DNA of 64,000 bases, taken from contig VWVY01000002.1 in assembly GCA_009846685.1 (NCBI GenBank), positions 496,001 to 560,000 of the forward strand, in the 5' to 3' direction. Source of the DNA: Rhizobiales bacterium SYSU XM002 (lineage in GTDB: Bacteria; Pseudomonadota; Alphaproteobacteria; Rhizobiales; Beijerinckiaceae). This document shows, piece after piece, positions 1 through 64,000 of this stretch. The notes beneath the pieces are model-generated. The model worked only from the letters and a program-made list of their open reading frames with translations. It had not been told where the DNA came from and searched no databases. Position 1 is the stretch's first letter. The number at the start of each line of letters is the position of its first letter. Both the position numbers and the translations under genes were made by a program.

Positions 1-124
1 TCGAGACCAGCGCGACTTTCGCAGAGCCTTCATGCACGGCGCGCGCCCTCGCTTGCAGCAGCGATTTTTTGCCGCATTAGCAAAGGATAAAGGCAAATAA
101 CGTCACTCTGGTGACCCAACCTCA
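1..124. other. Window edge, no gene seen
   Basis: No supported coding region lies in these bases. The last 60 bases are AT-richer than the surroundings and probably hold the promoter of the lipoprotein gene that begins at 125. I could not assign -35 and -10 elements with confidence. Confidence 0.3.
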
Positions 125-544
125 ATGAGGATTTCGATGCTGCACGGTTCGCCGTTTCGCTGTCTCTGCGTGATTCAGGCCGCCCTTCTGACGGCGACGC
201 TTGGTGCCTGCGCGACAGATGGAGCGGGAACGGGCACTGGTTCTGGTCAGGGACCGACGGCGCCGCGGTCAATCGGTGTCGTGACGACCATCCAGCCGGT
301 GCCGGAGTTCGTTTCCGCTTCACGCCCCGCCGCAGCTCCGGAATATATCCCCGTCGGCGTGACGCCACCAGCACGCGGCACCGACAAGCGCAGCGCCGAG
401 GATGTGAAGAAGCTTGAGGCGGATCTCGATGCGCAACGTAGTCGCAGCCGCGCCTATGCCGGACGGCCGACGCCGAAATCGAGTTACGACGGAAAACTAC
501 CGCCCCGACCGGCCCGGCCCCCGAAGGAGCCGGCGGCGGAATAG
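125..544 (+). CDS. Small proline-rich lipoprotein, unknown function
   Basis: The 139-residue product begins with a basic stretch and a hydrophobic run ending in the lipobox-like LGAC around residues 26-29. It should therefore be cleaved by signal peptidase II and lipid-anchored at Cys29. The mature part is low-complexity, rich in Gly, Thr, Pro and Ala, then charged (KKLEADLDAQRSRSRAY), with no domain I recognise. It is a single gene upstream of the aminotransferase and on the same strand. The lipobox is the main support for its being real; the function is unknown. Confidence 0.6.
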   Translation: MRISMLHGSPFRCLCVIQAALLTATLGACATDGAGTGTGSGQGPTAPRSIGVVTTIQPVPEFVSASRPAAAPEYIPVGVTPPARGTDKRSAEDVKKLEADLDAQRSRSRAYAGRPTPKSSYDGKLPPRPARPPKEPAAE

Positions 545-696
545 CCCCGACAAAGGGAGGCGCGCATCCTTCCGCGATTCATGCTAGACTTTATTGTGCG
601 GCCTGTGTCATCCGCGTGAGGCCGGTTCCCCGACCGGTAGGGGCAAACCCAGACGACACGACAACCCTGAACCCAACAAACCTGAAAGCCAGAAAG

Positions 697-1917
697 ATGA
701 ACGAGTTCCACCGCATCCGCCGATTGCCGCCTTACGTGTTCGAGCAAGTGAACAAGATCAAGGCGCAGGCGCGAGCTAATGGGGCAGACATCATCGATCT
801 GGGTATGGGGAACCCGGATCTGCCGGCACCCCGCCATGTCATCGAGAAGCTGGTCGAAACGGCGGGCAAACCGCGGACCGACCGATATTCCGCCTCGAAG
901 GGCATCGGCGGTCTGCGCCGGGCGCAGGCGAACTACTACGAGCGTCGCTTCGGTGTGAAGCTCAACCCGGATACGCAGGTCGTCGCGACCCTCGGTTCGA
1001 AGGAAGGCTTCGCCAACATGGCGCAGGCAATTTGCGGCCCAGGCGATGTCGTGATCGTGCCGAATCCGAGCTATCCGATCCACGCTTTCGGCTTCCTGAT
1101 GGCGGGCGGCGTGATCCGCTCCGTGCCCGCCGATCCGACGCCGGCAATGTTTCCGGCGCTGGAGCGTGCCGTGATGCATTCGGTGCCGAAACCGATCGCC
1201 CTCGTCGTTTGCTATCCGTCCAACCCGACGGCGCTGACGGCCGATCTCGATTTCTATCGCGATCTCGTCGCCTTCGCGAAGAAGCACGACCTGATCCTTC
1301 TGTCGGATCTCGCCTATGCTGAGGTCTATTTCGACGATGCCAACCCACCGCCTTCGGTGCTTCAGGTGCCCGGCGCGATGGATTGCACGGTCGAGTTCAC
1401 CTCGATGTCGAAGACCTTCTCGATGGCCGGTTGGCGCATGGGCTTCGCGGTGGGCAACGAGCGGCTGATCGGTGCACTCGCCCGCGTGAAGTCCTATCTT
1501 GATTACGGCGCCTACACGCCGATTCAGGTGGCTGCCACCGCCGCGCTCAACGGCCCGGATGACTGCATCCGCGAGATGCGTGACACCTACAGGAAGCGCC
1601 GCGACGCGATGATCGAGAGCTTCGGCAAGGCTGGCTGGGATATTCCCGTGCCCGAGGCGACGATGTTTGCCTGGGTGCAGATCCCGGAGAAGTTTCGCGC
1701 TCTCGGCTCGGTGGAATTCGCCAAGCTTCTCGTCGAGAAGGCGGAGGTCGCGGTCGCGCCGGGCCTCGGCTTCGGCGAACACGGGGATGAATACGTCCGC
1801 CTCGCCATCGTCGAGAACGAGCAGCGCATCCGGCAGGCCGCACGCAACCTGAAGAAGTTCTTCGACGGCGGCGATGCCTCGCTCCACAACGTCATCGCGA
1901 TGCAGAAGGCGGGGTGA
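697..1917 (+). CDS. alaC: AlaC-type class I/II aminotransferase
   Basis: The 406-residue protein is a fold-type I PLP aminotransferase. It closely resembles E. coli AlaC (glutamate-pyruvate aminotransferase) from the N-terminal FHRIRRLPPYVF to the C-terminal GFGEHGDEYVRLA. Visible landmarks are the substrate-side LGMGNPDLP, the NPSYPIH and CYPSNPT loops, and the Schiff-base Lys239 in SMSKTFSMAGWRMGF. Alphaproteobacterial relatives near hom are often labelled LL-diaminopimelate or aspartate aminotransferase, so the exact substrate is uncertain. I chose the ATG at 697 because homology starts there; the in-frame ATG at 616 adds an unrelated leader. hom lies 5 kb away on the same strand. Confidence 0.88.
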   Translation: MNEFHRIRRLPPYVFEQVNKIKAQARANGADIIDLGMGNPDLPAPRHVIEKLVETAGKPRTDRYSASKGIGGLRRAQANYYERRFGVKLNPDTQVVATLGSKEGFANMAQAICGPGDVVIVPNPSYPIHAFGFLMAGGVIRSVPADPTPAMFPALERAVMHSVPKPIALVVCYPSNPTALTADLDFYRDLVAFAKKHDLILLSDLAYAEVYFDDANPPPSVLQVPGAMDCTVEFTSMSKTFSMAGWRMGFAVGNERLIGALARVKSYLDYGAYTPIQVAATAALNGPDDCIREMRDTYRKRRDAMIESFGKAGWDIPVPEATMFAWVQIPEKFRALGSVEFAKLLVEKAEVAVAPGLGFGEHGDEYVRLAIVENEQRIRQAARNLKKFFDGGDASLHNVIAMQKAG

Positions 1918-2412
1918 TTACATCGGCGGCGTGATGCTGTCGTAGCTGTAATCGAGCCTCAGCAACTGACTTTCAAAACGAAGGATGCGCCCCTCCGGCG
2001 CATCCAGCCAGATTCTGACCTGCATGCCGGGCCTGTTTCCAGCTTGCGGCAGGCGGGCCAGCAGACTGTAGGCATGCATGGACACACCGCCTTCGGTTTG
2101 TTCGCCATCATCCCGGCATTCGGAATATTGCGGCGCCGCGATCTGTTTTGCACGCTCGGTCGGGTCGAGTTCCTGCTTTTCCCATGGGCCATCGCGTCGC
2201 GAATAGCGCGTATTGCCGATATAGATGTCTTCCCAGACCTTGTTCACCGCCCGATGCGTGCTGACGACGCGATAGGCCGGTGTCTTGATCAGACGCGCGT
2301 AGACGGCGCGGATCGCGGCGCAGTCAATCTCCGTTGCCGGAGCGGGAAGGGCGGAAAGCGCGAGCAGGCCACCGGCTGCAAGCGCGACCCGAAGGTTCCG
2401 GGAAGGGCTCAT
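1918..2412 (-). CDS. Exported protein, paralogue of upstream neighbour
   Basis: The 164-residue product has a signal peptide (RNLRVALAAGGLLALSALPAPATE) and then one compact domain with Cys residues in IDCAAIR and YSECRDD. It aligns with the next gene upstream: ECEAI/DCAAI, PGYRQL/PAYRVV, WTK/WEK, SDC/SEC and a final IWxxxxxGxxxR strand pattern. Its ATG overlaps the stop of that neighbour in an ATGA junction, so the two are co-translated. I chose the start at 2412 because a longer reading would run through the neighbour. Its stop abuts that of the aminotransferase. Probably periplasmic; function unknown. Confidence 0.72.
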   Translation of the reverse strand: MSPSRNLRVALAAGGLLALSALPAPATEIDCAAIRAVYARLIKTPAYRVVSTHRAVNKVWEDIYIGNTRYSRRDGPWEKQELDPTERAKQIAAPQYSECRDDGEQTEGGVSMHAYSLLARLPQAGNRPGMQVRIWLDAPEGRILRFESQLLRLDYSYDSITPPM

Positions 2413-2930
2413 GGAATCGGTGGGATTTGCGTTCTGAAATCGAGATCGACGCGCGTGTTCGGGCTGACGACACGATGCGCGAGCCCGTCCGCGACGCCAA
2501 CCCAGATCTCGCTCTCGACCGGTCCGCCGGGTAGCGCGGGGCCGGACTTGGGTTTGATCGGCGTCATCGTGTAGCGGTAGACCTTCATCCGCCCGGCTGG
2601 CAGCGTCTCGGCGCGGACTTCGGTGCAATCCGAGATCGTTGCGGTTTCGAGGATATTGGCGAGCATCGAGGCGCGCGCGCCGGCGCGGAGCGGGATCTTG
2701 GTCCATTTGCCGGAAATCTGCGCGTAGATCGTCTCGGCGGTCACCACGAACTCCATCTTCGAGGCTTGCGGTGCGGTGACCTCGATGAGCTGCCGGTAAC
2801 CCGGCACGGCCGAGACGGCCTTGAAGGAATTCTGGATCGCCTCGCATTCGACGGGGCCTGCGTTCGCGGGTGTCGCCAGCGAGAGGGCGGCCAGCGCCGC
2901 GAGCGGAAGGAACGGAAATCGCAAGATCAT
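2409..2930 (-). CDS. Exported protein, first of a tandem paralogue pair
   Basis: This 173-residue protein begins with a clear Sec signal (ILRFPFLPLAALAALSLATPANA) with an AxA cleavage site near residue 24. The mature region keeps Cys at ECEAI and SDCTEV, likely a disulfide, and a C-terminal ESEIWVGVADGLAHR segment. The next gene repeats the same pattern, so the pair looks like a tandem duplication. The layout, about 150 residues with an IW-x-GL-x-R strand, resembles small periplasmic DUF proteins, but I cannot name the family. The gene is divergent from telA, whose promoter probably shares the 163-bp gap. Confidence 0.72.
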   Translation of the reverse strand: MILRFPFLPLAALAALSLATPANAGPVECEAIQNSFKAVSAVPGYRQLIEVTAPQASKMEFVVTAETIYAQISGKWTKIPLRAGARASMLANILETATISDCTEVRAETLPAGRMKVYRYTMTPIKPKSGPALPGGPVESEIWVGVADGLAHRVVSPNTRVDLDFRTQIPPIP

Positions 2931-3093
2931 GCCCTCGGGAACACAATCTACCTATAGCGCGAGCGGCCGGATTGCGAGGTGCGAAATCGCACAAAATCGA
3001 TCCTTCCGACCCGCGCGAGGGTGACAAGAACAGGGGCGATCCCTAAATCTTGTGCCGCGCGCCCCGCGCCTCCTCGAACCGCTGGACCTTGCC

Positions 3094-4191
3094 ATGACCG
3101 AGCCGAACGCCAAGACCGATGTCGATACGCTGCGCGAGCAGGCGCACTTGCCCTCGATCCAGCTCGACAAGGGCAAGCTCGAGGCCGCCAAGCGCGATCT
3201 CGATATCGAGGATCGGTCGCGCATCGTCACCTATGGCGATGCCGCCCAGCGTCAGGTCTCTGATTTTGCCGACCGGATTCTGGCCGAAACCCGTAACAAG
3301 GAAATGGGCCGCACGGGCGAACTGCTCTCGGATATTCTCGCGAAAGCCAAGGGGCTCGACCCTGCCGCCATTGGCAAGCTCAACTGGTTCCAGCGTCTGT
3401 TCACCTCCATGGAAGCGCGCGTCCGTCGCTTCAAGGAGCGCTTCGAGAATGTCGCAGGCCAGATCGATCGCGTGACGATCGACCTCGACAAGCACAAGGA
3501 GGGCCTGCGCCGCGATATTGCGATGCTCGACGACCTCCACGAGCAGACGCGCGCGGCTATCGCCGAACTCGACGTCTATATCGAGGCCGGCAAGGCTTAC
3601 GGCGAGGAATTCAAGGTCGGACGCCTTGCGCAACTCAAGGCGGACGCCGATGCGAAGGCGAACACGACCGAAGGCCTGATGGCCGCGCAGACCTATCAGG
3701 ACGCGCTCCAGGCACTCGACCGGTTGGAGAAGCGCGTGATGTATCTCCAGCAGGCGCGGCAGATCGGTTTCCAGCAATTGCCGCAGATCCGCATCGTCCA
3801 GGCGGGTGACGAGACGCTGATCGAGAACCTTCAGGCGACGACGCAGCTCACCATCCCGGTGTGGAAGCAGAAGATGATCCTGCTACTTGGCCTGTCGCGC
3901 CAGAATTCGGCGCTGGAGATGCAACGCACCGTGACCGATGCCACGAATGAGATGCTCAAGCAGGCCTCGGAAATGATGAAGACGCAGGCGATCGAGATCG
4001 AGCGCCAATCCCAGCGCGGCATCATCGACATCGCGACGCTGGAGAAGACCAACCGCGATCTGATCGACACCATCTCCGGTGTGCTGAAGGTGCAGAACGA
4101 GGGCCGCGCCAAGCGGGCCGAGATCGAGCGCAAGCTCGGCGACATGACCAACGAATTGAAGAAGAACCTGAGCGCGCTGCCGAGTGCGTGA
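3094..4191 (+). CDS. telA: TelA family protein (toxic anion resistance)
   Basis: The 365-residue product is helical and charged, with the TelA/KlaA (PF05816) pattern: a central helical region (LDKHKEGLRRDIAMLDDLHEQ), then IRIVQAGDETLIENLQATTQLTIPVWKQKM around residues 245-275, and LLGLSRQNSALEMQ. Family members are linked to tellurite and other toxic-anion resistance and to envelope-stress phenotypes; the mechanism is unsettled. There is no signal peptide, so the protein is cytoplasmic. I prefer the ATG at 3094 over the in-frame one at 3052, whose extra residues are not family-like. It stands alone, followed by a strong hairpin. Confidence 0.88.
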   Translation: MTEPNAKTDVDTLREQAHLPSIQLDKGKLEAAKRDLDIEDRSRIVTYGDAAQRQVSDFADRILAETRNKEMGRTGELLSDILAKAKGLDPAAIGKLNWFQRLFTSMEARVRRFKERFENVAGQIDRVTIDLDKHKEGLRRDIAMLDDLHEQTRAAIAELDVYIEAGKAYGEEFKVGRLAQLKADADAKANTTEGLMAAQTYQDALQALDRLEKRVMYLQQARQIGFQQLPQIRIVQAGDETLIENLQATTQLTIPVWKQKMILLLGLSRQNSALEMQRTVTDATNEMLKQASEMMKTQAIEIERQSQRGIIDIATLEKTNRDLIDTISGVLKVQNEGRAKRAEIERKLGDMTNELKKNLSALPSA

Positions 4192-4204
4192 GGCTCGGCC
4201 CTTC

Positions 4205-4227
4205 ATGGCCGGGCATGGCCCGGCCAT
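4205..4227 (+). terminator. Hairpin after telA
   Basis: A perfect 10-bp inverted repeat (ATGGCCGGGC, loop ATG, GCCCGGCCAT) begins 14 bases after the telA stop. No U-tract follows, so this may be a Rho-independent-like stop or an mRNA-end stabiliser. A second inverted repeat (CCGCCGAA at 4291-4298, TTCGGCGG at 4311-4318) lies nearer the convergent VOC gene and could end transcription from the other side. Confidence 0.55.
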
Positions 4228-4329
4228 CGGCGATTTTCTGCGCAACATGCCCGAGGTATGATGCTCGCCCCTTGGGGGCATGCGGCAGAGCCGCCGAATT
4301 CTCGCCTGTTTTCGGCGGAAGAGCAGGGG

Positions 4330-4824
4330 TTACTTCGTCCCCGCATCACCGGGGCAATGCTCGCCCATCTGGGCAACCATCGCCCTGAAGCCTTCCTCGA
4401 TCTCGGCGGGCGTCAGGTCGCGCTTGTGCGTGGCGATCGACCATTCGTGCCCGAAGGGATCGGTGAGCTTGCCGTAGCGGTCGCCCCAGAACATGTCCGC
4501 CGGCGGCATTTTGGCAGTGCAGCCTGCCGCCACGGCTTTGGTGAAGGCCGCATCGCAGTCCTCGACGTAAAGGTGCAGCACAAGTGGCGTGCCCTTGAGG
4601 GCCAGCGGCCCGAACGAGCCCCATCCCGGCGCTTCATCGGTCAGGAACAGCACCGAATTGCCGATGCGAAAGGAGGCGTGCATCAGCTTGCCGTCGGGCG
4701 AGGGCAGGCGGGAGAGTTCCTCTGCACCGAACGCGACCTTGTAGAAATCGAGCGCCTTGGCGGCGCCATCGATGATGAGGTGCGGTGTGACGGTATGCAT
4801 ACCGTCGGGGATCGGCTTGACCAC
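4330..4824 (-). CDS. VOC/PhnB-like glyoxalase-fold protein
   Basis: The 164-residue protein has the PhnB-like vicinal-oxygen-chelate fold: TVTPHLIIDGAAKALDFYKVAFGA at the start, GNSVLFLTDE, HLYVEDCDAAFTKAVAAGC, and the C-terminal WGDRYGKLTDPFGHEWSIATHK. These proteins usually form dimers and may bind metal; substrates are mostly unknown. The gene lies 4 bases downstream of the marR-type gene and is very likely co-transcribed with it, which suggests inducible expression. Three other VOC-type genes occur in the window (5423, 44938, 57785), none a close copy. Confidence 0.8.
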   Translation of the reverse strand: MVKPIPDGMHTVTPHLIIDGAAKALDFYKVAFGAEELSRLPSPDGKLMHASFRIGNSVLFLTDEAPGWGSFGPLALKGTPLVLHLYVEDCDAAFTKAVAAGCTAKMPPADMFWGDRYGKLTDPFGHEWSIATHKRDLTPAEIEEGFRAMVAQMGEHCPGDAGTK

Positions 4825-4828
4825 GGTT

Positions 4829-5308
4829 TCAGTCCTTTCGGTTGGGTGAGGGGGGAGTTGGCGCCGCCAGACGATCCAGTGCGGTGCGGATCACCGTGCT
4901 TTTGCCCGCGAGTTCGACATCAAGCTGGGCATGTTCGGCGCGCCAGATCGGCAGGGCCGCATGCATCAGGTTCGCGCCTTTCGCCGTCAGTGCCGGACGG
5001 CGAATGCGTTTGTCCTTGTCGTCGGGTGTCAGGATGACGAGTTGCCCGCGTTCGAGTGCCTTGAGGGCTGCGGTCGTCGTGGTCTGGTCGATTCCGAGGA
5101 AGTCCGCGAGTTCCGAGACGGTCGTCGGCTTAGGGACGCTCAGTCGCATCATCAGCGAGAACTGGTTGTTGGTGATCCCGAGCGGGCGGAAAGCAGCATC
5201 GAACCGGCGTGCCAGTTTGCGTGCCGCCCGCTGTGCCGCGAAGCACAGGCACGTGTCGCGGACATGCAGGACATCGGCGGGCGGGAGGGGGCTGACGGCC
5301 TCGATCAT
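4829..5308 (-). CDS. MarR family transcriptional regulator
   Basis: This 159-residue winged-helix protein has the MarR layout: dimerisation helices at the N terminus (CFAAQRAARKLARRFDAAFRPLGITNNQFSLM), a helix-turn-helix in TVSELADFLGIDQTTTTAALKALERGQLV, and the wing DDKDKRIRRPALTAKG. Cys20 and Cys22 near the N terminus could be redox-sensing, but that is speculation. It is first in a two-gene operon with the VOC gene and divergent from a second VOC gene at 5423. A perfect palindrome 24 bp upstream of its ATG is the likely operator. Confidence 0.87.
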   Translation of the reverse strand: MIEAVSPLPPADVLHVRDTCLCFAAQRAARKLARRFDAAFRPLGITNNQFSLMMRLSVPKPTTVSELADFLGIDQTTTTAALKALERGQLVILTPDDKDKRIRRPALTAKGANLMHAALPIWRAEHAQLDVELAGKSTVIRTALDRLAAPTPPSPNRKD

Positions 5309-5331
5309 CGGCGTTTGACTCTTTCAAAAAC

Positions 5332-5343
5332 ATTGATATCAAT
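5332..5343. promoter_or_regulatory. Probable MarR operator
   Basis: The perfect 12-bp palindrome ATTGATATCAAT lies in the divergent gap between the marR gene (ATG at 5308) and the VOC gene at 5423. A consensus TATAAT sits at 5347-5352, with a weak -35 (TTTCAA region, about 5323-5328) 18 bases upstream. The palindrome thus falls between -35 and -10 of the rightward promoter, an ideal place for repression. Confidence 0.6.
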
Positions 5344-5422
5344 ATTTATAATGGGCGGCAAGCCGTATTTCGGATATGCCAAGCATGGCACTGCCGCCGC
5401 GCTCGACACATGAGGATCAGCA

Positions 5423-5902
5423 ATGGCCAGCGCCAAGAACACCATCTGCCTGTGGTTCAACGGAGATGCCGAGGCGGCGGCGCGTTTTTACGCGGAGACC
5501 TTCCCCGACAGCGCCATGGGGGCTGTTCATCGTGCCCCTGTCGACTATCCTTCGGGCAGGGCGGGCGATGCGATGATGGTCGAATTCACGGTCGCCGGCA
5601 TCCCCTGCGTCGGCATCAACGGCGGGCCGATGTTCCGGCACAGCGAAGCCTTTTCCTTCATGATCGCCGCGGACAGCCAGCAGGAAACCGATCGATACTG
5701 GAATGCCATTGTCACGAATGGCGGCCAGGAAAACGCCTGCGGCTGGTGCCGGGACAAGTGGGGCATCTTCTGGCAGATCACGCCGCGTGTGCTCACCGAG
5801 GCCGTCGCGGCTGGCGGAGATGCGGCGAAACGCGTGTTCGAAGCGATGATGGGTATGAAGAAAATCGACGTCGCAGCCATTGAGGCAGCTCGCCGCGGAT
5901 AA
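5423..5902 (+). CDS. PhnB-like VOC protein (3-demethylubiquinone MTase fold)
   Basis: The 159-residue product matches the PF06983-type VOC domain: TICLWFNGDAEAAARFYAETFPDS, then MMVEFTVAGIPCVGINGG, then a C-terminal NACGWCRDKWGIFWQITPRVL. Despite the family's historical methyltransferase name, members are glyoxalase-fold proteins of unclear reaction. It is transcribed divergently from marR behind the palindrome at 5332-5343, so it is probably the regulator's main target. The DUF1428 gene follows 90 bases later in the same direction. Confidence 0.82.
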   Translation: MASAKNTICLWFNGDAEAAARFYAETFPDSAMGAVHRAPVDYPSGRAGDAMMVEFTVAGIPCVGINGGPMFRHSEAFSFMIAADSQQETDRYWNAIVTNGGQENACGWCRDKWGIFWQITPRVLTEAVAAGGDAAKRVFEAMMGMKKIDVAAIEAARRG

Positions 5903-5992
5903 CGGCGACGATTCGGGAGCAGCGCCTGCGGCTGGGGCGATCGCCAAGTCCCCGGAGCAAGCTCAGGCCCGAAACGAGAGGGAAACAGGATC

Positions 5993-6343
5993 ATGTATGT
6001 TGATGGCTGCGTATTCGCCGTGCCCAATGCCAACAGAGAGGCATTTTCGCGCTTTTCTGAGATGGCCTGCGCGCTCTTCCGCGAACATGGGGCGCTGGAG
6101 GCCTACGATTGCTGGGGTGACCAAGTGCCCGACGGCAAGCTCACCTCCTTTCCGATGGCGGTGAAGCTGGAACCGGGTGAGACCGTGGTGTTCTCGTGGA
6201 TGAAATGGCCGGACAAGGCGACGCGTGACGCGGGAATGGAGGCTGCCTGTGCCGATCCTCGCCTGAACAATGAGGAGTTCAAGTCGCTCTTTGACGGAAA
6301 GCGGATGATCTTCGGCAGTTTCGTGCCGCTCGCTACCGATTGA
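5993..6343 (+). CDS. DUF1428 (YbaA-like) protein
   Basis: The 116-residue protein has the DUF1428 signature: MYVDGCVFAVPNANREAF, a central GALEAYDCWGDQVPDGKLTSF, then ETVVFSWMKWPDKATRD and a C-terminal FDGKRMIFGSFVPL. It folds as a ferredoxin-like dimeric alpha-beta barrel in known structures; the function is unknown. A GAGAGGGAAAC ribosome-binding region precedes the ATG. It sits downstream of the VOC gene and may share its MarR-controlled promoter. Confidence 0.85.
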   Translation: MYVDGCVFAVPNANREAFSRFSEMACALFREHGALEAYDCWGDQVPDGKLTSFPMAVKLEPGETVVFSWMKWPDKATRDAGMEAACADPRLNNEEFKSLFDGKRMIFGSFVPLATD

Positions 6344-6452
6344 CACTTGGAAAATGCGTAAAATAGACGAAAATTCGAGGCAATATGTAAGAAAAATTTC
6401 GAAAATCCGGGCGTATATTGCAGGAAGAAAAGACACGAACGGGGCGTGATCG

Positions 6453-6821
6453 ATGAACCTTCCGCATCTATTGGCCGGCCTTTTGGTCATCGGATTTGCG
6501 TTGGCGCATTCCTATCTCGGGGAACGCCGCATCTTCCCGGAACTTGCGAACAAGCGTGGTGTTGCCTTCGAGCCGTTGCTCTCGCCGTGGCACTTCCGGA
6601 TCATGCGCGGCACGTGGCATACGCTGACCTTGTTCGGCTTCGGGCTCGGCGCGCTGCTCATCACCATCGCCACGCCTCCCCTTGCTGAAAAAATCGGCAT
6701 CTGCGGCGTCATTTCGATTTCCACCGCCGTCATTGCTGCCTATTGGGCCTATGTGAGCCGTTTCTGGCATTTCGGCTGGCTCGCCTTTCTGGTAGTCTCC
6801 CTGCTCTGCTGGTGGGGCTGA
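6453..6821 (+). CDS. Small integral membrane protein
   Basis: The 122-residue product has about four hydrophobic segments: residues 5-21, 55-75, 80-97 and 103-120. A polar stretch with EFxxLLSPWHFRIMRGTWHTL-like character connects the first two. I do not recognise the family. The 110 bases before it are markedly AT-rich and should hold its own promoter. hom follows 108 bases later on the same strand but has its own strong ribosome-binding site. Confidence 0.65.
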   Translation: MNLPHLLAGLLVIGFALAHSYLGERRIFPELANKRGVAFEPLLSPWHFRIMRGTWHTLTLFGFGLGALLITIATPPLAEKIGICGVISISTAVIAAYWAYVSRFWHFGWLAFLVVSLLCWWG

Positions 6822-6929
6822 GCCTGCCCGCCAAAAAACCTGTTTCCCCCGCGCAGGGCGATGTTCTAGAACCCCTGCCGTGGCCCGCCGGAATCGGTGT
6901 GAGCCCGGTCGTCGGCAAGGGAGTTGGGC

Positions 6930-8231
6930 ATGGCGCAGGCATTGAAGATCGGTATCGCGGGTCTCGGCACGGTCGGTGCCTCCACGATCCGCATTCTCAC
7001 CGCCGCGCACAACGAACTCGCCGAACGCGCCGGCCGGCCAATCGAGATCGTCGCGATCTCCGCGCGGTCGAAGGGCAAGGATCGGGGCGTCGAACTTGGC
7101 GCTTACCGCTGGTATGACGACCCGGTTGCGCTCGCGGCCGATCCGGACGTCGAACTCGTTGTCGAACTGATGGGCGGCGCGGAAGGCTCGGCGAAGGCGC
7201 TCATTGAGGCCGCGCTCTCGCTCGGCAAGCCCGTCGTCACCGCCAACAAGGCACTGCTCGCAGCGCATGGCCCGGCGCTGGCGACACTTGCTGAACAGAA
7301 GGGCACGACCATCGCATTCGAGGCTGCGGCGGCCGGTGGTATCCCCGTCATCAAGGCGCTGCGCGAGGCGCTGGTCGGCAACAAGATCAGCCGCGTTTCC
7401 GGCATCCTCAACGGCACCTGCAACTACATTCTCTCGCGCATGGAAGCCGAGGGGCTCGATTTCGCGCAATGCCTCAAGGCGGCGCAGGACCTCGGCTATG
7501 CGGAGGCTGACCCGACCTTTGATATCGAAGGCTACGACACCGCCCACAAGCTCGCGCTGCTCTCCGCGCTGGCCTTCGGCACCGAGGTCGATGGCGACGC
7601 GGTCTATGTCGAGGGCATCTCGAACGTCACCCCGCTCGATCTCGAAATGGCGGAGGAACTCGGGTTCCGCATCAAGCTGCTGGGCGTCGCAGAGCGCACG
7701 GCGCAGGGGGTCGAGCAGCGTGTGCACCCGACCTTCGTGTCGAGGTCGAGCCAGCTCGCGAGCGTGATGGGCGTGACGAACGCCGTTGCTATCGAGGCAG
7801 AGCCCGTGGGAACCATCACGCTCGTCGGCCCCGGCGCCGGGGGCGGGGCGACCGCTTCGGCGGTCGTCGGCGATATCGTCGATCTCGCACGTGGCAATCA
7901 GGTCGCGACTTTCGGCCGGCCCTCGCAGGCGCTCGAAAAGCCGGTGCGCGCGCCGATGCAACGGCACGAGGGCGGCTATTACATCCGGCTTCAGGTCATG
8001 GACCGGCCCGGCGCGGCGGCGATCATCGCGACCCGCATGGCCGAGCGCGGCATCAGTCTCGAATCCATTCTCCAGAAGGGCAGGGGTGCACGCCGGTCGG
8101 AAAGCGGAGCCGTGCCGGTGATCCTCATCACCTACGCGACGACTGAGCTCCTCATCCGCAACGCCGTCGCCGCCATCGCCGAGGATGGCGTGCTCGACGG
8201 TCCGCCGCAGGTGATCCGCATCGAGCGGTGA
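6930..8231 (+). CDS. hom: Homoserine dehydrogenase
   Basis: The protein reduces aspartate semialdehyde to homoserine with NAD(P)H, the branch to threonine and methionine. The 433 residues show the Rossmann motif GLGTVG at 11-16, ELMGGAEGSAKALIE, the GTCNYIL motif near 160, the catalytic Lys207 in GYDTAHKLALLSALAFG, and a C-terminal ACT domain (YYIRLQVMDRPGAAAIIATRMAERGI) for threonine feedback. The start at 6930 is set by AAGGGAG at 6917-6923; a TTG six bases upstream is unlikely. glpX follows 120 bases downstream. Confidence 0.96.
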   Translation: MAQALKIGIAGLGTVGASTIRILTAAHNELAERAGRPIEIVAISARSKGKDRGVELGAYRWYDDPVALAADPDVELVVELMGGAEGSAKALIEAALSLGKPVVTANKALLAAHGPALATLAEQKGTTIAFEAAAAGGIPVIKALREALVGNKISRVSGILNGTCNYILSRMEAEGLDFAQCLKAAQDLGYAEADPTFDIEGYDTAHKLALLSALAFGTEVDGDAVYVEGISNVTPLDLEMAEELGFRIKLLGVAERTAQGVEQRVHPTFVSRSSQLASVMGVTNAVAIEAEPVGTITLVGPGAGGGATASAVVGDIVDLARGNQVATFGRPSQALEKPVRAPMQRHEGGYYIRLQVMDRPGAAAIIATRMAERGISLESILQKGRGARRSESGAVPVILITYATTELLIRNAVAAIAEDGVLDGPPQVIRIER

Positions 8232-8351
8232 ACGCCCCGGGCGCTAAGCAAAACCGTGAAATTCTCGCGCGCCCCCGTGACGCGCGGCAGTTCGGCTGCT
8301 AGAAGCCGCTCGCATTCGCGCATTCGTCGTCCATAACCGAGCGGGACCGCC

Positions 8352-9347
8352 ATGACCGACCTTATCGTCTCCGAAGACAAGATCATCGAACGTATCCTGA
8401 CGATGGAGCTCGTTCGGGTTACCGAGCGGGCGGCGGTCGCTTCTTCGCGCCTTCGCGGGCGCGGCGACGAGAAGGCGGCCGACCAGGCGGCCGTGGACGC
8501 CATGCGCCGCGAACTCAACAAACTCCCGATCGACGGCGAGATTGTCATCGGCGAAGGCGAGCGTGACGAAGCCCCGATGCTCTTCATCGGCGAGAAGGTC
8601 GGCACCAAGAAGGGGCCGAAGGTCGATATCGCAGTCGATCCGCTCGAAGGCACGACCCTCTGCGCCAAGGACATGCCGGGCTCGATCGCCGTGATGGCGA
8701 TGGCGCAGGCCGGGACGCTCCTTTACGCGCCGGACGTCTACATGGACAAGATCGCGATCGGCCCCGGCTATCCCAAGGGCATCGTCGATCTCGACGCCAC
8801 CCCGGAAGACAACATCATGGCGCTCGCCAAAGCCAAGGGCGTCAAGCCCGGCGAGATCACCGCGCTCGTCATGGATCGCCCGCGCCACGCCGAACTGATC
8901 GCCAAGCTCCGCGCCATCGGCTGTGGCATCCGGCTGATCACGGACGGTGACGTCGTCGGCGTCATCCAATGTGCCGAGACCCACAAGACAGGCATCGACA
9001 TCTATCTCGGCATCGGCGGCGCACCGGAAGGCGTGCTGGCGGCGGGCGCGCTGCGCTGCGTCGGCGGCCAGATGCAGGGTCGCCTCATCCTCGATACGCC
9101 CGAGAAGGTCGCGCGCGCCGCGACGATGGGCGTCAAGGATCCGAAGAAGAAATACGACCTTTCCGAACTCGCCTCGGGCGACGTGGTGGTCGCCGCGACC
9201 GGCGTTACCGACGGCGCGCTCCTGAAGGGCGTGAAGTTCCACGGCGACATCATCGAGACAGAGACCATCGTCTATCGCTCGCTGACCGGCACGGTGCGCC
9301 GTATTGCCGGCGAGCACCGCGAACTCGCCAAATTCCATCTGGACTGA
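8352..9347 (+). CDS. glpX: Class II fructose-1,6-bisphosphatase
   Basis: The enzyme hydrolyses fructose-1,6-bisphosphate in gluconeogenesis. The 331-residue product carries the GlpX metal and phosphate motifs: GEGERDEAPMLFIGE near residue 60, IAVDPLEGTTLCAKDMPGSI near 93-112, LVMDRPRHAELIAKLR, and IGGAPEGVLAAGALRC. Length matches the family. It follows hom and precedes the GNAT gene and recJ, an order common in Hyphomicrobiales. Confidence 0.96.
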   Translation: MTDLIVSEDKIIERILTMELVRVTERAAVASSRLRGRGDEKAADQAAVDAMRRELNKLPIDGEIVIGEGERDEAPMLFIGEKVGTKKGPKVDIAVDPLEGTTLCAKDMPGSIAVMAMAQAGTLLYAPDVYMDKIAIGPGYPKGIVDLDATPEDNIMALAKAKGVKPGEITALVMDRPRHAELIAKLRAIGCGIRLITDGDVVGVIQCAETHKTGIDIYLGIGGAPEGVLAAGALRCVGGQMQGRLILDTPEKVARAATMGVKDPKKKYDLSELASGDVVVAATGVTDGALLKGVKFHGDIIETETIVYRSLTGTVRRIAGEHRELAKFHLD

Positions 9348-9371
9348 GACGTCGTCGGGTTGCAGTTTCGG

Positions 9372-9394
9372 TTCCGGAAGGGATTCTTCCGGAA
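9372..9394 (+). other. Hairpin between glpX and GNAT gene
   Basis: A perfect 9-bp inverted repeat (TTCCGGAAG, loop GGATT, CTTCCGGAA) lies 25 bases after the glpX stop and ends 17 bases before the next ATG. There is no U-tract, so it could limit readthrough, protect the glpX mRNA end, or occlude translation of the acetyltransferase. Role unknown. Confidence 0.5.
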
Positions 9395-9410
9395 TCCGAA
9401 AGGCACATTC

Positions 9411-9854
9411 ATGACACTCGACATCCGCCCGCTCGAATCGGGTGACCGCGCCGCCTGGGAACCGCTCTGGCAGGGCTATCTCACATTTTACAAGGCGAGC
9501 CTGCCGGCTGAGGTCACCGACATCACCTGGCGGCGTCTGCTCGACCCCGCCGAGCCAATGCTCGTGCGCGGCGCGTTCGAGAACGGCAAGTTGCTCGGTA
9601 TCGTCCATTGTGTCCTGCACCGCACCTGCTGGAGCCCGAAGGACATCTGCTACCTGCAGGACCTCTTCACCGCCCCCGAGGCACGGGGCAAGGGCGTCGG
9701 TCGCGCGTTGATCGAGCGCATCTACGAGGAAGCACGAGAAAACAACTGGTTCCGCGTCTACTGGCAGACGCACGAGACCAACGCGGAGGCGCAGGTGCTC
9801 TACAACAAGATGGCGGACCGTTCGGGGTTCATCGTCTATCGCAAGAACTTCTGA
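9411..9854 (+). CDS. GNAT family N-acetyltransferase
   Basis: The 147-residue protein is a single GNAT domain. Motif A, the acetyl-CoA pyrophosphate loop, reads DLFTAPEARGKGVGRALIERIYEEA around residues 80-105, with WQTHETNAEAQVLYNKMADRSGFIVYRK as motif B. The acceptor is unknown. I chose the ATG at 9411 because homology begins at MTLDIRPLESGDRAAW; the in-frame start at 9360 would cover the hairpin. Its stop overlaps the recJ start (TGATG), so translation is probably coupled. Confidence 0.87.
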   Translation: MTLDIRPLESGDRAAWEPLWQGYLTFYKASLPAEVTDITWRRLLDPAEPMLVRGAFENGKLLGIVHCVLHRTCWSPKDICYLQDLFTAPEARGKGVGRALIERIYEEARENNWFRVYWQTHETNAEAQVLYNKMADRSGFIVYRKNF

Positions 9855-11635
9855 TGATGGATGCGACGGCCTACCTCGGCGTGACCCGCTCCGCCCTTGG
9901 CCGCCGCTGGCGCGACCGGCTCACCCCGGATCTGGCGCGTGAGGCGCAGGCAATCGGCGCGGCGCATGGTCTCTCCGACGTTTTGTCCCGCGTGATCGCC
10001 AGCCGTGGCGCTACGCTCGACAATGCCGCGCCCTTCCTCGAACCGCGCCTGCGCGAGGCTATGCCGGACCCTTCCGTGCTTGTTGATCTCGACCGCGCGG
10101 TCGAGCGCCTCGCGAGAGCAGTTCGCGCTCGTGAGCGTATCGCGATTTTCGGCGACTACGATGTCGACGGCGCCTGCTCGGCGGCGCTTCTCGGCAACTA
10201 CCTGCGCCATGTCGGGCTCGACCCGCTCGTGCATATTCCGGATCGCCTGACGGAGGGCTACGGCCCGAACATCGCCGCGATCACGGCGCTGCGCGAGAAG
10301 GGGGCAAGCCTGCTCGTCACGGTCGATTGCGGCACCTCGGGTCACGAGCCGCTCGCCGAGGCGGCGCGTCTCGGCATGGATGTGCTGGTGCTTGACCATC
10401 ATCAGGCGCCGGAGCATCTGCCGGCAGTCCATGCGCTAGTGAACCCGAACCGGCTCGACGACCTCTCCGGCCTCGGCCATCTCTGCGCGGCGGGTGTGGT
10501 ATTTCTCGCGCTTGTGGCGCTTAACCGCAGGCTCAGGTCCGAGCGAAACGACCTGCCCGATCTCATAGCGGGGCTCGATATCGTGGCACTGGCAACGGTG
10601 GCGGATGTGGTGCCGCTCACCGGCCTCAACCGAGCCTATGTCGCGCAGGGCTTGAAGGTGCTGCGCGCGCGCTCGCGGCCAGGGCTCGTTGCGCTGGCGG
10701 ATGCCGCTCGTCTCGATGCGGAACCGGAGGCCTGGCACCTCGGCTTTCTTCTCGGGCCACGTATTAACGCCGGGGGACGCGTCGGCGATGCGGGGCTCGG
10801 CGCGCGCCTGCTGATGACTACTGACCCGGACGAAGCGCGCGCGATCGCCCAGCAACTCGATCATCTCAACCGCGAACGACAGGCCGCGGAGGAGGCGATG
10901 CTGGTCGAAGCCGAAGAAGAGGCGCTTCGTCTCGTCGGCATGGACGAACAGGATCGTTCGGTTCTGGTCGTGGCGGGCGAGCGCTGGCACCCGGGTATTG
11001 TCGGTATCGTCGCCGGGCGCCTGAAAGAACGCTTCCAGCGCCCTGCGTTCGCCATTGCAACGGGTGAGAACGGGCAGGGGACAGGCTCCGGGCGCAGCCT
11101 CACCGGAGTCGATCTCGGCGCTGCCGTGCGGGCGGCGGTCGAGGCTGGCGTGATCGTCAAGGGAGGCGGGCACGCGATGGCGGCTGGCGTGACGCTCGCG
11201 CGCGACCGGATCACGGACTTCGCCGCCTTTCTCGAAGACCACTTGGCGGCGGATGTCGCGGCGGCACGCGCGGCAGATGCGCTGCTGATCGATTCCGCCC
11301 TGACGGCGGAGAGCCTGACGCCGGATTTCGTCGCCGATCTCGCACGGGCCGGGCCGTTCGGGCAGGGCAACCCCGAGCCGGTGTTGGCCCTCCCGTCGCA
11401 TCGCCTGCTTGATATCCGCGAATTGCGCGGTGGCCATTTGAAGCTCACGCTCGCCGGCGGTTCCGGCGCACGGGCCGAGGCGATGGCCTTCCGCGCCGCC
11501 GGTCGCCCTCTCGGAGACGCGTTGCAGAAGGCGCGCGGGCAAGCCATCCACCTTGCCGTCAATGCGGGGCGCGACAACTGGGGCGGGCGTCCCCGCGTCA
11601 GCCTGCGCGTGGTCGATATCGCGCAGCCGGTCTAA
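9854..11635 (+). CDS. recJ: Single-stranded-DNA-specific exonuclease RecJ
   Basis: RecJ degrades single-stranded DNA 5' to 3' in recombination and mismatch repair. The 593-residue protein has the DHH phosphoesterase motifs: DYDVDG at 101-106, VTVDCGTSG, DHH at 181-183 (LVLDHHQAPEHLP), LGPRINAGGRVGD, and the DHHA1 motif GGGHAMAAG at 437-445, followed by the OB-fold C terminus. Start ATGATG at 9854/9857; the first overlaps the acetyltransferase stop. Codons far upstream in this frame belong to the GNAT region and were excluded. Confidence 0.95.
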   Translation: MMDATAYLGVTRSALGRRWRDRLTPDLAREAQAIGAAHGLSDVLSRVIASRGATLDNAAPFLEPRLREAMPDPSVLVDLDRAVERLARAVRARERIAIFGDYDVDGACSAALLGNYLRHVGLDPLVHIPDRLTEGYGPNIAAITALREKGASLLVTVDCGTSGHEPLAEAARLGMDVLVLDHHQAPEHLPAVHALVNPNRLDDLSGLGHLCAAGVVFLALVALNRRLRSERNDLPDLIAGLDIVALATVADVVPLTGLNRAYVAQGLKVLRARSRPGLVALADAARLDAEPEAWHLGFLLGPRINAGGRVGDAGLGARLLMTTDPDEARAIAQQLDHLNRERQAAEEAMLVEAEEEALRLVGMDEQDRSVLVVAGERWHPGIVGIVAGRLKERFQRPAFAIATGENGQGTGSGRSLTGVDLGAAVRAAVEAGVIVKGGGHAMAAGVTLARDRITDFAAFLEDHLAADVAAARAADALLIDSALTAESLTPDFVADLARAGPFGQGNPEPVLALPSHRLLDIRELRGGHLKLTLAGGSGARAEAMAFRAAGRPLGDALQKARGQAIHLAVNAGRDNWGGRPRVSLRVVDIAQPV

Positions 11636-11641
11636 GCCGGG

Positions 11642-12526
11642 TTACGAGGTCTCGCGCGAACGGATCTGCTCGCGCAGGAAGATATAAAGCCCCGCCGCGA
11701 CGATGATCGCCGAGCCGATCAGCACATTATTGGCCGGCCAATCGCCGAAGAAAGCGTAGCCAAAGATCATCGCCCAGACGATCAGTGAATACTGGTAGGG
11801 GACGACAACCGCCGCCGGTGCATATCTGAGTGAGCGGTTAACGCCCATATGGGCAAATGTGGCGACGATCCCTAGCAGGGAGAGCCCGAGAAAATCGGCG
11901 AAGGTTGGCGTCGTCCAGCGGAAGGGGGCCACGGCGAGGCCGAAGATCACTGCGCCCATGACCTGCCAGGAGACGAGCGTCACCTCATTCTCGCCGGCGA
12001 GCCGCCGCGTCAGGACATTCGAGGCCGCGAAGATGAACGAGCCCGAGATCGCGATTAGCGCCGGCCAGCCCAGCCCCTCGCCCGTCGGCTTGAGCGCGAT
12101 CAGCACGCCGACGAACCCGACGAGAATCGCGGACCACCGTCGCCAGCCGACCTTTTCCTTGAGGAACACCACCGCGAGAATCGTCACGAAGATCGGCGAG
12201 GCGAGATAAAAGGCGACGGTATCGGCGAGCGGCAGATAGACCACGGCCCAATAGAAAAGGGCCGTCTCGGTTACCGAGCAGAAGGCCCGGAGTGCATGGA
12301 TCCACGGGCGCTGCGGCCTGAAGATCGTCGCGAACCCCGTGCGATGGATCGCCGGCGCGAGCATCAGGCTCGCGGCGATCGAGCGGATCAGCAGCAACTG
12401 GGCAACGCCATAGGTGCCGACCAGCCACTTGCCGAGCGTATCGTTGAGGGAAAACGCCAGCATCGCGGCCAGCATGAGGCCGATTCCCGCCAGCATGCGG
12501 TCTTTGGTAGGGTGGGTATCGGGCAC
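11642..12526 (-). CDS. EamA/DMT family transporter
   Basis: A ten-helix drug/metabolite transporter with two EamA repeats. The first runs from IGLMLAAMLAFSLNDTLGKW to VVFLKEKVGW; the second from ALIAISGSFIFAASNVLTRR to LIGSAIIVAAGLYIF. The EKVGWRRW loop after helix 5 is typical. The substrate cannot be read from sequence. Two starts are possible: a GTG at 12526 preceded by AAGG (294 residues), which I prefer, or an ATG at 12586 that adds 20 polar residues. It is convergent with recJ and divergent from tRNA-Glu. Confidence 0.85.
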   Translation of the reverse strand: MPDTHPTKDRMLAGIGLMLAAMLAFSLNDTLGKWLVGTYGVAQLLLIRSIAASLMLAPAIHRTGFATIFRPQRPWIHALRAFCSVTETALFYWAVVYLPLADTVAFYLASPIFVTILAVVFLKEKVGWRRWSAILVGFVGVLIALKPTGEGLGWPALIAISGSFIFAASNVLTRRLAGENEVTLVSWQVMGAVIFGLAVAPFRWTTPTFADFLGLSLLGIVATFAHMGVNRSLRYAPAAVVVPYQYSLIVWAMIFGYAFFGDWPANNVLIGSAIIVAAGLYIFLREQIRSRETS

Positions 12527-12692
12527 GACAGGGCCTTCGAATAATGTGTTGTTCTCTGGAGAGCACGATTGCGAAGTCTTCGGCAAGCCATTTGCGGCGG
12601 CTGGTCAATTTCTTGCGCGCACGGGTGATTTTTCAGGCGATGGACGCTTGCCCCTCCGGACGAACCCCGCTATGAGCGTGGCTCTCGCGCGG

Positions 12693-12767
12693 GCGCCCTT
12701 CGTCTATCGGTTAGGACGGCAGCCTTTCACGTTGCAAAGACGGGTTCGATTCCCGTAGGGCGCGCCA
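12693..12767 (+). tRNA. tRNA-Glu(UUC)
   Basis: A complete cloverleaf: acceptor GCGCCCT/AGGGCGC, anticodon loop CTTTCAC with anticodon TTC, T-arm GGGTTCGATTCCC, discriminator G and encoded CCA. The decoding of GAA/GAG follows from the anticodon. Confidence 0.95.
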
Positions 12768-13067
12768 CTTTTCTCCATCCAAGTTCCCATGTTGCAGAAG
12801 GCCCGGTTGTCATTTCCGCGCCTGCAAGACTGCATCTATTTTTCGCACCCTGTCTCGCGCATGGGCAACAGTGAGGCTGCAACGACAGCCAACAACGGTG
12901 CGAAACTTGTCGGCAAAGTGAGAAGGGACTTGCCGAGGGATCGGCTTTTCGGCTTCAATTTCCGGTTAGGGACGGACGGCCCAGTGCCCGGTTTCGTGGC
13001 ACGGGACTTGCGTTGCCCGGGCAGCGGTTCGCCCGGCGGATACGGCGCGACAGGGAAGGAAAAAAAC
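12768..13067 (+). promoter_or_regulatory. Sigma-54 promoter region of the uracil operon
   Basis: This gene-free stretch separates tRNA-Glu from the importer operon. At 12997-13011 it has TGGCACG-N4-TTGC (TGGCACGGGACTTGC), an exact match to the RpoN -24/-12 consensus with GG and GC ten bases apart. Expected transcription start is about 13023, and GGGAAGGA at 13053-13060 is the ribosome-binding site for the ATG at 13068. Upstream, TTCGCACC (12842-12849) and GGTGCGAA (12897-12904) form a perfect inverted pair that contains the GCACC/GGTGC half-sites of NtrC, at a distance typical of enhancers. The consensus is seen; NtrC control is inference. Confidence 0.75.
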
Positions 13068-14087
13068 ATGACGATGTTCAAGCGGGCGGCCGGGCTGGCA
13101 GCCATGATGCTCGGGCTGGCGATGGCGCAGCCGGCAGCGGCGCAGACGCCGGTGAAATTCACGCTCGACTGGGTTTTCCAGGGGCCGACCTCGCCATTCC
13201 TCGTCGCGCTCGAGAAAGGCTACTACAAGGCCGAAGGGCTCGACGTGACGATGGACCCCGGACAGGGCTCGGCCGGCGCGGTGCAGCGCGTCGCCTCGGG
13301 CGCCTACCAGATCGGCTTCGCCGACGTGAACTCGCTGATCGAGTTCAATGCCAAGAACCCCGGCAAGGAAATTCTCGCCGTTTTTATGGCCTATGACTTT
13401 CCGCCCTTCGGCGTCTATGCGCTGAAGAAGGGCCCAATCAAGTCGGCGAAGGATCTTGAAGGCAAGAAGCTCGGCGCGCCGGTCTTCGATGCTTCTTTCC
13501 GGCTGTTCCCGGCCTTCGCGAAGAAGACCGGCATCGACAAGGCCAAGGTCGAGCATGTGAATCTCACGCCGCAACTGCGCGAACAGAGCCTCGTGCAGGG
13601 CTCGGTCGATTTCATTTCCGGGCATTATTTCTCGTCGATCCTCGACCTCAAGGCGCGCGGGGTGAAAGTCGAGGACATCGTCGCGATGACCTATTCGGAT
13701 GCTGGCATGGATGTCTATGGTAACGGCATCATTGTCTCGCCCGAGATGGCGAAGGATCAGAAGGCCGTCACCGGCTTCATCCGTGCCACGGTCAAGGCGT
13801 GGAAGGAAGTCATCGCCGATCCAGCGCTCGGCATCGCGGCTGCGAAGAAGCGCGATCCGCTTATCAACGATGCGCTGGAGCGCGAGCGGCTCGACATGTC
13901 GCTCAAGATGAACGTGCTCACGCCCTACGTTAAGGCGAACGGCATGGGCGATGTCGATCCGGCCCGTTTCGCGCGCTCCGTGAAGGATGTTGCGGAAGCC
14001 TTCGGCCTGCCGAACGCGCCTGATCCGGCAAAGGTGTTCACGAACGCCTATCTGCCGCCCAAGGCTGATCGCATGGTGGCACCGTAA
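13068..14087 (+). CDS. NMT1/THI5-like ABC substrate-binding protein
   Basis: The 339-residue periplasmic binding protein has a Sec signal (FKRAAGLAAMMLGLAMAQPAAAQ, cleavage near residue 25), then VKFTLDWVFQGPTSPFLVALEKGYYKAEGLDVTM. That is the NMT1/THI5-like fold (PF09084), whose members bind thiamine pyrimidine precursors, pyrimidines, sulfonates or riboflavin. With urc1, urc4 and upp downstream, uracil or a related pyrimidine is the likely ligand; this is inference from context. I chose the ATG at 13068 because it has a strong ribosome-binding site and begins the signal peptide. It is the first gene of the sigma-54 operon. Confidence 0.88.
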   Translation: MTMFKRAAGLAAMMLGLAMAQPAAAQTPVKFTLDWVFQGPTSPFLVALEKGYYKAEGLDVTMDPGQGSAGAVQRVASGAYQIGFADVNSLIEFNAKNPGKEILAVFMAYDFPPFGVYALKKGPIKSAKDLEGKKLGAPVFDASFRLFPAFAKKTGIDKAKVEHVNLTPQLREQSLVQGSVDFISGHYFSSILDLKARGVKVEDIVAMTYSDAGMDVYGNGIIVSPEMAKDQKAVTGFIRATVKAWKEVIADPALGIAAAKKRDPLINDALERERLDMSLKMNVLTPYVKANGMGDVDPARFARSVKDVAEAFGLPNAPDPAKVFTNAYLPPKADRMVAP

Positions 14088-14108
14088 CCAGCCGAAGCGG
14101 GGGCAAAA

Positions 14109-14915
14109 ATGGCCGGAACGGAGAGCGCCGTCGCGCCACTCGTCGAAATGAGCGGCGTGAGTCTCGCCTACGGGCGCGGCAAGGAGCAGACGCTCGCGCT
14201 TGCTGACGCCACGATGAACATCGCGCAGGGCGAGTTCATCGCGGTGGTCGGCCCGTCCGGCTGCGGCAAGTCGACGCTCATGAAGCTGGTGACCGGGTTG
14301 CTGCCCGCCACCAGCGGTACGGTGAAGGTTCATGGCGAGGTCGTGAAGCGCCCGATCAAGGGCGTCGGCATGGCGTTCCAGAACGCGACGTTGATGCCCT
14401 GGCGCACGACGCGTGACAATATCCTTCTGCCGCTTGAGGTCGTGGAGCCACACAAGCGCCGTTTCCGCGCCAACAGGGGCGAATATGTCGAGCGGGTCGA
14501 GAAGCTGCTCGCCTCGGTCGGTCTCGGCGGCTTTGGCGACAAATATCCCTGGCAGCTCTCGGGCGGCATGCAGCAACGCTCCAACCTTTGCCGCGCGCTC
14601 GTCCATGAGCCCGAAATCCTGATGCTGGATGAGCCGTTCGGTGCGCTCGATGCCTTCACGCGCGAGGAACTATGGGGGGTGCTTCAGAAGCTTTGGATGG
14701 AACGGCGCTTCACCTGCGTGCTTGTGACGCATGACCTACGCGAGGCCGTCTATCTTGCCGACACGGTGTACGTGATGAGCAAGCGACCGGGGCGGGTGAT
14801 CCTCAAGCGGGAGATCGAGTTGCCGCGCCCGCGGACGCTGGAGGACACGTTCAAGCCGGGCTTCGTCGATATCGTGCATGACCTGCGTGACCGTATTCAC
14901 AAGGAGCATGCGTAA
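14109..14915 (+). CDS. ABC importer ATPase (SsuB/TauB type)
   Basis: The 268-residue protein is the nucleotide-binding subunit of the importer. Walker A GPSGCGKST is at residues 48-56, the Q-loop in MAFQNATLMPWRTT, the signature LSGGMQQR from 150, Walker B LMLDEPFGALD around 173-183, and the switch His in VTHDLREAV. It follows the binding protein by 21 bases, and its stop overlaps the permease start (TAATG). Family resemblance is to the nitrate/sulfonate/taurine group, which accepts THI5-like binding proteins. Confidence 0.93.
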   Translation: MAGTESAVAPLVEMSGVSLAYGRGKEQTLALADATMNIAQGEFIAVVGPSGCGKSTLMKLVTGLLPATSGTVKVHGEVVKRPIKGVGMAFQNATLMPWRTTRDNILLPLEVVEPHKRRFRANRGEYVERVEKLLASVGLGGFGDKYPWQLSGGMQQRSNLCRALVHEPEILMLDEPFGALDAFTREELWGVLQKLWMERRFTCVLVTHDLREAVYLADTVYVMSKRPGRVILKREIELPRPRTLEDTFKPGFVDIVHDLRDRIHKEHA

Positions 14916-15691
14916 TGACCGATGCTCAGCGCAACGCACTCAAACTGGCGATGCCGTGGCTGGTGACGATCGCCATGTTCGCGATCTGGGAACTTGCCTG
15001 CATCGCGTTCAATATTCAGGAAATCGTGCTGCCCCGCCCCAGCCGCATATTCGCGGTTTCGGTTGAACGCTGGTCGATCCTGCTGGATTTCTGCCTGCAA
15101 ACGCTCTGGACGACTGCCATCGGTTTCGGTCTCGCGATCATCGGCGGCGTGCTGATCGGGCTCGCCATCGGTGCCTCGCCCTTCGTGTATTCGGGGCTCT
15201 ATCCCTTGCTGATTGCGTTCAACGCCATCCCGAAGGTCGCCATCGTGCCGATCCTGATGATCTGGCTCGGCGTAGGCGCTGCGCCGGCGATCATCACTGC
15301 ATTCGTGATTTCGTTCTTCCCCATCGTCGTCAATGTCGCGACCGGCCTTGCCACCATCGAGCCGGAAATGCGCGACGTGATGCGCTCGCTCGGCGCGTCG
15401 AACTACGAGATCCTCACCAAGGTCGGCATTCCGCGCGCGATGCCCTACCTCTTCGCCTCGTTGAAGGTGGCGATCACGCTCGCCTTCATCGGCTCGGTGA
15501 TTTCCGAGACGGTGGGCGGAAACCGCGGCATCGGCTTCCTGATGCTCTCGGCGGGGGCGCGCAACGACACCGCGACGACCTTCGCCGGGCTTTTCGCGAT
15601 CGCGATCATGGGCGTGCTGATGTATGCGCTCTGTGCTTGGGTCGAGAAGCGGATGACCGGCTGGGCCTTCCGGGGCGAGCTGGTGGGCTGA
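14915..15691 (+). CDS. ABC importer permease (SsuC/TauC type)
   Basis: The 258-residue membrane protein has six predicted helices and the BPD_transp_1 EAA loop in ATIEPEMRDVMRSLGASNYEILTKVGIPRAMPYLFASLKVAI, about residues 148-190. It forms the channel for the binding protein and ATPase encoded just upstream and overlaps the ATPase stop by one base. A gap of 122 bases then separates it from urc1, so the catabolic genes may also have a secondary promoter. Confidence 0.92.
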   Translation: MTDAQRNALKLAMPWLVTIAMFAIWELACIAFNIQEIVLPRPSRIFAVSVERWSILLDFCLQTLWTTAIGFGLAIIGGVLIGLAIGASPFVYSGLYPLLIAFNAIPKVAIVPILMIWLGVGAAPAIITAFVISFFPIVVNVATGLATIEPEMRDVMRSLGASNYEILTKVGIPRAMPYLFASLKVAITLAFIGSVISETVGGNRGIGFLMLSAGARNDTATTFAGLFAIAIMGVLMYALCAWVEKRMTGWAFRGELVG

Positions 15692-15813
15692 AACGCATCT
15701 TTTCAGCAAAACGCAATAAACGGCGCGCATCCTGTTGACGGCACGGGCCGTTTCGTCGTCACATGGCGTGATTGCAGCGTTTCCACGGCCATATCCGGCA
15801 GGCAGCAATCACG

Positions 15814-17073
15814 ATGAATGTCAATCGCAAGGGCCATATCCGGCTCACCTCCCATCCCGAACCCGGCACGGCTTCCGCGCGCTTCCCCATCCGCTGGGGC
15901 GCGGCAGACCCGCGTGAGCGCGGCCCGGTGATCGGCACGGTCTCCCGGCCGGGTGACCGCAACGTCATCGGCGCGCATGGCGGGGCCTATTCGCTCTACC
16001 GCGCGCTCGCGGTTTCGGCCGGGGCGCTCAACCCGCTGGTGCGCTCCGATTTCACCAATACCCATCCGGTCGCTGCAATTGGCCCTTATCCGCAATGGGC
16101 GGAGCCGGGCAAGATCGTCTCCCTCGACCCGTTCGGGCACATGGTGACGGACCTCTTCGGCCCTGAGATCGCGGAGGGCGTCGATATCCGCCCCTCGATC
16201 GCGATCACCAAGGCACGGCTTCATCTGCCGGAAATCCAGTCGGCGATGGCAGCGGGACGCCTCAAGGCTGATGGCGATATTCTCAAAGAAAAGGGCGAAG
16301 TGGCGGTGACGAAGATCGCCATCGACCCCGTATGGTATCTGCCCGGCATCGCCGAACGCTTCGGCACCACCGAGAAGAACCTCCGCCGCACGCTGTTCGA
16401 GGAGACGGGCGGGATGTACCCCGAACTCGTCACGCGGCCGGACATGAAGGTGTTCCTGCCGCCGATCGGCAACATCACGGCCTATGTCATGGGGGAGCCC
16501 GCGCGACTTGCGGACGGGAAGACCCGCATTACCTGCCGCGTCCACGACGAATGCAACGGCTCGGACGTGTTCGGCTCGGATATCTGCACCTGCCGGCCCT
16601 ATCTCATCCACGGCATCGAGGAATGCGTGAAGGAAGCGCAAGGAGGCGGCTGCGGCCTCATCGTCTACAATCGCAAGGAGGGCAGGGCGCTCGGCGAGGT
16701 AACCAAGTTCCTCGTCTACAACGCCCGTAAGCGGCAGGAGGGCGGCGATCAGGCCGCGACCTATTTCGAGCGCACCGAATGCGTGGCCGGCGTGCAGGAC
16801 GCGCGCTTCCAGCAACTGATGCCGGATGTGATCCACTGGCTCGGTATTCGCCGGATCGACCGGTTCATCTCGATGTCGAACATGAAGTTCGATGCGCTGC
16901 ATGAGAGCGGCATCGAGATCGGCGAACGCGTACCGATCCCGGATGACCTCATCCCCGACGACGCCTCGGTCGAAATGGAGGCAAAGAAGGCCGCCGGCTA
17001 CTACGCGCCGGAAGGCGCGCGCGACCGCGAGGCCCTCAAGGAGGTGGTGGGGCGTGACCTCGAGAAGTTCTGA
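15814..17073 (+). CDS. urc1: GTP-cyclohydrolase-II-like URC1 (uracil catabolism)
   Basis: The 419-residue protein has an extra N-terminal domain of about 190 residues followed by a RibA-like fold. The zinc triad is kept with RibA spacing: Cys247-x10-Cys258-x-Cys260 in HDECNGSDVFGSDICTC, and NRKEGRALGEVTKF replaces the RibA QEGRGIGL segment. This architecture, next to DUF1688 and upp, identifies URC1 of the pyrimidine degradation route known from Lachancea kluyveri, where it acts on the UMP-derived pathway rather than in riboflavin synthesis. The start is the ATG at 15814, at the beginning of family homology; the ribosome-binding site is weak. Its end overlaps urc4 by 20 bases. Confidence 0.87.
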   Translation: MNVNRKGHIRLTSHPEPGTASARFPIRWGAADPRERGPVIGTVSRPGDRNVIGAHGGAYSLYRALAVSAGALNPLVRSDFTNTHPVAAIGPYPQWAEPGKIVSLDPFGHMVTDLFGPEIAEGVDIRPSIAITKARLHLPEIQSAMAAGRLKADGDILKEKGEVAVTKIAIDPVWYLPGIAERFGTTEKNLRRTLFEETGGMYPELVTRPDMKVFLPPIGNITAYVMGEPARLADGKTRITCRVHDECNGSDVFGSDICTCRPYLIHGIEECVKEAQGGGCGLIVYNRKEGRALGEVTKFLVYNARKRQEGGDQAATYFERTECVAGVQDARFQQLMPDVIHWLGIRRIDRFISMSNMKFDALHESGIEIGERVPIPDDLIPDDASVEMEAKKAAGYYAPEGARDREALKEVVGRDLEKF

Positions 17074-18286
17074 GATCGCCGCCTCCCTCCTTTCCGCAAA
17101 GGCTGTCCGCGAGCGAACGGCACGATTTTTCGCGCTCGGCGAGGCTGGGCGGCTCAACTATTTCACTCTTGATCTTGCCGCGATGCCCGCGCTCGCCAGG
17201 CGGGTCGCCGCGGTGACGCGCGCAGCCTATCCCACGCTCGATGTTCCCTTCCACGCCCGCTGGCGACATTTCGTCCATGCCGGCACGGATCGCTGGGCCG
17301 CGCTCGCGGCGAAGACCAACTGGCGCTCGCAGGCAGACCGCGCGCGTGCGGCATTCGATCTGGCGATCACCTCCGTGCTGCTCGACGCCGGGGCGGGACC
17401 GACATGGCGCTATCGCGATCCGGCGACGGACGAGGCGGTTGGCCGCTCAGAGGGGCTCGCGCTAGCAAGTTTCGACATGTTCGCCGCCGGAGCCTTTTCT
17501 ACTATCCCGAAAGATCCACTGCGCGTGGATGCCGGAAGGCTGATGAACCTTTCTGTCAGCGATCTTGCTCGAGGGTTTCAGGTCTCGCCGGAAAATCCGC
17601 TGGAAGGGCTTGAGGGGAGAGTGGTGCTCCTCAACGCGCTCGGGCGTGCGCTGATCGCCGATGAGACCTTGAATGACGGAAACGGAAGTGCTCGGCCCGG
17701 CGCGCTGTTCGATCTCCTGACAGCGGGGGGAACCGAGGTCCAGGCGCCGGCGATCCTCGGCGCTGTGTTGCGCCACCTTGGAAGCATCTGGCCCTCGCGT
17801 CTCTCGCTGGGGGGCGTTCCGCTCGGCGATTGCTGGCGCCATCCCCTGCTGGACGATGGAACGCCCGGAAGCGACCTCGTACCGTTCCACAAGCTCTCGC
17901 AATGGCTCTCCTATTCGCTGATCGAGCCGGTGCAGGCAGCCGGCGTGGCGGTAACCGATATCGATGGCCTTACGGGCCTTGCCGAATATCGGAACGGCGG
18001 GCTGTTTCTCGATGGCGGCGTCATCGTGCCGAAGGATCCCGCGACCCTGATCAGGGCCCACGAGCCGGGTTCGGAGGTCGTCGTCGAGTGGCGTGCGCTG
18101 ACGGTGCAGCTTCTTGACCGGATCGCTCCGCTTGTCCGCGCCGAACTCGAGGTGAAGGAAGTGGAGTTCCCCCTCGCGAAGGTTCTCGAAGGCGGCACCT
18201 GGGCAACGGGGCGCGTACTAGCCCGCGAACGGCGTGCCGATGGTGGACCGCCGCTGCGGATCGTTAGCGATGGAACGGTTTTCTAG
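17054..18286 (+). CDS. urc4: URC4 / DUF1688 protein (uracil catabolism)
   Basis: The 410-residue DUF1688 protein is the URC4 partner in the uracil catabolic pathway. Characteristic segments are [25 protein letters not shown] at the N terminus, [32 protein letters not shown] in the middle, and [17 protein letters not shown] and [19 protein letters not shown] near the C terminus. Its exact reaction in the breakdown to urea and a C3 acid is not settled. The start is a GTG at 17054 inside the urc1 end, preceded by a GGTGG-rich ribosome-binding region; this overlap points to coupled translation. Confidence 0.86.
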
Positions 18287-18297
18287 AGAGGCAGGCC

Positions 18298-18927
18298 ATG
18301 AAGGGCGTCACGGTCGTTTCCCACCCGCTGGTGCAGCACAAGCTGACCCTGATGCGCGACAGGACGCGCTCGACCTCCGGTTTCCGCCGCCTCGTGCGCG
18401 AGATCGCGATGCTGCTCGCCTACGAGGTGACGCGTGAACTGCCCATGACCACCGAGCGTATCGAAACGCCGATGGAGGCGCTGGATTCGCCGGTGATTGA
18501 AGGCAAGAAACTTGTCCTCGCGCCGATCCTCCGCGCGGGCCTCGCGCTCGCCGACGGGATGCTTGAACTCATCCCCTCCGCGCGTGTCGCCCATGTCGGG
18601 CTTTACCGGGATCATGAATCGCTTGAGGCGATCGAGTATTTCTTCAAGGCGCCGCATGATCTCGCCGACAGGCTCGTCATCGTCACGGATCCGATGCTGG
18701 CGACTGGCAACTCCGCGACGGCGGCCATCGATCGGCTCAAGGCGCGTGGCGCGCACGATATCCGCTTTGTCTGCCTGCTTGCCGCGCCGGAGGGCATTGC
18801 CCGGATGCAGGCCGAGCACCCCGACGTTCCGATCTGGACCGCGGCGATCGATCGCGAACTGAACGACAAGGGCTATATCATGCCTGGTCTCGGCGATGCC
18901 GGAGACCGGATCTACGGCACGCATTGA
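18298..18927 (+). CDS. upp: Uracil phosphoribosyltransferase
   Basis: The enzyme converts uracil and PRPP to UMP. The 209-residue product has the full Upp pattern: [17 protein letters not shown], the dimer region, [34 protein letters not shown], the PRPP-binding loop [20 protein letters not shown], and the uracil-binding C terminus [23 protein letters not shown]. It lies 11 bases after urc4 behind GAGAGGCAGG. In the URC pathway UMP formation is the committing step (FUR1 in yeast), so this copy is probably catabolic as well as salvage. Confidence 0.96.
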
Positions 18928-19195
18928 TTGCGCGCCGACGGCCCTCCTGATTCGCACCCGTAACGATTGTGGCCTGACCATCAACGGACAGCGCATGCAA
19001 CCGGGAGGGGAAAACCACCGATTGAGCTAGGAATGAGAGTATTTTCAATAGGTAAACCCGGTTATCTGCACCCGGTTATCATTTTGTTAATATAACAATG
19101 CACTCCTATTCCATACGAAGAAATTCGTTCGCGCGAGCAAAGGCTTCTGCGACAAAAAATGCGAGAACGGCTTGGTTTCGTGGCAAAGGGCCGGC
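18928..19195 (+). promoter_or_regulatory. Repeat-bearing region before the GGDEF-EAL gene
   Basis: The 268-base gap turns AT-rich after 19020. It holds two exact copies of ACCCGGTTATC (19056-19066 and 19070-19080, 14-base period), followed by the dyad TTGTTA-ATA-TAACAA (19084-19098). These look like activator or repressor sites for the downstream gene. No -35/-10 pair is convincing. I saw no coding sequence here. Confidence 0.5.
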
Positions 19196-21154
19196 ATGTC
19201 TGTGAGCGATACTCGAAACACGTCCAATAACGCGGCCTCGATCCGCAACGAACTGATTGAAGCGCTTTACGCGACGCCGAAACCGATTTTTATCGGCGCC
19301 GCGATGGTGACAGCGGTTATCGCCGGCGGGGCTGTTCTCGGCGGGCACGATCTGTTTCTCTACGGGCTGGCGCTGATGATGGCGTCCGTGGGGGTGTTCC
19401 GTTACATCTCCCATGTTGGTTACGCACAGTTTCGGACCTCTTCCCGACCCGTTGCGACGGCACGCTACTTCGAGCGACTGGCCATGCTCGGTGCCTGGAT
19501 GACCGCTGCGGTCATCACCGCTTTCGGGACCTATACGCTGGTCCGTTATCTCGATAGTCCCATTTCTGTCCTCGGGATTGCGCAGACGATTGGCTACCTC
19601 GCCGGTCTTTCTGGCCGCAATGCCTCGCGCCCGCTTGTGACGAAGGTGCAGGTGCTGGTGGCGGCGGTGCCGTTCACGGTTGCGCTCCTGTGGACAATGG
19701 AGCCGGTCTATATCCTGATTGCGCTGACAGTGATCCTCTCGACACTGCTGACGTTCTCGAGCGCCAAAGTCCTTTACGAGGTTTTTGTCTCACGCCACAT
19801 CACCATGCGGACGCTCGAGCGCATGGCCAATCTCGATACGCTCACCAACCTGCTCAACCGGCGTGGATTGCTGCGTTGGCTCGATGAAGTCACCGCAGGC
19901 AAGGGGACCTATTCGCTGCTCTCGATCGACATCGACAATTTCAAGACGATCAACGATACCTTCGGTCACGATGTGGGTGACGACCTGCTCGTTGCGCTCA
20001 GCGAGAGCATCGAGGGGTTGCTCAAGCCCGGTGATGCTGCTGCGCGCATGAGCGGGGATGAATTCATGATCGCGACGCGGCGTTCACCGCGCGAGGCCGT
20101 CGAACTGGCGATGCGGCTGATCGCCCATATCCAGTCGCAGCGTTATGTGGCCAGCCGCAACCTCACGACGACTGTCAGTGTTGGCATTGCCGATGCCGAG
20201 GGCGGGATGCCCGTGGAGGAGGTTCTCAAGCGCGTGGACCTCGCGCTCTACAAGGCGAAGGCCGATGGTCGGAACCGCTATACTACTTATTCGAGCGAAC
20301 TCAGCGCGGAGCACGACGACCGTCTGGCGTTCGAAGCGGAAATGCGGGATGGCATCCGGCGCGGCGAGTTCTTCCTTGTCTACCAGCCGATCTACAATCC
20401 GCGTTCCGGCACCGCGACGCATGTCGAGGCCCTTCTGCGCTGGAAACATCCAACACGCGGCATGATCAGCCCCGGCATCTTTATTCCGATCGCCGAGCAG
20501 ACCGGTCTCATCAAGGTGCTCGGTGCCTGGGCCATCGAGACAGCAGCACGCATGGCGAACAACTTGCCGGGCGGTGCCCGGGTCAGCGTCAATGTCTCGC
20601 CCCACCAGTTCGAACCCGATCACGATTTGGTCGGCATCGTCGATGCTGTCTTGCGCCGCACCTGTCTTCCCGCGCATCGCCTGATCCTGGAAATCACGGA
20701 ATCGGCTTTGATCAACGAGGGTACTGTGGTCGCCAATACGCTCCGCCGTCTGCGCGAGATGGGCGTCGGCATCGCGCTCGATGATTTCGGGACCGGGTAT
20801 TCGTCGCTCAGCTATCTCACTTGGCTGCCGATCGACATCCTCAAGATCGACAAGTCGTTCTGTCGCGAGATTGAAAACTCGCAGCGTGCGGAAGCGCTGA
20901 TGGGCGCCATCACCCAGCTGGCGCATGATCTCGACCTCATCATCATCGTCGAAGGAATCGAGACCGAGGCCCAACTTGCCGCCGTTCGCAAATTCCCGAT
21001 CCACGGCATTCAGGGCTATGTCTTCGCCAAACCGATGCCGGAAGATGAGCTTCGCGCCATCATCGAGGATCGTGTTCCCGGTACCCGCGCCGCCGCAGTC
21101 GGCAAGGACGCCCACGGCAAGACGTCCGGTCAGACCAACTCAAACGTGGCCTGA
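19196..21154 (+). CDS. Membrane GGDEF-EAL cyclic-di-GMP protein
   Basis: The 652-residue protein has an N-terminal membrane domain (about five helices between residues 30 and 195) and then GGDEF and EAL domains. The GGDEF site reads SGDEF at 286-290, and the upstream inhibitory RxxD is KPGD, so allosteric product inhibition is probably lost. The EAL domain looks complete: EALLRW from 411, NVSPHQF, EITESA, DDFGTGYSSLSYL, DILKIDKSF and VEGIE. The net activity is likely phosphodiesterase, with the cyclase uncertain. I chose the ATG at 19196 because AAAGGG lies about 8 bases upstream; the GTG at 19172 is unlikely. Confidence 0.9.
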   Translation: MSVSDTRNTSNNAASIRNELIEALYATPKPIFIGAAMVTAVIAGGAVLGGHDLFLYGLALMMASVGVFRYISHVGYAQFRTSSRPVATARYFERLAMLGAWMTAAVITAFGTYTLVRYLDSPISVLGIAQTIGYLAGLSGRNASRPLVTKVQVLVAAVPFTVALLWTMEPVYILIALTVILSTLLTFSSAKVLYEVFVSRHITMRTLERMANLDTLTNLLNRRGLLRWLDEVTAGKGTYSLLSIDIDNFKTINDTFGHDVGDDLLVALSESIEGLLKPGDAAARMSGDEFMIATRRSPREAVELAMRLIAHIQSQRYVASRNLTTTVSVGIADAEGGMPVEEVLKRVDLALYKAKADGRNRYTTYSSELSAEHDDRLAFEAEMRDGIRRGEFFLVYQPIYNPRSGTATHVEALLRWKHPTRGMISPGIFIPIAEQTGLIKVLGAWAIETAARMANNLPGGARVSVNVSPHQFEPDHDLVGIVDAVLRRTCLPAHRLILEITESALINEGTVVANTLRRLREMGVGIALDDFGTGYSSLSYLTWLPIDILKIDKSFCREIENSQRAEALMGAITQLAHDLDLIIIVEGIETEAQLAAVRKFPIHGIQGYVFAKPMPEDELRAIIEDRVPGTRAAAVGKDAHGKTSGQTNSNVA

Positions 21155-21198
21155 CATCCTTGTATCCTGGAATCTGGAAAGAACACGGGGCGCAAGGA

Positions 21199-22215
21199 AT
21201 GCACAGGCCCAACTACCCGAGCGGCAAGGATCTTCTGAGCGCCGATGCCGTCTCCCGGCACGACCTTGAAGATGTTTTTGCGCGGGCAGACCGGTTCTGG
21301 GCCGAGGAAAACGCGGAGGATGCCGATGCCGCGCCGTTGATCCGCCGCCGCCCGAAGGTAGTTGCGAATTACTTTGAGCAGCGCTCGACGCGGACGAGGC
21401 TCGGTTTCCAGTCTGCCGCGGTCCGGCTTGGGCATCAGGCGATCGACGCACACGATACCGATCGCAGCCGGATGGGCACAACGACCGGCGAGTCGCTTGA
21501 GGATCATATCCGCACGATCGAGGCTTACAGCGATCTCATTGTTGTCCGGACGCACGTCGAGGAATTGCCGTACCGCATTTCGCGGTTGAGCTACCTGCCG
21601 ATCATCAATGCCGGCAATGGCGCGGACGAGCACCCGACGCAGGCTTTCGTCGATATCTATGCCATTCGCGTGTTGCGCGGGCCGGTCAGCGGTCTTTCGA
21701 TTGCGCTGTCCTGCGACACCCGAGCCCGTTTTGCGCTCTCCTTCGTCAAGTTGCTCCGCCTCACGCCGCCGAAGCGCTTCACCCTTTGCTGCCTGCCGAA
21801 TGTAAGCATCAATCCGCCGATGCGCGAGGCGATGCAGCGGCTCGCGACTCTCGGTACGCAAATCTCGATCGTCCACGACGTCCGCCAGACGCTCGATCAT
21901 GATGTCCTCTCTATCCAGATGCAGGATATGAGCCGGTTCGCCCACGCCTCGCTCGGCAGTGAGGCGGTCGACAAGGAACGTGAGACCGAACCGTTCACGA
22001 TTACCGCGCAGAAGGTGCTGGACGCAAAATCCGATATCCTGATCCTCAATCCGCTGCCGCGATTCACAGAGCTCGACGTCTCCTGCGATACCCTGCCGAA
22101 TGCCGGTTATTTCCAGCAGGTCAAGCTTTCGACGCCGATCCGGATGGCGATCCTCGACCGGATGCTCTCGGGCGTCCCGTGGACCGGCCAGATCGAGACT
22201 TTGCCCGGTTTGTGA
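21199..22215 (+). CDS. Divergent aspartate/ornithine carbamoyltransferase paralogue
   Basis: The 338-residue protein has the carbamoyl-phosphate half intact: STRTR at 63-67, HPTQ at 145-148 and PLPR at 285-288. The parts that bind the amino-acid substrate in PyrB are changed. The 80s loop lysine region is GTTTGES (93-99), HPLP is NPLP (284-287), the TRVQ motif is IQMQ (239-242), and PHA is PNA. It is therefore unlikely to be the housekeeping aspartate transcarbamoylase and may carbamoylate another amine. No pyrC lies beside it. HutD follows. The start at 21199 was chosen by homology; the ribosome-binding site is poor. Confidence 0.75.
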   Translation: MHRPNYPSGKDLLSADAVSRHDLEDVFARADRFWAEENAEDADAAPLIRRRPKVVANYFEQRSTRTRLGFQSAAVRLGHQAIDAHDTDRSRMGTTTGESLEDHIRTIEAYSDLIVVRTHVEELPYRISRLSYLPIINAGNGADEHPTQAFVDIYAIRVLRGPVSGLSIALSCDTRARFALSFVKLLRLTPPKRFTLCCLPNVSINPPMREAMQRLATLGTQISIVHDVRQTLDHDVLSIQMQDMSRFAHASLGSEAVDKERETEPFTITAQKVLDAKSDILILNPLPRFTELDVSCDTLPNAGYFQQVKLSTPIRMAILDRMLSGVPWTGQIETLPGL

Positions 22216-22283
22216 GCCGGCGTCGGCGCGGGATGAACGTATACCGGCCTTGATCGGGCCATCGGGACCTGCGTCGATTGGAC

Positions 22284-22859
22284 ATGAAAATTACACCGCT
22301 CCCCGCGTCGGCTTTCCAACGCAGGCCCTGGAAAAACGGCCTTGGCGAAACCGTCATCATCGCTGCCGGCACGCAAGGCGAGAGCTGGCAGGGCGTGCAA
22401 TGGTCGCTCAGCCGGACGGTGATCGAAACCGCAGGGCCATTCTCGGATTTTTCCGGCTACGAACGCTGGCAGGTCGTGATCGAGGGGGAGGGGTTGGTGC
22501 TGGAGACCCCGTTGGGCGAGATCAACCTGCGCCAACCCTACCACCCCGTCCGCTATGACGGAGCCTTGCCGGTTCGTGCGCGGCTGGAGGGAGGCAAGGT
22601 CGGCGTTGTCAACCTCATCGCGCGAACCGCTCCGTTTTCGGCCTCGATGAGCATTCTGGCTGCCGGCAGTTTCGTTATGTCGCCGCCCGGCATCCACGTG
22701 CTGTATGCGCCGGCGGAAGACGCTTCTCCGGTGTTGGCGGGCGAGCGTTTTCCGCTCCGAGCCGGAGACGGCCTGCGCATCGATTCCGAAGCACCTTTCG
22801 GCATCTCGCACGGCGGTCCACCACTCATTTTGGCCTCCGTCAGCGAACGCGGGAAATAG
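22284..22859 (+). CDS. hutD: HutD/Ves family protein
   Basis: The 191-residue bicupin protein begins with the family hallmark RRPWKNGLGETVIIAA, then SLSRTVIETAGPFSDFSGYERWQVVIEG and the C-terminal FGISHGGPPLILASV. HutD proteins often accompany histidine-utilisation genes and bind small ligands such as formylglutamate-like acids, possibly tuning flux rather than catalysing. No other hut gene is in this window. The start is the ATG at 22284; a TTG two codons earlier is possible. The carbamoyltransferase lies 68 bases upstream on the same strand. Confidence 0.82.
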   Translation: MKITPLPASAFQRRPWKNGLGETVIIAAGTQGESWQGVQWSLSRTVIETAGPFSDFSGYERWQVVIEGEGLVLETPLGEINLRQPYHPVRYDGALPVRARLEGGKVGVVNLIARTAPFSASMSILAAGSFVMSPPGIHVLYAPAEDASPVLAGERFPLRAGDGLRIDSEAPFGISHGGPPLILASVSERGK

Positions 22860-22931
22860 AGAGCTTGAAAGCCCACGCCGGCTTGCGCAGATTGACCTCA
22901 ACTTTTTGCTGAATTTCAGGATCCTTTCCCC

Positions 22932-24047
22932 ATGAGCAAGCTTTTCGAGCCCATTTCCCTCGGCCCGCTCGCGCTGCCGAACCGTATTGTCATCGCGCCG
23001 ATGTGCCAGTATTCCGCCGAAGAGGGCAGCGCGACTGATTGGCACCTTATTCACCTTGGCTCACTTGCACTGTCGGGCGCTGGTCTCCTCATTATTGAGG
23101 CGACGGCGGTCACCGAGGACGGTCGGATCACCCCGACCGATCTCGGCCTTTATTCCGATGCGAACGAGTCCGCGCTCGGCCGTGTGCTCAAGGCGGTGCG
23201 GAAATACTCGTCGATCCCCGTCGCGATGCAGATCAGTCACGCTGGGCGCAAGGCATCGAGCCAGGCCCCGTGGGACGGCGGCAAGCAGATTACGCCGGAG
23301 GCGCCGGGCGGCTGGCAAGCCTGGGGACCCTCGGCGTTGCCGCACGCGCTCGGTGAAATCCCGCCCGCTGAATTGTCGCTCGCTGAAATGGCCCGCATCC
23401 GCGATGGCTTCGCCGAAACGGCGCGTCGCGCGGCCCGGATCGGCCTCGACGGGCTCGAACTGCATGGCGCACACGGCTATCTGCTGCATAGTTTCCTCTC
23501 GCCGCTTTCCAACAACCGCACCGACGCCTATGGCGGCTCGCGCGAGAACCGGATGCGCTTTCCGCTTGAGTGCTTCGAGGTGGTCCGTGCAGCGTTTCCG
23601 GCCGACAAACCGGTCTGGATGAGGATTTCTGCGGTCGATTGGGTTGAAGGCGGGCTGGCGATCGAGGATTCCATCGCTCTCTCGATGGAACTGGAGGCGC
23701 GCGGTGCGGCAGCGATCCACGTTTCCGCCGGCGGAGTCTCCTACAAGCAGAGCATTCCCCTTGGGCCGGGCTATCAGGTCCCGCTCGCGACAGCGATCCG
23801 CAAGGCGGTCGGTATTCCGGTGATGGCGGTCGGTCTCATCACCGAAGCGGAACAGGCGGAGGCCATCGTGCGGGACGGGGAGGCGGACATGGTCGCGCTT
23901 GGACGGGCCATCCTCTACGATCCGCACTGGCCCTGGCGCGCGGCTGCGAAGCTCGGCGCGCAGGTGGATGCGCCGAAGCAATACTGGCGCTCGCCACCGC
24001 GTGAGGTGAAGGACCTCTTCAGGGGGGCTTCTTTCGGCCAGCGCTGA
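22932..24047 (+). CDS. Old yellow enzyme (YqjM/NamA type oxidoreductase)
   Basis: The 371-residue flavoenzyme is an NADPH-dependent ene-reductase of the YqjM class. Its class-defining Cys25 and Tyr27 appear in IAPMCQYSAEEG, followed by WHLIHLGSLALSGAGLLIIEATAV, the QISHAGRKAS strand, the LHGAHGYLLHSFLSPLSNNRTDAYGGSRENR substrate and FMN region (cut here into parts: LHGAHGYLLHSF, then SNNRTDAYGGS), and the phosphate-binding MVALGRAIL. It reduces activated C=C bonds such as those in enones. The TetR gene lies 126 bases downstream on the same strand. Confidence 0.92.
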   Translation: MSKLFEPISLGPLALPNRIVIAPMCQYSAEEGSATDWHLIHLGSLALSGAGLLIIEATAVTEDGRITPTDLGLYSDANESALGRVLKAVRKYSSIPVAMQISHAGRKASSQAPWDGGKQITPEAPGGWQAWGPSALPHALGEIPPAELSLAEMARIRDGFAETARRAARIGLDGLELHGAHGYLLHSFLSPLSNNRTDAYGGSRENRMRFPLECFEVVRAAFPADKPVWMRISAVDWVEGGLAIEDSIALSMELEARGAAAIHVSAGGVSYKQSIPLGPGYQVPLATAIRKAVGIPVMAVGLITEAEQAEAIVRDGEADMVALGRAILYDPHWPWRAAAKLGAQVDAPKQYWRSPPREVKDLFRGASFGQR

Positions 24048-24097
24048 CGACATGCTGCCTCTTACGCGAGCAGCTTGCCATGTTGCAGTGCATTTAC

Positions 24098-24119
24098 AAA
24101 CATACTTGACGGTTTGTTT
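24098..24119. promoter_or_regulatory. Probable TetR operator
   Basis: The interrupted palindrome AAACA-N-AC-N6-GT-N-TGTTT lies about 55-75 bases upstream of the tetR start and overlaps the -35-like TTGACG (24107-24112). The arrangement is typical of an autoregulated TetR family gene. The repeat is seen; the pairing with this regulator is inference. Confidence 0.5.
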
Positions 24120-24173
24120 TTGGTTTGCAACCTTTGTCGCATCGGGCAAGGGCAGGGCGTGCGAGGGACTAGC

Positions 24174-24806
24174 GTGGCGGTCAGGGCAAGGCGATCCCAG
24201 CAGGAAAGGACGGCGGAGACGCGAACGCGCCTGCTCGACGCCGCCGTGACGTTGCTGCACGACAAGGGCCTCGCGCATACCTCGACCAATGACATCGCCG
24301 AGGCGGCGGGCGTCTCGCGTGGCGCGCTGACGCATCACTTCGAGAGCCGGGAAGACCTGATCACCTGCGCCATCGAGCACATGCTTGCGGGCGTGACGGT
24401 GGAGTTGGAAGCTTTCACGCATCAGTTTGCAGCCGGAGAGTCCTCGTCTGATGAGTTGATCGATTTTCTCTGGCGGCTGATGTCGAACCGCCTGTTCTAC
24501 GTGACGCTCGAATTCCTGCCGGAAGCGCGGCACAACACCATGTTCCGCGAGCGGTTGGTGCCGGTCGTTAGCGACTGGCACTCGGCGCTCGACGTGATCT
24601 GGAGTGAGCTCGCCCAGCGTTACGGGGTGCCGCCCGAGGAAGCGCGCTCGCTGATGAACGCCACCATGTGCGTTGTTCGCGGCATGATCGCGCAGACCAT
24701 CCTGCGTGACGATCCGCCCTATTACGCCCGGCTCCTTGAATTCTGGAAAGCGAGCGTGCGCGCCCAGCTCGCACGCGTGCCGCTTCGGGTGGTGTCGGGG
24801 CGATGA
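24174..24806 (+). CDS. TetR family transcriptional regulator
   Basis: The 210-residue protein has an N-terminal TetR DNA-binding domain: ERTAETRTRLLDAAVTLLHDKGL, then the helix-turn-helix TSTNDIAEAAGVSRGALTHHFESREDLI. A ligand-binding helical C terminus follows. The GTG at 24174 with GAGGGA upstream is the likely start; a TTG at 24075 would translate the operator region. It precedes the amidohydrolase and HAAT importer genes, which it may control along with itself. Confidence 0.86.
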   Translation: MAVRARRSQQERTAETRTRLLDAAVTLLHDKGLAHTSTNDIAEAAGVSRGALTHHFESREDLITCAIEHMLAGVTVELEAFTHQFAAGESSSDELIDFLWRLMSNRLFYVTLEFLPEARHNTMFRERLVPVVSDWHSALDVIWSELAQRYGVPPEEARSLMNATMCVVRGMIAQTILRDDPPYYARLLEFWKASVRAQLARVPLRVVSGR

Positions 24807-24889
24807 ATCAACTTCTCAACCACCGGAATCATCTCGCGAGTTCGCGCCGCTAAGCGGCTGACCGCACAACGGAATCGGAAGAAAGAACG

Positions 24890-26125
24890 ATGGGCATGCT
24901 GCTGCTGACAAACGGACGGATTGTGGACGGAACAGCGGATGCGCCCTCCGCGCCGGTCAACGTCCTGATCGAGAACAATATCATCCGCGAGGTCGGTCCG
25001 AAGGTTGAGGCGGCCAAGGCGCGCCGGCTCGATCTTGGCGGGCGGGTCGTGATGCCGGGGCTGATCGATTGCCACGTGCATGTCATCGCTTCCAACCCCA
25101 ATCTCGGCCAGAACGCGATGCTGCCGGACTCGCTGGTGATGGCACGCGGCATGGGCATCATGAATGGGATGCTGATGCGCGGATTCACCACCGTCCGCGA
25201 TGTCGGCGGGGCCGATTATGGCGTCAAGCTGGCGGCAGAGGAGGGCTTGGTACCGATGCCGCGCATCGTCATGTCCGGCAAGGCGTTGAGCCAGACCGGC
25301 GGGCACTGCGATTTCCGCGGTCGGTTCGATGATCGTCCGACGGCGGAAACCGGTTTCCGGCTCGGTACGCTCGGCCGCATCTGTGATGGCATCGACGAGT
25401 GCCGCCGTGCTGCCCGCGAGGAGATCAAGGGCGGGGCCGACTTCATCAAGATCATGGCCAATGGCGGCGTCGCTTCGCCGACAGATCCAATCCACTTCCT
25501 CGGTTTCGCGCGTGACGAGATTATCGCGATCGTCGAGGAAGCGAAGAACGCCGGCACCTATGTTTCGGCGCATCTCTACACGGACGAGGCGATCCGTCGC
25601 GCGGTCGAATGCGGTGTTCACTCGCTTGAGCACTGCAACCTCATCGAGAACGAGACCGCAAAACTTGCCGCCAGGGCCGGTGCGGTCGCGGTCCCGACGC
25701 TGGTGACCTATGACAAGCTTGCCTCTGAAGGTGCGAGCCTAGGGTTCCCGGCGGATTCGGTCGCCAAGATCGACTCCGTGCGGCTTCGGGGTCTGCAATC
25801 GCTCGACATCATGAAGCAGGCTGGCCTGACGATGGCCTATGGTACCGATCTTCTCGGCGCGATGCACCGCCACCAGTCGCACGAGTTCATCCTCCGCCGC
25901 GAGGTGCTGAGCGCCCGCGAGGTGATCGCCAGTGCGACCCATATCGCCGCCGAACTCTGCCGCATGTCCGGCAAGATCGGCACGATCGCACCCGGCGCCT
26001 TCGCCGACCTGATCGCCGTCGACGGCGATCCGCTCAAGGACATTTCCCTGCTGACGGGGCAGGGGCGGCACATGCCGCTCATCCTGCGCTCCGGCCGCAT
26101 CGTGAAACGTAAGGGGCTGGGTTGA
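24890..26125 (+). CDS. Amidohydrolase superfamily metal-dependent hydrolase
   Basis: The 411-residue protein is a binuclear amidohydrolase of the imidazolonepropionase/Xaa-Pro or Xaa-Arg dipeptidase-like group. Ligands are visible in order: His62 and His64 in DCHVHV, bridging Lys187 in FIKIMANGG, His228 in SAHLYT, His248 in SLEHCN, and Asp320 in GTDLLG. The C-terminal IAPGAFADLIAVDGDPLKDISLL is the usual composite beta-sandwich return. Such enzymes hydrolyse amide bonds in N-acyl amino acids, dipeptides or cyclic amides. It is followed 50 bases later by an amino-acid-type importer, suggesting that the transported compound is its substrate. Confidence 0.86.
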   Translation: MGMLLLTNGRIVDGTADAPSAPVNVLIENNIIREVGPKVEAAKARRLDLGGRVVMPGLIDCHVHVIASNPNLGQNAMLPDSLVMARGMGIMNGMLMRGFTTVRDVGGADYGVKLAAEEGLVPMPRIVMSGKALSQTGGHCDFRGRFDDRPTAETGFRLGTLGRICDGIDECRRAAREEIKGGADFIKIMANGGVASPTDPIHFLGFARDEIIAIVEEAKNAGTYVSAHLYTDEAIRRAVECGVHSLEHCNLIENETAKLAARAGAVAVPTLVTYDKLASEGASLGFPADSVAKIDSVRLRGLQSLDIMKQAGLTMAYGTDLLGAMHRHQSHEFILRREVLSAREVIASATHIAAELCRMSGKIGTIAPGAFADLIAVDGDPLKDISLLTGQGRHMPLILRSGRIVKRKGLG

Positions 26126-26175
26126 GCCCGCCCCGCTTCGTGCCTTCGAATGCTAATTCCAAAGGGAGAACCAAC

Positions 26176-27396
26176 ATGAACCTCACCCGTCGCACGACCC
26201 TCCAATCGCTTGCCGCCGCCGCGCTTGCTCCTGCTCTTGGAGGGCAGGCCTTCGCGCAAGGCGCGACCTTCCGCATCGGCGCGCTCAACCCGGTTACCGG
26301 CGCCGGGTCGCCCTACGGCTCGGGCATGCAGAAGATGATCCTCGCGGCCGCCGAGATGGTGAATGCGGCCGGCGGTGCCGGCGGGCGCAAGTTCGAGGTT
26401 TTCGCCGAGGATACGCAGACGACGCCACAGGCGGCTGTGCTTGCCGCCAAGAAGCTGATCGAGGTCAACAAGGTGCAGGCCGTTGTTGGCACTTGGTCTT
26501 CCGGTATCTCGCTCGCCGTGATCCCGCTCACCAACGACGCCAATATCTTCCTGATGAACACCTCCGGCGCGCCTGCGCTCTCGGTGCCGCCAGCGAACGC
26601 CAAGGGGCTTTCCTATCGCTTCCAGGCGACTAACGACCGTTTCGGCCGCGCCTTCGCCGAACTTTGCGAAAAGGAAGGCTTCAAGCGACCGGCGACGATG
26701 GCGTTCAACAACGCCTCCGGCATCGGCAATACCGAGGGCTTCAAGAAGGCTTGGGAGAAGAAGGGCGGTAAGGTCGTTGCCAACGTCGTCTACGAACCGA
26801 ACCAGACGAGCTATCGCGCCGAACTCCAGAAGGTGCTTGCCGAAAAGCCGGATGTGATCGTCACCGGCTCCTATCTTGGCGACACCACCATCATCCTTCG
26901 CGAGTGGTTCCAGACGGGCGAGACGACCAAATGGGTCATCCCCGCCTGGGCCGCGAACCCGCAGCTTGTGAAAGCCATCGGCAATGAGGCGGCGGAAGGG
27001 CTCTTTGCGGTCGATTCGATCTCGAACGAAGGCTCGCCCGCTTTCTCTGCCTACGATGCAGCCTACCAGAAGGCGATGAACCAGCCGGGGCTCTCCAACG
27101 TCTATGCCGCCATGACCTGGGACATGGTGGTGACGCTGGCGCTCGCGATGGAAGCTGCCGGTCCGAACGCCGATATCGCCGCGATCAACAAGAAGATACG
27201 CGAGGTTGCCAACCCGGATGGCGCCAAGGTCTCGACCTTTGCCGAAGGCAAGGAGGCGCTCAAGAAGGGCAAGATCAATTATGAAGGCGCGTCCTCCGTG
27301 CTCGATTTCGACGAGTTCGGGGACGTGACACCGGACTTCTCGGTGAGCCGCGTCGAGAAGGGCGAGATCAAACGCAAGTATCTCGTGAAGATCTGA
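26176..27396 (+). CDS. HAAT-type ABC substrate-binding protein
   Basis: The 406-residue binding protein begins with a Tat-like signal (LTRRTTLQSLAAAALAPALGGQAFA) and then two Peripla_BP_6 lobes starting IGALNPVTGAGSPYGSGMQKMILAAAEMVNAAGG. It belongs to the branched-chain amino acid/amide (HAAT) class. The ligand is not readable; the amidohydrolase next door suggests a peptide or amide. The start at 26176 has AAAGGGAG at 26161-26168. A strong hairpin follows it before livH, which probably allows the binding protein to be made in excess. Confidence 0.9.
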   Translation: MNLTRRTTLQSLAAAALAPALGGQAFAQGATFRIGALNPVTGAGSPYGSGMQKMILAAAEMVNAAGGAGGRKFEVFAEDTQTTPQAAVLAAKKLIEVNKVQAVVGTWSSGISLAVIPLTNDANIFLMNTSGAPALSVPPANAKGLSYRFQATNDRFGRAFAELCEKEGFKRPATMAFNNASGIGNTEGFKKAWEKKGGKVVANVVYEPNQTSYRAELQKVLAEKPDVIVTGSYLGDTTIILREWFQTGETTKWVIPAWAANPQLVKAIGNEAAEGLFAVDSISNEGSPAFSAYDAAYQKAMNQPGLSNVYAAMTWDMVVTLALAMEAAGPNADIAAINKKIREVANPDGAKVSTFAEGKEALKKGKINYEGASSVLDFDEFGDVTPDFSVSRVEKGEIKRKYLVKI

Positions 27397-27425
27397 TCCT
27401 CGGCACCACTCGAACCTGCTTCCCC

Positions 27426-27451
27426 GGCCCGGCGACTCTCGTCGCCGGGCC
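27426..27451 (+). other. Hairpin between binding protein and livH
   Basis: A perfect 11-bp inverted repeat (GGCCCGGCGAC, loop TCTC, GTCGCCGGGCC) ends 17 bases before the livH-type start. It has no U-tract. It is likely an mRNA-end stabiliser or partial terminator that lowers expression of the membrane genes relative to the binding protein. Confidence 0.6.
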
Positions 27452-27468
27452 AACCCTCGAAGGTTTCC

Positions 27469-28335
27469 GTGATTCCTTTCATCGAACTTGCGCTCAACGG
27501 CATCGTTTCCGGTCTTGTGATCGGGCTGGCGGCGCTTTCGATCACGCTGGTCTTCGGCGTTGCGCGCTTCCCCAATGCCGCGACCGGCGACGTGATGAGC
27601 CTTGGCGCCTTCGCCGCGCTTGCCGGCGCTTCCGCGAGCGGCACGCTGCTGATCGGCGGGGTGTTCGGCATTGCGGTGGCGGCGTTCGTCTCGCTTGCCT
27701 GCTATTTCCTCGTTTTCCAGAAGCTTTCGTCGCGTCCGCCCGTTGCTTCACTCCTGGCTTCGATTGGCGTCGCGTTCGTCATTCGCGCGGTGATGGGCGT
27801 CGTCTTTGGCCACCAGCAGAAAGTGTTCGATCTGCCGCTGGCTCGGCCTTGGCGCGTGCTCGACATTCGCTTTCATCCCACCGACCTCAAGATTTCGCTC
27901 GCCGCGCTGGCGACGTTGGTGGCGGTATTCCTTATCCTGCACGCAACGCCGATCGGTCGCCGGATGCGCGCCGTGGCGGACGATCCCTCGCTCGCGCGCG
28001 TATCCGGCATTTCCCCACGCCGGATTATGGTCGCGCTCTGGCTCCTCTCGGGCGCAGTCGCGGGTATCGCCGGCATTCTCGTTGGGATCAAGACCGTGGT
28101 GACGCCGGAGATGGGCTGGGACCTCCTGTTGCCTGCCTTCGCGGCGGCTATTTTCGGCGGCATCGGCCACCCGGTCGGCGCGGTGGTTGCCGGTGTCATC
28201 CTCGGCATCGTGCAGGAGGTGGCGACACCCTTCGTCGGCTTCACCTACAAGATCGCGCTCTCGTTCGCGGTGTTGCTCGCCGTGCTGCTGATCCGGCCCA
28301 AGGGGCTGTTCGGAACCGTGGCAGGAGCGAGATAA
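27469..28335 (+). CDS. livH: HAAT ABC permease, LivH type
   Basis: The 288-residue protein has eight or so hydrophobic segments and the LivH pattern: FIELALNGIVSGLVIGLAALSITLVFGVARFPNAATGDVMSLGAF (shown here only as landmarks FIELALNGIVSG and LSITLVFGVARFPNAATGD), ATPIGRRMRAVADDPSLARVSGI as the cytoplasmic coupling loop near 160-185, and FAAAIFGGIGHPVGAVVAG. It starts at a GTG. It pairs with the LivM-type permease. The liv name denotes family only. Confidence 0.9.
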   Translation: MIPFIELALNGIVSGLVIGLAALSITLVFGVARFPNAATGDVMSLGAFAALAGASASGTLLIGGVFGIAVAAFVSLACYFLVFQKLSSRPPVASLLASIGVAFVIRAVMGVVFGHQQKVFDLPLARPWRVLDIRFHPTDLKISLAALATLVAVFLILHATPIGRRMRAVADDPSLARVSGISPRRIMVALWLLSGAVAGIAGILVGIKTVVTPEMGWDLLLPAFAAAIFGGIGHPVGAVVAGVILGIVQEVATPFVGFTYKIALSFAVLLAVLLIRPKGLFGTVAGAR

Positions 28336-28431
28336 ATCCCATGATCAGATCGCACATTCTCATGGGATTTCGGTTTTTATGCTTGGACGCATTTTCTGCG
28401 ATCGACCGGCGTTCATTTGATCGGAAAATGC
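28334..28431 (+). other. Two hairpins in the livH-livM gap
   Basis: First hairpin: AAATCCCATGA (28334-28344) and TCATGGGATTT (28360-28370) are perfect 11-bp arms, followed by CGGTTTTT, so the element looks like an intrinsic terminator or attenuator inside the operon and includes the livH stop region. Second hairpin: GCATTTTC (28389-28396) pairs with GAAAATGC (28424-28431), with an inner CGATC/GATCG pairing. It ends 4 bases before the livM start. Gaps between livH and livM are normally short, so this 100-base insert is unusual. Confidence 0.6.
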
Positions 28432-28435
28432 TCTG

Positions 28436-29323
28436 ATGGAAGCCTATCTCGTTGCCATCGCCATCGTCGCCGCGATTTACGTCCTGCTCGCGCTTGGGCT
28501 CAACCTCCAATACGGGCTCACCGGCATCATCAATTTCGGCCATGTCGGCTTCTTCTGCGTCGGGGCCTATACAGCAGCGCTGTTGGCGGAAAAAGGCTGG
28601 CCGCCGCTGTTGTCCTTTTCTGCCGCCGCCGCACTGGCGATGCTCGCGGCCTGGCCAATGGGGCTCATCAGCCTCAAGTTGCGCGAGGATTATTTCGCCA
28701 TTGTTTCGCTGGGATTCTCAGAGGTCGTGCGCCTCGTCGTCACCAGCGAGAAATGGTTGACCAGCGGCGTGCAGGGGATCACCGGTATCCCGAAACTTTT
28801 CGGCGGGCTGGCGACGGGTCTGCCGAACAGCCTCGCCGTGCTGGCGGTGCTCGTGGCGGTCAATCTGCTGGCGATTGCGGCGATGCGCCGGATCGTGACC
28901 TCGCCCTTCGGCCGCACCATCGAGGCGATCCGCGACAACGAGGAGGCGGTCAAGGCGCTCGGGAAGGATCCCGCAGCGTTCAAGATCCAGGTGCTGATGC
29001 TCGGCGCCGCGCTCGCCGGGGTGGCGGGTGCGTTCTACGCCCATTACATCGGCTATATCTCGCCCGATCAGTTCATTCCGCTGGTCACCTTCCAGATCTG
29101 GATGGCGATCATCATGGGCGGCGTTGGCCGGATTTCCGGCGCGTTGGCCGGCACCTTCATCCTGATGTTGTTCCTCGAAGGCTCGCGCTTCCTGCGCGAC
29201 ATCATGCCCTTCATTTCCGAGGTCGAGATGGCGAGCGTCCGGCTCGGCGTGGTGGGGCTCGCGCTCGTGCTGTTCACACTTTACCGCCCGACCGGTCTGA
29301 TGGGGGATTTCACCCGCAAATGA
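28436..29323 (+). CDS. livM: HAAT ABC permease, LivM type
   Basis: The 295-residue membrane protein shows LivM landmarks: ALGLNLQYGLTGIINFGHVGFFCVGAYTAALLAE near the start (landmark INFGHVGFF), a long middle loop SEKWLTSGVQGITGIP, the coupling loop SPFGRTIEAIRDNEEAVKALGKDP, and MGGVGRISGALAGTFIL. Its last codon overlaps the LivG-type ATPase start (ATGA). The AUG lies immediately after a hairpin, which could affect its translation. Confidence 0.9.
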   Translation: MEAYLVAIAIVAAIYVLLALGLNLQYGLTGIINFGHVGFFCVGAYTAALLAEKGWPPLLSFSAAAALAMLAAWPMGLISLKLREDYFAIVSLGFSEVVRLVVTSEKWLTSGVQGITGIPKLFGGLATGLPNSLAVLAVLVAVNLLAIAAMRRIVTSPFGRTIEAIRDNEEAVKALGKDPAAFKIQVLMLGAALAGVAGAFYAHYIGYISPDQFIPLVTFQIWMAIIMGGVGRISGALAGTFILMLFLEGSRFLRDIMPFISEVEMASVRLGVVGLALVLFTLYRPTGLMGDFTRK

Positions 29324-30078
29324 CGCTGCTCGTTGAAAATATCACCAAGGCCTATGGCGGTCAGGTCGTCGTCGATCATGCGAGCCTCAGGGTCGACACT
29401 GGCGGCATGGTAGGCCTCATCGGACCGAATGGCGCCGGAAAATCGACCTTTTTTTCGCTCGTGACAGGGTTCATCGAGGGCGAGGGCGGGGCGATGACGC
29501 TTGATGATCGCGCCATCGGATCGCTCTCGCCGCAAGCGCGCGCTCAGGCCGGCATGGTGCGGACGTTTCAGGTGCCGCGCGAGTACACCCATCTCACCGT
29601 GCGCGAGAACCTGATGGCCGCCGCGCCGGGGCAGGCGGGGGATTCCCTGCTCAACGTCTTCTTCCGCCCCGGCAGGGTTGCGGAAGAGGAGAAGGCGCTT
29701 GCGATCCGTGTCGAGGAGGCGATCGCGTTCCTTCGCCTTGGCGCTGTCGCTGATACGCCGGCGGGTATGCTCTCCGGCGGACAGAAGAAACTTGTCGAAC
29801 TCGGGCGCGCGCTGATGACAGGCGCGAAGCTGATCCTGCTCGACGAACCCTTCGCAGGCGTCAATCCGGTGCTGATCGAGGAATTGTCCGAGCGCATCCG
29901 TGAACTTAACGCGCGCGGCATCGCCTTCCTGATCATCGAGCACGATCTCGGCGCGCTCTCCCGCCTCGTGCCGATGCTCTACGTGATGGATCGTGGCCGG
30001 ATCATCGCCTCGGGCGCCCCTGCCGATGTGCTCGCCGATCCGCTTGTGCGCGAGGCTTATCTCGGGGGGACAACATGA
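29320..30078 (+). CDS. livG: HAAT ABC ATPase, LivG type
   Basis: The 252-residue ATPase has Walker A GPNGAGKST near residues 36-44, AQAGMVRTFQVPREYTHLTVRENL as the LivG-type Q-loop region, signature LSGGQKKLVELGRAL, Walker B LILLDEPFAGVNP and switch His in IIEHDLG. The DEPFAGVNP version is characteristic of LivG. The start at 29320 overlaps the livM stop, and its stop overlaps the LivF-type start by 4 bases, so the three are translationally coupled. Confidence 0.93.
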   Translation: MTLLVENITKAYGGQVVVDHASLRVDTGGMVGLIGPNGAGKSTFFSLVTGFIEGEGGAMTLDDRAIGSLSPQARAQAGMVRTFQVPREYTHLTVRENLMAAAPGQAGDSLLNVFFRPGRVAEEEKALAIRVEEAIAFLRLGAVADTPAGMLSGGQKKLVELGRALMTGAKLILLDEPFAGVNPVLIEELSERIRELNARGIAFLIIEHDLGALSRLVPMLYVMDRGRIIASGAPADVLADPLVREAYLGGTT

Positions 30079-30773
30079 AGGCGCTCACGGTCGAGAACCT
30101 TCGCGGCGGCTATTCCGAGGTCGATATCCTCAACGGCGTGGCACTTCAACTTGGCATCGCCGAAATTCTCGTCGTTGCCGGCACCAACGGCGCGGGAAAA
30201 TCGACCCTCGCCAAGGCGGTGGCTGGGCTTCTCCCGCGCGTCTCCGGCAAAGTCAGCCTCGGTGAAACCGACATCACGCGCCTTCCGGCGGAGCGGCGTG
30301 CGCGTGCCGGTCTCGGCTACGTGCCGCAGGTTGCCAATGTTTTCCCCTCGTTGACGATCGTCGAGAATCTCGCGGTGGTGGAAGGTGTGGCGGACCGTGC
30401 TGCGCGGACCGAGGCGATGCTGACGATGTTTCCTGCACTCGCCGAGCGACGGAAATCGCGCGCCGGCAGCCTCTCGGGCGGCGAGCGGCAACAACTCGCG
30501 TTCGCCCGCGCGTTGATGACGGAACCGCCGGTGGTGGTGCTCGACGAGCCGACTGCGGCCCTCTCGCCCGCGCTGGTCGGTGAGAGCTTCGAGCGCATCG
30601 CGCGCCTCGCCAAGAGCGGCACATCGGTGCTGCTGATCGAGCAGCGCGCGCGACAGGCGCTCGCCATCGCCCATCGCGGTATGATCCTCGACGGCGGCAA
30701 GGTTGCGATGGAAGGCCCGGCGCAGGATCTGCTCGCCGACGATCGTGCGGCGCGTCTTTACCTTGGGCAGTAA
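30075..30773 (+). CDS. livF: HAAT ABC ATPase, LivF type
   Basis: The 232-residue second ATPase has Walker A GTNGAGKST, LGYVPQVANVFPSLTIVENL (the LivF hallmark VPQ..NVFPSLTV), signature LSGGERQQLAFARAL, Walker B VVVLDEPTAALSP and an unusual switch segment LLIEQRARQAL, where LivF normally has VEQN. It completes the five-part importer. The following 132 bases hold the IclR operator and promoter. Confidence 0.92.
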   Translation: MKALTVENLRGGYSEVDILNGVALQLGIAEILVVAGTNGAGKSTLAKAVAGLLPRVSGKVSLGETDITRLPAERRARAGLGYVPQVANVFPSLTIVENLAVVEGVADRAARTEAMLTMFPALAERRKSRAGSLSGGERQQLAFARALMTEPPVVVLDEPTAALSPALVGESFERIARLAKSGTSVLLIEQRARQALAIAHRGMILDGGKVAMEGPAQDLLADDRAARLYLGQ

Positions 30774-30797
30774 CGGGGGCCGCAACGCACAGCGCAA

Positions 30798-30818
30798 TTG
30801 CAGAACTCAATTCTGCGT
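30798..30818. promoter_or_regulatory. Operator upstream of iclR gene (GCAGAA-N5-TTCTGC)
   Basis: The 17-bp palindrome GCAGAA-CTCAA-TTCTGC (30800-30816) lies about 90 bases before the IclR start. The same palindrome with a different spacer occurs at 32255-32271 in front of the fatty-acid operon. The shared arms identify it as the likely recognition site of this IclR protein, implying autoregulation. Confidence 0.65.
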
Positions 30819-30905
30819 CCCTTGACCGGATCATATGTAAACTGGCAGCTTGCAGCGATTGTCGGAGACGCGACGGTTCGGTCGCCGGGCGAGGGGGCAG
30901 GTCGC

Positions 30906-31748
30906 GTGCGCAAGAGAAGCCAGAACGTCACGGACGACAGCGCCGTCAGGGATGACGAGGATTTCGCGGGCGGTGATCGCCAGTTTGTCGTCGCGCTCCA
31001 GCGCGGGCTCGACATCCTGCGCTGTTTTCGCCCGACCGACGAGGCGCTCGGCAATCAGGAACTGGCGGATCGCACCCGACTGCCGAAGGCGACCGTCTCG
31101 CGCCTCACCTACACGCTCTCCAAGCTCGGCTATCTCGTCTATCTGGAGGAGACCGGGCGCTATCGCATGGGCGTGCGCGTGCTCGGCCTCGGCTATGCCT
31201 GCCTCTCCGGCCTCAAGATCCGCGAAACCGCGATGCCTTACATGCAGGCGCTCGCCAATCTCGCAGGGGATGGTTCGCTGGTTTCGCTCGGCGGACGCGA
31301 TGATCTCGCGATGATCTATATCGCCTGCGCCCGCTCGGCCGGTATGGTCTCGTTGCAGCTCAACGTCGGTTCGCGCATCTCGCTCTCGCGATCGAGCATG
31401 GGCTGGGCCTATCTCGCGGCGATCCCCGAAGCGGAGCGCGCGGAACTGATGCCGCGCCTCGCCGAAAAGGTCGGCCCCGAGCGCTGGCCAGTGATCGATG
31501 CTGCTATCCAGCGTGCGGCGCAGGAAATCGCCGAGCGTGGTTTCTGCATCAATGTCGGCGAATGGCACGCGCAGGTGCATTCGGTCGCCGTCCCGTTCAG
31601 GATGCCGCATCAGGACATGCCTGTGCTCGCGTTCAACTGCGGCGGGCCGTCCTACCTGCTTTCGAAGGAGCGGCTCGAAAACGAGCTTGGCCCGCGCCTT
31701 GTCGAACTCGTCCGCAACGTCGCGACAGCCGGTGGGCTCTATGGCTGA
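30906..31748 (+). CDS. IclR family transcriptional regulator
   Basis: The 280-residue protein has the N-terminal winged helix (QFVVALQRGLDILRCF, then NQELADRTRLPKATVSRLTYTLSKLGYL) and the C-terminal GAF-like effector domain (LGYACLSGLKIRETAMPYMQALANL ... HSVAVPFR). This is the PcaR/PobR side of the family, which often senses aromatic or dicarboxylic acid intermediates. The GTG at 30906 follows GGGGGCAGG; the codons before it would read through the operator. It is convergent with the thioesterase (10-base overlap). Confidence 0.88.
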   Translation: MRKRSQNVTDDSAVRDDEDFAGGDRQFVVALQRGLDILRCFRPTDEALGNQELADRTRLPKATVSRLTYTLSKLGYLVYLEETGRYRMGVRVLGLGYACLSGLKIRETAMPYMQALANLAGDGSLVSLGGRDDLAMIYIACARSAGMVSLQLNVGSRISLSRSSMGWAYLAAIPEAERAELMPRLAEKVGPERWPVIDAAIQRAAQEIAERGFCINVGEWHAQVHSVAVPFRMPHQDMPVLAFNCGGPSYLLSKERLENELGPRLVELVRNVATAGGLYG

Positions 31749-32182
31749 TCGGAGCCGGGCGCCATGACAGGATTGCCCTTGCCCTGACGGTAGCGATGAG
31801 TGCCGCTGGCCGTGGCAACCAGCGTGCCGAGTTCATCGCGGATTTCGGCTTCGGCGAAGAAGAGGTTGCGCCCACCGCCGATCCGCTGGCCTGTCGCGAT
31901 GAGCTTTTTCCCGCGCGGCAGCCCGACGAAATTGATCGTGAGCGAAAGCGTCATCGCATAAACCGGCGGCTGATCCTCCGGGCGCCAGCACCCGGCGAAA
32001 CCCGCGACCGTGTCGAGCAGGACGCCATAGATGCCGCCGTGCGGGATGCCGTGGCGATTGGTGTGCTGCGGGCCGAGATCCAACTCGGCGCGCGCATGGT
32101 CGGCGGCCCACTCGGTGATAGCGTACCCCAACAGCTGCTGGAACGGATAGGGCGGTTCGGGCGAGGTGAGGCCGTCATTCAT
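31739..32182 (-). CDS. PaaI-type hotdog thioesterase
   Basis: The 147-residue hotdog protein shows the PaaI pattern: ITEWAADHARAELDLGPQHTNRHGIPHGGIYGVLLDTVAGFAG (key residues HGIPHGGIYGVLLDT) then SLTINFVGLPRGKKLIATGQRIGGGRNLFFAEAEI. It should hydrolyse acyl-CoA thioesters, possibly releasing CoA from stalled intermediates of the neighbouring pathway. I chose the ATG at 32182; a GTG at 32233 would start within the operator region. It is divergent from the pimF-like gene and may be co-regulated by the same operators. Confidence 0.84.
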   Translation of the reverse strand: MNDGLTSPEPPYPFQQLLGYAITEWAADHARAELDLGPQHTNRHGIPHGGIYGVLLDTVAGFAGCWRPEDQPPVYAMTLSLTINFVGLPRGKKLIATGQRIGGGRNLFFAEAEIRDELGTLVATASGTHRYRQGKGNPVMAPGSDQP

Positions 32183-32223
32183 GCCGATTGGACTTTCGCG
32201 ATGCACAAGAGCGCTTGACTCGT

Positions 32224-32273
32224 CATTCTGCACTTCTTAGCTTCAGAATGAATTGCAGAAATAAATTCTGCAA
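32224..32273. promoter_or_regulatory. IclR operators in the divergent thioesterase/pimF gap
   Basis: Two inverted repeats lie side by side: CATTCTG (32224-32230) with CAGAATG (32244-32250), then GCAGAA-ATAAA-TTCTGC (32255-32271), flanked by TT and AA. The second has the same arms as the site before the iclR gene. It lies 20 bases upstream of the pimF-like ATG, so binding there should block transcription or initiation. Confidence 0.65.
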
Positions 32274-32292
32274 TACGGAATACACAGGGGAG

Positions 32293-34395
32293 ATGGGCGT
32301 GGGCGATCAGGTTGCCGTGCGGCGCGAGGGCAGTATCGCGATTATCGAGATCGACAATCCGCCGGTGAACGCCTTGTCGAACGCCGCGCGAGCGGGCTTG
32401 CTGCGTGCAGTGCAAGCGGCGGCAGGCGATGCGAGCATCGCGGCCGTCGTCATTGCCGGGGCAGGGCGCACTTTCTGTGCCGGTGCGGAAATCCGCGAAT
32501 TCGGCACGCCGCCGCTCGAACCGCTGCTGCCCGACCTTATCGACGCCATCGAGGCGGTGGAAAAGCCGGTTGTCGCGGCTATTCGCGGCGTCGCGTTCGG
32601 AGGCGGCTTCGAGATCGCGCTTGGCGCCCATGCCCGCGTCGCGGCACCGGATGCGCGCTTCGCCTTGCCGGAAGTGAAGCTGGGGCTGATCCCCGGTGCG
32701 GGCGGAACCCAGCGCCTGCCGCGCCTCATCGGTCTTGCGAAGTCTGCGCGCCTCATCCTTTCCGGCGATCCTGTCGATGCGGTGGAAGCGAAAGCGCTCG
32801 GCATCGTCGATACCATCGTTGACGGTGATCTGTTGGCCGGCGCCGTCGCGCATGCAATCGCGATGGCCGCTACGAAACAGCCCTTGCGCCGTCTGTCGTG
32901 CTCGGATGGCATGCTCTCGGTGGATAAGGCCGATCCGACGGCGTTCGAGGCGGAAGCGGCAGCGCAGCTCAAGCGTTCGCGCGGGCTGGACGCCCCGGCG
33001 GGCTGCATCGAAGCACTGCGCAACGCGCTGACCCTGCCGTTCGCGGATGGCCTGAAGCGCGAGCGCGAGATTTTCGTCCGCCTGCGTGACGGCGAGCAGT
33101 CGAAGGCGCAGCGGCATCTGTTCTTTGCCGAGCGTGCGGCGCTTAAAGTGCGCGGCGTCAGCAAGGAGGTGAAACCGCGAACGGTCCGCCGTGTCGCCGT
33201 GCTCGGCGCGGGCACGATGGGTGGCGGCATCGCGATGTGCTTCGCGTCAGCCGGTATCCCCGTCACGATCGTCGATCCGAACCCTGAAGCGCTCCAGCGC
33301 GGGCTCGGCGTCGTGGAGGGCAATTACCGCGCGAGCGCCAAGCGCGGCTCCATGACCACCGAAGCGGTCGAGGCTGCGCTTGCGCTGATCGGCGACTCGT
33401 CGGATTTCGCATCCGTTTCGGAAGCCGATCTCGTAATCGAGGCCGTGTTCGAGGATATGGCGCTGAAGAAGCGCATCTTCGCCGATCTCGACCGGTTGAC
33501 GAAACCGGGCACGGTGCTCGCCACCAACACCTCCTCGCTCGACATCAACGAAATCGCCACAGCCACCAGCAGGCCCGGCGACGTGCTTGGCATGCATTTC
33601 TTCTCGCCCGCCAATGTCATGAAGCTGCTGGAGGTCGTCCGTGCGGAAAAGACCGCGCCGGACGCGCTGCTGACCGCGATCGATCTGGGTACGAAAATCG
33701 GCAAGGTGCCGGTCACGGTCGGGGTCTGTTACGGCTTCGTTGGCAACAGGATGCTGCACGCGCGCGGCCGTCAGGTCGAGGCGTTGCTGGTCGAAGGCGC
33801 GGCACCGGCCGATATCGATGGCGCGGCGACCGCCTTCGGCTATGCGATGGGCCCTTGCGCGGTCGGCGATCTCGCCGGGCTCGACGTCGGCTGGCGCATC
33901 CGCAAGGAGAGCGGTGCCAAGGCCCCGGTCGCGGATGCGATCTGCGAACTCGGCCGCTTCGGCCAGAAGACCGGTGCGGGCTATTACCGCTACGAGCCGG
34001 GCAACCGGACGCCGATCCCGGATCCGGAGATCGACGCGCTGATCGGGCGGATCGCTGCGGAGAAGGGGATCACGCGCCGCGCGATCTCCCGCGAGGAAAT
34101 CCAAGAACGGCTCGCCTATTCGATGGTCAACGAGGCGGCGCGTATTCTCGACGAGGGCATCGCCGAGCGGTCATCCGATATCGATGTCATCTGGATCAAC
34201 GGCTATGGCTACCCGGTCGCGAAGGGCGGGCCGATGTTCCACGCCGATCGCATCGGGCTCGCCAAGGTCGCCGAGCGTCTCGCGCACTACGCCGCGATCA
34301 CCGGCGACGAGCGGCTGAAGCCCGCGCCGCTGTTGGCGAAGCTGGCGGCGGAGGGCGGCAGCTTCGCGGCTTTCGGGCGTAACGCGGGAGGTTGA
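32293..34395 (+). CDS. Bifunctional enoyl-CoA hydratase / 3-hydroxyacyl-CoA dehydrogenase (PimF-like)
   Basis: The 700-residue FadB-type protein joins a crotonase domain (residues 1 to about 190: AGRTFCAGAEIREF oxyanion region, then IRGVAFGGGFEIALGAHARV and the catalytic ALPEVKLGLIPGAGGTQRLPRLIG) to a 3-hydroxyacyl-CoA dehydrogenase. The dehydrogenase has the NAD motif VLGAGTMGGGIA near 305 and the catalytic FFSPANVMKLLEVVR. It is followed by two acyl-CoA dehydrogenases, the order of pimF, pimC and pimD in Rhodopseudomonas palustris dicarboxylate degradation. The ATG at 32293 follows AGGGGAG. Confidence 0.9.
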   Translation: MGVGDQVAVRREGSIAIIEIDNPPVNALSNAARAGLLRAVQAAAGDASIAAVVIAGAGRTFCAGAEIREFGTPPLEPLLPDLIDAIEAVEKPVVAAIRGVAFGGGFEIALGAHARVAAPDARFALPEVKLGLIPGAGGTQRLPRLIGLAKSARLILSGDPVDAVEAKALGIVDTIVDGDLLAGAVAHAIAMAATKQPLRRLSCSDGMLSVDKADPTAFEAEAAAQLKRSRGLDAPAGCIEALRNALTLPFADGLKREREIFVRLRDGEQSKAQRHLFFAERAALKVRGVSKEVKPRTVRRVAVLGAGTMGGGIAMCFASAGIPVTIVDPNPEALQRGLGVVEGNYRASAKRGSMTTEAVEAALALIGDSSDFASVSEADLVIEAVFEDMALKKRIFADLDRLTKPGTVLATNTSSLDINEIATATSRPGDVLGMHFFSPANVMKLLEVVRAEKTAPDALLTAIDLGTKIGKVPVTVGVCYGFVGNRMLHARGRQVEALLVEGAAPADIDGAATAFGYAMGPCAVGDLAGLDVGWRIRKESGAKAPVADAICELGRFGQKTGAGYYRYEPGNRTPIPDPEIDALIGRIAAEKGITRRAISREEIQERLAYSMVNEAARILDEGIAERSSDIDVIWINGYGYPVAKGGPMFHADRIGLAKVAERLAHYAAITGDERLKPAPLLAKLAAEGGSFAAFGRNAGG

Positions 34396-34398
34396 GGC

Positions 34399-35598
34399 AT
34401 GGACCTCCATTTCACGGACGAGGAAAATGCGTTTCGCGCCGAGGTTCGCGCCTTCATCGATGCCAACCTGCCGGCGCGCACCCGGCAGAAGCTGATGGAG
34501 GGTCGCAAGCCCTCGCGTGACGATCTCGTGGAATGGACCCGTACGCTGCACGCCAAAGGTTGGTCCACGCCGCGCTGGCCTGTCGAATACGGCGGCACCG
34601 GCTGGTCGCCGATCAAGCAATATATCTTCCTCGAAGAGGTGCTTGCCGCGCCCGCGCCGGAATTCCTCTCCTTCGGCGTCTCGATGGTTGGCCCGGTCAT
34701 CTACACCTTCGGTAACGAGGCGCAGAAGCAGCGCTTCCTGCCGCGCATCGCCAATCTCGACGATTGGTGGTGTCAGGGCTTCTCCGAGCCGGGCGCGGGC
34801 TCGGACCTCGCCTCGCTGACGACGCGCGCGGTGCGGGCAGGGGAGCACTACACCGTCAACGGCCAGAAGACCTGGACGACGCTCGGCCAGTACGCCAACT
34901 GGATCTTCTGCCTCGTCCGCACGAACCCGGAGGCGAAGAAGCAGGAGGGCATCTCGTTCCTGCTCATCGACATGAAGACCCCGGGCATCACCGTGCGGCC
35001 GATCATCACGGTCGATGGCGCGCACGAGGTCAACGAGGTCTTCTTCGACGATGTGAAGGTGCCGGTTGAGAACCTCGTCGGCGAAGAGAACAAGGGCTGG
35101 GATTATGCCAAGTTCCTGCTCTCGAACGAGCGCATCGGCATCGCCCGCATCGGCGTCTCCAAGGCGCGGCTCCGTCGCCTGCGCGAACTCGCATCGCTCC
35201 CCGGTCTCGATGGCACCTGCGCCATTGATCGCCCCCGCTTCCGCGACCGGCTGATCGAAACGGAAATCGCGCTGAAGGCACTGGAAATCACGCAGCTGCG
35301 CGTGCTTTCCGATGAAGCCAAGGGTCTCAACAAGGGCAAGCCCAACCCGGCTTCCTCCGTGCTGAAAATCCGGGGGTCGGAACTCCAGCAGGCGACGACC
35401 GAGCTGTTGATGGACGTGGTGGGCGCTTATGCGCTGCCTTTCGCCGATCCGCATGAGGCGCGCAACGAACCGCCGGTGGGGCCGCAATGGGCTGATGCCG
35501 TCGCGCCGCTCTATTTCAACATGCGCAAGGTCTCGATCTACGGCGGTTCGAACGAGATCCAGAAGAACATCATCGCCAAGGCCATTCTGGGATTGTGA
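34399..35598 (+). CDS. Acyl-CoA dehydrogenase, large subunit (PimC-like)
   Basis: The 399-residue flavoprotein begins MDLHFTDEENAFRAEVRAFI and has DDWWCQGFSEPGAGSDLASLTTRA and YTVNGQKTWTTLGQYANWIFCLVRT for FAD and substrate, with YGGSNEIQKNIIAKAILGL at the C terminus. This is the long, PimC/FadE17-like type, which works with a shorter partner rather than alone. The partner gene follows one base after its stop, which supports a heteromer acting on pimeloyl- or related acyl-CoA. Confidence 0.87.
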   Translation: MDLHFTDEENAFRAEVRAFIDANLPARTRQKLMEGRKPSRDDLVEWTRTLHAKGWSTPRWPVEYGGTGWSPIKQYIFLEEVLAAPAPEFLSFGVSMVGPVIYTFGNEAQKQRFLPRIANLDDWWCQGFSEPGAGSDLASLTTRAVRAGEHYTVNGQKTWTTLGQYANWIFCLVRTNPEAKKQEGISFLLIDMKTPGITVRPIITVDGAHEVNEVFFDDVKVPVENLVGEENKGWDYAKFLLSNERIGIARIGVSKARLRRLRELASLPGLDGTCAIDRPRFRDRLIETEIALKALEITQLRVLSDEAKGLNKGKPNPASSVLKIRGSELQQATTELLMDVVGAYALPFADPHEARNEPPVGPQWADAVAPLYFNMRKVSIYGGSNEIQKNIIAKAILGL

Positions 35599-35599
35599 G

Positions 35600-36745
35600 A
35601 TGGATTTCGACCTCAACGACGAACAGCGGCTGCTCAAGGATAGCATCGACCGCCTGATGGCCGACCGTTACGGCTTCGAGCAGCGGCAGGGCTACATCCG
35701 CGCCGAGGGCGGTTATGACCGCGCGCTCTGGCTGGAATACGCCGGTCTCGGCCTGCTGGCGCTGCCGTTTCGCGAGGAGGACGGGGGCATTGGCGGTGGG
35801 CCGGAAGAGGTGATGCTGGTGATGGAGGCTTTCGGCCGCGCGTTGGCGGTGGAGCCTTATCTTGCCGGGGTGGTCATGGTTTCGTCGCTGATCAACGCGC
35901 TGGCGGATGAAGCGCAGCGCGCGGCGCTGGTGCCGGCCATCGTGGCGGGCGAGACGCGGTTCGCGATTGCCCATGCCGAAAGAGCGGCGGGGAACCGGTC
36001 AGCCCATGTCGCGACCACCGCGCGCGCGACCGGCGAAAGCTGGATACTCGACGGCGCCAAGACGCTGGTGCTGCATGGCGGCTCGGCGGACGCCTTCCTG
36101 CTGACGGCGCGACTGTCCGGCAAGGCGGGAGAAGACGCCGGTCTCGGCGTGTTCATCGTTCCTGCCGATGTGCCGGGTCTTTCCCGTCGCGACTACCCGA
36201 CTCAGGACGGAATGCGCGCCGCCGAACTGACGCTCGACGGCGTGGCGCTGGATGCGGACGCTCTCCTCGGCGACAACCGGGATGCCTTCTCTGCGCTCGC
36301 GCGGATGCAGGACGAGGCAATCGCCGCGCTCTGCGCCGAAGCGGTCGGCGCAATGGAAAAGGCGCTCGAACTGACGGTGGATTATCTCAAGGTCCGCAAG
36401 CAGTTCGGTCGACCCATCGGCGATTTTCAGGTGCTCCAGCATCGTGCGGCAGAGATGCTGATCGAACTCGAACAGGCCCGGTCGATGGCGATCTACGCCA
36501 CGATGATGACCCGCGAGCCCGATTCCGTCGCCCGCTCCCGCGCGATTTCCGCTGCCAAGGTGCAGATCGGCAAGGCGGCGCGCTTTGTCGGCCAGCAGGC
36601 AGTGCAGCTTCATGGCGGCATCGGCGTTACAATGGAAGCTGCTGTCGGGCACTATTTCAAGCGTCTGACGATGATCGAGAAGGCTTTCGGCGATACCGAT
36701 CATCACATGACGCGGCTCGCGGAAGCCGGCGGCCTCGCGGCCTGA
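35600..36745 (+). CDS. Acyl-CoA dehydrogenase, small subunit (PimD-like)
   Basis: The 381-residue partner starts MDFDLNDEQRLLKDSIDRLMADRY and includes EEDGGIGGGPEEVMLVMEAFGRALAVEPYL (landmark EEDGGIGGGPEE), YLKVRKQFGRPIGDFQVLQHRAAEM and AVQLHGGIGVTMEAAVGHYFKRL. It lacks the GGSNEIQ segment seen in the large subunit, in line with a two-subunit enzyme. A CoA ligase or transferase to activate a free acid is not in this operon, so activation must come from elsewhere. Confidence 0.87.
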   Translation: MDFDLNDEQRLLKDSIDRLMADRYGFEQRQGYIRAEGGYDRALWLEYAGLGLLALPFREEDGGIGGGPEEVMLVMEAFGRALAVEPYLAGVVMVSSLINALADEAQRAALVPAIVAGETRFAIAHAERAAGNRSAHVATTARATGESWILDGAKTLVLHGGSADAFLLTARLSGKAGEDAGLGVFIVPADVPGLSRRDYPTQDGMRAAELTLDGVALDADALLGDNRDAFSALARMQDEAIAALCAEAVGAMEKALELTVDYLKVRKQFGRPIGDFQVLQHRAAEMLIELEQARSMAIYATMMTREPDSVARSRAISAAKVQIGKAARFVGQQAVQLHGGIGVTMEAAVGHYFKRLTMIEKAFGDTDHHMTRLAEAGGLAA

Positions 36746-36754
36746 GAAGGCTGC

Positions 36755-37327
36755 CTAAAGGCTTGCCGCCGCGCGCGCGGCCTGATCGTAATGGCCGGAG
36801 AGGGCGCGCATCCGCTGCGCGACCTCGTGCAGCACCTTCTCGTCGAGGCCGAGCGAGCGCACCGAGCGCACCAGCAGCGCCTCGCGGATTTCGCGATAGG
36901 CGAGGCAGGCCTGCTCGCCGGCGGCGGTGATCGTCACGGTCTTTTCCTTGCCCGCGCGTCCGCTCTTGATGAGCTTGAGGCGTTCCAGCTTCTTGATCGC
37001 GTAGGTGACGATATGCGTGTCCTCGACATTGAGGACGAGGCAGATGTCCGCGAGCCGCTTCGAACGACCGCGATGATTGACGGTGTGCAGGACGAGCACG
37101 TCGAGGGCGGAAAGATCTTTGACGCCCGCCGCCGCCATGCAGCGCACCATCCAACGCTCGAAGGCATGGCTGACGAGGATGAGCCCGAACTCGAATTCGG
37201 AAAGCGCTGGGCTTGCGCCCGACGCCAGATGCGCTGAGGAAACAATGGGGCCGAGAAGGCCGCCCTGGCGGATTTCGTCGAGGTTCAGGGTCGGTGTGTC
37301 GTTCTTGGCCAAGGAATCCTCCGTCAT
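36755..37327 (-). CDS. MarR-like winged-helix regulator
   Basis: The 190-residue protein has a variable N terminus, then a winged helix: LSALDVLVLHTVNHRGRSKRLADICLVLNVEDTHIVTYAIKKLERLKLIKSGRAGKEKTVTITAAG (key helix RSKRLADICLVLNVED, wing GRAGKEKTVTIT). This type is found beside TRAP and acyl-CoA genes in alphaproteobacteria. The ATG at 37327 lies 8 bases downstream of dctM with AAGGGAG just before it, so it is the last gene of the TRAP operon. It may respond to the transported acid. Confidence 0.82.
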   Translation of the reverse strand: MTEDSLAKNDTPTLNLDEIRQGGLLGPIVSSAHLASGASPALSEFEFGLILVSHAFERWMVRCMAAAGVKDLSALDVLVLHTVNHRGRSKRLADICLVLNVEDTHIVTYAIKKLERLKLIKSGRAGKEKTVTITAAGEQACLAYREIREALLVRSVRSLGLDEKVLHEVAQRMRALSGHYDQAARAAASL

Positions 37328-37335
37328 TTTCTCCC

Positions 37336-38643
37336 TTATTTCTGTCCTAGCATCTGGTTTGGCAACCAGGTCACGATATCCGGGATGAGAATGATGACGA
37401 AAACCATCGCGATCATGGCGAGGAAGAAGGGCAGGGCCGCGAGCGCGATGTAGCCCATCGGCTTGGCCGTCAACCCCTGCAGGACGTAGAGGTTGAACCC
37501 GACCGGCGGCGTGATCTGTGCCATCTCGACGACCAGCACGACGAAGATGCCGAACCAGACGAGGTCGATCCCCGCCGCCTTCACCGCCGGCATCACAACG
37601 GCCGCTGTCAGCACCACCATCGAGATACCGTCGATCAGGCAACCGAGGATGATGTAGACCACCATGAGCGCCATGATCAGAAGGAACTGGCTGAGGCCGA
37701 GCGAGTTAATCCATTCCGCGAAAATGCGCGGCAGGCCGGTGAATCCCATCGCCACCGTGAGAAAGGAGGCACCAGCGAGGATCAGTCCTATCATCGCGTT
37801 GGTGCGCACCGCGCCCATCACGGAGGCGTTGAACATCTTCCACGAGAAGGTGCCGGTGAGGACGGTCAAGGCCAGCGAGCCGACGACACCGAGCACCGCG
37901 CTCTCCGTCGGTGTCGCGACGCCAGTATAGATCGAGCCGAGCACGATCATGATCAGTGCGACAATCGGGATGAGGCGGCGGCTTTCGTGCAGTTTCTCGC
38001 CAAGGGTCATCGGCGCATCGCGCGGGGGAACCTTGTCGGGGTTCATCAGCGCCCAGCTCATCAGTACGCCCGAGAAGACAAGCATCAGCAGGATGCCGGG
38101 GATCACGCCGGCGATGAACAGGCGGGCGATCGAGACTTCCGCTGCGACGCCATAGACGATCATGATGATCGACGGCGGAATGAGCAGGCCCAGCGTGCCG
38201 GAGCCGGCAAGACTGCCGATGTTCATGAAGTCGTCATAGCCGCGCTTGCGCAACTCGGGAATCGTCATCTTGCCAATAGTCGCGGCGGTCGCGGCGGAGG
38301 AGCCGGAAATCGCCGCGAAGATGCCGCAGCCGAACACGTTCGTATGCAGCAGGCGCCCCGGAAGCCGTTGCATCCACGGGGCGAGGCCCTTGAACATGTC
38401 GTCGGATAGCGACGAACGGAACAGGATCTCGCCCATCCAGATGAACATCGGCAAGGCGGTCAGCGTCCAGGAGTTCATCGAACCCCAGATGGTCGTCGCG
38501 AAGGACAGGGCCGGGCTGGCGTTGGTCATCAGCGCGAAAGCGATATAGCCGACGAGGCCGAGCGCGAGGCCGATCCAGACACCGGTGGTGAGGATCGCGA
38601 GCATGATCCCGATCAGGATCAGGGAAGCGGTTGCGGGTTCCAT
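37336..38643 (-). CDS. dctM: TRAP transporter large permease (DctM)
   Basis: The 435-residue membrane protein has the DctM repeats: LGLVGYIAFALM, GEILFRSSLSDDMFKGLAPWMQRLPGRLLHTN (landmark FRSSLSDDMF), the cytoplasmic signature AAISGSSAATAATIGKMTIPELRKRGYD, and the second-half ITPPVGFNLYVLQGLT. It carries solute with sodium-ion symport, together with the small permease encoded 8 bases upstream. The C-terminal IPDIVTWLPNQML is usual. Confidence 0.93.
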   Translation of the reverse strand: MEPATASLILIGIMLAILTTGVWIGLALGLVGYIAFALMTNASPALSFATTIWGSMNSWTLTALPMFIWMGEILFRSSLSDDMFKGLAPWMQRLPGRLLHTNVFGCGIFAAISGSSAATAATIGKMTIPELRKRGYDDFMNIGSLAGSGTLGLLIPPSIIMIVYGVAAEVSIARLFIAGVIPGILLMLVFSGVLMSWALMNPDKVPPRDAPMTLGEKLHESRRLIPIVALIMIVLGSIYTGVATPTESAVLGVVGSLALTVLTGTFSWKMFNASVMGAVRTNAMIGLILAGASFLTVAMGFTGLPRIFAEWINSLGLSQFLLIMALMVVYIILGCLIDGISMVVLTAAVVMPAVKAAGIDLVWFGIFVVLVVEMAQITPPVGFNLYVLQGLTAKPMGYIALAALPFFLAMIAMVFVIILIPDIVTWLPNQMLGQK

Positions 38644-38651
38644 GGCTCAGC

Positions 38652-39182
38652 TCACTTCTCGACCGGCATTTCGTCGCCGGAGACGGCAACAGCAAGGTGG
38701 CTCTGGGTGCCTCCGGCAAGGTCGGTCACCAGATCGTCGATCAGCGCGACGAGCAGGACGATGAAGCCGAAAGCCATGAAGCTCTGCGGCAGCCAGAGTT
38801 TGATCGGCAGGAGGCCTTGGCTGATCTCGTTGTAGATGTAGCTCTCGTGCACGAACTTGGCCGAGAACCAGGCCGCCCAAGCGACGAGCACGATCGAGAT
38901 CGCGCAAACCGCGCGCTCAAGCAGCGCGCGCGTCGCTGTGCCGAGTGGAAAGCGCTCGATCAGCAGGCCGACGCGGATGTGCGAGTTATGCCGGTATGTC
39001 GGCGCGAGCCCGACGACGGTTGTCGCGACCAGCGCGTAACCCGCGAAGTCGTCGGCGGAGGGCAATTGCGAACCGAAAACGCGCAAGACGACCTGCGCAA
39101 GGATAAGGAGCGCGATACCGATCATCGCCGCCGCGGCGATGACGGCGGTCGCCGCGTAAAGCCAATCCAGTGCGCGTCTCAT
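38652..39182 (-). CDS. dctQ: TRAP transporter small permease (DctQ)
   Basis: The 176-residue product has four hydrophobic helices with the DctQ motif around SADDFAGYALVATTVVGLAPTYRHNSHIRVGLLIERF (key ADDFAGYALV and HIRVGLL). I chose the ATG at 39182 with AGGGAGA upstream; a longer reading begins in the 106-base gap after dctP. That gap contains a hairpin (ACCCCGC at 39243-39249, GCGGGGT at 39268-39274), which probably sets a lower level for the membrane genes than for dctP. Confidence 0.88.
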   Translation of the reverse strand: MRRALDWLYAATAVIAAAAMIGIALLILAQVVLRVFGSQLPSADDFAGYALVATTVVGLAPTYRHNSHIRVGLLIERFPLGTATRALLERAVCAISIVLVAWAAWFSAKFVHESYIYNEISQGLLPIKLWLPQSFMAFGFIVLLVALIDDLVTDLAGGTQSHLAVAVSGDEMPVEK

Positions 39183-39288
39183 GGCGCATCTCCCTTGATT
39201 CTGGATATGAGGAACGTTGCGCCAGCGCGCTGCAGGGGTGTGACCCCGCGGTCGATCGCAATCCACTGCGGGGTTACTCTCGGGAGTC

Positions 39289-40260
39289 TTACTTGCGATA
39301 GTCGGCGAGCAGCTTCTCGCCATCCGGGCCGGCCTTCGCCGCCCATTCCTTCGCCATCGTCTCGCCGATCGCCTTCATCTCGGCCTTCATCTTGTCGGTC
39401 GCGGGCAGCACCTTGATGCCTTTCTCGGCAAGCGTCTTCTTGTAGCCCTCGTTGAGCTCCTCGCTCTTCTTCCATCCGCGGTCCTCGGCGCGGGCGGCGG
39501 CTTCAAGCACGGCCTTCTTCACATCATCCGGCAGCGCGTCGAACGCCTTCTTGTTCACGAAGACGAGGTTCTGCGGCAGGAAGGACTGGGTGTCGTAATA
39601 GTGGTTGAGGTAATCCCAGGCCTGCTGGTCGACGCCGGTGGCGCCCGAGGTGATCATCGCGTCGAGCACGCCAGTGCGGAAGGCCTGCGCGATTTCCGGC
39701 ACCTGGATCGTCGTCGGCACCGCGCCGATCAACTGCGCGAAGCGGGCGGTCGCGGGGTTGTAGGAGCGGAACTTGGTGCCCTTGAAGTCTGCGAGCGCAT
39801 TGACCGGCGCCTTGGCATAGATGCCCTGCGGCGGCCAGGCGACCGAATAGAGATACATCATGCCCTGCTTCTCCAGCCGGGCCGCGACGGCGCTCTTGGC
39901 GAGGTTGTGGAGCTTGCGGGCCTCGGCATAGCTCGGCGCGAGACCGGGAACGCTCTCGAAGCCGAACATCGCGTCTTCGTTGGCCAGCACCGAGATCAGC
40001 ACTTCGCCGATCGCCACCTGGCCAGACTGAACCGCGCGCTTCATTTCCGGCATCTTCACGAGGCTGGCGTTGGAATGCACAGTGATCTGGAGTTTGCCGC
40101 CGCTGGTCTTGGCGACATCCTCAACGAATTCCCGGACGTTGACCGTCTGGAAGGTGCCGTCGGAATACGGGGTCGGCATGTCCCACTTGGTCTGTGCCAT
40201 CGCGGCCGAGGCGAGAAGTGAAAAGCCGGCAGCCGCCAGCGATTTCATCATGATCGTCAT
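39289..40260 (-). CDS. dctP: TRAP transporter substrate-binding protein (DctP)
   Basis: The 323-residue periplasmic protein has a short signal (MKSLAAAGFSLLASAAMA) and the DctP fold: WDMPTPYSDGTFQTVNVREFVEDVA, then KFRSYNPATARFAQLIGAVPTTIQVPEIAQAFRTGVLDAMITSG, which includes the conserved R-x-x-N/T/A carboxylate-binding region (FRSYNPA). It should bind an organic acid. Neighbouring DUF1445 and 5-oxoprolinase-type genes suggest 5-oxoproline, hydantoin derivatives or N-acyl amino acids, as inference. Confidence 0.92.
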   Translation of the reverse strand: MTIMMKSLAAAGFSLLASAAMAQTKWDMPTPYSDGTFQTVNVREFVEDVAKTSGGKLQITVHSNASLVKMPEMKRAVQSGQVAIGEVLISVLANEDAMFGFESVPGLAPSYAEARKLHNLAKSAVAARLEKQGMMYLYSVAWPPQGIYAKAPVNALADFKGTKFRSYNPATARFAQLIGAVPTTIQVPEIAQAFRTGVLDAMITSGATGVDQQAWDYLNHYYDTQSFLPQNLVFVNKKAFDALPDDVKKAVLEAAARAEDRGWKKSEELNEGYKKTLAEKGIKVLPATDKMKAEMKAIGETMAKEWAAKAGPDGEKLLADYRK

Positions 40261-40323
40261 CCCTGTTCTCCCATGTTGTGGGCGCCGGCCAAGGGAAGAC
40301 CGTCGCCCGGTTCGTCGCGGGCC

Positions 40324-41127
40324 TCACAAGGCTGCGAGGCGCGAGTTCCTGATATCCGTGACCAGCATCGATCCCGGGTAATGCGTGATGGCGAAAGCTG
40401 GGCGCGCGGCGGCGATGACCGCCTGCGGCGTGACCCCGCAGGCCCAGAACACCGGCAACTCGTCCTCGCGGATCTCGACCGGGTCGCCGTAGTCAGGCTT
40501 GTGGATGTCGGCAATGCCGATCAACTCGGGCTTGCCGATATGCACCGGCGCCCCGTGAACGGATGGAAAGCGCGAGGTGATCTGGATGGCACGGATCGCG
40601 TCGGCCGGTTTCAGCGGACGCATCGAAACGACCATCGGCCCGGCGAGGCGGCCCGCCGGCTGGCAGGAAATGTTGGTGCGATACATCGCGACGTTTGAGC
40701 CGCACGCGACGTGACGTAACGGGATACCGTCCTCGATCAAAGCTTCCTCGAACGAGAAGCTGCATCCGATGACGAAGGCGACCAGATCGTCGTGCCAGAA
40801 CTCGGTGATGTCGGTTGGTTCCGCGACGAGCTCGCCATCCTTCCACACGCGATAGCGCGGCAGATCGCGCCGGAGGTCGATGGTCTTGCCCAGTGCCGGC
40901 ACCAGTGGAGAGCCGGTCTCGCTGACGCCTATGAGTGGGCAGGGCTTGGGGTTTCCCTGCGCGAAGCGAAGAAAGTCGGCCGCAAGATCCTGCGGCAGGA
41001 TGCAGAGATTGCCCTGCACGTAACCAGGCGCGAGTCCCGCCGTCGGCCCGGTGATGAGGCCGTCGCGAATTCTGGTCCTTACGCTCTCGGGCGCCCGGCG
41101 CCAGAGCCCATCTTCCGCATTGAGCAT
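40324..41127 (-). CDS. DUF1445 family protein (putative hydro-lyase, YcsI-like)
   Basis: The 267-residue protein is a complete DUF1445 domain: [41 protein letters not shown] (landmarks [11 protein letters not shown] and NPKPCPL), [54 protein letters not shown] and the C-terminal [13 protein letters not shown]. The family is annotated as putative hydro-lyase. In animals it is fused to D-glutamate cyclase, and in Bacillus it (YcsI) sits with 5-oxoprolinase genes. Here it is first in the TRAP operon and divergent from an oxoprolinase fusion, repeating that association. Confidence 0.88.
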
Positions 41128-41227
41128 GCGGCTCTCCCGTTTGGTCCGGTCTTGCTGCCGGATTAGTGACGCAGCCGGTTTTGGATGCGATGACGTGAGG
41201 CTATCTTGGAAATTTATCTTGTCAACA

Positions 41228-41261
41228 AATTATCGACGTTTTATTGATGATCTCGATAATT
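41228..41261. promoter_or_regulatory. Inverted repeat in the DUF1445/oxoprolinase divergent promoter
   Basis: AATTATCGA (41228-41236) and TCGATAATT (41253-41261) are perfect 9-bp arms separated by 16 bases in an AT-rich divergent gap. A small dyad, TTGT-CA-ACAA (41219-41228), touches the left arm. The winged-helix protein encoded at the end of the TRAP operon is a plausible binder, but that link is inferred. Confidence 0.55.
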
Positions 41262-41282
41262 CAAATCGGTTGGGAGGCCGCC

Positions 41283-44903
<3,621 letters not shown>

Positions 44904-44910
44904 TGCAGGA

Positions 44911-44936
44911 AGGCCGGGTCTCGCCCGGCCTTTTTT
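44911..44936 (+). terminator. Intrinsic terminator after the oxoprolinase gene
   Basis: AGGCCGGG (44911-44918), loop TCTCG and CCCGGCCT (44924-44931) form a perfect GC-rich stem followed by six T residues (44931-44936), eight bases after the stop codon. Confidence 0.9.
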
Positions 44937-44937
44937 C

Positions 44938-45378
44938 TTACCAGCTGCCGATGTTCGGCGCGCTGGCCCACGGCTCGGCAACCGGCAGGTTTTCGCCCTT
45001 CTGCAGAAGCTCGATCGAAATGCCGTCGGGCGATTTCACGAACGCCATGCGGCCTTCGCGCGGCGGGCGGTGGATCGTGTAGCCGGCGGCCTGAATTTTC
45101 GCGCATGCCTCGTAGATATTGTTCACCCGGTAGGCGAGATGGCCGAAGTTGCGCCCGCCCGTATACGCCTCGTCATCCCAGTTGAACGTCAGCTCAAGTT
45201 CCTTGGTGCGGCTGGCGGTCGCTTCGGCCGCATCCTCAGGTGTTGCGAGGAAGATCAGCGTGAAACGACCCTTCTCGTTCTCGATGCGGCGGGTTTCGAC
45301 AAGGCCAAGCGCCCCGCAATAGAACTTGAGGCTCTCCTCGATATTGCGGATGCGGACCATCGTGTGAAGATATTGCAT
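44938..45378 (-). CDS. Glyoxalase I-like VOC protein
   Basis: The 146-residue protein resembles lactoylglutathione lyase: MQYLHTMVRIRNIEESLKFYCGALGLVETRR, then FTLIFLATPED, ELELTFNWDDEAYTGGRNFGHLAYRVNNIYEAC (landmarks ELTFNW and FGHLAYRV) and FVKSPDGISIELLQ. The metal ligands expected of glyoxalase I are present (His6, Glu85-like ELTFNW, His in FGHLAY, Glu in IELLQ), so methylglyoxal detoxification with glutathione is likely. It starts at 45378, 135 bases from the divergent eda gene. Confidence 0.85.
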   Translation of the reverse strand: MQYLHTMVRIRNIEESLKFYCGALGLVETRRIENEKGRFTLIFLATPEDAAEATASRTKELELTFNWDDEAYTGGRNFGHLAYRVNNIYEACAKIQAAGYTIHRPPREGRMAFVKSPDGISIELLQKGENLPVAEPWASAPNIGSW

Positions 45379-45513
45379 GCTGCGTTCCTTGAGCTGTCCG
45401 TAACGCGGGAACCGGGGCTCACCCCTTGCGTCCGCGAACTTGTATGGTAGATCGTCGGCAACACCATAGACCGCCCGCCGCCGCAAACAAGGCATTCCGA
45501 GAAAGCCCTGGCC

Positions 45514-46152
45514 ATGACCACGCTTCCGCGATTTTCTCCGCTGCTCGGTGCCGCACGCGTCATTCCCGTGCTGACGATCGAGGATGTCGCGCAGGCCGTG
45601 CCATTGGCGCGGGCGTTGGCGGAAGGCGGAATCACCGTCATCGAGGTCACACTTCGGACCGATGCCGCGCTCAAGGCCTGCGAGGCGATTGCCCATCATT
45701 GCCCCGATGTCGTTCTGGGCGTCGGTACGATCCTGACACCCTCGCAGGTCGATGAGGCGCGCGACGCCGGGGCGAAATTCCTTGTCACGCCGGGGACTAC
45801 CGAGAAGCTTGCCCGCGCCGTCGCGGAGAGCGGCATCGCGGCGCTGCCGGGCGCGGGCACCATTTCGGAAATGGTCGCGTTGCTGGAGATGGGCTTCCAC
45901 GAAATGAAGTTCTTCCCGGCCGAGGCTGCCGGTGGTGTGAATTACCTCAAGTCCGTCGCCGGGCCGCTCGCCGATCTCCGCTTCTGCCCGACCGGTGGGA
46001 TCGGCGCCACCAACGCCGAGACCTATCTTGCCCTGCCGAATGTTTTGTGCGTCGGCGGTTCGTGGCTGACGCCCAAGGCGGCGCTGGACGCCGGAGACTG
46101 GGACGAGATTGCGCGGATTTCACGCGAGGCTGCAAAACTCGGTCGCCGCTGA
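45514..46152 (+). CDS. eda: KDPG/KHG aldolase
   Basis: The enzyme splits 2-keto-3-deoxy-6-phosphogluconate to pyruvate and glyceraldehyde-3-phosphate in the Entner-Doudoroff pathway. The 212 residues include Glu44 and Arg48 in VIEVTLRTDAAL, VGTILTPSQVDEARDAGAKFLVTPG, Schiff-base Lys132 in EMKFFPAEAAGG, and the phosphate-binding CPTGGIGATNAETYLALPNVLCVGGSW (landmark PTGGI). Positions match E. coli Eda. No edd gene is beside it. Confidence 0.95.
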   Translation: MTTLPRFSPLLGAARVIPVLTIEDVAQAVPLARALAEGGITVIEVTLRTDAALKACEAIAHHCPDVVLGVGTILTPSQVDEARDAGAKFLVTPGTTEKLARAVAESGIAALPGAGTISEMVALLEMGFHEMKFFPAEAAGGVNYLKSVAGPLADLRFCPTGGIGATNAETYLALPNVLCVGGSWLTPKAALDAGDWDEIARISREAAKLGRR

Positions 46153-46362
46153 TCACGGTCTGAACCCGCGTGACCTGAACTTGTCGTGGATATTTCCACG
46201 CAAGGCTGAATCCCCGCCGCTTTTTGGGATTGCCGTCCGCCCGGCATTGGATGCTATGGTTAATGCAGATGAAAGATTCGTCGGGCCGTAACCGACGGGC
46301 GGGGGAGGAGCCTTCGTTCGCCGTTCGGTTCGGGTGGGTTTCAGAGCGGGCCAAGTGTAACA

Positions 46363-46974
46363 ATGGGTGACGAATACGGCGCCAAAGGGTTTGGCAATCG
46401 CTTCATGGTTCCGGGGCCGTCTGCCGCCACCGATCAGCGGCAGGACGATCAGCCGCTCGACCTCGTCGAGATCAGCGGCCGCATCAAATGGTTCGATGTG
46501 TCGAAGGGGTTCGGCTTCATCGTTCCGGACAGCGGTTTACCCGACATCCTGCTGCATGTGAGCTGCCTGCGGCGTGACGGATATCAATCCGCGCCGGAAG
46601 GGGCCCGGATCACCTGCGAGGTGATTGAGCGTCAACGCGGCTATCAGGCTTTCCGCATTCTGTCGATGGACGTGACGACCGCAACGCACCCTTCACAGCT
46701 TCCGCCGGCGCGTACCCATGTGCAGGTCACGCCTCAGGGCGGATTCGAGCCGGTCAAGGTCAAATGGTTCAACCGGCTCCGCGGCTTCGGCTTCGTCACG
46801 CGCGGGGACGGCACGGAAGATATCTTCGTGCACATGGAAACCCTGCGCCGCACCGGCATCACCGAGTTGACGCCGGGCGAAACGGTTCTCGTGCGTTTCG
46901 GCAACGGGCCCAAGGGGCTCATGGCCGCTGAAGTCCGGCTTCCCGAAGCGGGCAATCCGCCCAGCTCACATTGA
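46363..46974 (+). CDS. Two-domain cold shock protein
   Basis: The 203-residue protein has two cold-shock domains, as is usual in alphaproteobacteria. Domain one has [31 protein letters not shown] (RNP-1 KGFGFI), about residues 38-100. Domain two has [33 protein letters not shown] (RNP-1 RGFGFV; RNP-2 DIFVHM), about 130-195. It binds single-stranded nucleic acid. The 210-base leader after eda holds no gene and could include a temperature-responsive 5' UTR; I see no clear structure. The DUF192 gene follows 12 bases after the stop. Confidence 0.92.
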
Positions 46975-46986
46975 TCCCGTTTGACA

Positions 46987-47553
46987 ATGACTGAACGCGA
47001 ACCCGAGCGCGCAACGCCACAACCCTTCCTTACAAAAGGGCGGATTGCTGTCGTCGGGATTGTCCTCGTGACGCTTGCCGTGGTCGCGATCTCCGTCAAG
47101 AGCAATCTCACCCGCATGTATCAGGGGTGGGAAACGGTCTCGACGCAGGGCGAGCAGAAATCGGCGGGGGGACCTGCGAGGCTTGAGCGGCTCGACATCG
47201 TCTCTGGTGACCGTCGTCATTCCTTCTCGGTCGAGGTGGCGCGGACTGATCAGGATCGCGGGCGTGGCCTGATGTTCCGCCAGCACATGCCGCAGGATCA
47301 GGGCATGTTGTTCGACTTCGAGCGTGACCAGATGGTCACGATGTGGATGAAGAACACCTATATCTCGCTGGACATGGTCTTTATCTACGCCGACGGGCGC
47401 ATTCATCGCATCGAGAGCCGGACGGAGCCGGAATCCGAGCGGACGATCTCCTCCGGCGTGCCCGTGCGGGCGGTGCTCGAACTCAATGCCAATGTCGCGA
47501 GCCGCCTCGGCCTGCGCACCGGCGATCGTATCGTCCACCCGATGTTCAAGTGA
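46987..47553 (+). CDS. DUF192 family protein with N-terminal membrane anchor
   Basis: The 188-residue product has one hydrophobic segment near residues 20-37 (IAVVGIVLVTLAVVAISV), then a DUF192 domain: HSFSVEVARTDQDRGRGLMFRQHMPQDQGMLFDFERDQMVTMWMKNTYISLDMVFIYADGRI (landmarks RGLMFRQHM, MWMKNTYISLDMVFI) and RAVLELNANVASRLGLRTGD. The domain would sit in the periplasm; its function is unknown. The ATG at 46987 is used; a TTG two codons before is possible. Confidence 0.85.
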   Translation: MTEREPERATPQPFLTKGRIAVVGIVLVTLAVVAISVKSNLTRMYQGWETVSTQGEQKSAGGPARLERLDIVSGDRRHSFSVEVARTDQDRGRGLMFRQHMPQDQGMLFDFERDQMVTMWMKNTYISLDMVFIYADGRIHRIESRTEPESERTISSGVPVRAVLELNANVASRLGLRTGDRIVHPMFK

Positions 47554-47599
47554 CGCGACGCTTGTCGTGCGGGCGGGGGCGTGCTAGCCCGCCTGATGT

Positions 47600-47676
47600 C
47601 GGGGCATAGCGCAGCCTGGTAGCGCGATAGTTTTGGGTACTATAGGTCGTAGGTTCGAATCCTGCTGCCCCGACCA
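47600..47676 (+). tRNA. tRNA-Pro(UGG)
   Basis: A complete cloverleaf: acceptor CGGGGCA/TGCCCCG, anticodon stem ATAGT/ACTAT with loop TTTGGGT giving anticodon TGG, T-arm GTAGGTTCGAATCCTGC, and encoded CCA. The C1-G72 start pair is normal for bacterial tRNA-Pro. Confidence 0.95.
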
Positions 47677-47762
47677 AAAAGCCTGTTCGAGCAATCGAAC
47701 CGACGAATGACGGCAATCGGGCGGTTGGCCTTCGGCCAGAGCCCTATTGCAAAAGAGACCGG

Positions 47763-47787
47763 GGTTCGAATCCTGCTGCCCCGGCCA
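47763..47787 (+). repeat. Duplicated tRNA-Pro 3' end
   Basis: A 21-base exact copy of the T-arm and acceptor 3' strand of tRNA-Pro (47652-47672) occurs at 47763-47783, followed by GCCA in place of ACCA. The 5' part of a tRNA is missing. Such a tail duplication is the classic trace of integration at a tRNA 3' end, or it may be a decayed tandem tRNA. No integrase gene is nearby. Confidence 0.75.
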
Positions 47788-47811
47788 TTTCGAGCATGGA
47801 GCTGCCGCCCG

Positions 47812-48123
47812 ATGACTGCCCGGATCTACCGCCCCGCGAAAAATGCCATGCAATCCGGCACGGCCAAGAGCCAGCGCTGGCTGCTCGAATTCGTGCCGGC
47901 GGCACAGCCGCGCTCGATCGAGCCGCTGATGGGTTGGACCAGCTCAGCCGATACGCTGTCCTCGCAAGTAAAGCTGTGGTTCGAAACCAAGGATGAGGCA
48001 ATCGCCTATGCCACGCGCAACGGCATTGCTTACAAGGTCGAGGAACCGAAGGATGCGGCGCGACGGACGATGGCCTATTCGGACAATTTCCGCTCGGACC
48101 GCATCGGCACCTGGACGCATTGA
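47812..48123 (+). CDS. NDUFS4-type NADH dehydrogenase subunit (ETC complex I)
   Basis: The 103-residue protein matches the NDUFS4/ETC_C1 family: ARIYRPAKNAMQSGTAKSQRWLLEF, EPLMGWTSSADTLSSQVKLWFETKDEAIAYATRNGIAY and a C-terminal RTMAYSDNFRSDRIGTWTH (landmarks MGWTSS, LWFETKDEAIAY). It is an accessory subunit shared by mitochondrial and alphaproteobacterial complex I. It is a single gene between tRNA-Pro and tRNA-Arg, not in the nuo operon. Confidence 0.92.
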   Translation: MTARIYRPAKNAMQSGTAKSQRWLLEFVPAAQPRSIEPLMGWTSSADTLSSQVKLWFETKDEAIAYATRNGIAYKVEEPKDAARRTMAYSDNFRSDRIGTWTH

Positions 48124-48186
48124 CGCTTATCACGCGCAATTTCCGGCTTTTCCCGTTGGTCGCGACAGGCTATCCGGGATTGCCGT

Positions 48187-48263
48187 GGCCCCTTAGCTCA
48201 GCTGGATAGAGCACGCGCCTTCTAAGCGTGAGGTCGCTGGTTCGAATCCAGCAGGGGTCGCCA
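48187..48263 (+). tRNA. tRNA-Arg(UCU)
   Basis: A complete cloverleaf: acceptor GGCCCCT/AGGGGTC, D-arm GCTCAGCTGGATAGAGC, anticodon loop CTTCTAA with anticodon TCT, T-arm CTGGTTCGAATCCAG and encoded CCA. It decodes AGA/AGG. Confidence 0.95.
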
Positions 48264-48644
48264 TTTGTTAATACTAACAAGGCGTTACGTCGATTTTTTT
48301 ATAAAAAGAATCAGGCGCTTTAACTAAAGCTTCAAGCGCTTCGCATCTTGATTCAGGGTAATCGAGGTCTCAAATTCCTTCGCGGCGCCAGTTAGGAATC
48401 AACCGGAGGTGCAACGCCACCGAAGCCTTTCAGGTTCGGCCGGTGCCAACGCGGATCTTTCGGAAATTTGCCCTCTCAGCCCTTTCTGGCTTGAAACCGT
48501 CGGACGGAACGCGCAAATAGCGAGAAACCGTAAGCCTTCTGCTTGGCTCTCGATCCTTGTGAATCGGAAGTTGAATCGCGTCAAGCCGAAAAACCTGTCC
48601 CCGTCCGGGCTAAAATTCACCCGGCGCGTAGAGAGTTCCACCTG
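48264..48644 (+). other. Gene-free region before the glycosyltransferase locus
   Basis: No convincing gene lies in these 381 bases. The first 110 are AT-rich and start with the dyad TTGTTA-ATAC-TAACAA (48265-48280). A T-run at 48292-48300 follows, then nested inverted repeats: GAATCA (48308-48313)/TGATTC (48349-48354) enclosing GCGCTT (48315-48320)/AAGCGC (48334-48339). The first dyad may help end tRNA-Arg transcription; the nested one could be a regulatory RNA structure or an operator for the downstream locus. Confidence 0.45.
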
Positions 48645-50390
48645 ATGCGAAACGCGGTATCGGCGCTCCTCCAGCATGATTGGCGCGGCCTGCTTCACGG
48701 CGTCACCCGCACGCACTGGCGGGCGCTTCTGGCGCTCGCCATCGTCTCGCTCGTTTTCTTCGTGCCAGGCCAATTCAGCCTTCAGCCGATGGATCGTGAC
48801 GAGCCGCGCTTCGCGCAGGCGTCGAAACAGATGCTGGAAACCGGCGATTTCGTCGACATCCGCTTTCAGGAAGAGGCGCGGCACAAGAAGCCCGTTGGAA
48901 TTTATTGGCTTCAGGCCGCTGCCGTGAAGCTTGGCGCGGCAGCGGGCATCGACGATGCGAAGCGCGTGATCGGGCTCTACCGCATCCCCTCACTGCTCGG
49001 CGCGCTCGCGATGGTGCTGCTGACCTACTGGGCGGCGCTGGCGTTTCTCTCGCGGGAAGGCGCGCTGGTCTCGGCCTTGATGATGGCCGGCTCGGTGCTC
49101 CTCGGTGTCGAAGCGCGGCTTGCAAAGACCGATGCCGTGCTCGGCGCTCTTTCCGTGGCAAGCCTCGGCTTTCTTGCTCGCGCCTATTTCGCCGCGCGAA
49201 CGCCCGAAGCGTCGCCGACGCTCTCGCGCAACCTGTTGATCGCGTTCTGGGCGGTGATCGGCGCAGCGGTGCTCATCAAGGGGCCGATCACGCCTCTCGT
49301 GATCGCGCTGACGTTGATCGTCCTCGCCGTGCGCGACCGCTCGCTCGGCTGGTTCCGGACGATGCGCCCCGGCATGGGGCTGCTGATCGTCGCGCTGGTC
49401 GTTCTGCCGTGGCTTGCAATGATCCTGTCGAAGGCGGGTATGGCGTTCATCACCGAGTCCGTCGGCAAGGATATGCTCGCCAAGGTCGGCGGCGCGCAGG
49501 AGAAGCACGGCGCACCGCCCGGCAGCTATCTCGGCATTTTCTGGCTCACCTTCTGGCCGGTCGCGCCGCTGGCGTTGCTTGCCGCGCCCTTCGCCTTTCG
49601 TGAGCGCCGGGATGACGGCGTCGCGCTGCTGCTCGCCTGGATCGTGCCGTTCTGGCTGATCCTCGAGGCGGTGCCGACCAAGCTGCCGCACTACGTCCTC
49701 CCGCTCTATCCCGCGATCGCGATCCTGATCGTGCTGGCGGCGGAGCGCGGCGAACTGCTGAAGGCGCGCTGGGCGCAGGCGCTGGCGGCATTTCTGATGG
49801 TGCTGGTGCCGCTCGTCTTCTTGATCGGCGCGCCCGGCCTGTTCTATTTCGTCGAAGAGGGGGCACCTTTGCTGCGGCTGCCGTTCCTCGCGCTGCCGTT
49901 CCTGCTGATCGCCGCGCTCGTCGGCGGGTATGCGGCATGGCTGCTTTTCAGATCCGGAACACCGATCCACGCGATGCTGCTCGCCTTGTTCGCGTCGTTG
50001 TCGCTGACCTTCGGCGCCTATCTCTACGGATTGCCGATGCTCAAAGCCTTCAACCTCTCGCCGCGCCTCGCTGCCGCCGCGAAGGCGAGCGGCTGCGCTG
50101 ACCCGACGTTCGCCTCCGTTGGCTACCGCGAACCAAGCCTCGTCTTCCTCACCGATACGAAGATCCGGCTCGCGGATGCGAAGGATGCCGCCGCGTTCAT
50201 CGAGGCCGAGGGCGTGGGTTGTCGCATCGCCTTCATCGAGCGCCAGCATGAGGAGGCGTTCCGTGCCGCCTTGCAGGGCAAGGCCGCGCCGGCGCTGGTG
50301 ACGCGCGTGCGTGGCGTCAACATTAACGCGGCCGTGGACAAGCAGCGCAGGTTGCGCGTCCTCGACATCGCCGTCTATGTGCGGCGCTGA
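48645..50390 (+). CDS. GT-C glycosyltransferase, ArnT/Rgt-like
   Basis: The 581-residue membrane protein is an ArnT/PMT-type transferase with about 12 helices. It has the acidic catalytic motif in the first periplasmic loop, MDRDEPRFAQASKQML (Asp50, Asp52, Glu53), then FRFQEEARHKKPVGIYWLQ-like DIRFQEEARHKKPVGIYW, which is strongly ArnT-like. Such enzymes move a sugar from a polyprenyl phosphate to lipid A or core. With the GT2 and LAB_N genes downstream, an Rgt-like (galacturonic acid) or Arn-like role is likely. The start at 48645 begins the cytosolic tail of helix 1. Confidence 0.86.
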   Translation: MRNAVSALLQHDWRGLLHGVTRTHWRALLALAIVSLVFFVPGQFSLQPMDRDEPRFAQASKQMLETGDFVDIRFQEEARHKKPVGIYWLQAAAVKLGAAAGIDDAKRVIGLYRIPSLLGALAMVLLTYWAALAFLSREGALVSALMMAGSVLLGVEARLAKTDAVLGALSVASLGFLARAYFAARTPEASPTLSRNLLIAFWAVIGAAVLIKGPITPLVIALTLIVLAVRDRSLGWFRTMRPGMGLLIVALVVLPWLAMILSKAGMAFITESVGKDMLAKVGGAQEKHGAPPGSYLGIFWLTFWPVAPLALLAAPFAFRERRDDGVALLLAWIVPFWLILEAVPTKLPHYVLPLYPAIAILIVLAAERGELLKARWAQALAAFLMVLVPLVFLIGAPGLFYFVEEGAPLLRLPFLALPFLLIAALVGGYAAWLLFRSGTPIHAMLLALFASLSLTFGAYLYGLPMLKAFNLSPRLAAAAKASGCADPTFASVGYREPSLVFLTDTKIRLADAKDAAAFIEAEGVGCRIAFIERQHEEAFRAALQGKAAPALVTRVRGVNINAAVDKQRRLRVLDIAVYVRR

Positions 50391-50410
50391 GGCACGAAAG
50401 GGAGCCGGAC

Positions 50411-51169
50411 GTGGGCGAGAAGACCGAGAACAACGACACCGCGATGCCGCTCGTTTCGGTGGTCGTGCCGGTGAAGAACGAGGAGGGTAATGTCGCCCCC
50501 CTTATCGCCGAGATCGCCGGCGCCTTCGAGAATGGCGACACCCCGTTCGAGATGATCTTCGTCGATGACGGCTCGACCGACGAAACCCCGGTGATCCTCG
50601 CCAACCTGCGCGCGAGCTATCCCATGCTGCGCCAGTTGCGCCATGCGGAGAGTCGCGGGCAATCCGCCGCCATCCGCTCCGGCGTGCGGGCCGCGCGCGG
50701 CACCTATGTCGCGACGCTGGACGGTGACGGGCAGAACAACCCGGCCTTCATTCCGGCGATGATCGAGATCCTCAAGCGCAGCGAGGGGAGCGTCGGCATC
50801 GTGCAGGGGCAGCGCGTGGGCCGGAAGGATACGGCCTTCAAACGCTGGCAGTCGCGCATGGCGAACCGCATCCGCGGCGGCATCCTGAGGGATGGCACGC
50901 GCGATACCGGGTGCGGATTGAAGGCCTTTCCGCGCACGGTCTACCTCGAATTGCCATATTTCGACGCCATCCACCGCTTCATGCCCGCCCTCGTCAAACG
51001 CGAGGGCTACGAGATCGCCCATCTCGACGTCATCGATCGCCCGCGCCATTCGGGCGTCTCGAATTACGGTTTCTGGGGGCGGCTCAAGGTCGGCATTCTC
51101 GATCTCGCCGGCGTCTGGTGGCTCATCAAGCGCAAGAAGCCGGCAGCCAAGGTAACGGAAGTCGTCTGA
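50411..51169 (+). CDS. GT2 polyprenyl-phosphate glycosyltransferase (DPM1/RgtE-like)
   Basis: The 252-residue protein is a GT-A family 2 transferase: VSVVVPVKNEEGNVAPLIAEI, the nucleotide-binding FVDDGSTDETP, ESRGQSAAIRSGVRAARGTYVATLDGDGQNNP (DxD-like LDGDGQ) and RHSGVSNYGFWGRLKVGILDL. It has no long C-terminal membrane domain, unlike ArnC, and resembles dolichol-phosphate mannose synthase. It would build the lipid-linked sugar donor for the upstream transferase. The start is a GTG at 50411, and its stop overlaps the next ATG. Confidence 0.88.
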   Translation: MGEKTENNDTAMPLVSVVVPVKNEEGNVAPLIAEIAGAFENGDTPFEMIFVDDGSTDETPVILANLRASYPMLRQLRHAESRGQSAAIRSGVRAARGTYVATLDGDGQNNPAFIPAMIEILKRSEGSVGIVQGQRVGRKDTAFKRWQSRMANRIRGGILRDGTRDTGCGLKAFPRTVYLELPYFDAIHRFMPALVKREGYEIAHLDVIDRPRHSGVSNYGFWGRLKVGILDLAGVWWLIKRKKPAAKVTEVV

Positions 51170-51516
51170 TGCTGATCCAGCTGTCGCAAGGCCTCAACTC
51201 ATTCCTGCACGATGTCTTCGTCACCAACTTCACCTGGTGGGCGGCGATGGGCGTGTTCGGGCAGCTCTTCTTTGCTGCGCGCTTCATCGTACAGTGGATC
51301 GCCAGCGAGCGGGCCGGCCGGTCGGTCGTACCGCTCGCGTTCTGGTTCTTCTCGATTGGCGGCGCGGCGATCGTGCTCGCCTACGGCATCCACAAGCGCG
51401 ACCCCGTCATCATTCTCGGGCAGGCGCTCTCGTTCCTGATCTATTTCCGCAACCTCGCGCTGATCGCCAAGGAACGTCGGGAACGCGGCAGGGTCGCGAG
51501 TCAGGGCGAGGAATAA
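51169..51516 (+). CDS. LAB_N domain membrane protein (RgtF-like)
   Basis: The 115-residue protein consists of a lipid-A-disaccharide-synthase N-terminal (LAB_N) domain only: FGQLFFAARFIVQWIASERAGRSVVPLAFWFFSIGGAAIVLAYGIHKRDPVIILGQALSFLIYFRNL (landmarks FFAARFIVQW, FWFFSIGG, RDPVIILGQ). Three membrane helices are expected. In rhizobia a LAB_N protein (RgtF) is needed with the GT2 enzyme RgtE to make the polyprenyl-phosphate sugar. The gene overlaps the GT2 stop by one base, as expected for a complex. Confidence 0.87.
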   Translation: MLIQLSQGLNSFLHDVFVTNFTWWAAMGVFGQLFFAARFIVQWIASERAGRSVVPLAFWFFSIGGAAIVLAYGIHKRDPVIILGQALSFLIYFRNLALIAKERRERGRVASQGEE

Positions 51517-51530
51517 GACGGCGAGGAATG

Positions 51531-51559
51531 AAAAAGGCGCGGAAATCCGTGCCTTTTTT
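51531..51559. terminator. Bidirectional terminator
   Basis: AAAAAGGCGCGG (from 51531) and CCGTGCCTTTTTT (to 51559) form a stem with one G-T pair, A-run on one side and T-run on the other. It lies between the LAB_N gene and the convergent metC gene and can serve both. Confidence 0.85.
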
Positions 51560-51581
51560 GTTTTTTCGAACCGGCTGCGGT

Positions 51582-52769
51582 TCAGCGAACCTTTTCCATC
51601 GCCTTCAGGCCCGCTTCGAGATCGGCAAGCAGATCCTTCGCCGATTCAAGGCCGATGTTGAGGCGCACGGCGCGTCCGCCGGGGCGGAACTCGGTTGCGC
51701 TGCGGTATTCCGTGCAGTCGAACGGCACGGCGAGACTTTCGTAGCCGCCCCAGGAATAGCCCATGCCGAACAGCTTGAGGCTGTCGAGGAAGGTTTCGAC
51801 CTCCTTGTCGGTGTCGGCTGCGAGCACGATCGCGAAAAGACCGGATGCGCCCTTGAAATCGCGCTTGAAGAACGCGTGACCGGGGCAGGAGGGCAGGGCA
51901 GGGTGCAGCACGCGCCGAACCAGCGGGTTGCCTTCCAGTGCCTTCGCGATCTTGAGTGCATTGGCGCCCTGCTCGCGCAGGCGCAGCGGCATGGTGCGGA
52001 GGCCGCGCAGCACGAGGAAGATATCATCCGGCCCGAGATAGAGGCCGAGGTCTCCATGCGTCGCCTTCACGGCGGGGAACAGCGCCTTGTTGGCCGCGAT
52101 CATGCCGATCAGCACGTCCGAGTGGCCGGAAGGGTATTTGGTCGCGGCGTTGATCGAGATATCGACGCCGTGATCGAGCGGGCGGAAAAGGAGGCCCGTC
52201 GCCCAGGTATTGTCGATCAGGGTCGTGATGCTGTGCTTTTTCGCAACCGCGACAATCGCCGGCACATCCTGTACCTCGAAGGTTTGCGAGCCGGGGCTTT
52301 CCATGAAGATCGCGCGCGTGTTCGGGCGGACGAGCGCCTCGATGCCCGCGCCGATCATCGGGTCGTAATAGGTCGTCTCGATCCCGTAACGCGTGAGGAT
52401 ATTGTCGCAGAAGGCGCGTGTCGGGCGATAAACCGAGTCTACCATCAGCAGGTGATCACCGGCCTTGAGGCAGGAAAGCAGGGCCGTGGTGCAGGCCGAG
52501 GCGCCGGACGGGCAGACAACCGAGCCCGCAGCGCCTTCCAGTTCTGACCAGACCTCGTTCAGCGCATCCATCGTCGGGTTGCCTCGCCGGCCGTAGGTGT
52601 AGCGGTTGCGATGGGCGAGACAATCCGCCGCGTTCGCATAGACGACGGTCGATCCCCGGAACGGCGGGATGTTCACGAAGCCCAGCATTTCCTTCGTGTT
52701 ATGGCCAGACACGATGAGGCGGGTTTCATCGTCAAGAAGATTTTTCTCTTCATTTGAGATGATCGACAT
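51582..52769 (-). CDS. metC: Cystathionine beta-lyase
   Basis: The PLP enzyme cleaves cystathionine to homocysteine, pyruvate and ammonia. The 395 residues include the phosphate-binding PPFRGSTVVYAN and RYTYGRRGNPTMDALNEVWSELEGAAGSV (landmark YGRRGNPT), VCPSGASACTTALLS, Asp186-like LIDNTWATG, and Schiff-base Lys211 in NAATKYPSGHSD. The C-terminal GMGYSWGGYESL is MetC-like. I chose the ATG at 52769 because GAGGA lies seven bases upstream; a start four codons earlier is possible. Confidence 0.9.
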   Translation of the reverse strand: MSIISNEEKNLLDDETRLIVSGHNTKEMLGFVNIPPFRGSTVVYANAADCLAHRNRYTYGRRGNPTMDALNEVWSELEGAAGSVVCPSGASACTTALLSCLKAGDHLLMVDSVYRPTRAFCDNILTRYGIETTYYDPMIGAGIEALVRPNTRAIFMESPGSQTFEVQDVPAIVAVAKKHSITTLIDNTWATGLLFRPLDHGVDISINAATKYPSGHSDVLIGMIAANKALFPAVKATHGDLGLYLGPDDIFLVLRGLRTMPLRLREQGANALKIAKALEGNPLVRRVLHPALPSCPGHAFFKRDFKGASGLFAIVLAADTDKEVETFLDSLKLFGMGYSWGGYESLAVPFDCTEYRSATEFRPGGRAVRLNIGLESAKDLLADLEAGLKAMEKVR

Positions 52770-53106
52770 AAATTTCCTCATTTCAAGATCGAAAGAAAAA
52801 GTGGTTCTGAATGAATTGTTATCACAGGGATATTTTTCTGCAAGAGGCTTGCGCTGTTTGCTTTTGGGGCATCCCTGCCGGTTCCGCAGTCATTCTGTCC
52901 GGATTTGCAGTTCTTGGCGATGTTCTGCGCCTGACTGAACCCGAGAAAACGCAGATTTTCCACGGCGAACATGCAAAAATTGCAATACGGCTTGACCTTT
53001 CGTCTGATATCGCCTGTCATAAAGGCTCTTGCCGGAAAGACCGCGCCTGTCTCGAAAAGGGAGGGCCCGGCGGCGGGAATAATGAAACACTCGGGGAGAC
53101 GAGTTA
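52770..53106 (+). promoter_or_regulatory. Upstream region of aapJ
   Basis: The 337-base divergent gap between metC and aapJ has no supported gene. A -35-like TTGACC at 52992-52997 with weak -10 candidates near 53015-53023 (TGTCATAAA) could start aap transcription. GGGGAGA at 53094-53100 is the aapJ ribosome-binding site. A GG-N9-GC sequence near 52917 falls one base short of a sigma-54 match and was not called. Confidence 0.45.
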
Positions 53107-54123
53107 ATGAAAAAAGTACTGATGTCGGTGGCCGTTGGCGCCGCAGTTGTGATGGCTGCCGGTGCGGCTTCCGCGCAAACCCTCAATCAGGTCAAGACCC
53201 GCGGCGAACTGCAGTGCGGCTCGAACACCGGTCTCGCGGGCTTCGGCCAGCCGGATGCGCAGGGCAACTGGTCGGGTCTCGACGTGGATCTGTGCCGTGC
53301 GATTTCCGCGGCTATCTTCAACGATCCGAAGAAGGTCAAGTTCGTCCCGCTGTCCTCGAAGGACCGGTTCACGGCCCTTCAGTCCGGTGAAGTCGACCTC
53401 CTGTCGCGCAACACCACCTGGACCATGTCGCGCGATACGTCGCTCGGCCTCGAGTTCGGCCCGGTCAACTACTATGACGGCCAGGGCTTCATGGTCCGCA
53501 AGAAGCTGAAGATCGCCTCGGCGATGGAGCTTTCGGGCGCCTCGGTCTGCTCGCAGCAGGGCACGACCACCGAGCTGAACCTCGCGGACTATTTCCGCGC
53601 CAACAAGCTCAAGTACGAGCCGGTGATTTTCGCGACCTCGGACGAGACCATCAAGGCCTATGACGCCGGTCGTTGCGACGTCTTCACGACCGACGCCTCG
53701 GGCCTCTACGCCGAGCGCCTCAAGCTCACGAACCCGGACGATCACATCGTCCTGCCGGAGATCATCTCCAAGGAGCCGCTCGGGCCGGCCTGGCGCCACG
53801 GCGACAACCAGTGGGGTGACATCATCAAGTGGACCCACTACGCGATGATCAACGCGGAAGAACTCGGCGTGACCTCGAAGAACGTCGATGAGATGCTGAA
53901 GTCCGCCAACCCGGAAATCAAGCGTCTGCTCGGCGCCGAGGGCAAGTTCGGTGAGGCCATCGGTCTGACGAACGACTGGGCCTACCGCATCATCAAGCAC
54001 GTCGGCAACTACGGCGAGAGCTTCGAGCGCAACGTTGGTGCTGGTTCGCGCCTGAAGATCGCCCGCGGCGTCAACGCGCTGTGGTCGAAGGGCGGCCTGC
54101 AGTACGCGCCGCCGGTTCGCTAA
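53107..54123 (+). CDS. aapJ: General L-amino acid ABC binding protein AapJ
   Basis: The 338-residue binding protein has a signal peptide (KKVLMSVAVGAAVVMAAGAASAQ) and the AapJ pattern: LNQVKTRGELQCGSNTGLAGFGQPD, VDLLSRNTTWTMSRDTSLGLEFGPVNYYDGQGFMV (landmark RNTTWTMSRD), LPEIISKEPLGPAWRHGDNQWGDI and a C-terminal RGVNALWSKGGLQYAPPVR. It binds a wide range of L-amino acids. It is the first gene of aapJQMP, followed by a terminator-like hairpin. Confidence 0.95.
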   Translation: MKKVLMSVAVGAAVVMAAGAASAQTLNQVKTRGELQCGSNTGLAGFGQPDAQGNWSGLDVDLCRAISAAIFNDPKKVKFVPLSSKDRFTALQSGEVDLLSRNTTWTMSRDTSLGLEFGPVNYYDGQGFMVRKKLKIASAMELSGASVCSQQGTTTELNLADYFRANKLKYEPVIFATSDETIKAYDAGRCDVFTTDASGLYAERLKLTNPDDHIVLPEIISKEPLGPAWRHGDNQWGDIIKWTHYAMINAEELGVTSKNVDEMLKSANPEIKRLLGAEGKFGEAIGLTNDWAYRIIKHVGNYGESFERNVGAGSRLKIARGVNALWSKGGLQYAPPVR

Positions 54124-54135
54124 TCGCGTCTATGC

Positions 54136-54166
54136 AAGGGGGATGACGCTCGTCGTCCCCCTTTTT
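54136..54166 (+). terminator. Attenuating terminator between aapJ and aapQ
   Basis: AAGGGGGATGACG and CGTCGTCCCCCTT pair across a two-base loop with one T-G pair and are followed by T residues. Placed 12 bases after aapJ, it should end most transcripts there and let enough pass to supply the permeases. Confidence 0.85.
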
Positions 54167-54279
54167 CTATCCGGAATCTGACGGCAGAACGGTTCGATTC
54201 ACCCCCGAAGAAGGGAGCGAGCCTCAACTTCCGGGCGGCTTTCGGCAGTGCGGCTCAGTCCGGCCGCATGACATTTCGG

Positions 54280-54314
54280 GGGGTGGGACCCCTGTTGAAG
54301 TGGGGAGACTTCAA
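54280..54314 (+). promoter_or_regulatory. Twin hairpins enclosing the aapQ ribosome-binding site
   Basis: Just before aapQ, GGGGT (54280-54284)/ACCCC (54288-54292) forms one small hairpin. TTGAAGT (54295-54301)/ACTTCAA (54308-54314) forms another whose loop is the ribosome-binding sequence GGGGAG and whose last base is the A of the ATG. The start codon is partly in the stem, so folding could set translation of aapQ. Confidence 0.55.
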
Positions 54315-55522
54315 TGAGTAGCAGCGACAACCGCGATCCGCGGTTCGCAGGGGGCGCGGAGAAACCGCGAGTCGCCTTCTGGAACGACCCGGAGAAGCGC
54401 GGCTATCTGTTTCAGATCGTTCTGTTCTTACTCGTCGGCTATTTGGTCTACATGGCCGGCTATAACGCGGTGGACAACCTTCAGAAACAGAAGATCGCCT
54501 CCGGTTTCGGCTTCTGGAACAACACGGCGGGCTTCGATATCGGTCAGCGCCTGATTTCCTATGAGACAACCTCGACATATGGCCGCGCCTTCTGGGTGGG
54601 GCTGCTCAACACGTTGCTGGTCGCGGTGGTGGGCATCTTCTTCGCCACGATCCTCGGGTTCGCGATCGGCGTTGCGCGCCTGTCGAAGAATTTCCTCGTC
54701 AACAAGCTGGCGACGATCTACGTCGAATTGATCCGCAACACCCCGCTGCTGCTGCAATTGCTGTTCTGGTACAACGCGGTGCTCAAGGCGCTGCCGGACG
54801 TCAAGGAATCCCTCGCCCTGCCGGGCGGCGCCTTCCTGAACACGCGCGGGCTCTTCTTCCCCGAGCCGGTTCCGGGCGACAAGTTCGAGGCCGTGATGTG
54901 GATTCTGGCTGCCGGTCTCGTCGGCTATTTCGCCTTCGGGCGCTGGGCCAAGAAGCGCCAGGCGGCGACGGGCCAGCAATCTCCGGTGCTCTGGGTTGGC
55001 CTCGGGCTGATCGTGGGCCTGCCCCTGCTGGCTTTTTTCGCGCTCGGCATGCCGTTGAGCTTCAATTTCCCGGACCTTGGCCGGTTCAATATCCGCGGTG
55101 GCGTGCAGATCTATCCCGAGTTCGTCGCGCTGACGCTCGGCCTCGTGATCTATACTGCGGCCTTCATCGCCGAAGCGGTCCGTGCCGGCATCCAGGCCGT
55201 CTCCAAGGGGCAGACGGAAGCCTCCTACGCGCTCGGCCTACGGCCGGGGCCGACGCTCAACCTTGTCGTCATCCCGCAGGCGATGCGCGTCATCATCCCG
55301 CCGCTGACCTCGCAATACCTCAACCTCACCAAGAATTCGTCGCTGGCTGTCGCCATCGGGTACCCGGATCTGGTGCAGGTGTTCGCGGGCACAGTGCTCA
55401 ACCAGACTGGTCAGGCTGTCGAAGTCATCGCCATTACGATGGCGGTCTATCTGACGATCAGCCTCGTCACGTCGCTGGGCATGAACTGGTACAATGCGCG
55501 AAAAGCGCTGATCGAACGCTGA
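54314..55522 (+). CDS. aapQ: General L-amino acid ABC permease AapQ
   Basis: The 402-residue permease has about eight helices, a long cytosolic N terminus and the AapQ-type TSTYGRAFWVGLLNTLLVAVVGIFFATILGFAIGVARLSKNFLV (landmarks YGRAFWVGLLNTLLV, GVARLSKN), IRNTPLLLQLLFWYNAVLKALPD, and the HisM-type EAA loop SKGQTEASYALGLRPGPTLNLVVIPQAMRVIIPPLTSQYLN. It pairs with AapM. Confidence 0.94.
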   Translation: MSSSDNRDPRFAGGAEKPRVAFWNDPEKRGYLFQIVLFLLVGYLVYMAGYNAVDNLQKQKIASGFGFWNNTAGFDIGQRLISYETTSTYGRAFWVGLLNTLLVAVVGIFFATILGFAIGVARLSKNFLVNKLATIYVELIRNTPLLLQLLFWYNAVLKALPDVKESLALPGGAFLNTRGLFFPEPVPGDKFEAVMWILAAGLVGYFAFGRWAKKRQAATGQQSPVLWVGLGLIVGLPLLAFFALGMPLSFNFPDLGRFNIRGGVQIYPEFVALTLGLVIYTAAFIAEAVRAGIQAVSKGQTEASYALGLRPGPTLNLVVIPQAMRVIIPPLTSQYLNLTKNSSLAVAIGYPDLVQVFAGTVLNQTGQAVEVIAITMAVYLTISLVTSLGMNWYNARKALIER

Positions 55523-55532
55523 GGAGGGGGAC

Positions 55533-56927
55533 ATGGAAGAAAATCTCGCTCCCGGCGCCGTCGCTGGCCAAACCGCCCCGACCGGCGCTCTCGCCCACGC
55601 CTACGTACAGAACGAGCCGATGCCACCCCTGCCGCCACCGGCGAGCATGGTCGGTATCGTCGGCTGGTTGCGGCAGAACCTGTTCTCGTCCATCGGCAAC
55701 ACGGTTCTCACCATCGTCGCTTTCCTGCTCGCGCTCTGGATCATTCCCGGGTTCATCCGCTTCCTGTTGACGGACGCGATCTGGACCGGAGCTGACCGTG
55801 ATGCCTGCCTCGCAAAGGACGGCATCCTGCCCGGCGCCTGCTGGGCCTTCGTGAAGGACCGTATCGGCTTCTTTATCTACGGCTTCTACCCGGTCGAGGA
55901 GCGCTGGCGCGTCGACTTGTTCTTCGTGCTCGGCGCCATCGGCGTTACCTGGATGCTCTGGCTCAAGGCACCGCGTCGCGACATTGGCATGATCTATTTC
56001 CTGATCGCCCTGCCGTTGATTGTCTACGCGTTGCTGAGCGGCAAGAACCCGTTGGCGTTCCTCACCTACCCCTATGACCTTTTCAAGGGCGAGGGCTTGG
56101 TGCTCGGCATCCTGTTCGCCATTCTGTTCTTTCTCACCGGCTTTCTGGTCGCGCGGGCGAAAAACAAGGACGTCGGCCCGTCGATCATTGCCGGAAGCGC
56201 CAGCCTTCTGCTCCTGACCTGGGGCGGCAAGGCGATCGCTGGCATCTGGCCGCTGATCGGGCTGAGCTACGTCGACACTGCCAAGTGGGGCGGGTTGATG
56301 GTCACGCTGGTTGTCGCCGGCGTCGGCATCGTCGCCTCGCTGCCGCTCGGCATCCTGCTGGCGTTGGGGCGGCGCTCGAAACTGCCGGTGGTGAAGTTCT
56401 TCTCGGTGCTGTTCATCGAGTTCGTGCGCGGCGTGCCGCTGATTACCGTTCTGTTCATGGCCAACACGATGCTGCCGCTCTTCCTTCCGGAGGGCGTCGA
56501 GTTCGACAAGCTTCTGCGTGCGCTGGTCGGTATCGGCCTCTTTGCCTCGGCCTACATGGCGGAGGTGGTGCGCGCCGGTCTTCAGGCCCTGCCGAAGGGG
56601 CAATACGAAGGCGCGATGGCGATGGGCCTCGGCTATTGGCAGATGATGCGTCTCATCGTTCTGCCGCAGGCGTTGAAGGTGACGATCCCGAACATCGTCA
56701 ATACCTACATCGGTCTGTTCAAGGATACCTCGCTGCTGCTGATCGTCGGCATCTTCGACTTCCTCAAGGCAATCGAAACCGCCCGTATCGACCCGCAATG
56801 GGCTGCGCCGACGGTTTCGCCCACCGGCTACGCCTTCGCGGCGATCGTCTACTGGTTTTTCTGTTACGGCATGGCGAGTTACGCCCGCGCGACCGAGCGG
56901 CGCCTCTCCGCGGCTGACAAGAGGTAA
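55533..56927 (+). CDS. aapM: General L-amino acid ABC permease AapM
   Basis: The 464-residue permease has extra N-terminal helices typical of AapM, then WGGLMVTLVVAGVGIVASLPLGILLALGRRSKLPVV (landmark GGLMVTL), FIEFVRGVPLITVLFMANTMLPLFLPEG and the EAA loop LPKGQYEGAMAMGLGYWQMMRLIVLPQALKVTIPNIVNTYIGLFKDTSLL. Starts at an ATG behind GAGGAGGGG, 10 bases after aapQ. Confidence 0.94.
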   Translation: MEENLAPGAVAGQTAPTGALAHAYVQNEPMPPLPPPASMVGIVGWLRQNLFSSIGNTVLTIVAFLLALWIIPGFIRFLLTDAIWTGADRDACLAKDGILPGACWAFVKDRIGFFIYGFYPVEERWRVDLFFVLGAIGVTWMLWLKAPRRDIGMIYFLIALPLIVYALLSGKNPLAFLTYPYDLFKGEGLVLGILFAILFFLTGFLVARAKNKDVGPSIIAGSASLLLLTWGGKAIAGIWPLIGLSYVDTAKWGGLMVTLVVAGVGIVASLPLGILLALGRRSKLPVVKFFSVLFIEFVRGVPLITVLFMANTMLPLFLPEGVEFDKLLRALVGIGLFASAYMAEVVRAGLQALPKGQYEGAMAMGLGYWQMMRLIVLPQALKVTIPNIVNTYIGLFKDTSLLLIVGIFDFLKAIETARIDPQWAAPTVSPTGYAFAAIVYWFFCYGMASYARATERRLSAADKR

Positions 56928-56939
56928 GGGAGTAACCTC

Positions 56940-57710
56940 ATGGCTCAACTCAATCTGAAACCCTCGCCCCTCAAGAACGAGACCGCCGTCGAGATGATCG
57001 GCGTCAACAAGTGGTACGGCGAGTTCCACGTGCTGCGCGACGTCAATCTCAAGGTGACGCGCGGCGAGAAAATCGTCGTCTGCGGCCCCTCCGGTTCCGG
57101 CAAATCGACTATGATCCGCTGCATCAACCGGCTGGAGGAACACCAGAAGGGCTCGATCATCGTCGATGGCGTCGAACTCACCAACGACCTCAAGAAGATC
57201 GACGAAATCCGTCGTGACGTCGGCATGGTGTTCCAGCACTTCAACCTGTTCCCGCACCTTACCATCCTCGAAAACTGCACGCTCGCCCCGATCTGGGTGA
57301 AGAAGATGCCGAAGAAGGAGGCCGAGGAAACCGCGATGCACTATCTCACGCGCGTCAAGATCCCGGAGCAGGCCGGCAAGTATCCGGGCCAGCTTTCCGG
57401 TGGCCAGCAGCAGCGCGTGGCCATCGCCCGCTCGCTCTGCATGGCGCCGAAGATCATGCTGTTCGACGAGCCGACCTCGGCGCTCGATCCGGAAATGGTC
57501 AAGGAAGTGCTCGATACGATGGTGAGCCTCGCCGAAGAAGGCATGACGATGCTCTGCGTGACGCATGAAATGGGCTTCGCCCGGCAGGTCGCCGATCGCG
57601 TGATCTTCATGGATCAGGGGCAGATTGTCGAAATGAACACTCCGGATGCGTTCTTCAAGAACCCGCAGCACGAGCGCACCAAGCTGTTCCTCAGCCAGAT
57701 CCTGCACTGA
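56940..57710 (+). CDS. aapP: General L-amino acid ABC ATPase AapP
   Basis: The 256-residue ATPase has Walker [10 protein letters not shown] near residues 55-63, Q-loop [18 protein letters not shown], signature [15 protein letters not shown], Walker [21 protein letters not shown] and switch His in VTHEMGFA. This is the GlnQ/AapP pattern. It lies 12 bases after aapM and ends the operon at a strong terminator. Confidence 0.95.
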
Positions 57711-57734
57711 GGCAGGAGTGGTTTACGGAAATAG

Positions 57735-57760
57735 AAAAAGGCGCCGTGAGGCGCCTTTTT
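57735..57760. terminator. Bidirectional terminator after aapP
   Basis: A perfect stem, AAAAAGGCGCC (57735-57745), loop GTGA, GGCGCCTTTTT (57750-57760), lies between aapP and the convergent VOC gene. The A-run and T-run allow it to work on both strands. Confidence 0.93.
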
Positions 57761-57784
57761 GCTGTCCCATACGCTTGGCTTGGT

Positions 57785-58150
57785 TCACATCCCCGGCGCG
57801 AACACTCGCAGGCGATGGCCATCCGGATCAGCGGCGGTAAAGGTGAAGCCGAAGTCCATCCGGGTCGGTTCCTGAAGGATCGAGAGGCCGCGCGCGGCCC
57901 AGTCGGCATGTCGCGCGGTGACGGCATCGTCGTTTTCCACCGCGAAGGCGAGTTCGCTCCCGCCGGAGGGGCCGGCTTTCGGTTCGACACCGCCGCGCCC
58001 CCAGAGGCCCAGCATCACCCCGCTGTCGAGCGGAAGCATGGCGAAGGTCGGCGAGGCTTCGGCCGGGGCCTTGCCAAGCAATTGGGAATAGAACGCGGCG
58101 CTGCGGGCGGCATCCTCGACGTAGAGCAGGATAAAATTCGGGTCGGTCAT
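57785..58150 (-). CDS. VOC family protein
   Basis: The 121-residue glyoxalase-fold protein reads PNFILLYVEDAARSAAFYSQLLGKAP, MLPLDSGVMLGLW, GSELAFAVENDDAVTARHADWAARGLSILQEPTRMDFGFTFTAADPDGHRLRVFAPG (landmarks SELAFAV, DPDGHRLRV). This resembles YaeR/bleomycin-resistance-type VOC proteins. The substrate is unknown. It has its own promoter in the 79-base gap toward sseA on the same strand, or is co-transcribed with it. Confidence 0.82.
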   Translation of the reverse strand: MTDPNFILLYVEDAARSAAFYSQLLGKAPAEASPTFAMLPLDSGVMLGLWGRGGVEPKAGPSGGSELAFAVENDDAVTARHADWAARGLSILQEPTRMDFGFTFTAADPDGHRLRVFAPGM

Positions 58151-58229
58151 TGCAGGGGCCTCATCGTGTGAGCCGCATCGCGGCGATGAGGAACCCTACA
58201 AGAGGCTCCTGACAAAAAATGGCAGGAGC

Positions 58230-59078
58230 TTAGCGCGTCCCGATCGGCAGGTCCTCGCGCGTGCCCCATTCCGCCCATGAGCCGTCGTAGATGCCGGCGA
58301 TCTTCGCACCCGCCCGGCTCATCGCCATGGCGATCACGACGGCTGAGACGCCCGATCCGCAGGAGCAGACGATCGGCTGGGTGAGATCTATGCCGGCCTT
58401 CTCCATCTCGGCGCGGATTTCCGCCGGCGCGCGCAATTGTCCGTTTGCGACGACACTGGGGAAGGGGAGGTTGTAGCTGCCCGGCATGTGCCCTGAGCGC
58501 ACGCCGGGGCGCGGTTCCGGTGCCTGCCCGTCGAAGCGCGGCGCGGGGCGGGCATCGACGACCTGCGCGTCACCGGCCGCGAGATGGCCCCGCACACGGT
58601 TGAGATCGGCGACGGTCGCGGCATCGAGCCGGGCGTTGAAAGTGGCTGGCCTGGGCGAGGGCACCTCGCTCGTTACTGGCCGTAATTCGGCGGTCCAGGC
58701 CGGCAGGCCGCCCTCCAGAATGCGTACGTCCTTGGCGCCGTAGATGCGGAACATCCACGCAACCCGCGGCGCGGTGAAAAGCCCGAGCTGATCGTAGATG
58801 ACGATGGTGTCGTTCTCGGTGATCCCCATTGCGCCCACCTTCTCGGCGAAGAACGTGGCGCTGGGCAGCATATGCGGCAGGTCGCTCGCGGGGTCGGAGA
58901 TCGTATCGAGATCGAAGAATACCGCGCCGGGAATATGCGCCTCGGCGTATTCCTTCGCGCCCACGCGGCCCGTCGGCGGGAGATGCCACGATCCGTCGAC
59001 GATCTTCACCGCCGGGTTGGAAAGCTGTTCGCCGAGCCAGGCGGTCGGCACGAAGGGAATGGAGGTGAAGATGGACAT
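58230..59078 (-). CDS. sseA: 3-mercaptopyruvate sulfurtransferase
   Basis: The 282-residue protein has two rhodanese domains. The catalytic loop in the second is CGSGVSA starting at Cys240. The family distinction is CG[S/T]GVTA for mercaptopyruvate enzymes against CRxGx[R/T] for thiosulfate rhodaneses, so it is an SseA-type enzyme that transfers sulfur from 3-mercaptopyruvate. VDGSWHLPPTGRVGAKEYAEAHIPGAVFFDLD (landmarks DGSWHLP, HIPGAVFFDLD) and VDARPAPRFDG are typical. I chose the ATG at 59078 because homology starts there. Confidence 0.92.
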   Translation of the reverse strand: MSIFTSIPFVPTAWLGEQLSNPAVKIVDGSWHLPPTGRVGAKEYAEAHIPGAVFFDLDTISDPASDLPHMLPSATFFAEKVGAMGITENDTIVIYDQLGLFTAPRVAWMFRIYGAKDVRILEGGLPAWTAELRPVTSEVPSPRPATFNARLDAATVADLNRVRGHLAAGDAQVVDARPAPRFDGQAPEPRPGVRSGHMPGSYNLPFPSVVANGQLRAPAEIRAEMEKAGIDLTQPIVCSCGSGVSAVVIAMAMSRAGAKIAGIYDGSWAEWGTREDLPIGTR

Positions 59079-59130
59079 TCTTCTGGTTCCTTTTGCAACT
59101 TCCGCCGGTCGTCGGGCGACTGACCGGATA

Positions 59131-59520
59131 TTAGAGGCCAAGCACGGATTTGACAGAGCCCGCTTCGCTGAAAGACCAGTCGATCGGGCGGTTCTCAATG
59201 AGAAAGATGATCGAGTTGTTCGGCTCGAAGCCAATTCCGCGCAAGCGTCGCCGGATGTCCTTGTAGAGCGCTTCTTTCTGCTCGTCCGAACGACCTGAAA
59301 GCAGTGCGATCTCGATGACGATCGTCCCGGCCGGGTCGCGCGGGCCCAGAAAGTCGGGATGGAACATCATGTCGTCCGGCGCGTAGCGCGAGATCAGGCA
59401 GAAATTGTCGTGGGGATTCACACCACATGTTTCGACAAGGCTCTCGTGAAGCTCGTGGTTGATGGCGCGGCAAAGCGTGGCCGGCACCGTGGCCGGAACG
59501 TGGATCTTGTTGAAAGGCAT
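59131..59520 (-). CDS. Pro1 tautomerase superfamily protein, MSAD-like
   Basis: The 129-residue product begins Met-Pro, so Met removal leaves the catalytic N-terminal proline of the tautomerase superfamily. Length and the C-terminal DEQKEALYKDIRR and FLIENRPIDWSF match malonate semialdehyde decarboxylase (MSAD) of Pseudomonas pavonaceae. Asp37 is kept (after Met removal). Of the MSAD pair Arg73/Arg75, only the second is clear (Arg76 here); the first is Ser74. The activity may be tautomerase or hydratase rather than decarboxylase. It lies 52 bases upstream of sseA on the same strand. Confidence 0.8.
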   Translation of the reverse strand: MPFNKIHVPATVPATLCRAINHELHESLVETCGVNPHDNFCLISRYAPDDMMFHPDFLGPRDPAGTIVIEIALLSGRSDEQKEALYKDIRRRLRGIGFEPNNSIIFLIENRPIDWSFSEAGSVKSVLGL

Positions 59521-59593
59521 GGGTCTTCCTCGATGATTCGCGGGCGCCGGAGCCGCAACTTTCGCTTTGTATCGGGTGCAGCCGGAAAACGGA

Positions 59594-60382
59594 TCAGGCG
59601 AAAGCGATCCGCACGCGGCGGTTCTGCTTGCCCTTTTTCTCGATATTGGTGACGGCGACACGGCCGATCTCGCGTGTGTTGCGGACGTGGGTGCCGCCGC
59701 AGGGCTGAAGATCGAGCGGTTCCTCGCCCGGATTTCCGATCTCGACCAGCCGCACACGGCCCGCCCCGCGCGGCGGTTTCACCGACATGGTTTTCACGAG
59801 GCCGGGATTGGCGTCGAGTTCCGCATCCGTGATCCAGCGTTCGGTGATCGGTGCATTTCGCCCGATCAGCGCGTTGAGTTTTTCCGTCACCTCTTCCTTG
59901 GTGAAGCCAGCTTCGGGAATGTCGAAATCCAGCCGCCCGTCCTCGGTGCCGACCGAGCCGCCGGTGACGGCGAAGGGCAAGGCGACCGAGAGGAGATGGA
60001 GCGCGGAGTGCATCCGCATCAGCTTGTAGCGGCGCTCGAAATCGAGCGTCTGCGTGACGACCCTGTTCGCCCAGTCAGCCGGGTCTTCGCTTTCCGGCAG
60101 GCGATGGCCGACGATGGTCTTCGCAGGGTCGAGATAGCGCAGATCGCCGACGGGGAACGAGACGCCGTCATCGCGTGTGATGGTGCCGAAATCGGACGGC
60201 TGCCCGCCGGACGAGGGATAGAAGATCGTCTGGTCGAGTATCAGCATGTGCTCGTGGACGCCGATCACACGGGCGGTGAGGCTGGTCTCGTAGGCATCAT
60301 CGCGAAAGGCAAGATGGGTTGCGGGAAAATCCGGAATCGGCGCAATGGCGGCCGGCATTCCGGGGGCGTTCTCCTTGTCCAA
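59594..60382 (-). CDS. alaX: Alanyl-tRNA editing protein AlaX
   Basis: The 262-residue freestanding editing domain removes serine or glycine from tRNA-Ala. It has the tRNA-binding DQTIFYPSSGGQPSDFG motif near residue 50, the zinc ligands His125 and His129 in MRMHSALHLL, and Cys228 and His232 in LQPCGGTHVRNTREIG. The motif order is that of AlaRS editing domains. The N-terminal extension suggests a medium-size AlaX-M form. The start at 60382 could instead be the Met at residue 9. Confidence 0.9.
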   Translation of the reverse strand: MDKENAPGMPAAIAPIPDFPATHLAFRDDAYETSLTARVIGVHEHMLILDQTIFYPSSGGQPSDFGTITRDDGVSFPVGDLRYLDPAKTIVGHRLPESEDPADWANRVVTQTLDFERRYKLMRMHSALHLLSVALPFAVTGGSVGTEDGRLDFDIPEAGFTKEEVTEKLNALIGRNAPITERWITDAELDANPGLVKTMSVKPPRGAGRVRLVEIGNPGEEPLDLQPCGGTHVRNTREIGRVAVTNIEKKGKQNRRVRIAFA

Positions 60383-60540
60383 AGTGAAACTCCATGACTT
60401 TGTCGTTGGCGTCAGCTTAGCCGTGCGCCGGCGAGGCGGGAAGGGCGTCGCGTGTGATTGACATCGATGTGGCAGGGGAAATCCGCGCGAATGCTATTCT
60501 CGTTTGTCGACGGTCGCCCTATTTTGATGATGTTTACAAA

Positions 60541-60569
60541 TGATCCGCGCGCGGGTGACCGGCGTATAA
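60541..60569 (+). promoter_or_regulatory. ECF-type promoter before the ChrR-like gene
   Basis: TGATCC at 60541-60546 is followed after 16 bases by CGTATAA at 60563-60569, resembling the -35/-10 pair I know for RpoE-ChrR (ECF11) sigma factors. Transcription would start near 60575, giving a leader of about 47 bases before the GTG at 60622. Base identities are seen; assignment to that sigma class is from memory of the family and should be treated as inference. Confidence 0.5.
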
Positions 60570-60621
60570 TGCCCGCATGTCGCCGGAAACGGCCCGAAAC
60601 CCAAGAGGAGCAAGGCGAGCA

Positions 60622-61269
60622 GTGAACGCCGAAGCCGGCAATCGGGATATACCATCGCGCGAGGCGCTGCTTGCCGCCTATGCCGCAGGGCAGTTGCCTT
60701 GCGCCGCGCATGCGCTCGTTGCTGCGCATCTCGAAATCTCGCCGGAAAATCGGGTCTTTGTTGCCTCGCTCGAGGAATCGTTGGCGAAGGAATTCTCGGT
60801 CGATCGTCCGTGCTGCGAGATCCGCAAGCGCGAGGCGCGTCTCGACGCGATCTTCTGCTGCGACCAGCAGGCGCACAAGGCACCGTGCGATTCCGATATC
60901 CCGCGCGCGCTCCGGCATTTCCTCGGGCGCTGTGTCGATGAGATGCCCTACCGGACGGTGCTGCCGGGCATTCGCGAATGCCGGATCGAGGGCGAGGGCG
61001 GCATGAATGCGATGCTCTACCGTATCGCGCCGGGCAAGAAGATCCCCCAGCATTCGCACGAGGGCACCGAGATCACGCTGGTTCTGCGCGGCGGCTTTTC
61101 CGACGGGACGGGGCACTATGTCCGCGGCGATATCGCCATCGCCGACGAGGATGTCGATCACATTCCCGTCGCCGACAAGGGCGAGGAGTGCGTCTGCTTC
61201 GCGGTGCTCGACGCGCCGCTCCGGCTGACCGGGCCTGTCGGTCGTCTGCTGAACCGCTTCATGCGCTAG
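60622..61269 (+). CDS. ChrR-like cupin protein without the anti-sigma zinc site
   Basis: The 215-residue protein aligns with ChrR of Rhodobacter sphaeroides. The C-terminal cupin keeps all four ligands at matching spacing: His144, His146, Glu150, His180 (HSHEGTEITLVLRGGF; DVDHIPVADKGEEC). In the N-terminal anti-sigma domain three of four zinc ligands are gone: ChrR His6, His31, Cys35, Cys38 correspond to Pro11, His36, Ser40, Asn43. No sigma-factor gene is adjacent. It overlaps the 3' end of the convergent photolyase gene by 11 bases. I use the GTG at 60622 because the promoter places transcription start near the ATG at 60577. Confidence 0.82.
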   Translation: MNAEAGNRDIPSREALLAAYAAGQLPCAAHALVAAHLEISPENRVFVASLEESLAKEFSVDRPCCEIRKREARLDAIFCCDQQAHKAPCDSDIPRALRHFLGRCVDEMPYRTVLPGIRECRIEGEGGMNAMLYRIAPGKKIPQHSHEGTEITLVLRGGFSDGTGHYVRGDIAIADEDVDHIPVADKGEECVCFAVLDAPLRLTGPVGRLLNRFMR

Positions 61270-62725
61270 CTGAAATCGCCTTGAAAGCTGCGAGCGCCCG
61301 CGCGCGCGCGGCATCGTGCGGCACGATCGGGTTGGGGTATGTCTCGCCGAGCGTAACGCCGGCTTTTGCCCGTACGGCGGGCGGCGCTTCCCACGGGCAG
61401 TGGATGTAATCGTCGGGCAGTCCGGCGATTTCCGGTACGAAGCGACGGACATAATCGCCCGCCGGATCGAATTTCTGGCCTTGGCCGATGGGGTTGAAGA
61501 TACGGAAGAACGGCGCGGCGTCGGCACCCGAACCCGCGACCCATTGCCAGCTCGCCGCATTGCTGGCCGGGTCTGCGTCGCATAGCGTATCCCAGAACCA
61601 GGCTTCGCCCGCGCGCCAGTCCTGCATCAGGTGCTTGATGAGGAAGGAAGCGGCGATCATCCGCACGCGGTTGTGCATATAGCCGGTCTGCCAGAGCTCG
61701 CGCATCCCGGCGTCGACGAGCGGATAGCCGGTGAGGCCGCGCTGCCAGGTGCGCAGGGCGTCCGCGTCGGTCTGCCACGGGAAGGCGTCGAACTTCGGCT
61801 GGAAGTTCGCGCGCGGCAGATCGGGGAAATGAAACAGCAGATGATACGAGAACTCGCGCCAGCCGAGTTCGGCGAGGAACTTGTCGAGATCACGCTCGGA
61901 GGCCCCGCTGCTGCCATCGAGCATTGCCTGCCGTGCCGCATGCCAGATTTGCCGTGGCGAGATGTCACCGGTGGCAAGATATGGCGAAAGCCGCGAGGTG
62001 GAGGGAAGGTCCGGCCGGTCGCGGTTTTCGGCATAGCCGCCGAGCCCATCCTTCAGGAAAGCAACGAGCCGTTCGTGTGCGCCTCGCTCGCCAGGTTTCC
62101 AGCTTGCACGGAGACCGCCAGCCCAGTCCGGTCGGCGTGGTGGAAGATCGAGCGCGGCGAGCGGGGTCGCGTCCGGAACCGTCTCGTGGATGGATTGGGG
62201 CTGCTTCGGTTCAGGAAGTGGCGCTGACGGTTCGCGCAAGGCCCGGCACGCTTTCCAGAACGGCGTGAAGACGCGCATCGGCCCGCCCGCCTTCGAGCGG
62301 ATTTCCATCGGCTCATAGAGCAACGCGCCGTTGAAGCTCTCTGCGCGGATGCCCCTGGCCGTCAGGTCCTGCTTGATCGCGCCATCGGTCTCGCGCTCGG
62401 CAGCACCATAGCGGCGGTTCCAGGTGACGAGATCGCAACCGAGATGGGCCGCCAGCTCGGGGATGATGGCGCGTGAATCGCCCCTTAGCAGGAGCATCCT
62501 GCTGCTTTTCTTTTCAAGATCCGCTTCCAGTGCCGCCAAGGCGTGGTGAAGCCACCAGCGGCTTGCGCCCCCGCGTGGCCGATGGTTGGCGTTGTCTTCG
62601 AGCACGAAAACGGTGGTACATTCCCCTGCCGAGGCGGCACGGGTCAGTGCGGGGTTGTCGCCGAGGCGCAGATCGTTCCGGAACCAGTGCAGCGCGCGGC
62701 GCGGGGCGTTGGTGAAATCGCTCAT
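61259..62725 (-). CDS. phr: Deoxyribodipyrimidine photolyase
   Basis: The 488-residue class I CPD photolyase repairs pyrimidine dimers with light. N-terminal antenna domain: ALHWFRNDLRLGDNPAL, TVFVLEDN. C-terminal FAD domain: SRLSPYLATGDISPRQIW, ELGWREFSYHLLFHFPDL, FDAFPWQTDADALRTWQRGLTGYPLVDAGMRELWQTGYMHNRVRMIAASFLIKHLMQDWRAGEAWFWDTLCDADPASNAASWQWVAG (landmarks GLTGYPLVDAGMREL, MHNRVRM, DPASNAASWQW). The ATG at 62725 begins the family. It is adjacent to the ChrR-like gene; in R. sphaeroides phrA is a core target of RpoE-ChrR. Confidence 0.95.
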   Translation of the reverse strand: MSDFTNAPRRALHWFRNDLRLGDNPALTRAASAGECTTVFVLEDNANHRPRGGASRWWLHHALAALEADLEKKSSRMLLLRGDSRAIIPELAAHLGCDLVTWNRRYGAAERETDGAIKQDLTARGIRAESFNGALLYEPMEIRSKAGGPMRVFTPFWKACRALREPSAPLPEPKQPQSIHETVPDATPLAALDLPPRRPDWAGGLRASWKPGERGAHERLVAFLKDGLGGYAENRDRPDLPSTSRLSPYLATGDISPRQIWHAARQAMLDGSSGASERDLDKFLAELGWREFSYHLLFHFPDLPRANFQPKFDAFPWQTDADALRTWQRGLTGYPLVDAGMRELWQTGYMHNRVRMIAASFLIKHLMQDWRAGEAWFWDTLCDADPASNAASWQWVAGSGADAAPFFRIFNPIGQGQKFDPAGDYVRRFVPEIAGLPDDYIHCPWEAPPAVRAKAGVTLGETYPNPIVPHDAARARALAAFKAISASA

Positions 62726-62837
62726 GACGTAAGGAAATAGCCTTGCTCGCGGTGTTGTGAAGCGGTGACGCGCTTTTTCACTCGCCTGAGACGGGTTCGG
62801 CCGTAAGTTCAGACGACAACGAGCGGGGAATGCCGCA

Positions 62838-63512
62838 ATGCCCTTTTCGAGGCGTACTGTGGTCGCCGGATTGACCTGCCTCGGCTTTGCAGCGGGCGGC
62901 TCGGCCAAGCCCGGCCGGGATGCCGAGCGGATGCTGCTGCATTCCGCAGAGATCGACGATGGCGACACGGTAGCACGGCTTATCGGCATCGGCACCGACC
63001 TCGAAGTTCGCGATGCGCGCGAGCGGACGGCGCTGATGATCGCCACGCACAAGAATCACGTCGAGGTCGCCCGCATCCTGATCGGGGCAGGCGCCGATGT
63101 GAACGCGAAGGATTCGATCGGCGATTCGCCGTTTCTCTACGCGGGCGCGGAAGGGCGGATCGAGATTCTTCGCCTCACGCTCGCGCATGGTGCCGATCTC
63201 GCCGCGACGAACCGCTATGGCGGCACGGCGCTGATTCCGGCTTGCCATCACGGGCATGTCGAGGCTGTCTACATGCTGCTGAAGACGGCAATCGCCGTCG
63301 ACCATATCAACAATCTCGGCTGGACCGCGCTGCTGGAAGCCGTGATCCTCGGCGATGGCGGCCCGACTTACGTCGAAATCGTCGATGCGCTTGTCCATGC
63401 CGGCGCGAATCCGCGCATTGCCGATCGCGAGGGCGTTACGCCGCTGGTGCATGCGCGGCGACGGAGATTCACCGAAATCGCGGCAATTCTCGAACAGGCG
63501 TCGAAACGCTAG
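62838..63512 (+). CDS. Exported ankyrin-repeat protein
   Basis: The 224-residue protein begins with a twin-arginine-like signal (PFSRRTVVAGLTCLGFAAGGSA) and then about five ankyrin repeats, recognisable from RTALMIATHKNHVEVARILIGAGADVNAKD, SPFLYAGAEGRIEILRLTLAHGADLAATN, and GTALIPACHHGHVEAVYMLLK. It probably acts in the periplasm as a binding scaffold, like AnkB proteins. No catalase or other partner is adjacent. tRNA-Asn follows on the other strand. Confidence 0.85.
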   Translation: MPFSRRTVVAGLTCLGFAAGGSAKPGRDAERMLLHSAEIDDGDTVARLIGIGTDLEVRDARERTALMIATHKNHVEVARILIGAGADVNAKDSIGDSPFLYAGAEGRIEILRLTLAHGADLAATNRYGGTALIPACHHGHVEAVYMLLKTAIAVDHINNLGWTALLEAVILGDGGPTYVEIVDALVHAGANPRIADREGVTPLVHARRRRFTEIAAILEQASKR

Positions 63513-63526
63513 AAGGGGGGAAGAGA

Positions 63527-63602
63527 TGGCTCCTCGAGCTGGACTCGAACCAGCGACCATTCGATTAACAGTCGAACGCTCTACCAACTGAGCTATCGAG
63601 GA
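63527..63602 (-). tRNA. tRNA-Asn(GUU)
   Basis: On the minus strand: acceptor TCCTCGA/TCGAGGA, D-arm GCTCAGTTGGTAGAGC, anticodon loop CTGTTAA with anticodon GTT, T-arm CTGGTTCGAGTCCAG and encoded CCA. All features are canonical. Confidence 0.95.
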
Positions 63603-63781
63603 ATGAGGGCTGGCGTTTACCAAAAACGCGCGCCGATGCAAACGCTTTTATGCCGGCCGTTCGTAAAAAATGTCTGACGCGCTCGCGGAAACGTGGGTTG
63701 CACGTGAAAAAAAATGCAGGACCCGGCCGAGTGTATTGCGCCGGACGCAGGGGAGGTCTACAAGCCGCATTCGCAGCGAGG

Positions 63782-63855
63782 GGCCTCGTGGCGGAGTGGT
63801 TACGCAGAGGACTGCAAATCCTTGTACGGGGGTTCGATTCCCTCCGAGGCCTCCA
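63782..63855 (+). tRNA. tRNA-Cys(GCA)
   Basis: Acceptor GGCCTCG/CGAGGCC, D-arm GCGGAGTGGTTACGC, anticodon loop CTGCAAA with anticodon GCA, T-arm GGGGGTTCGATTCCCTC, discriminator T and encoded CCA. A short D-arm is usual for this tRNA. Confidence 0.95.
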
Positions 63856-63992
63856 GTGCCGCCAAGGCACATTTGCCAGTGCGATTCGTCTTCAGGATAA
63901 GCCTCAAGCTCTTGCAATCGCCCCGGCACTCGCGCAAAAGCCGTGAGGGGCGGCCTTCTTGCCGTCTCTGGAACATCGTTCGGGAGCCTTCC

Positions 63993-64000
63993 ATGGCCGA
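63993..64000 (+). CDS. Possible start of a gene cut by the window
   Basis: An ATG at 63993 follows a purine-rich GGGAG nine to ten bases upstream. Only two codons are visible, so this is a guess that a gene starts here. Confidence 0.2.

Follow-up and report, generated by a model that had tools for sequence, protein, structure and literature searches.

A ChrR-family protein without zinc cysteines as the probable trans-acting anti-sigma factor of an unlinked ECF11-type sigma factor in an alphaproteobacterial clade

The 64,000-nucleotide stretch of DNA analyzed here (the window) carries a chrR-like gene that stands next to a photolyase gene and, as the original prediction had noted, has no sigma factor gene beside it. 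Its product lacks zinc ligands of the anti-sigma domain and keeps the metal ligands of its cupin, which raises the question of whether the protein is a sensor that no longer binds sigma or an anti-sigma factor that folds without zinc, the two readings that had been put forward for it. The gene was placed at 60622..61269 on the forward strand (215 residues from a GTG codon) on the basis of TIGR02451, PDB entry 2z2s and the translation. The GTG is preceded by a purine-rich stretch and fits the homologues, whose matches start near residue 13; an alternative ATG at 60577 opens a frame of 230 residues (60577..61269, +) that would be nearly leaderless. The whole protein scored 159.1 bits against TIGR02451 (curated cut-off, 124.5), which assigns it to the ChrR family, and its best PDB matches were the R. 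sphaeroides ChrR entries 2z2s and 2q1z (phmmer, E 7.6e-31). The AlphaFold2 model, built on a 74-row alignment (pLDDT 86.3, pTM 0.81), shows four helices followed by a cupin. The anti-sigma domain (residues 13-79; 60658..60858, +), delimited from this model, Foldseek and the alignment, comprises helices at residues 13-21, 27-39, 44-60 and 70-79, and the cupin domain (residues 94-204; 60901..61233, +) matched Pfam Cupin_7 with an E-value of 3.6e-13. The top six Foldseek hits of the model were ChrR chains from SigE-ChrR complexes (E 1.9e-16 to 4.1e-11), so that model, structure search and Pfam match agree on the architecture of the ChrR family, a four-helix anti-sigma domain joined to a cupin.

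Alignment to R. sphaeroides ChrR, with residues counted from the GTG, confirmed that the zinc ligands His6, Cys35 and Cys38 correspond to Pro11, Ser40 and Asn43, the pairing of His6 with Pro11 resting on an offset because phmmer aligned ChrR from residue 9 onward. The remaining zinc ligand, His31, which the original prediction did not mention, is retained as His36. Where ZAS proteins have a zinc site of the form His ... His-x3-Cys-x2-Cys, the window protein thus has Pro11, His36, Ser40 and Asn43, and for this reason it was not counted among the ZAS proteins. The cupin has its full set of four ligands, as predicted (His144, His146, Glu150 and His180 in the protein's own numbering); those of R. 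sphaeroides ChrR are His141, His143, Glu147 and His177 (PMC6852236). The cupin also contains Cys190-x-Cys192. Outside it, cysteine pairs lie before anti-sigma helix 4 (Cys64, Cys65) and at its end (Cys79, Cys80).

Relatives were examined in several samples. The family sample comprised 199 genomes, 94 of which had a chrR match; 58 of these were assigned to group A and 32 to group B, and four with weak matches (G016, G040, G133 and G138) to neither. Assignment to group A rested on similarity to the window proteins in these searches themselves. Identity was 40-62% in group A (38% for G037) and 28-44% in group B, where some matches were partial. A second set consisted of the best 80 of 145 relatives in published genomes (the named loci), which partly overlap the family genomes and include Rhabdaerophilum, Bosea, Alsobacter, Stappia, Roseibium, Pannonibacter, Prosthecomicrobium and Chthonobacter. 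The class-level sample was made up of 40 of 146 matching genomes, taken from the better matches with some skipped.

An alignment of homologues, suggested together with the original prediction as a check on the ligand loss, bore it out. Both zinc cysteines were missing from all 58 group A proteins and from all 80 named loci (best 80 of 145), the latter figure being partly a product of selection because these loci were picked as the nearest matches of an alignment that itself lacks the zinc ligands. Loss of the His6 ligand was not universal, since 3 of 58 family proteins and 2 of 80 named loci carry a histidine in that column. The histidine equivalent to His31 was kept in 57/57 family proteins and 80/80 named loci, and the complete set of four cupin ligands in 57/58 and 80/80, respectively (named loci again the best 80 of 145). 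The Cys-x-Cys of the cupin occurred in 58/58 family proteins; in the named loci it is there by construction, since the search pattern included this stretch. One group A member, the ChrR of G037 (L106, G037:C1:2622734-2623324), lacked not just the two zinc cysteines but also three of its four cupin ligands and the promoter motif, and both it and its sigma factor (L167) sat on long branches. Across the alignment, anti-sigma helices 1, 2 and 4 carried 3.1-3.2 bits per column, helix 3 carried 2.3 and the cupin 3.08. Within helix 4, Leu74 was invariant, and Arg70 and Ile77 reached a conservation of 90% or more in two alignments. Pooled over 15 disjoint pairs, pN/pS came to 0.18 in the anti-sigma domain as compared with 0.10 in the cupin; by this measure the anti-sigma domain is the less constrained of the two. 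Judged from these comparisons, the loss of zinc is a clade-wide trait and not decay.

Zinc in the anti-sigma domain of R. sphaeroides ChrR is described as required for inhibition (PMC6852236), and a survey of class I anti-sigma domains puts the zinc-less proportion at about 44%, which makes such domains common (PMC7406223). Zinc-less ChrRs with a sigma gene still adjacent were found in 7 of 31 group B family proteins and at 5 of 40 class-level loci (L113, L120, L131-L135, L369, L384, L388, L391 and L394); ligand loss therefore does not mean sigma loss, and the zinc site has seemingly been lost several separate times.

R. sphaeroides RpoE uses a TGATCC-type promoter, and the window chrR is preceded by one of this ECF11 type at 60541..60569 (+), identified in the sequence and by pattern search (-35 TGATCC at 60541-60546, a 16-base spacer and -10 CGTATAA at 60563-60569). 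The looser pattern TGATCC-N14-18-CGTA occurs three times in the window against 0.27 expected from shuffling; what makes the chrR promoter, already proposed as TGATCC-N16-CGTATAA, convincing is its conservation in relatives. The two other matches lie on the reverse strand at 29980-30004 and 44094-44121, with spacers of 15 and 18 bases. Strict TGATCC-N16-CGTA was found upstream of chrR at 47 of 56 group A loci, as compared with 0.01 expected from mononucleotide shuffling (the 56 exclude L097, where the upstream sequence is too short, and the motif-less L106 of G037). The same motif preceded 20 of 31 linked sigma-chrR operons in group B and none of 58 unlinked sigma genes (from 58 of 59 genomes, a sigma fragment in G124 being left out). 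A relaxed motif lay upstream of chrR in 75 of the 80 named loci (best 80 of 145), with a 16-base spacer in 73. These motif counts suggest that chrR is driven by the sigma factor and, since the sigma gene lacks the ECF11 motif, that the sigma factor does not regulate its own transcription.

The source genome (3.46 Mb in 15 contigs, scored 100% complete) contains a single ChrR-like gene at E<=1e-5, on contig C8, and one further weak match (E 0.048) with an internal stop. Four of its proteins matched Sigma70_r2. One is an ECF sigma factor, encoded on another contig (C9:327890-328570); the remaining three are an open frame of 692 residues, interpreted as RpoD, and two proteins that are RpoH-like by eye. 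Searches with sigma region 4 gave 14 matches at E<=1, six of them above the cut-off; apart from the ECF sigma itself, L008 and L011 were inspected and are response regulators by eye, and the remaining matches had no region-2 match. The best PDB match of the ECF sigma was R. sphaeroides RpoE (2q1z_A, E 4.9e-44), and in a tree with eight other ECF sigmas it clustered with RpoE and the ChrR-adjacent sigmas (SH-aLRT 100); its assignment to the ECF11 type consists of this similarity and this tree. Because ECF29 sigmas have no known anti-sigma factor, that group was also considered, with its reported promoter motif of GGGAAC / GCATCCAA (PMC6180224), and it was tentatively set aside on the TGATCC-N16-CGTA promoter at chrR, which the sigma is predicted to read. 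The case that would speak against the original prediction, an rpoE-chrR pair elsewhere in the genome, did not appear in the ChrR and sigma searches of the contigs. Among 30 sigma loci, the sigma gene adjoined a divergent ialB-like gene in all 30 and a convergent DUF1232 gene in 15, and no conserved co-directional anti-sigma-like gene was seen; the commonest co-directional frame was present at no more than 13 of the 30 and looks by eye like an opposite-strand shadow.

The group A chrR and sigma genes occur together with few exceptions. Of the 199 family genomes, 57 had both, one had chrR only, two had the sigma only and 139 had neither; the three exceptions are G107 (73% complete), G131 (83%) and G031 (97%, in about 450 contigs). 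Shared ancestry inflates these counts, and Fisher's test of co-occurrence was therefore not taken as a probability. In 53 of the 57 pairs the two genes were on different contigs, which in draft genomes is not proof of distance, and in the other four they lay 1.3-2.1 Mb apart on one contig. No sigma gene was present at any of the 58 group A chrR loci within flanks of about 1.5 kb (for L096, L097 and L044, hardly any sequence was available on one side), so that the rpoE-chrR operon of ECF11 systems was not found at these loci, nor was linkage in the 57 genomes; in group B a sigma gene stood beside chrR at 31 of 32 loci. The group A sigmas fell on one side of a branch with SH-aLRT 94, as did the group A ChrRs with 99 (the fragment L137 was omitted from the trees and L063 from the sigma tree). 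Likewise, flanks of up to 4 kb around the 80 named loci (best 80 of 145) held no sigma gene, and the group A sigma was present in 22 of 22 genomes checked from among these 80.

A wider tree, in which 31 of the 58 group A rows were included, joined three class-level zinc-less ChrRs without a nearby sigma gene to group A with a support of 98. The tree also contained six zinc-bearing ChrRs (L367, L373, L379, L385, L390 and L397) that have the ECF11 motif and no sigma gene within 5.0-6.6 kb; a dehydrogenase match lay nearby in five of the six. They are possible evolutionary intermediates. As zinc-bearing proteins with the motif and without a nearby sigma, they hint that unlinking came before zinc loss, the branching in that part of the tree being poorly supported.

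The neighborhood of chrR in relatives bears on which of the two genes moved. A match to a short-chain dehydrogenase followed chrR on the same strand in 72 of the 80 named loci (best 80 of 145), with a gap between the matches of 31 bp at the median and up to 1.7 kb; a convergent methyltransferase (CMAS) gene was present in 59 of the 80, in 53 together with DUF1365. In the family loci, where flanks were shorter, the dehydrogenase was found at 43 of 58 and was absent beside the window chrR. Group B pairs were flanked by CMAS or DUF1365 at 13 of 32 loci and by the dehydrogenase at none. We take the DUF1365 and CMAS genes to be equivalent to the lipid-modifying genes of R. sphaeroides RSP_1087-1091; the likeness of the dehydrogenase to the classical rpoE-chrR neighbor falls short of orthology, dehydrogenases being a large family. 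As this neighborhood, dehydrogenase with CMAS and DUF1365, resembles the classical one and lies beside chrR, chrR most likely stayed at the ancestral locus and the sigma gene moved. The lipid-gene cluster is absent beside the window chrR. Elsewhere in its genome, a search made without a positive control gave no DUF1365 match, and the methyltransferase query gave one match at 29%.

What stands beside the window chrR is a DNA photolyase gene (61259..62725, -; Pfam PF03441 and PF00875), convergent to it. The predicted tail-to-tail overlap is real, 11 bp long and inclusive of both stop codons, but as a meaningful link between the two genes it is weak, since the adjacency is rare: a photolyase adjoined chrR at 3 of 58 family loci (flanks of about 1.5 kb) and at 6 of the 80 named loci (flanks of up to 4 kb; best 80 of 145). 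A conserved partnership was on these counts rejected for most of the clade. Three of those six loci (L204, L243 and L245) have a strict ECF11-type promoter before the photolyase; pattern search found none upstream of the window photolyase. The photolyase gene phrA is reported as an RpoE target in R. sphaeroides (PMC7074977, PMC6852236). By eye, an ankyrin-repeat-like open frame adjoins the photolyase at window positions 62838-63512 (+).

The strict motif was further counted in 17 genomes of the genus, where it occurred 2 to 9 times per genome as compared with 0 or 1 for the reversed pattern. The genes inspected downstream of strict sites were chrR, DUF1365, an rpoH, DUF3833 and DUF2177, and other inspected sites lay before small unknown frames or no recognizable gene. 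In the source genome, only the chrR site among seven strict sites was plainly placed before a gene, and the others were within or across long open frames, a weak test given that a long antisense frame also covers the promoter of chrR. An rpoH of this genome is preceded by TGAACC-N16-CGTA, with one mismatch. The regulon in the source genome may be very small; in R. sphaeroides, rpoHII and furan fatty acid genes are described as RpoE targets (PMC6852236, PMC7074977).

Taken at the level of sequence and predicted structure, these observations make it highly probable that the window protein is a zinc-free ChrR anti-sigma factor acting in trans on an unlinked ECF11-type sigma factor, with negative feedback only. 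The protein would be a ChrR-family anti-sigma that no longer uses zinc in its anti-sigma domain and would inhibit the one ECF sigma detected in the genome, the ECF11-type RpoE homologue whose gene lies on another contig. The cupin with its intact metal ligands is the likely sensor. On exposure to singlet oxygen or an organic hydroperoxide, ChrR would free the sigma or be degraded, the freed sigma would transcribe from TGATCC-N16-CGTA promoters including that of chrR, and newly made ChrR would restore inhibition. Unlike the autoregulated rpoE-chrR operon, such a circuit would contain negative feedback alone, because the sigma gene has no TGATCC-N16-CGTA promoter.

An alternative is that the anti-sigma domain is a relic and that the protein, a cupin sensor or enzyme no longer tied to sigma, works alone or on another target. 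This would account for the missing zinc ligands and the missing adjacent sigma, and chrR, whose promoter is predicted to be sigma-driven and which in relatives lies among genes for lipid-modifying enzymes, is placed as an effector could be. We nevertheless consider it improbable, for helices 1, 2 and 4 are conserved like the cupin, the domain is under purifying selection, and the helix-4 residues Leu74, Arg70 and Ile77 have been kept nearly constant in a protein that is accompanied by a single sigma clade in 57 genomes, with three exceptions. This half of the original prediction thus appears unsupported, and its other half, the anti-sigma that folds without zinc, is the one favored by the conserved domain, the selection on it, the resemblance of the model to SigE-bound ChrR and the co-occurring ECF11-type sigma.

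Alternatively, ChrR could be the anti-sigma of an RpoH or an undetected ECF factor, and the ECF11-type sigma could be controlled in some other way, for example by transcription, as the missing ECF11 motif (0/58) and the fixed position next to the divergent ialB-like gene (30/30) would allow. That the genome shows one ECF sigma only, that the most frequent co-directional neighbor of the sigma gene recurs at no more than 13 of 30 loci, and that chrR has an ECF11 motif and neighbors resembling known RpoE targets make this very unlikely. Just as small a chance is given to another metal or redox site having taken the place of the lost zinc site, for instance one formed by Cys64, Cys65, Cys79 and Cys80. 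Similar pairs around helix 4 occur in L020 (G137), and L172 has cysteines at two of the four positions; in the 74-row alignment, however, each position holds a cysteine in only 1 to 3 rows, which leaves the clade-wide loss unexplained and the cysteines a local role at most. An alternative zinc site made from them was accordingly rejected as not conserved, and a local redox or metal site is possible.

The proposed zinc-free, trans-acting ChrR shares with the RpoE-ChrR system of R. sphaeroides (PDB 2z2s/2q1z) the two-domain fold, the cupin ligands and a homologous sigma, and the dehydrogenase and lipid-modifying genes beside chrR in the window's relatives recall RSP_1087-1091. It differs in that the window clade lacks both zinc cysteines, with His6 lost in most members, and in that its sigma is unlinked and has no ECF11 motif of its own. 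In having a four-helix anti-sigma domain without zinc it resembles the zinc-less class I domains RseA and RskA, but unlike the domains of that survey, which come from the neighborhood of sigma genes, it is soluble, carries a cupin and is unlinked (PMC7406223); the survey allows for orphan anti-sigmas in other ECF groups (PMC7406223). The rpoE-chrR genes of R. capsulatus are described as adjoining an operon with a photolyase/cryptochrome gene, much as the window chrR adjoins a photolyase, in a genome described as having no RSP_1087-1091 homologues; unlike in the window, rpoE and chrR are still together there (PMC7074977). Among the matches listed in a search of titles and abstract openings in open-licence PubMed Central, we found no description of an unlinked zinc-free ChrR, and an earlier description is possible.

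In evolutionary terms, we put at even odds a scenario in which a large alphaproteobacterial clade (Beijerinckiaceae, relatives of Stappia and Roseibium, and others) has rewired its singlet-oxygen circuit: the sigma would have left its ancestral locus and lost autoregulation, and the anti-sigma would have stayed, kept its sigma-driven promoter and then lost its zinc, leaving the cupin alone to sense. What the anti-sigma zinc does in the response to singlet oxygen is described as unknown in PMC6852236, and a model zinc peptide is reported to react fast with singlet oxygen (PMC6432622). If the cupin does sense alone, release of zinc from the anti-sigma domain would not belong to the switch in every species. 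The persistence of the system without zinc in a natural clade would separate structure from sensing and make the question directly testable. The unlinked pair also suggests that sigma/anti-sigma surveys based on gene neighborhood miss a conserved partnership, and it would allow two natural forms of one circuit to be compared, one autoregulated and the other with negative feedback only.
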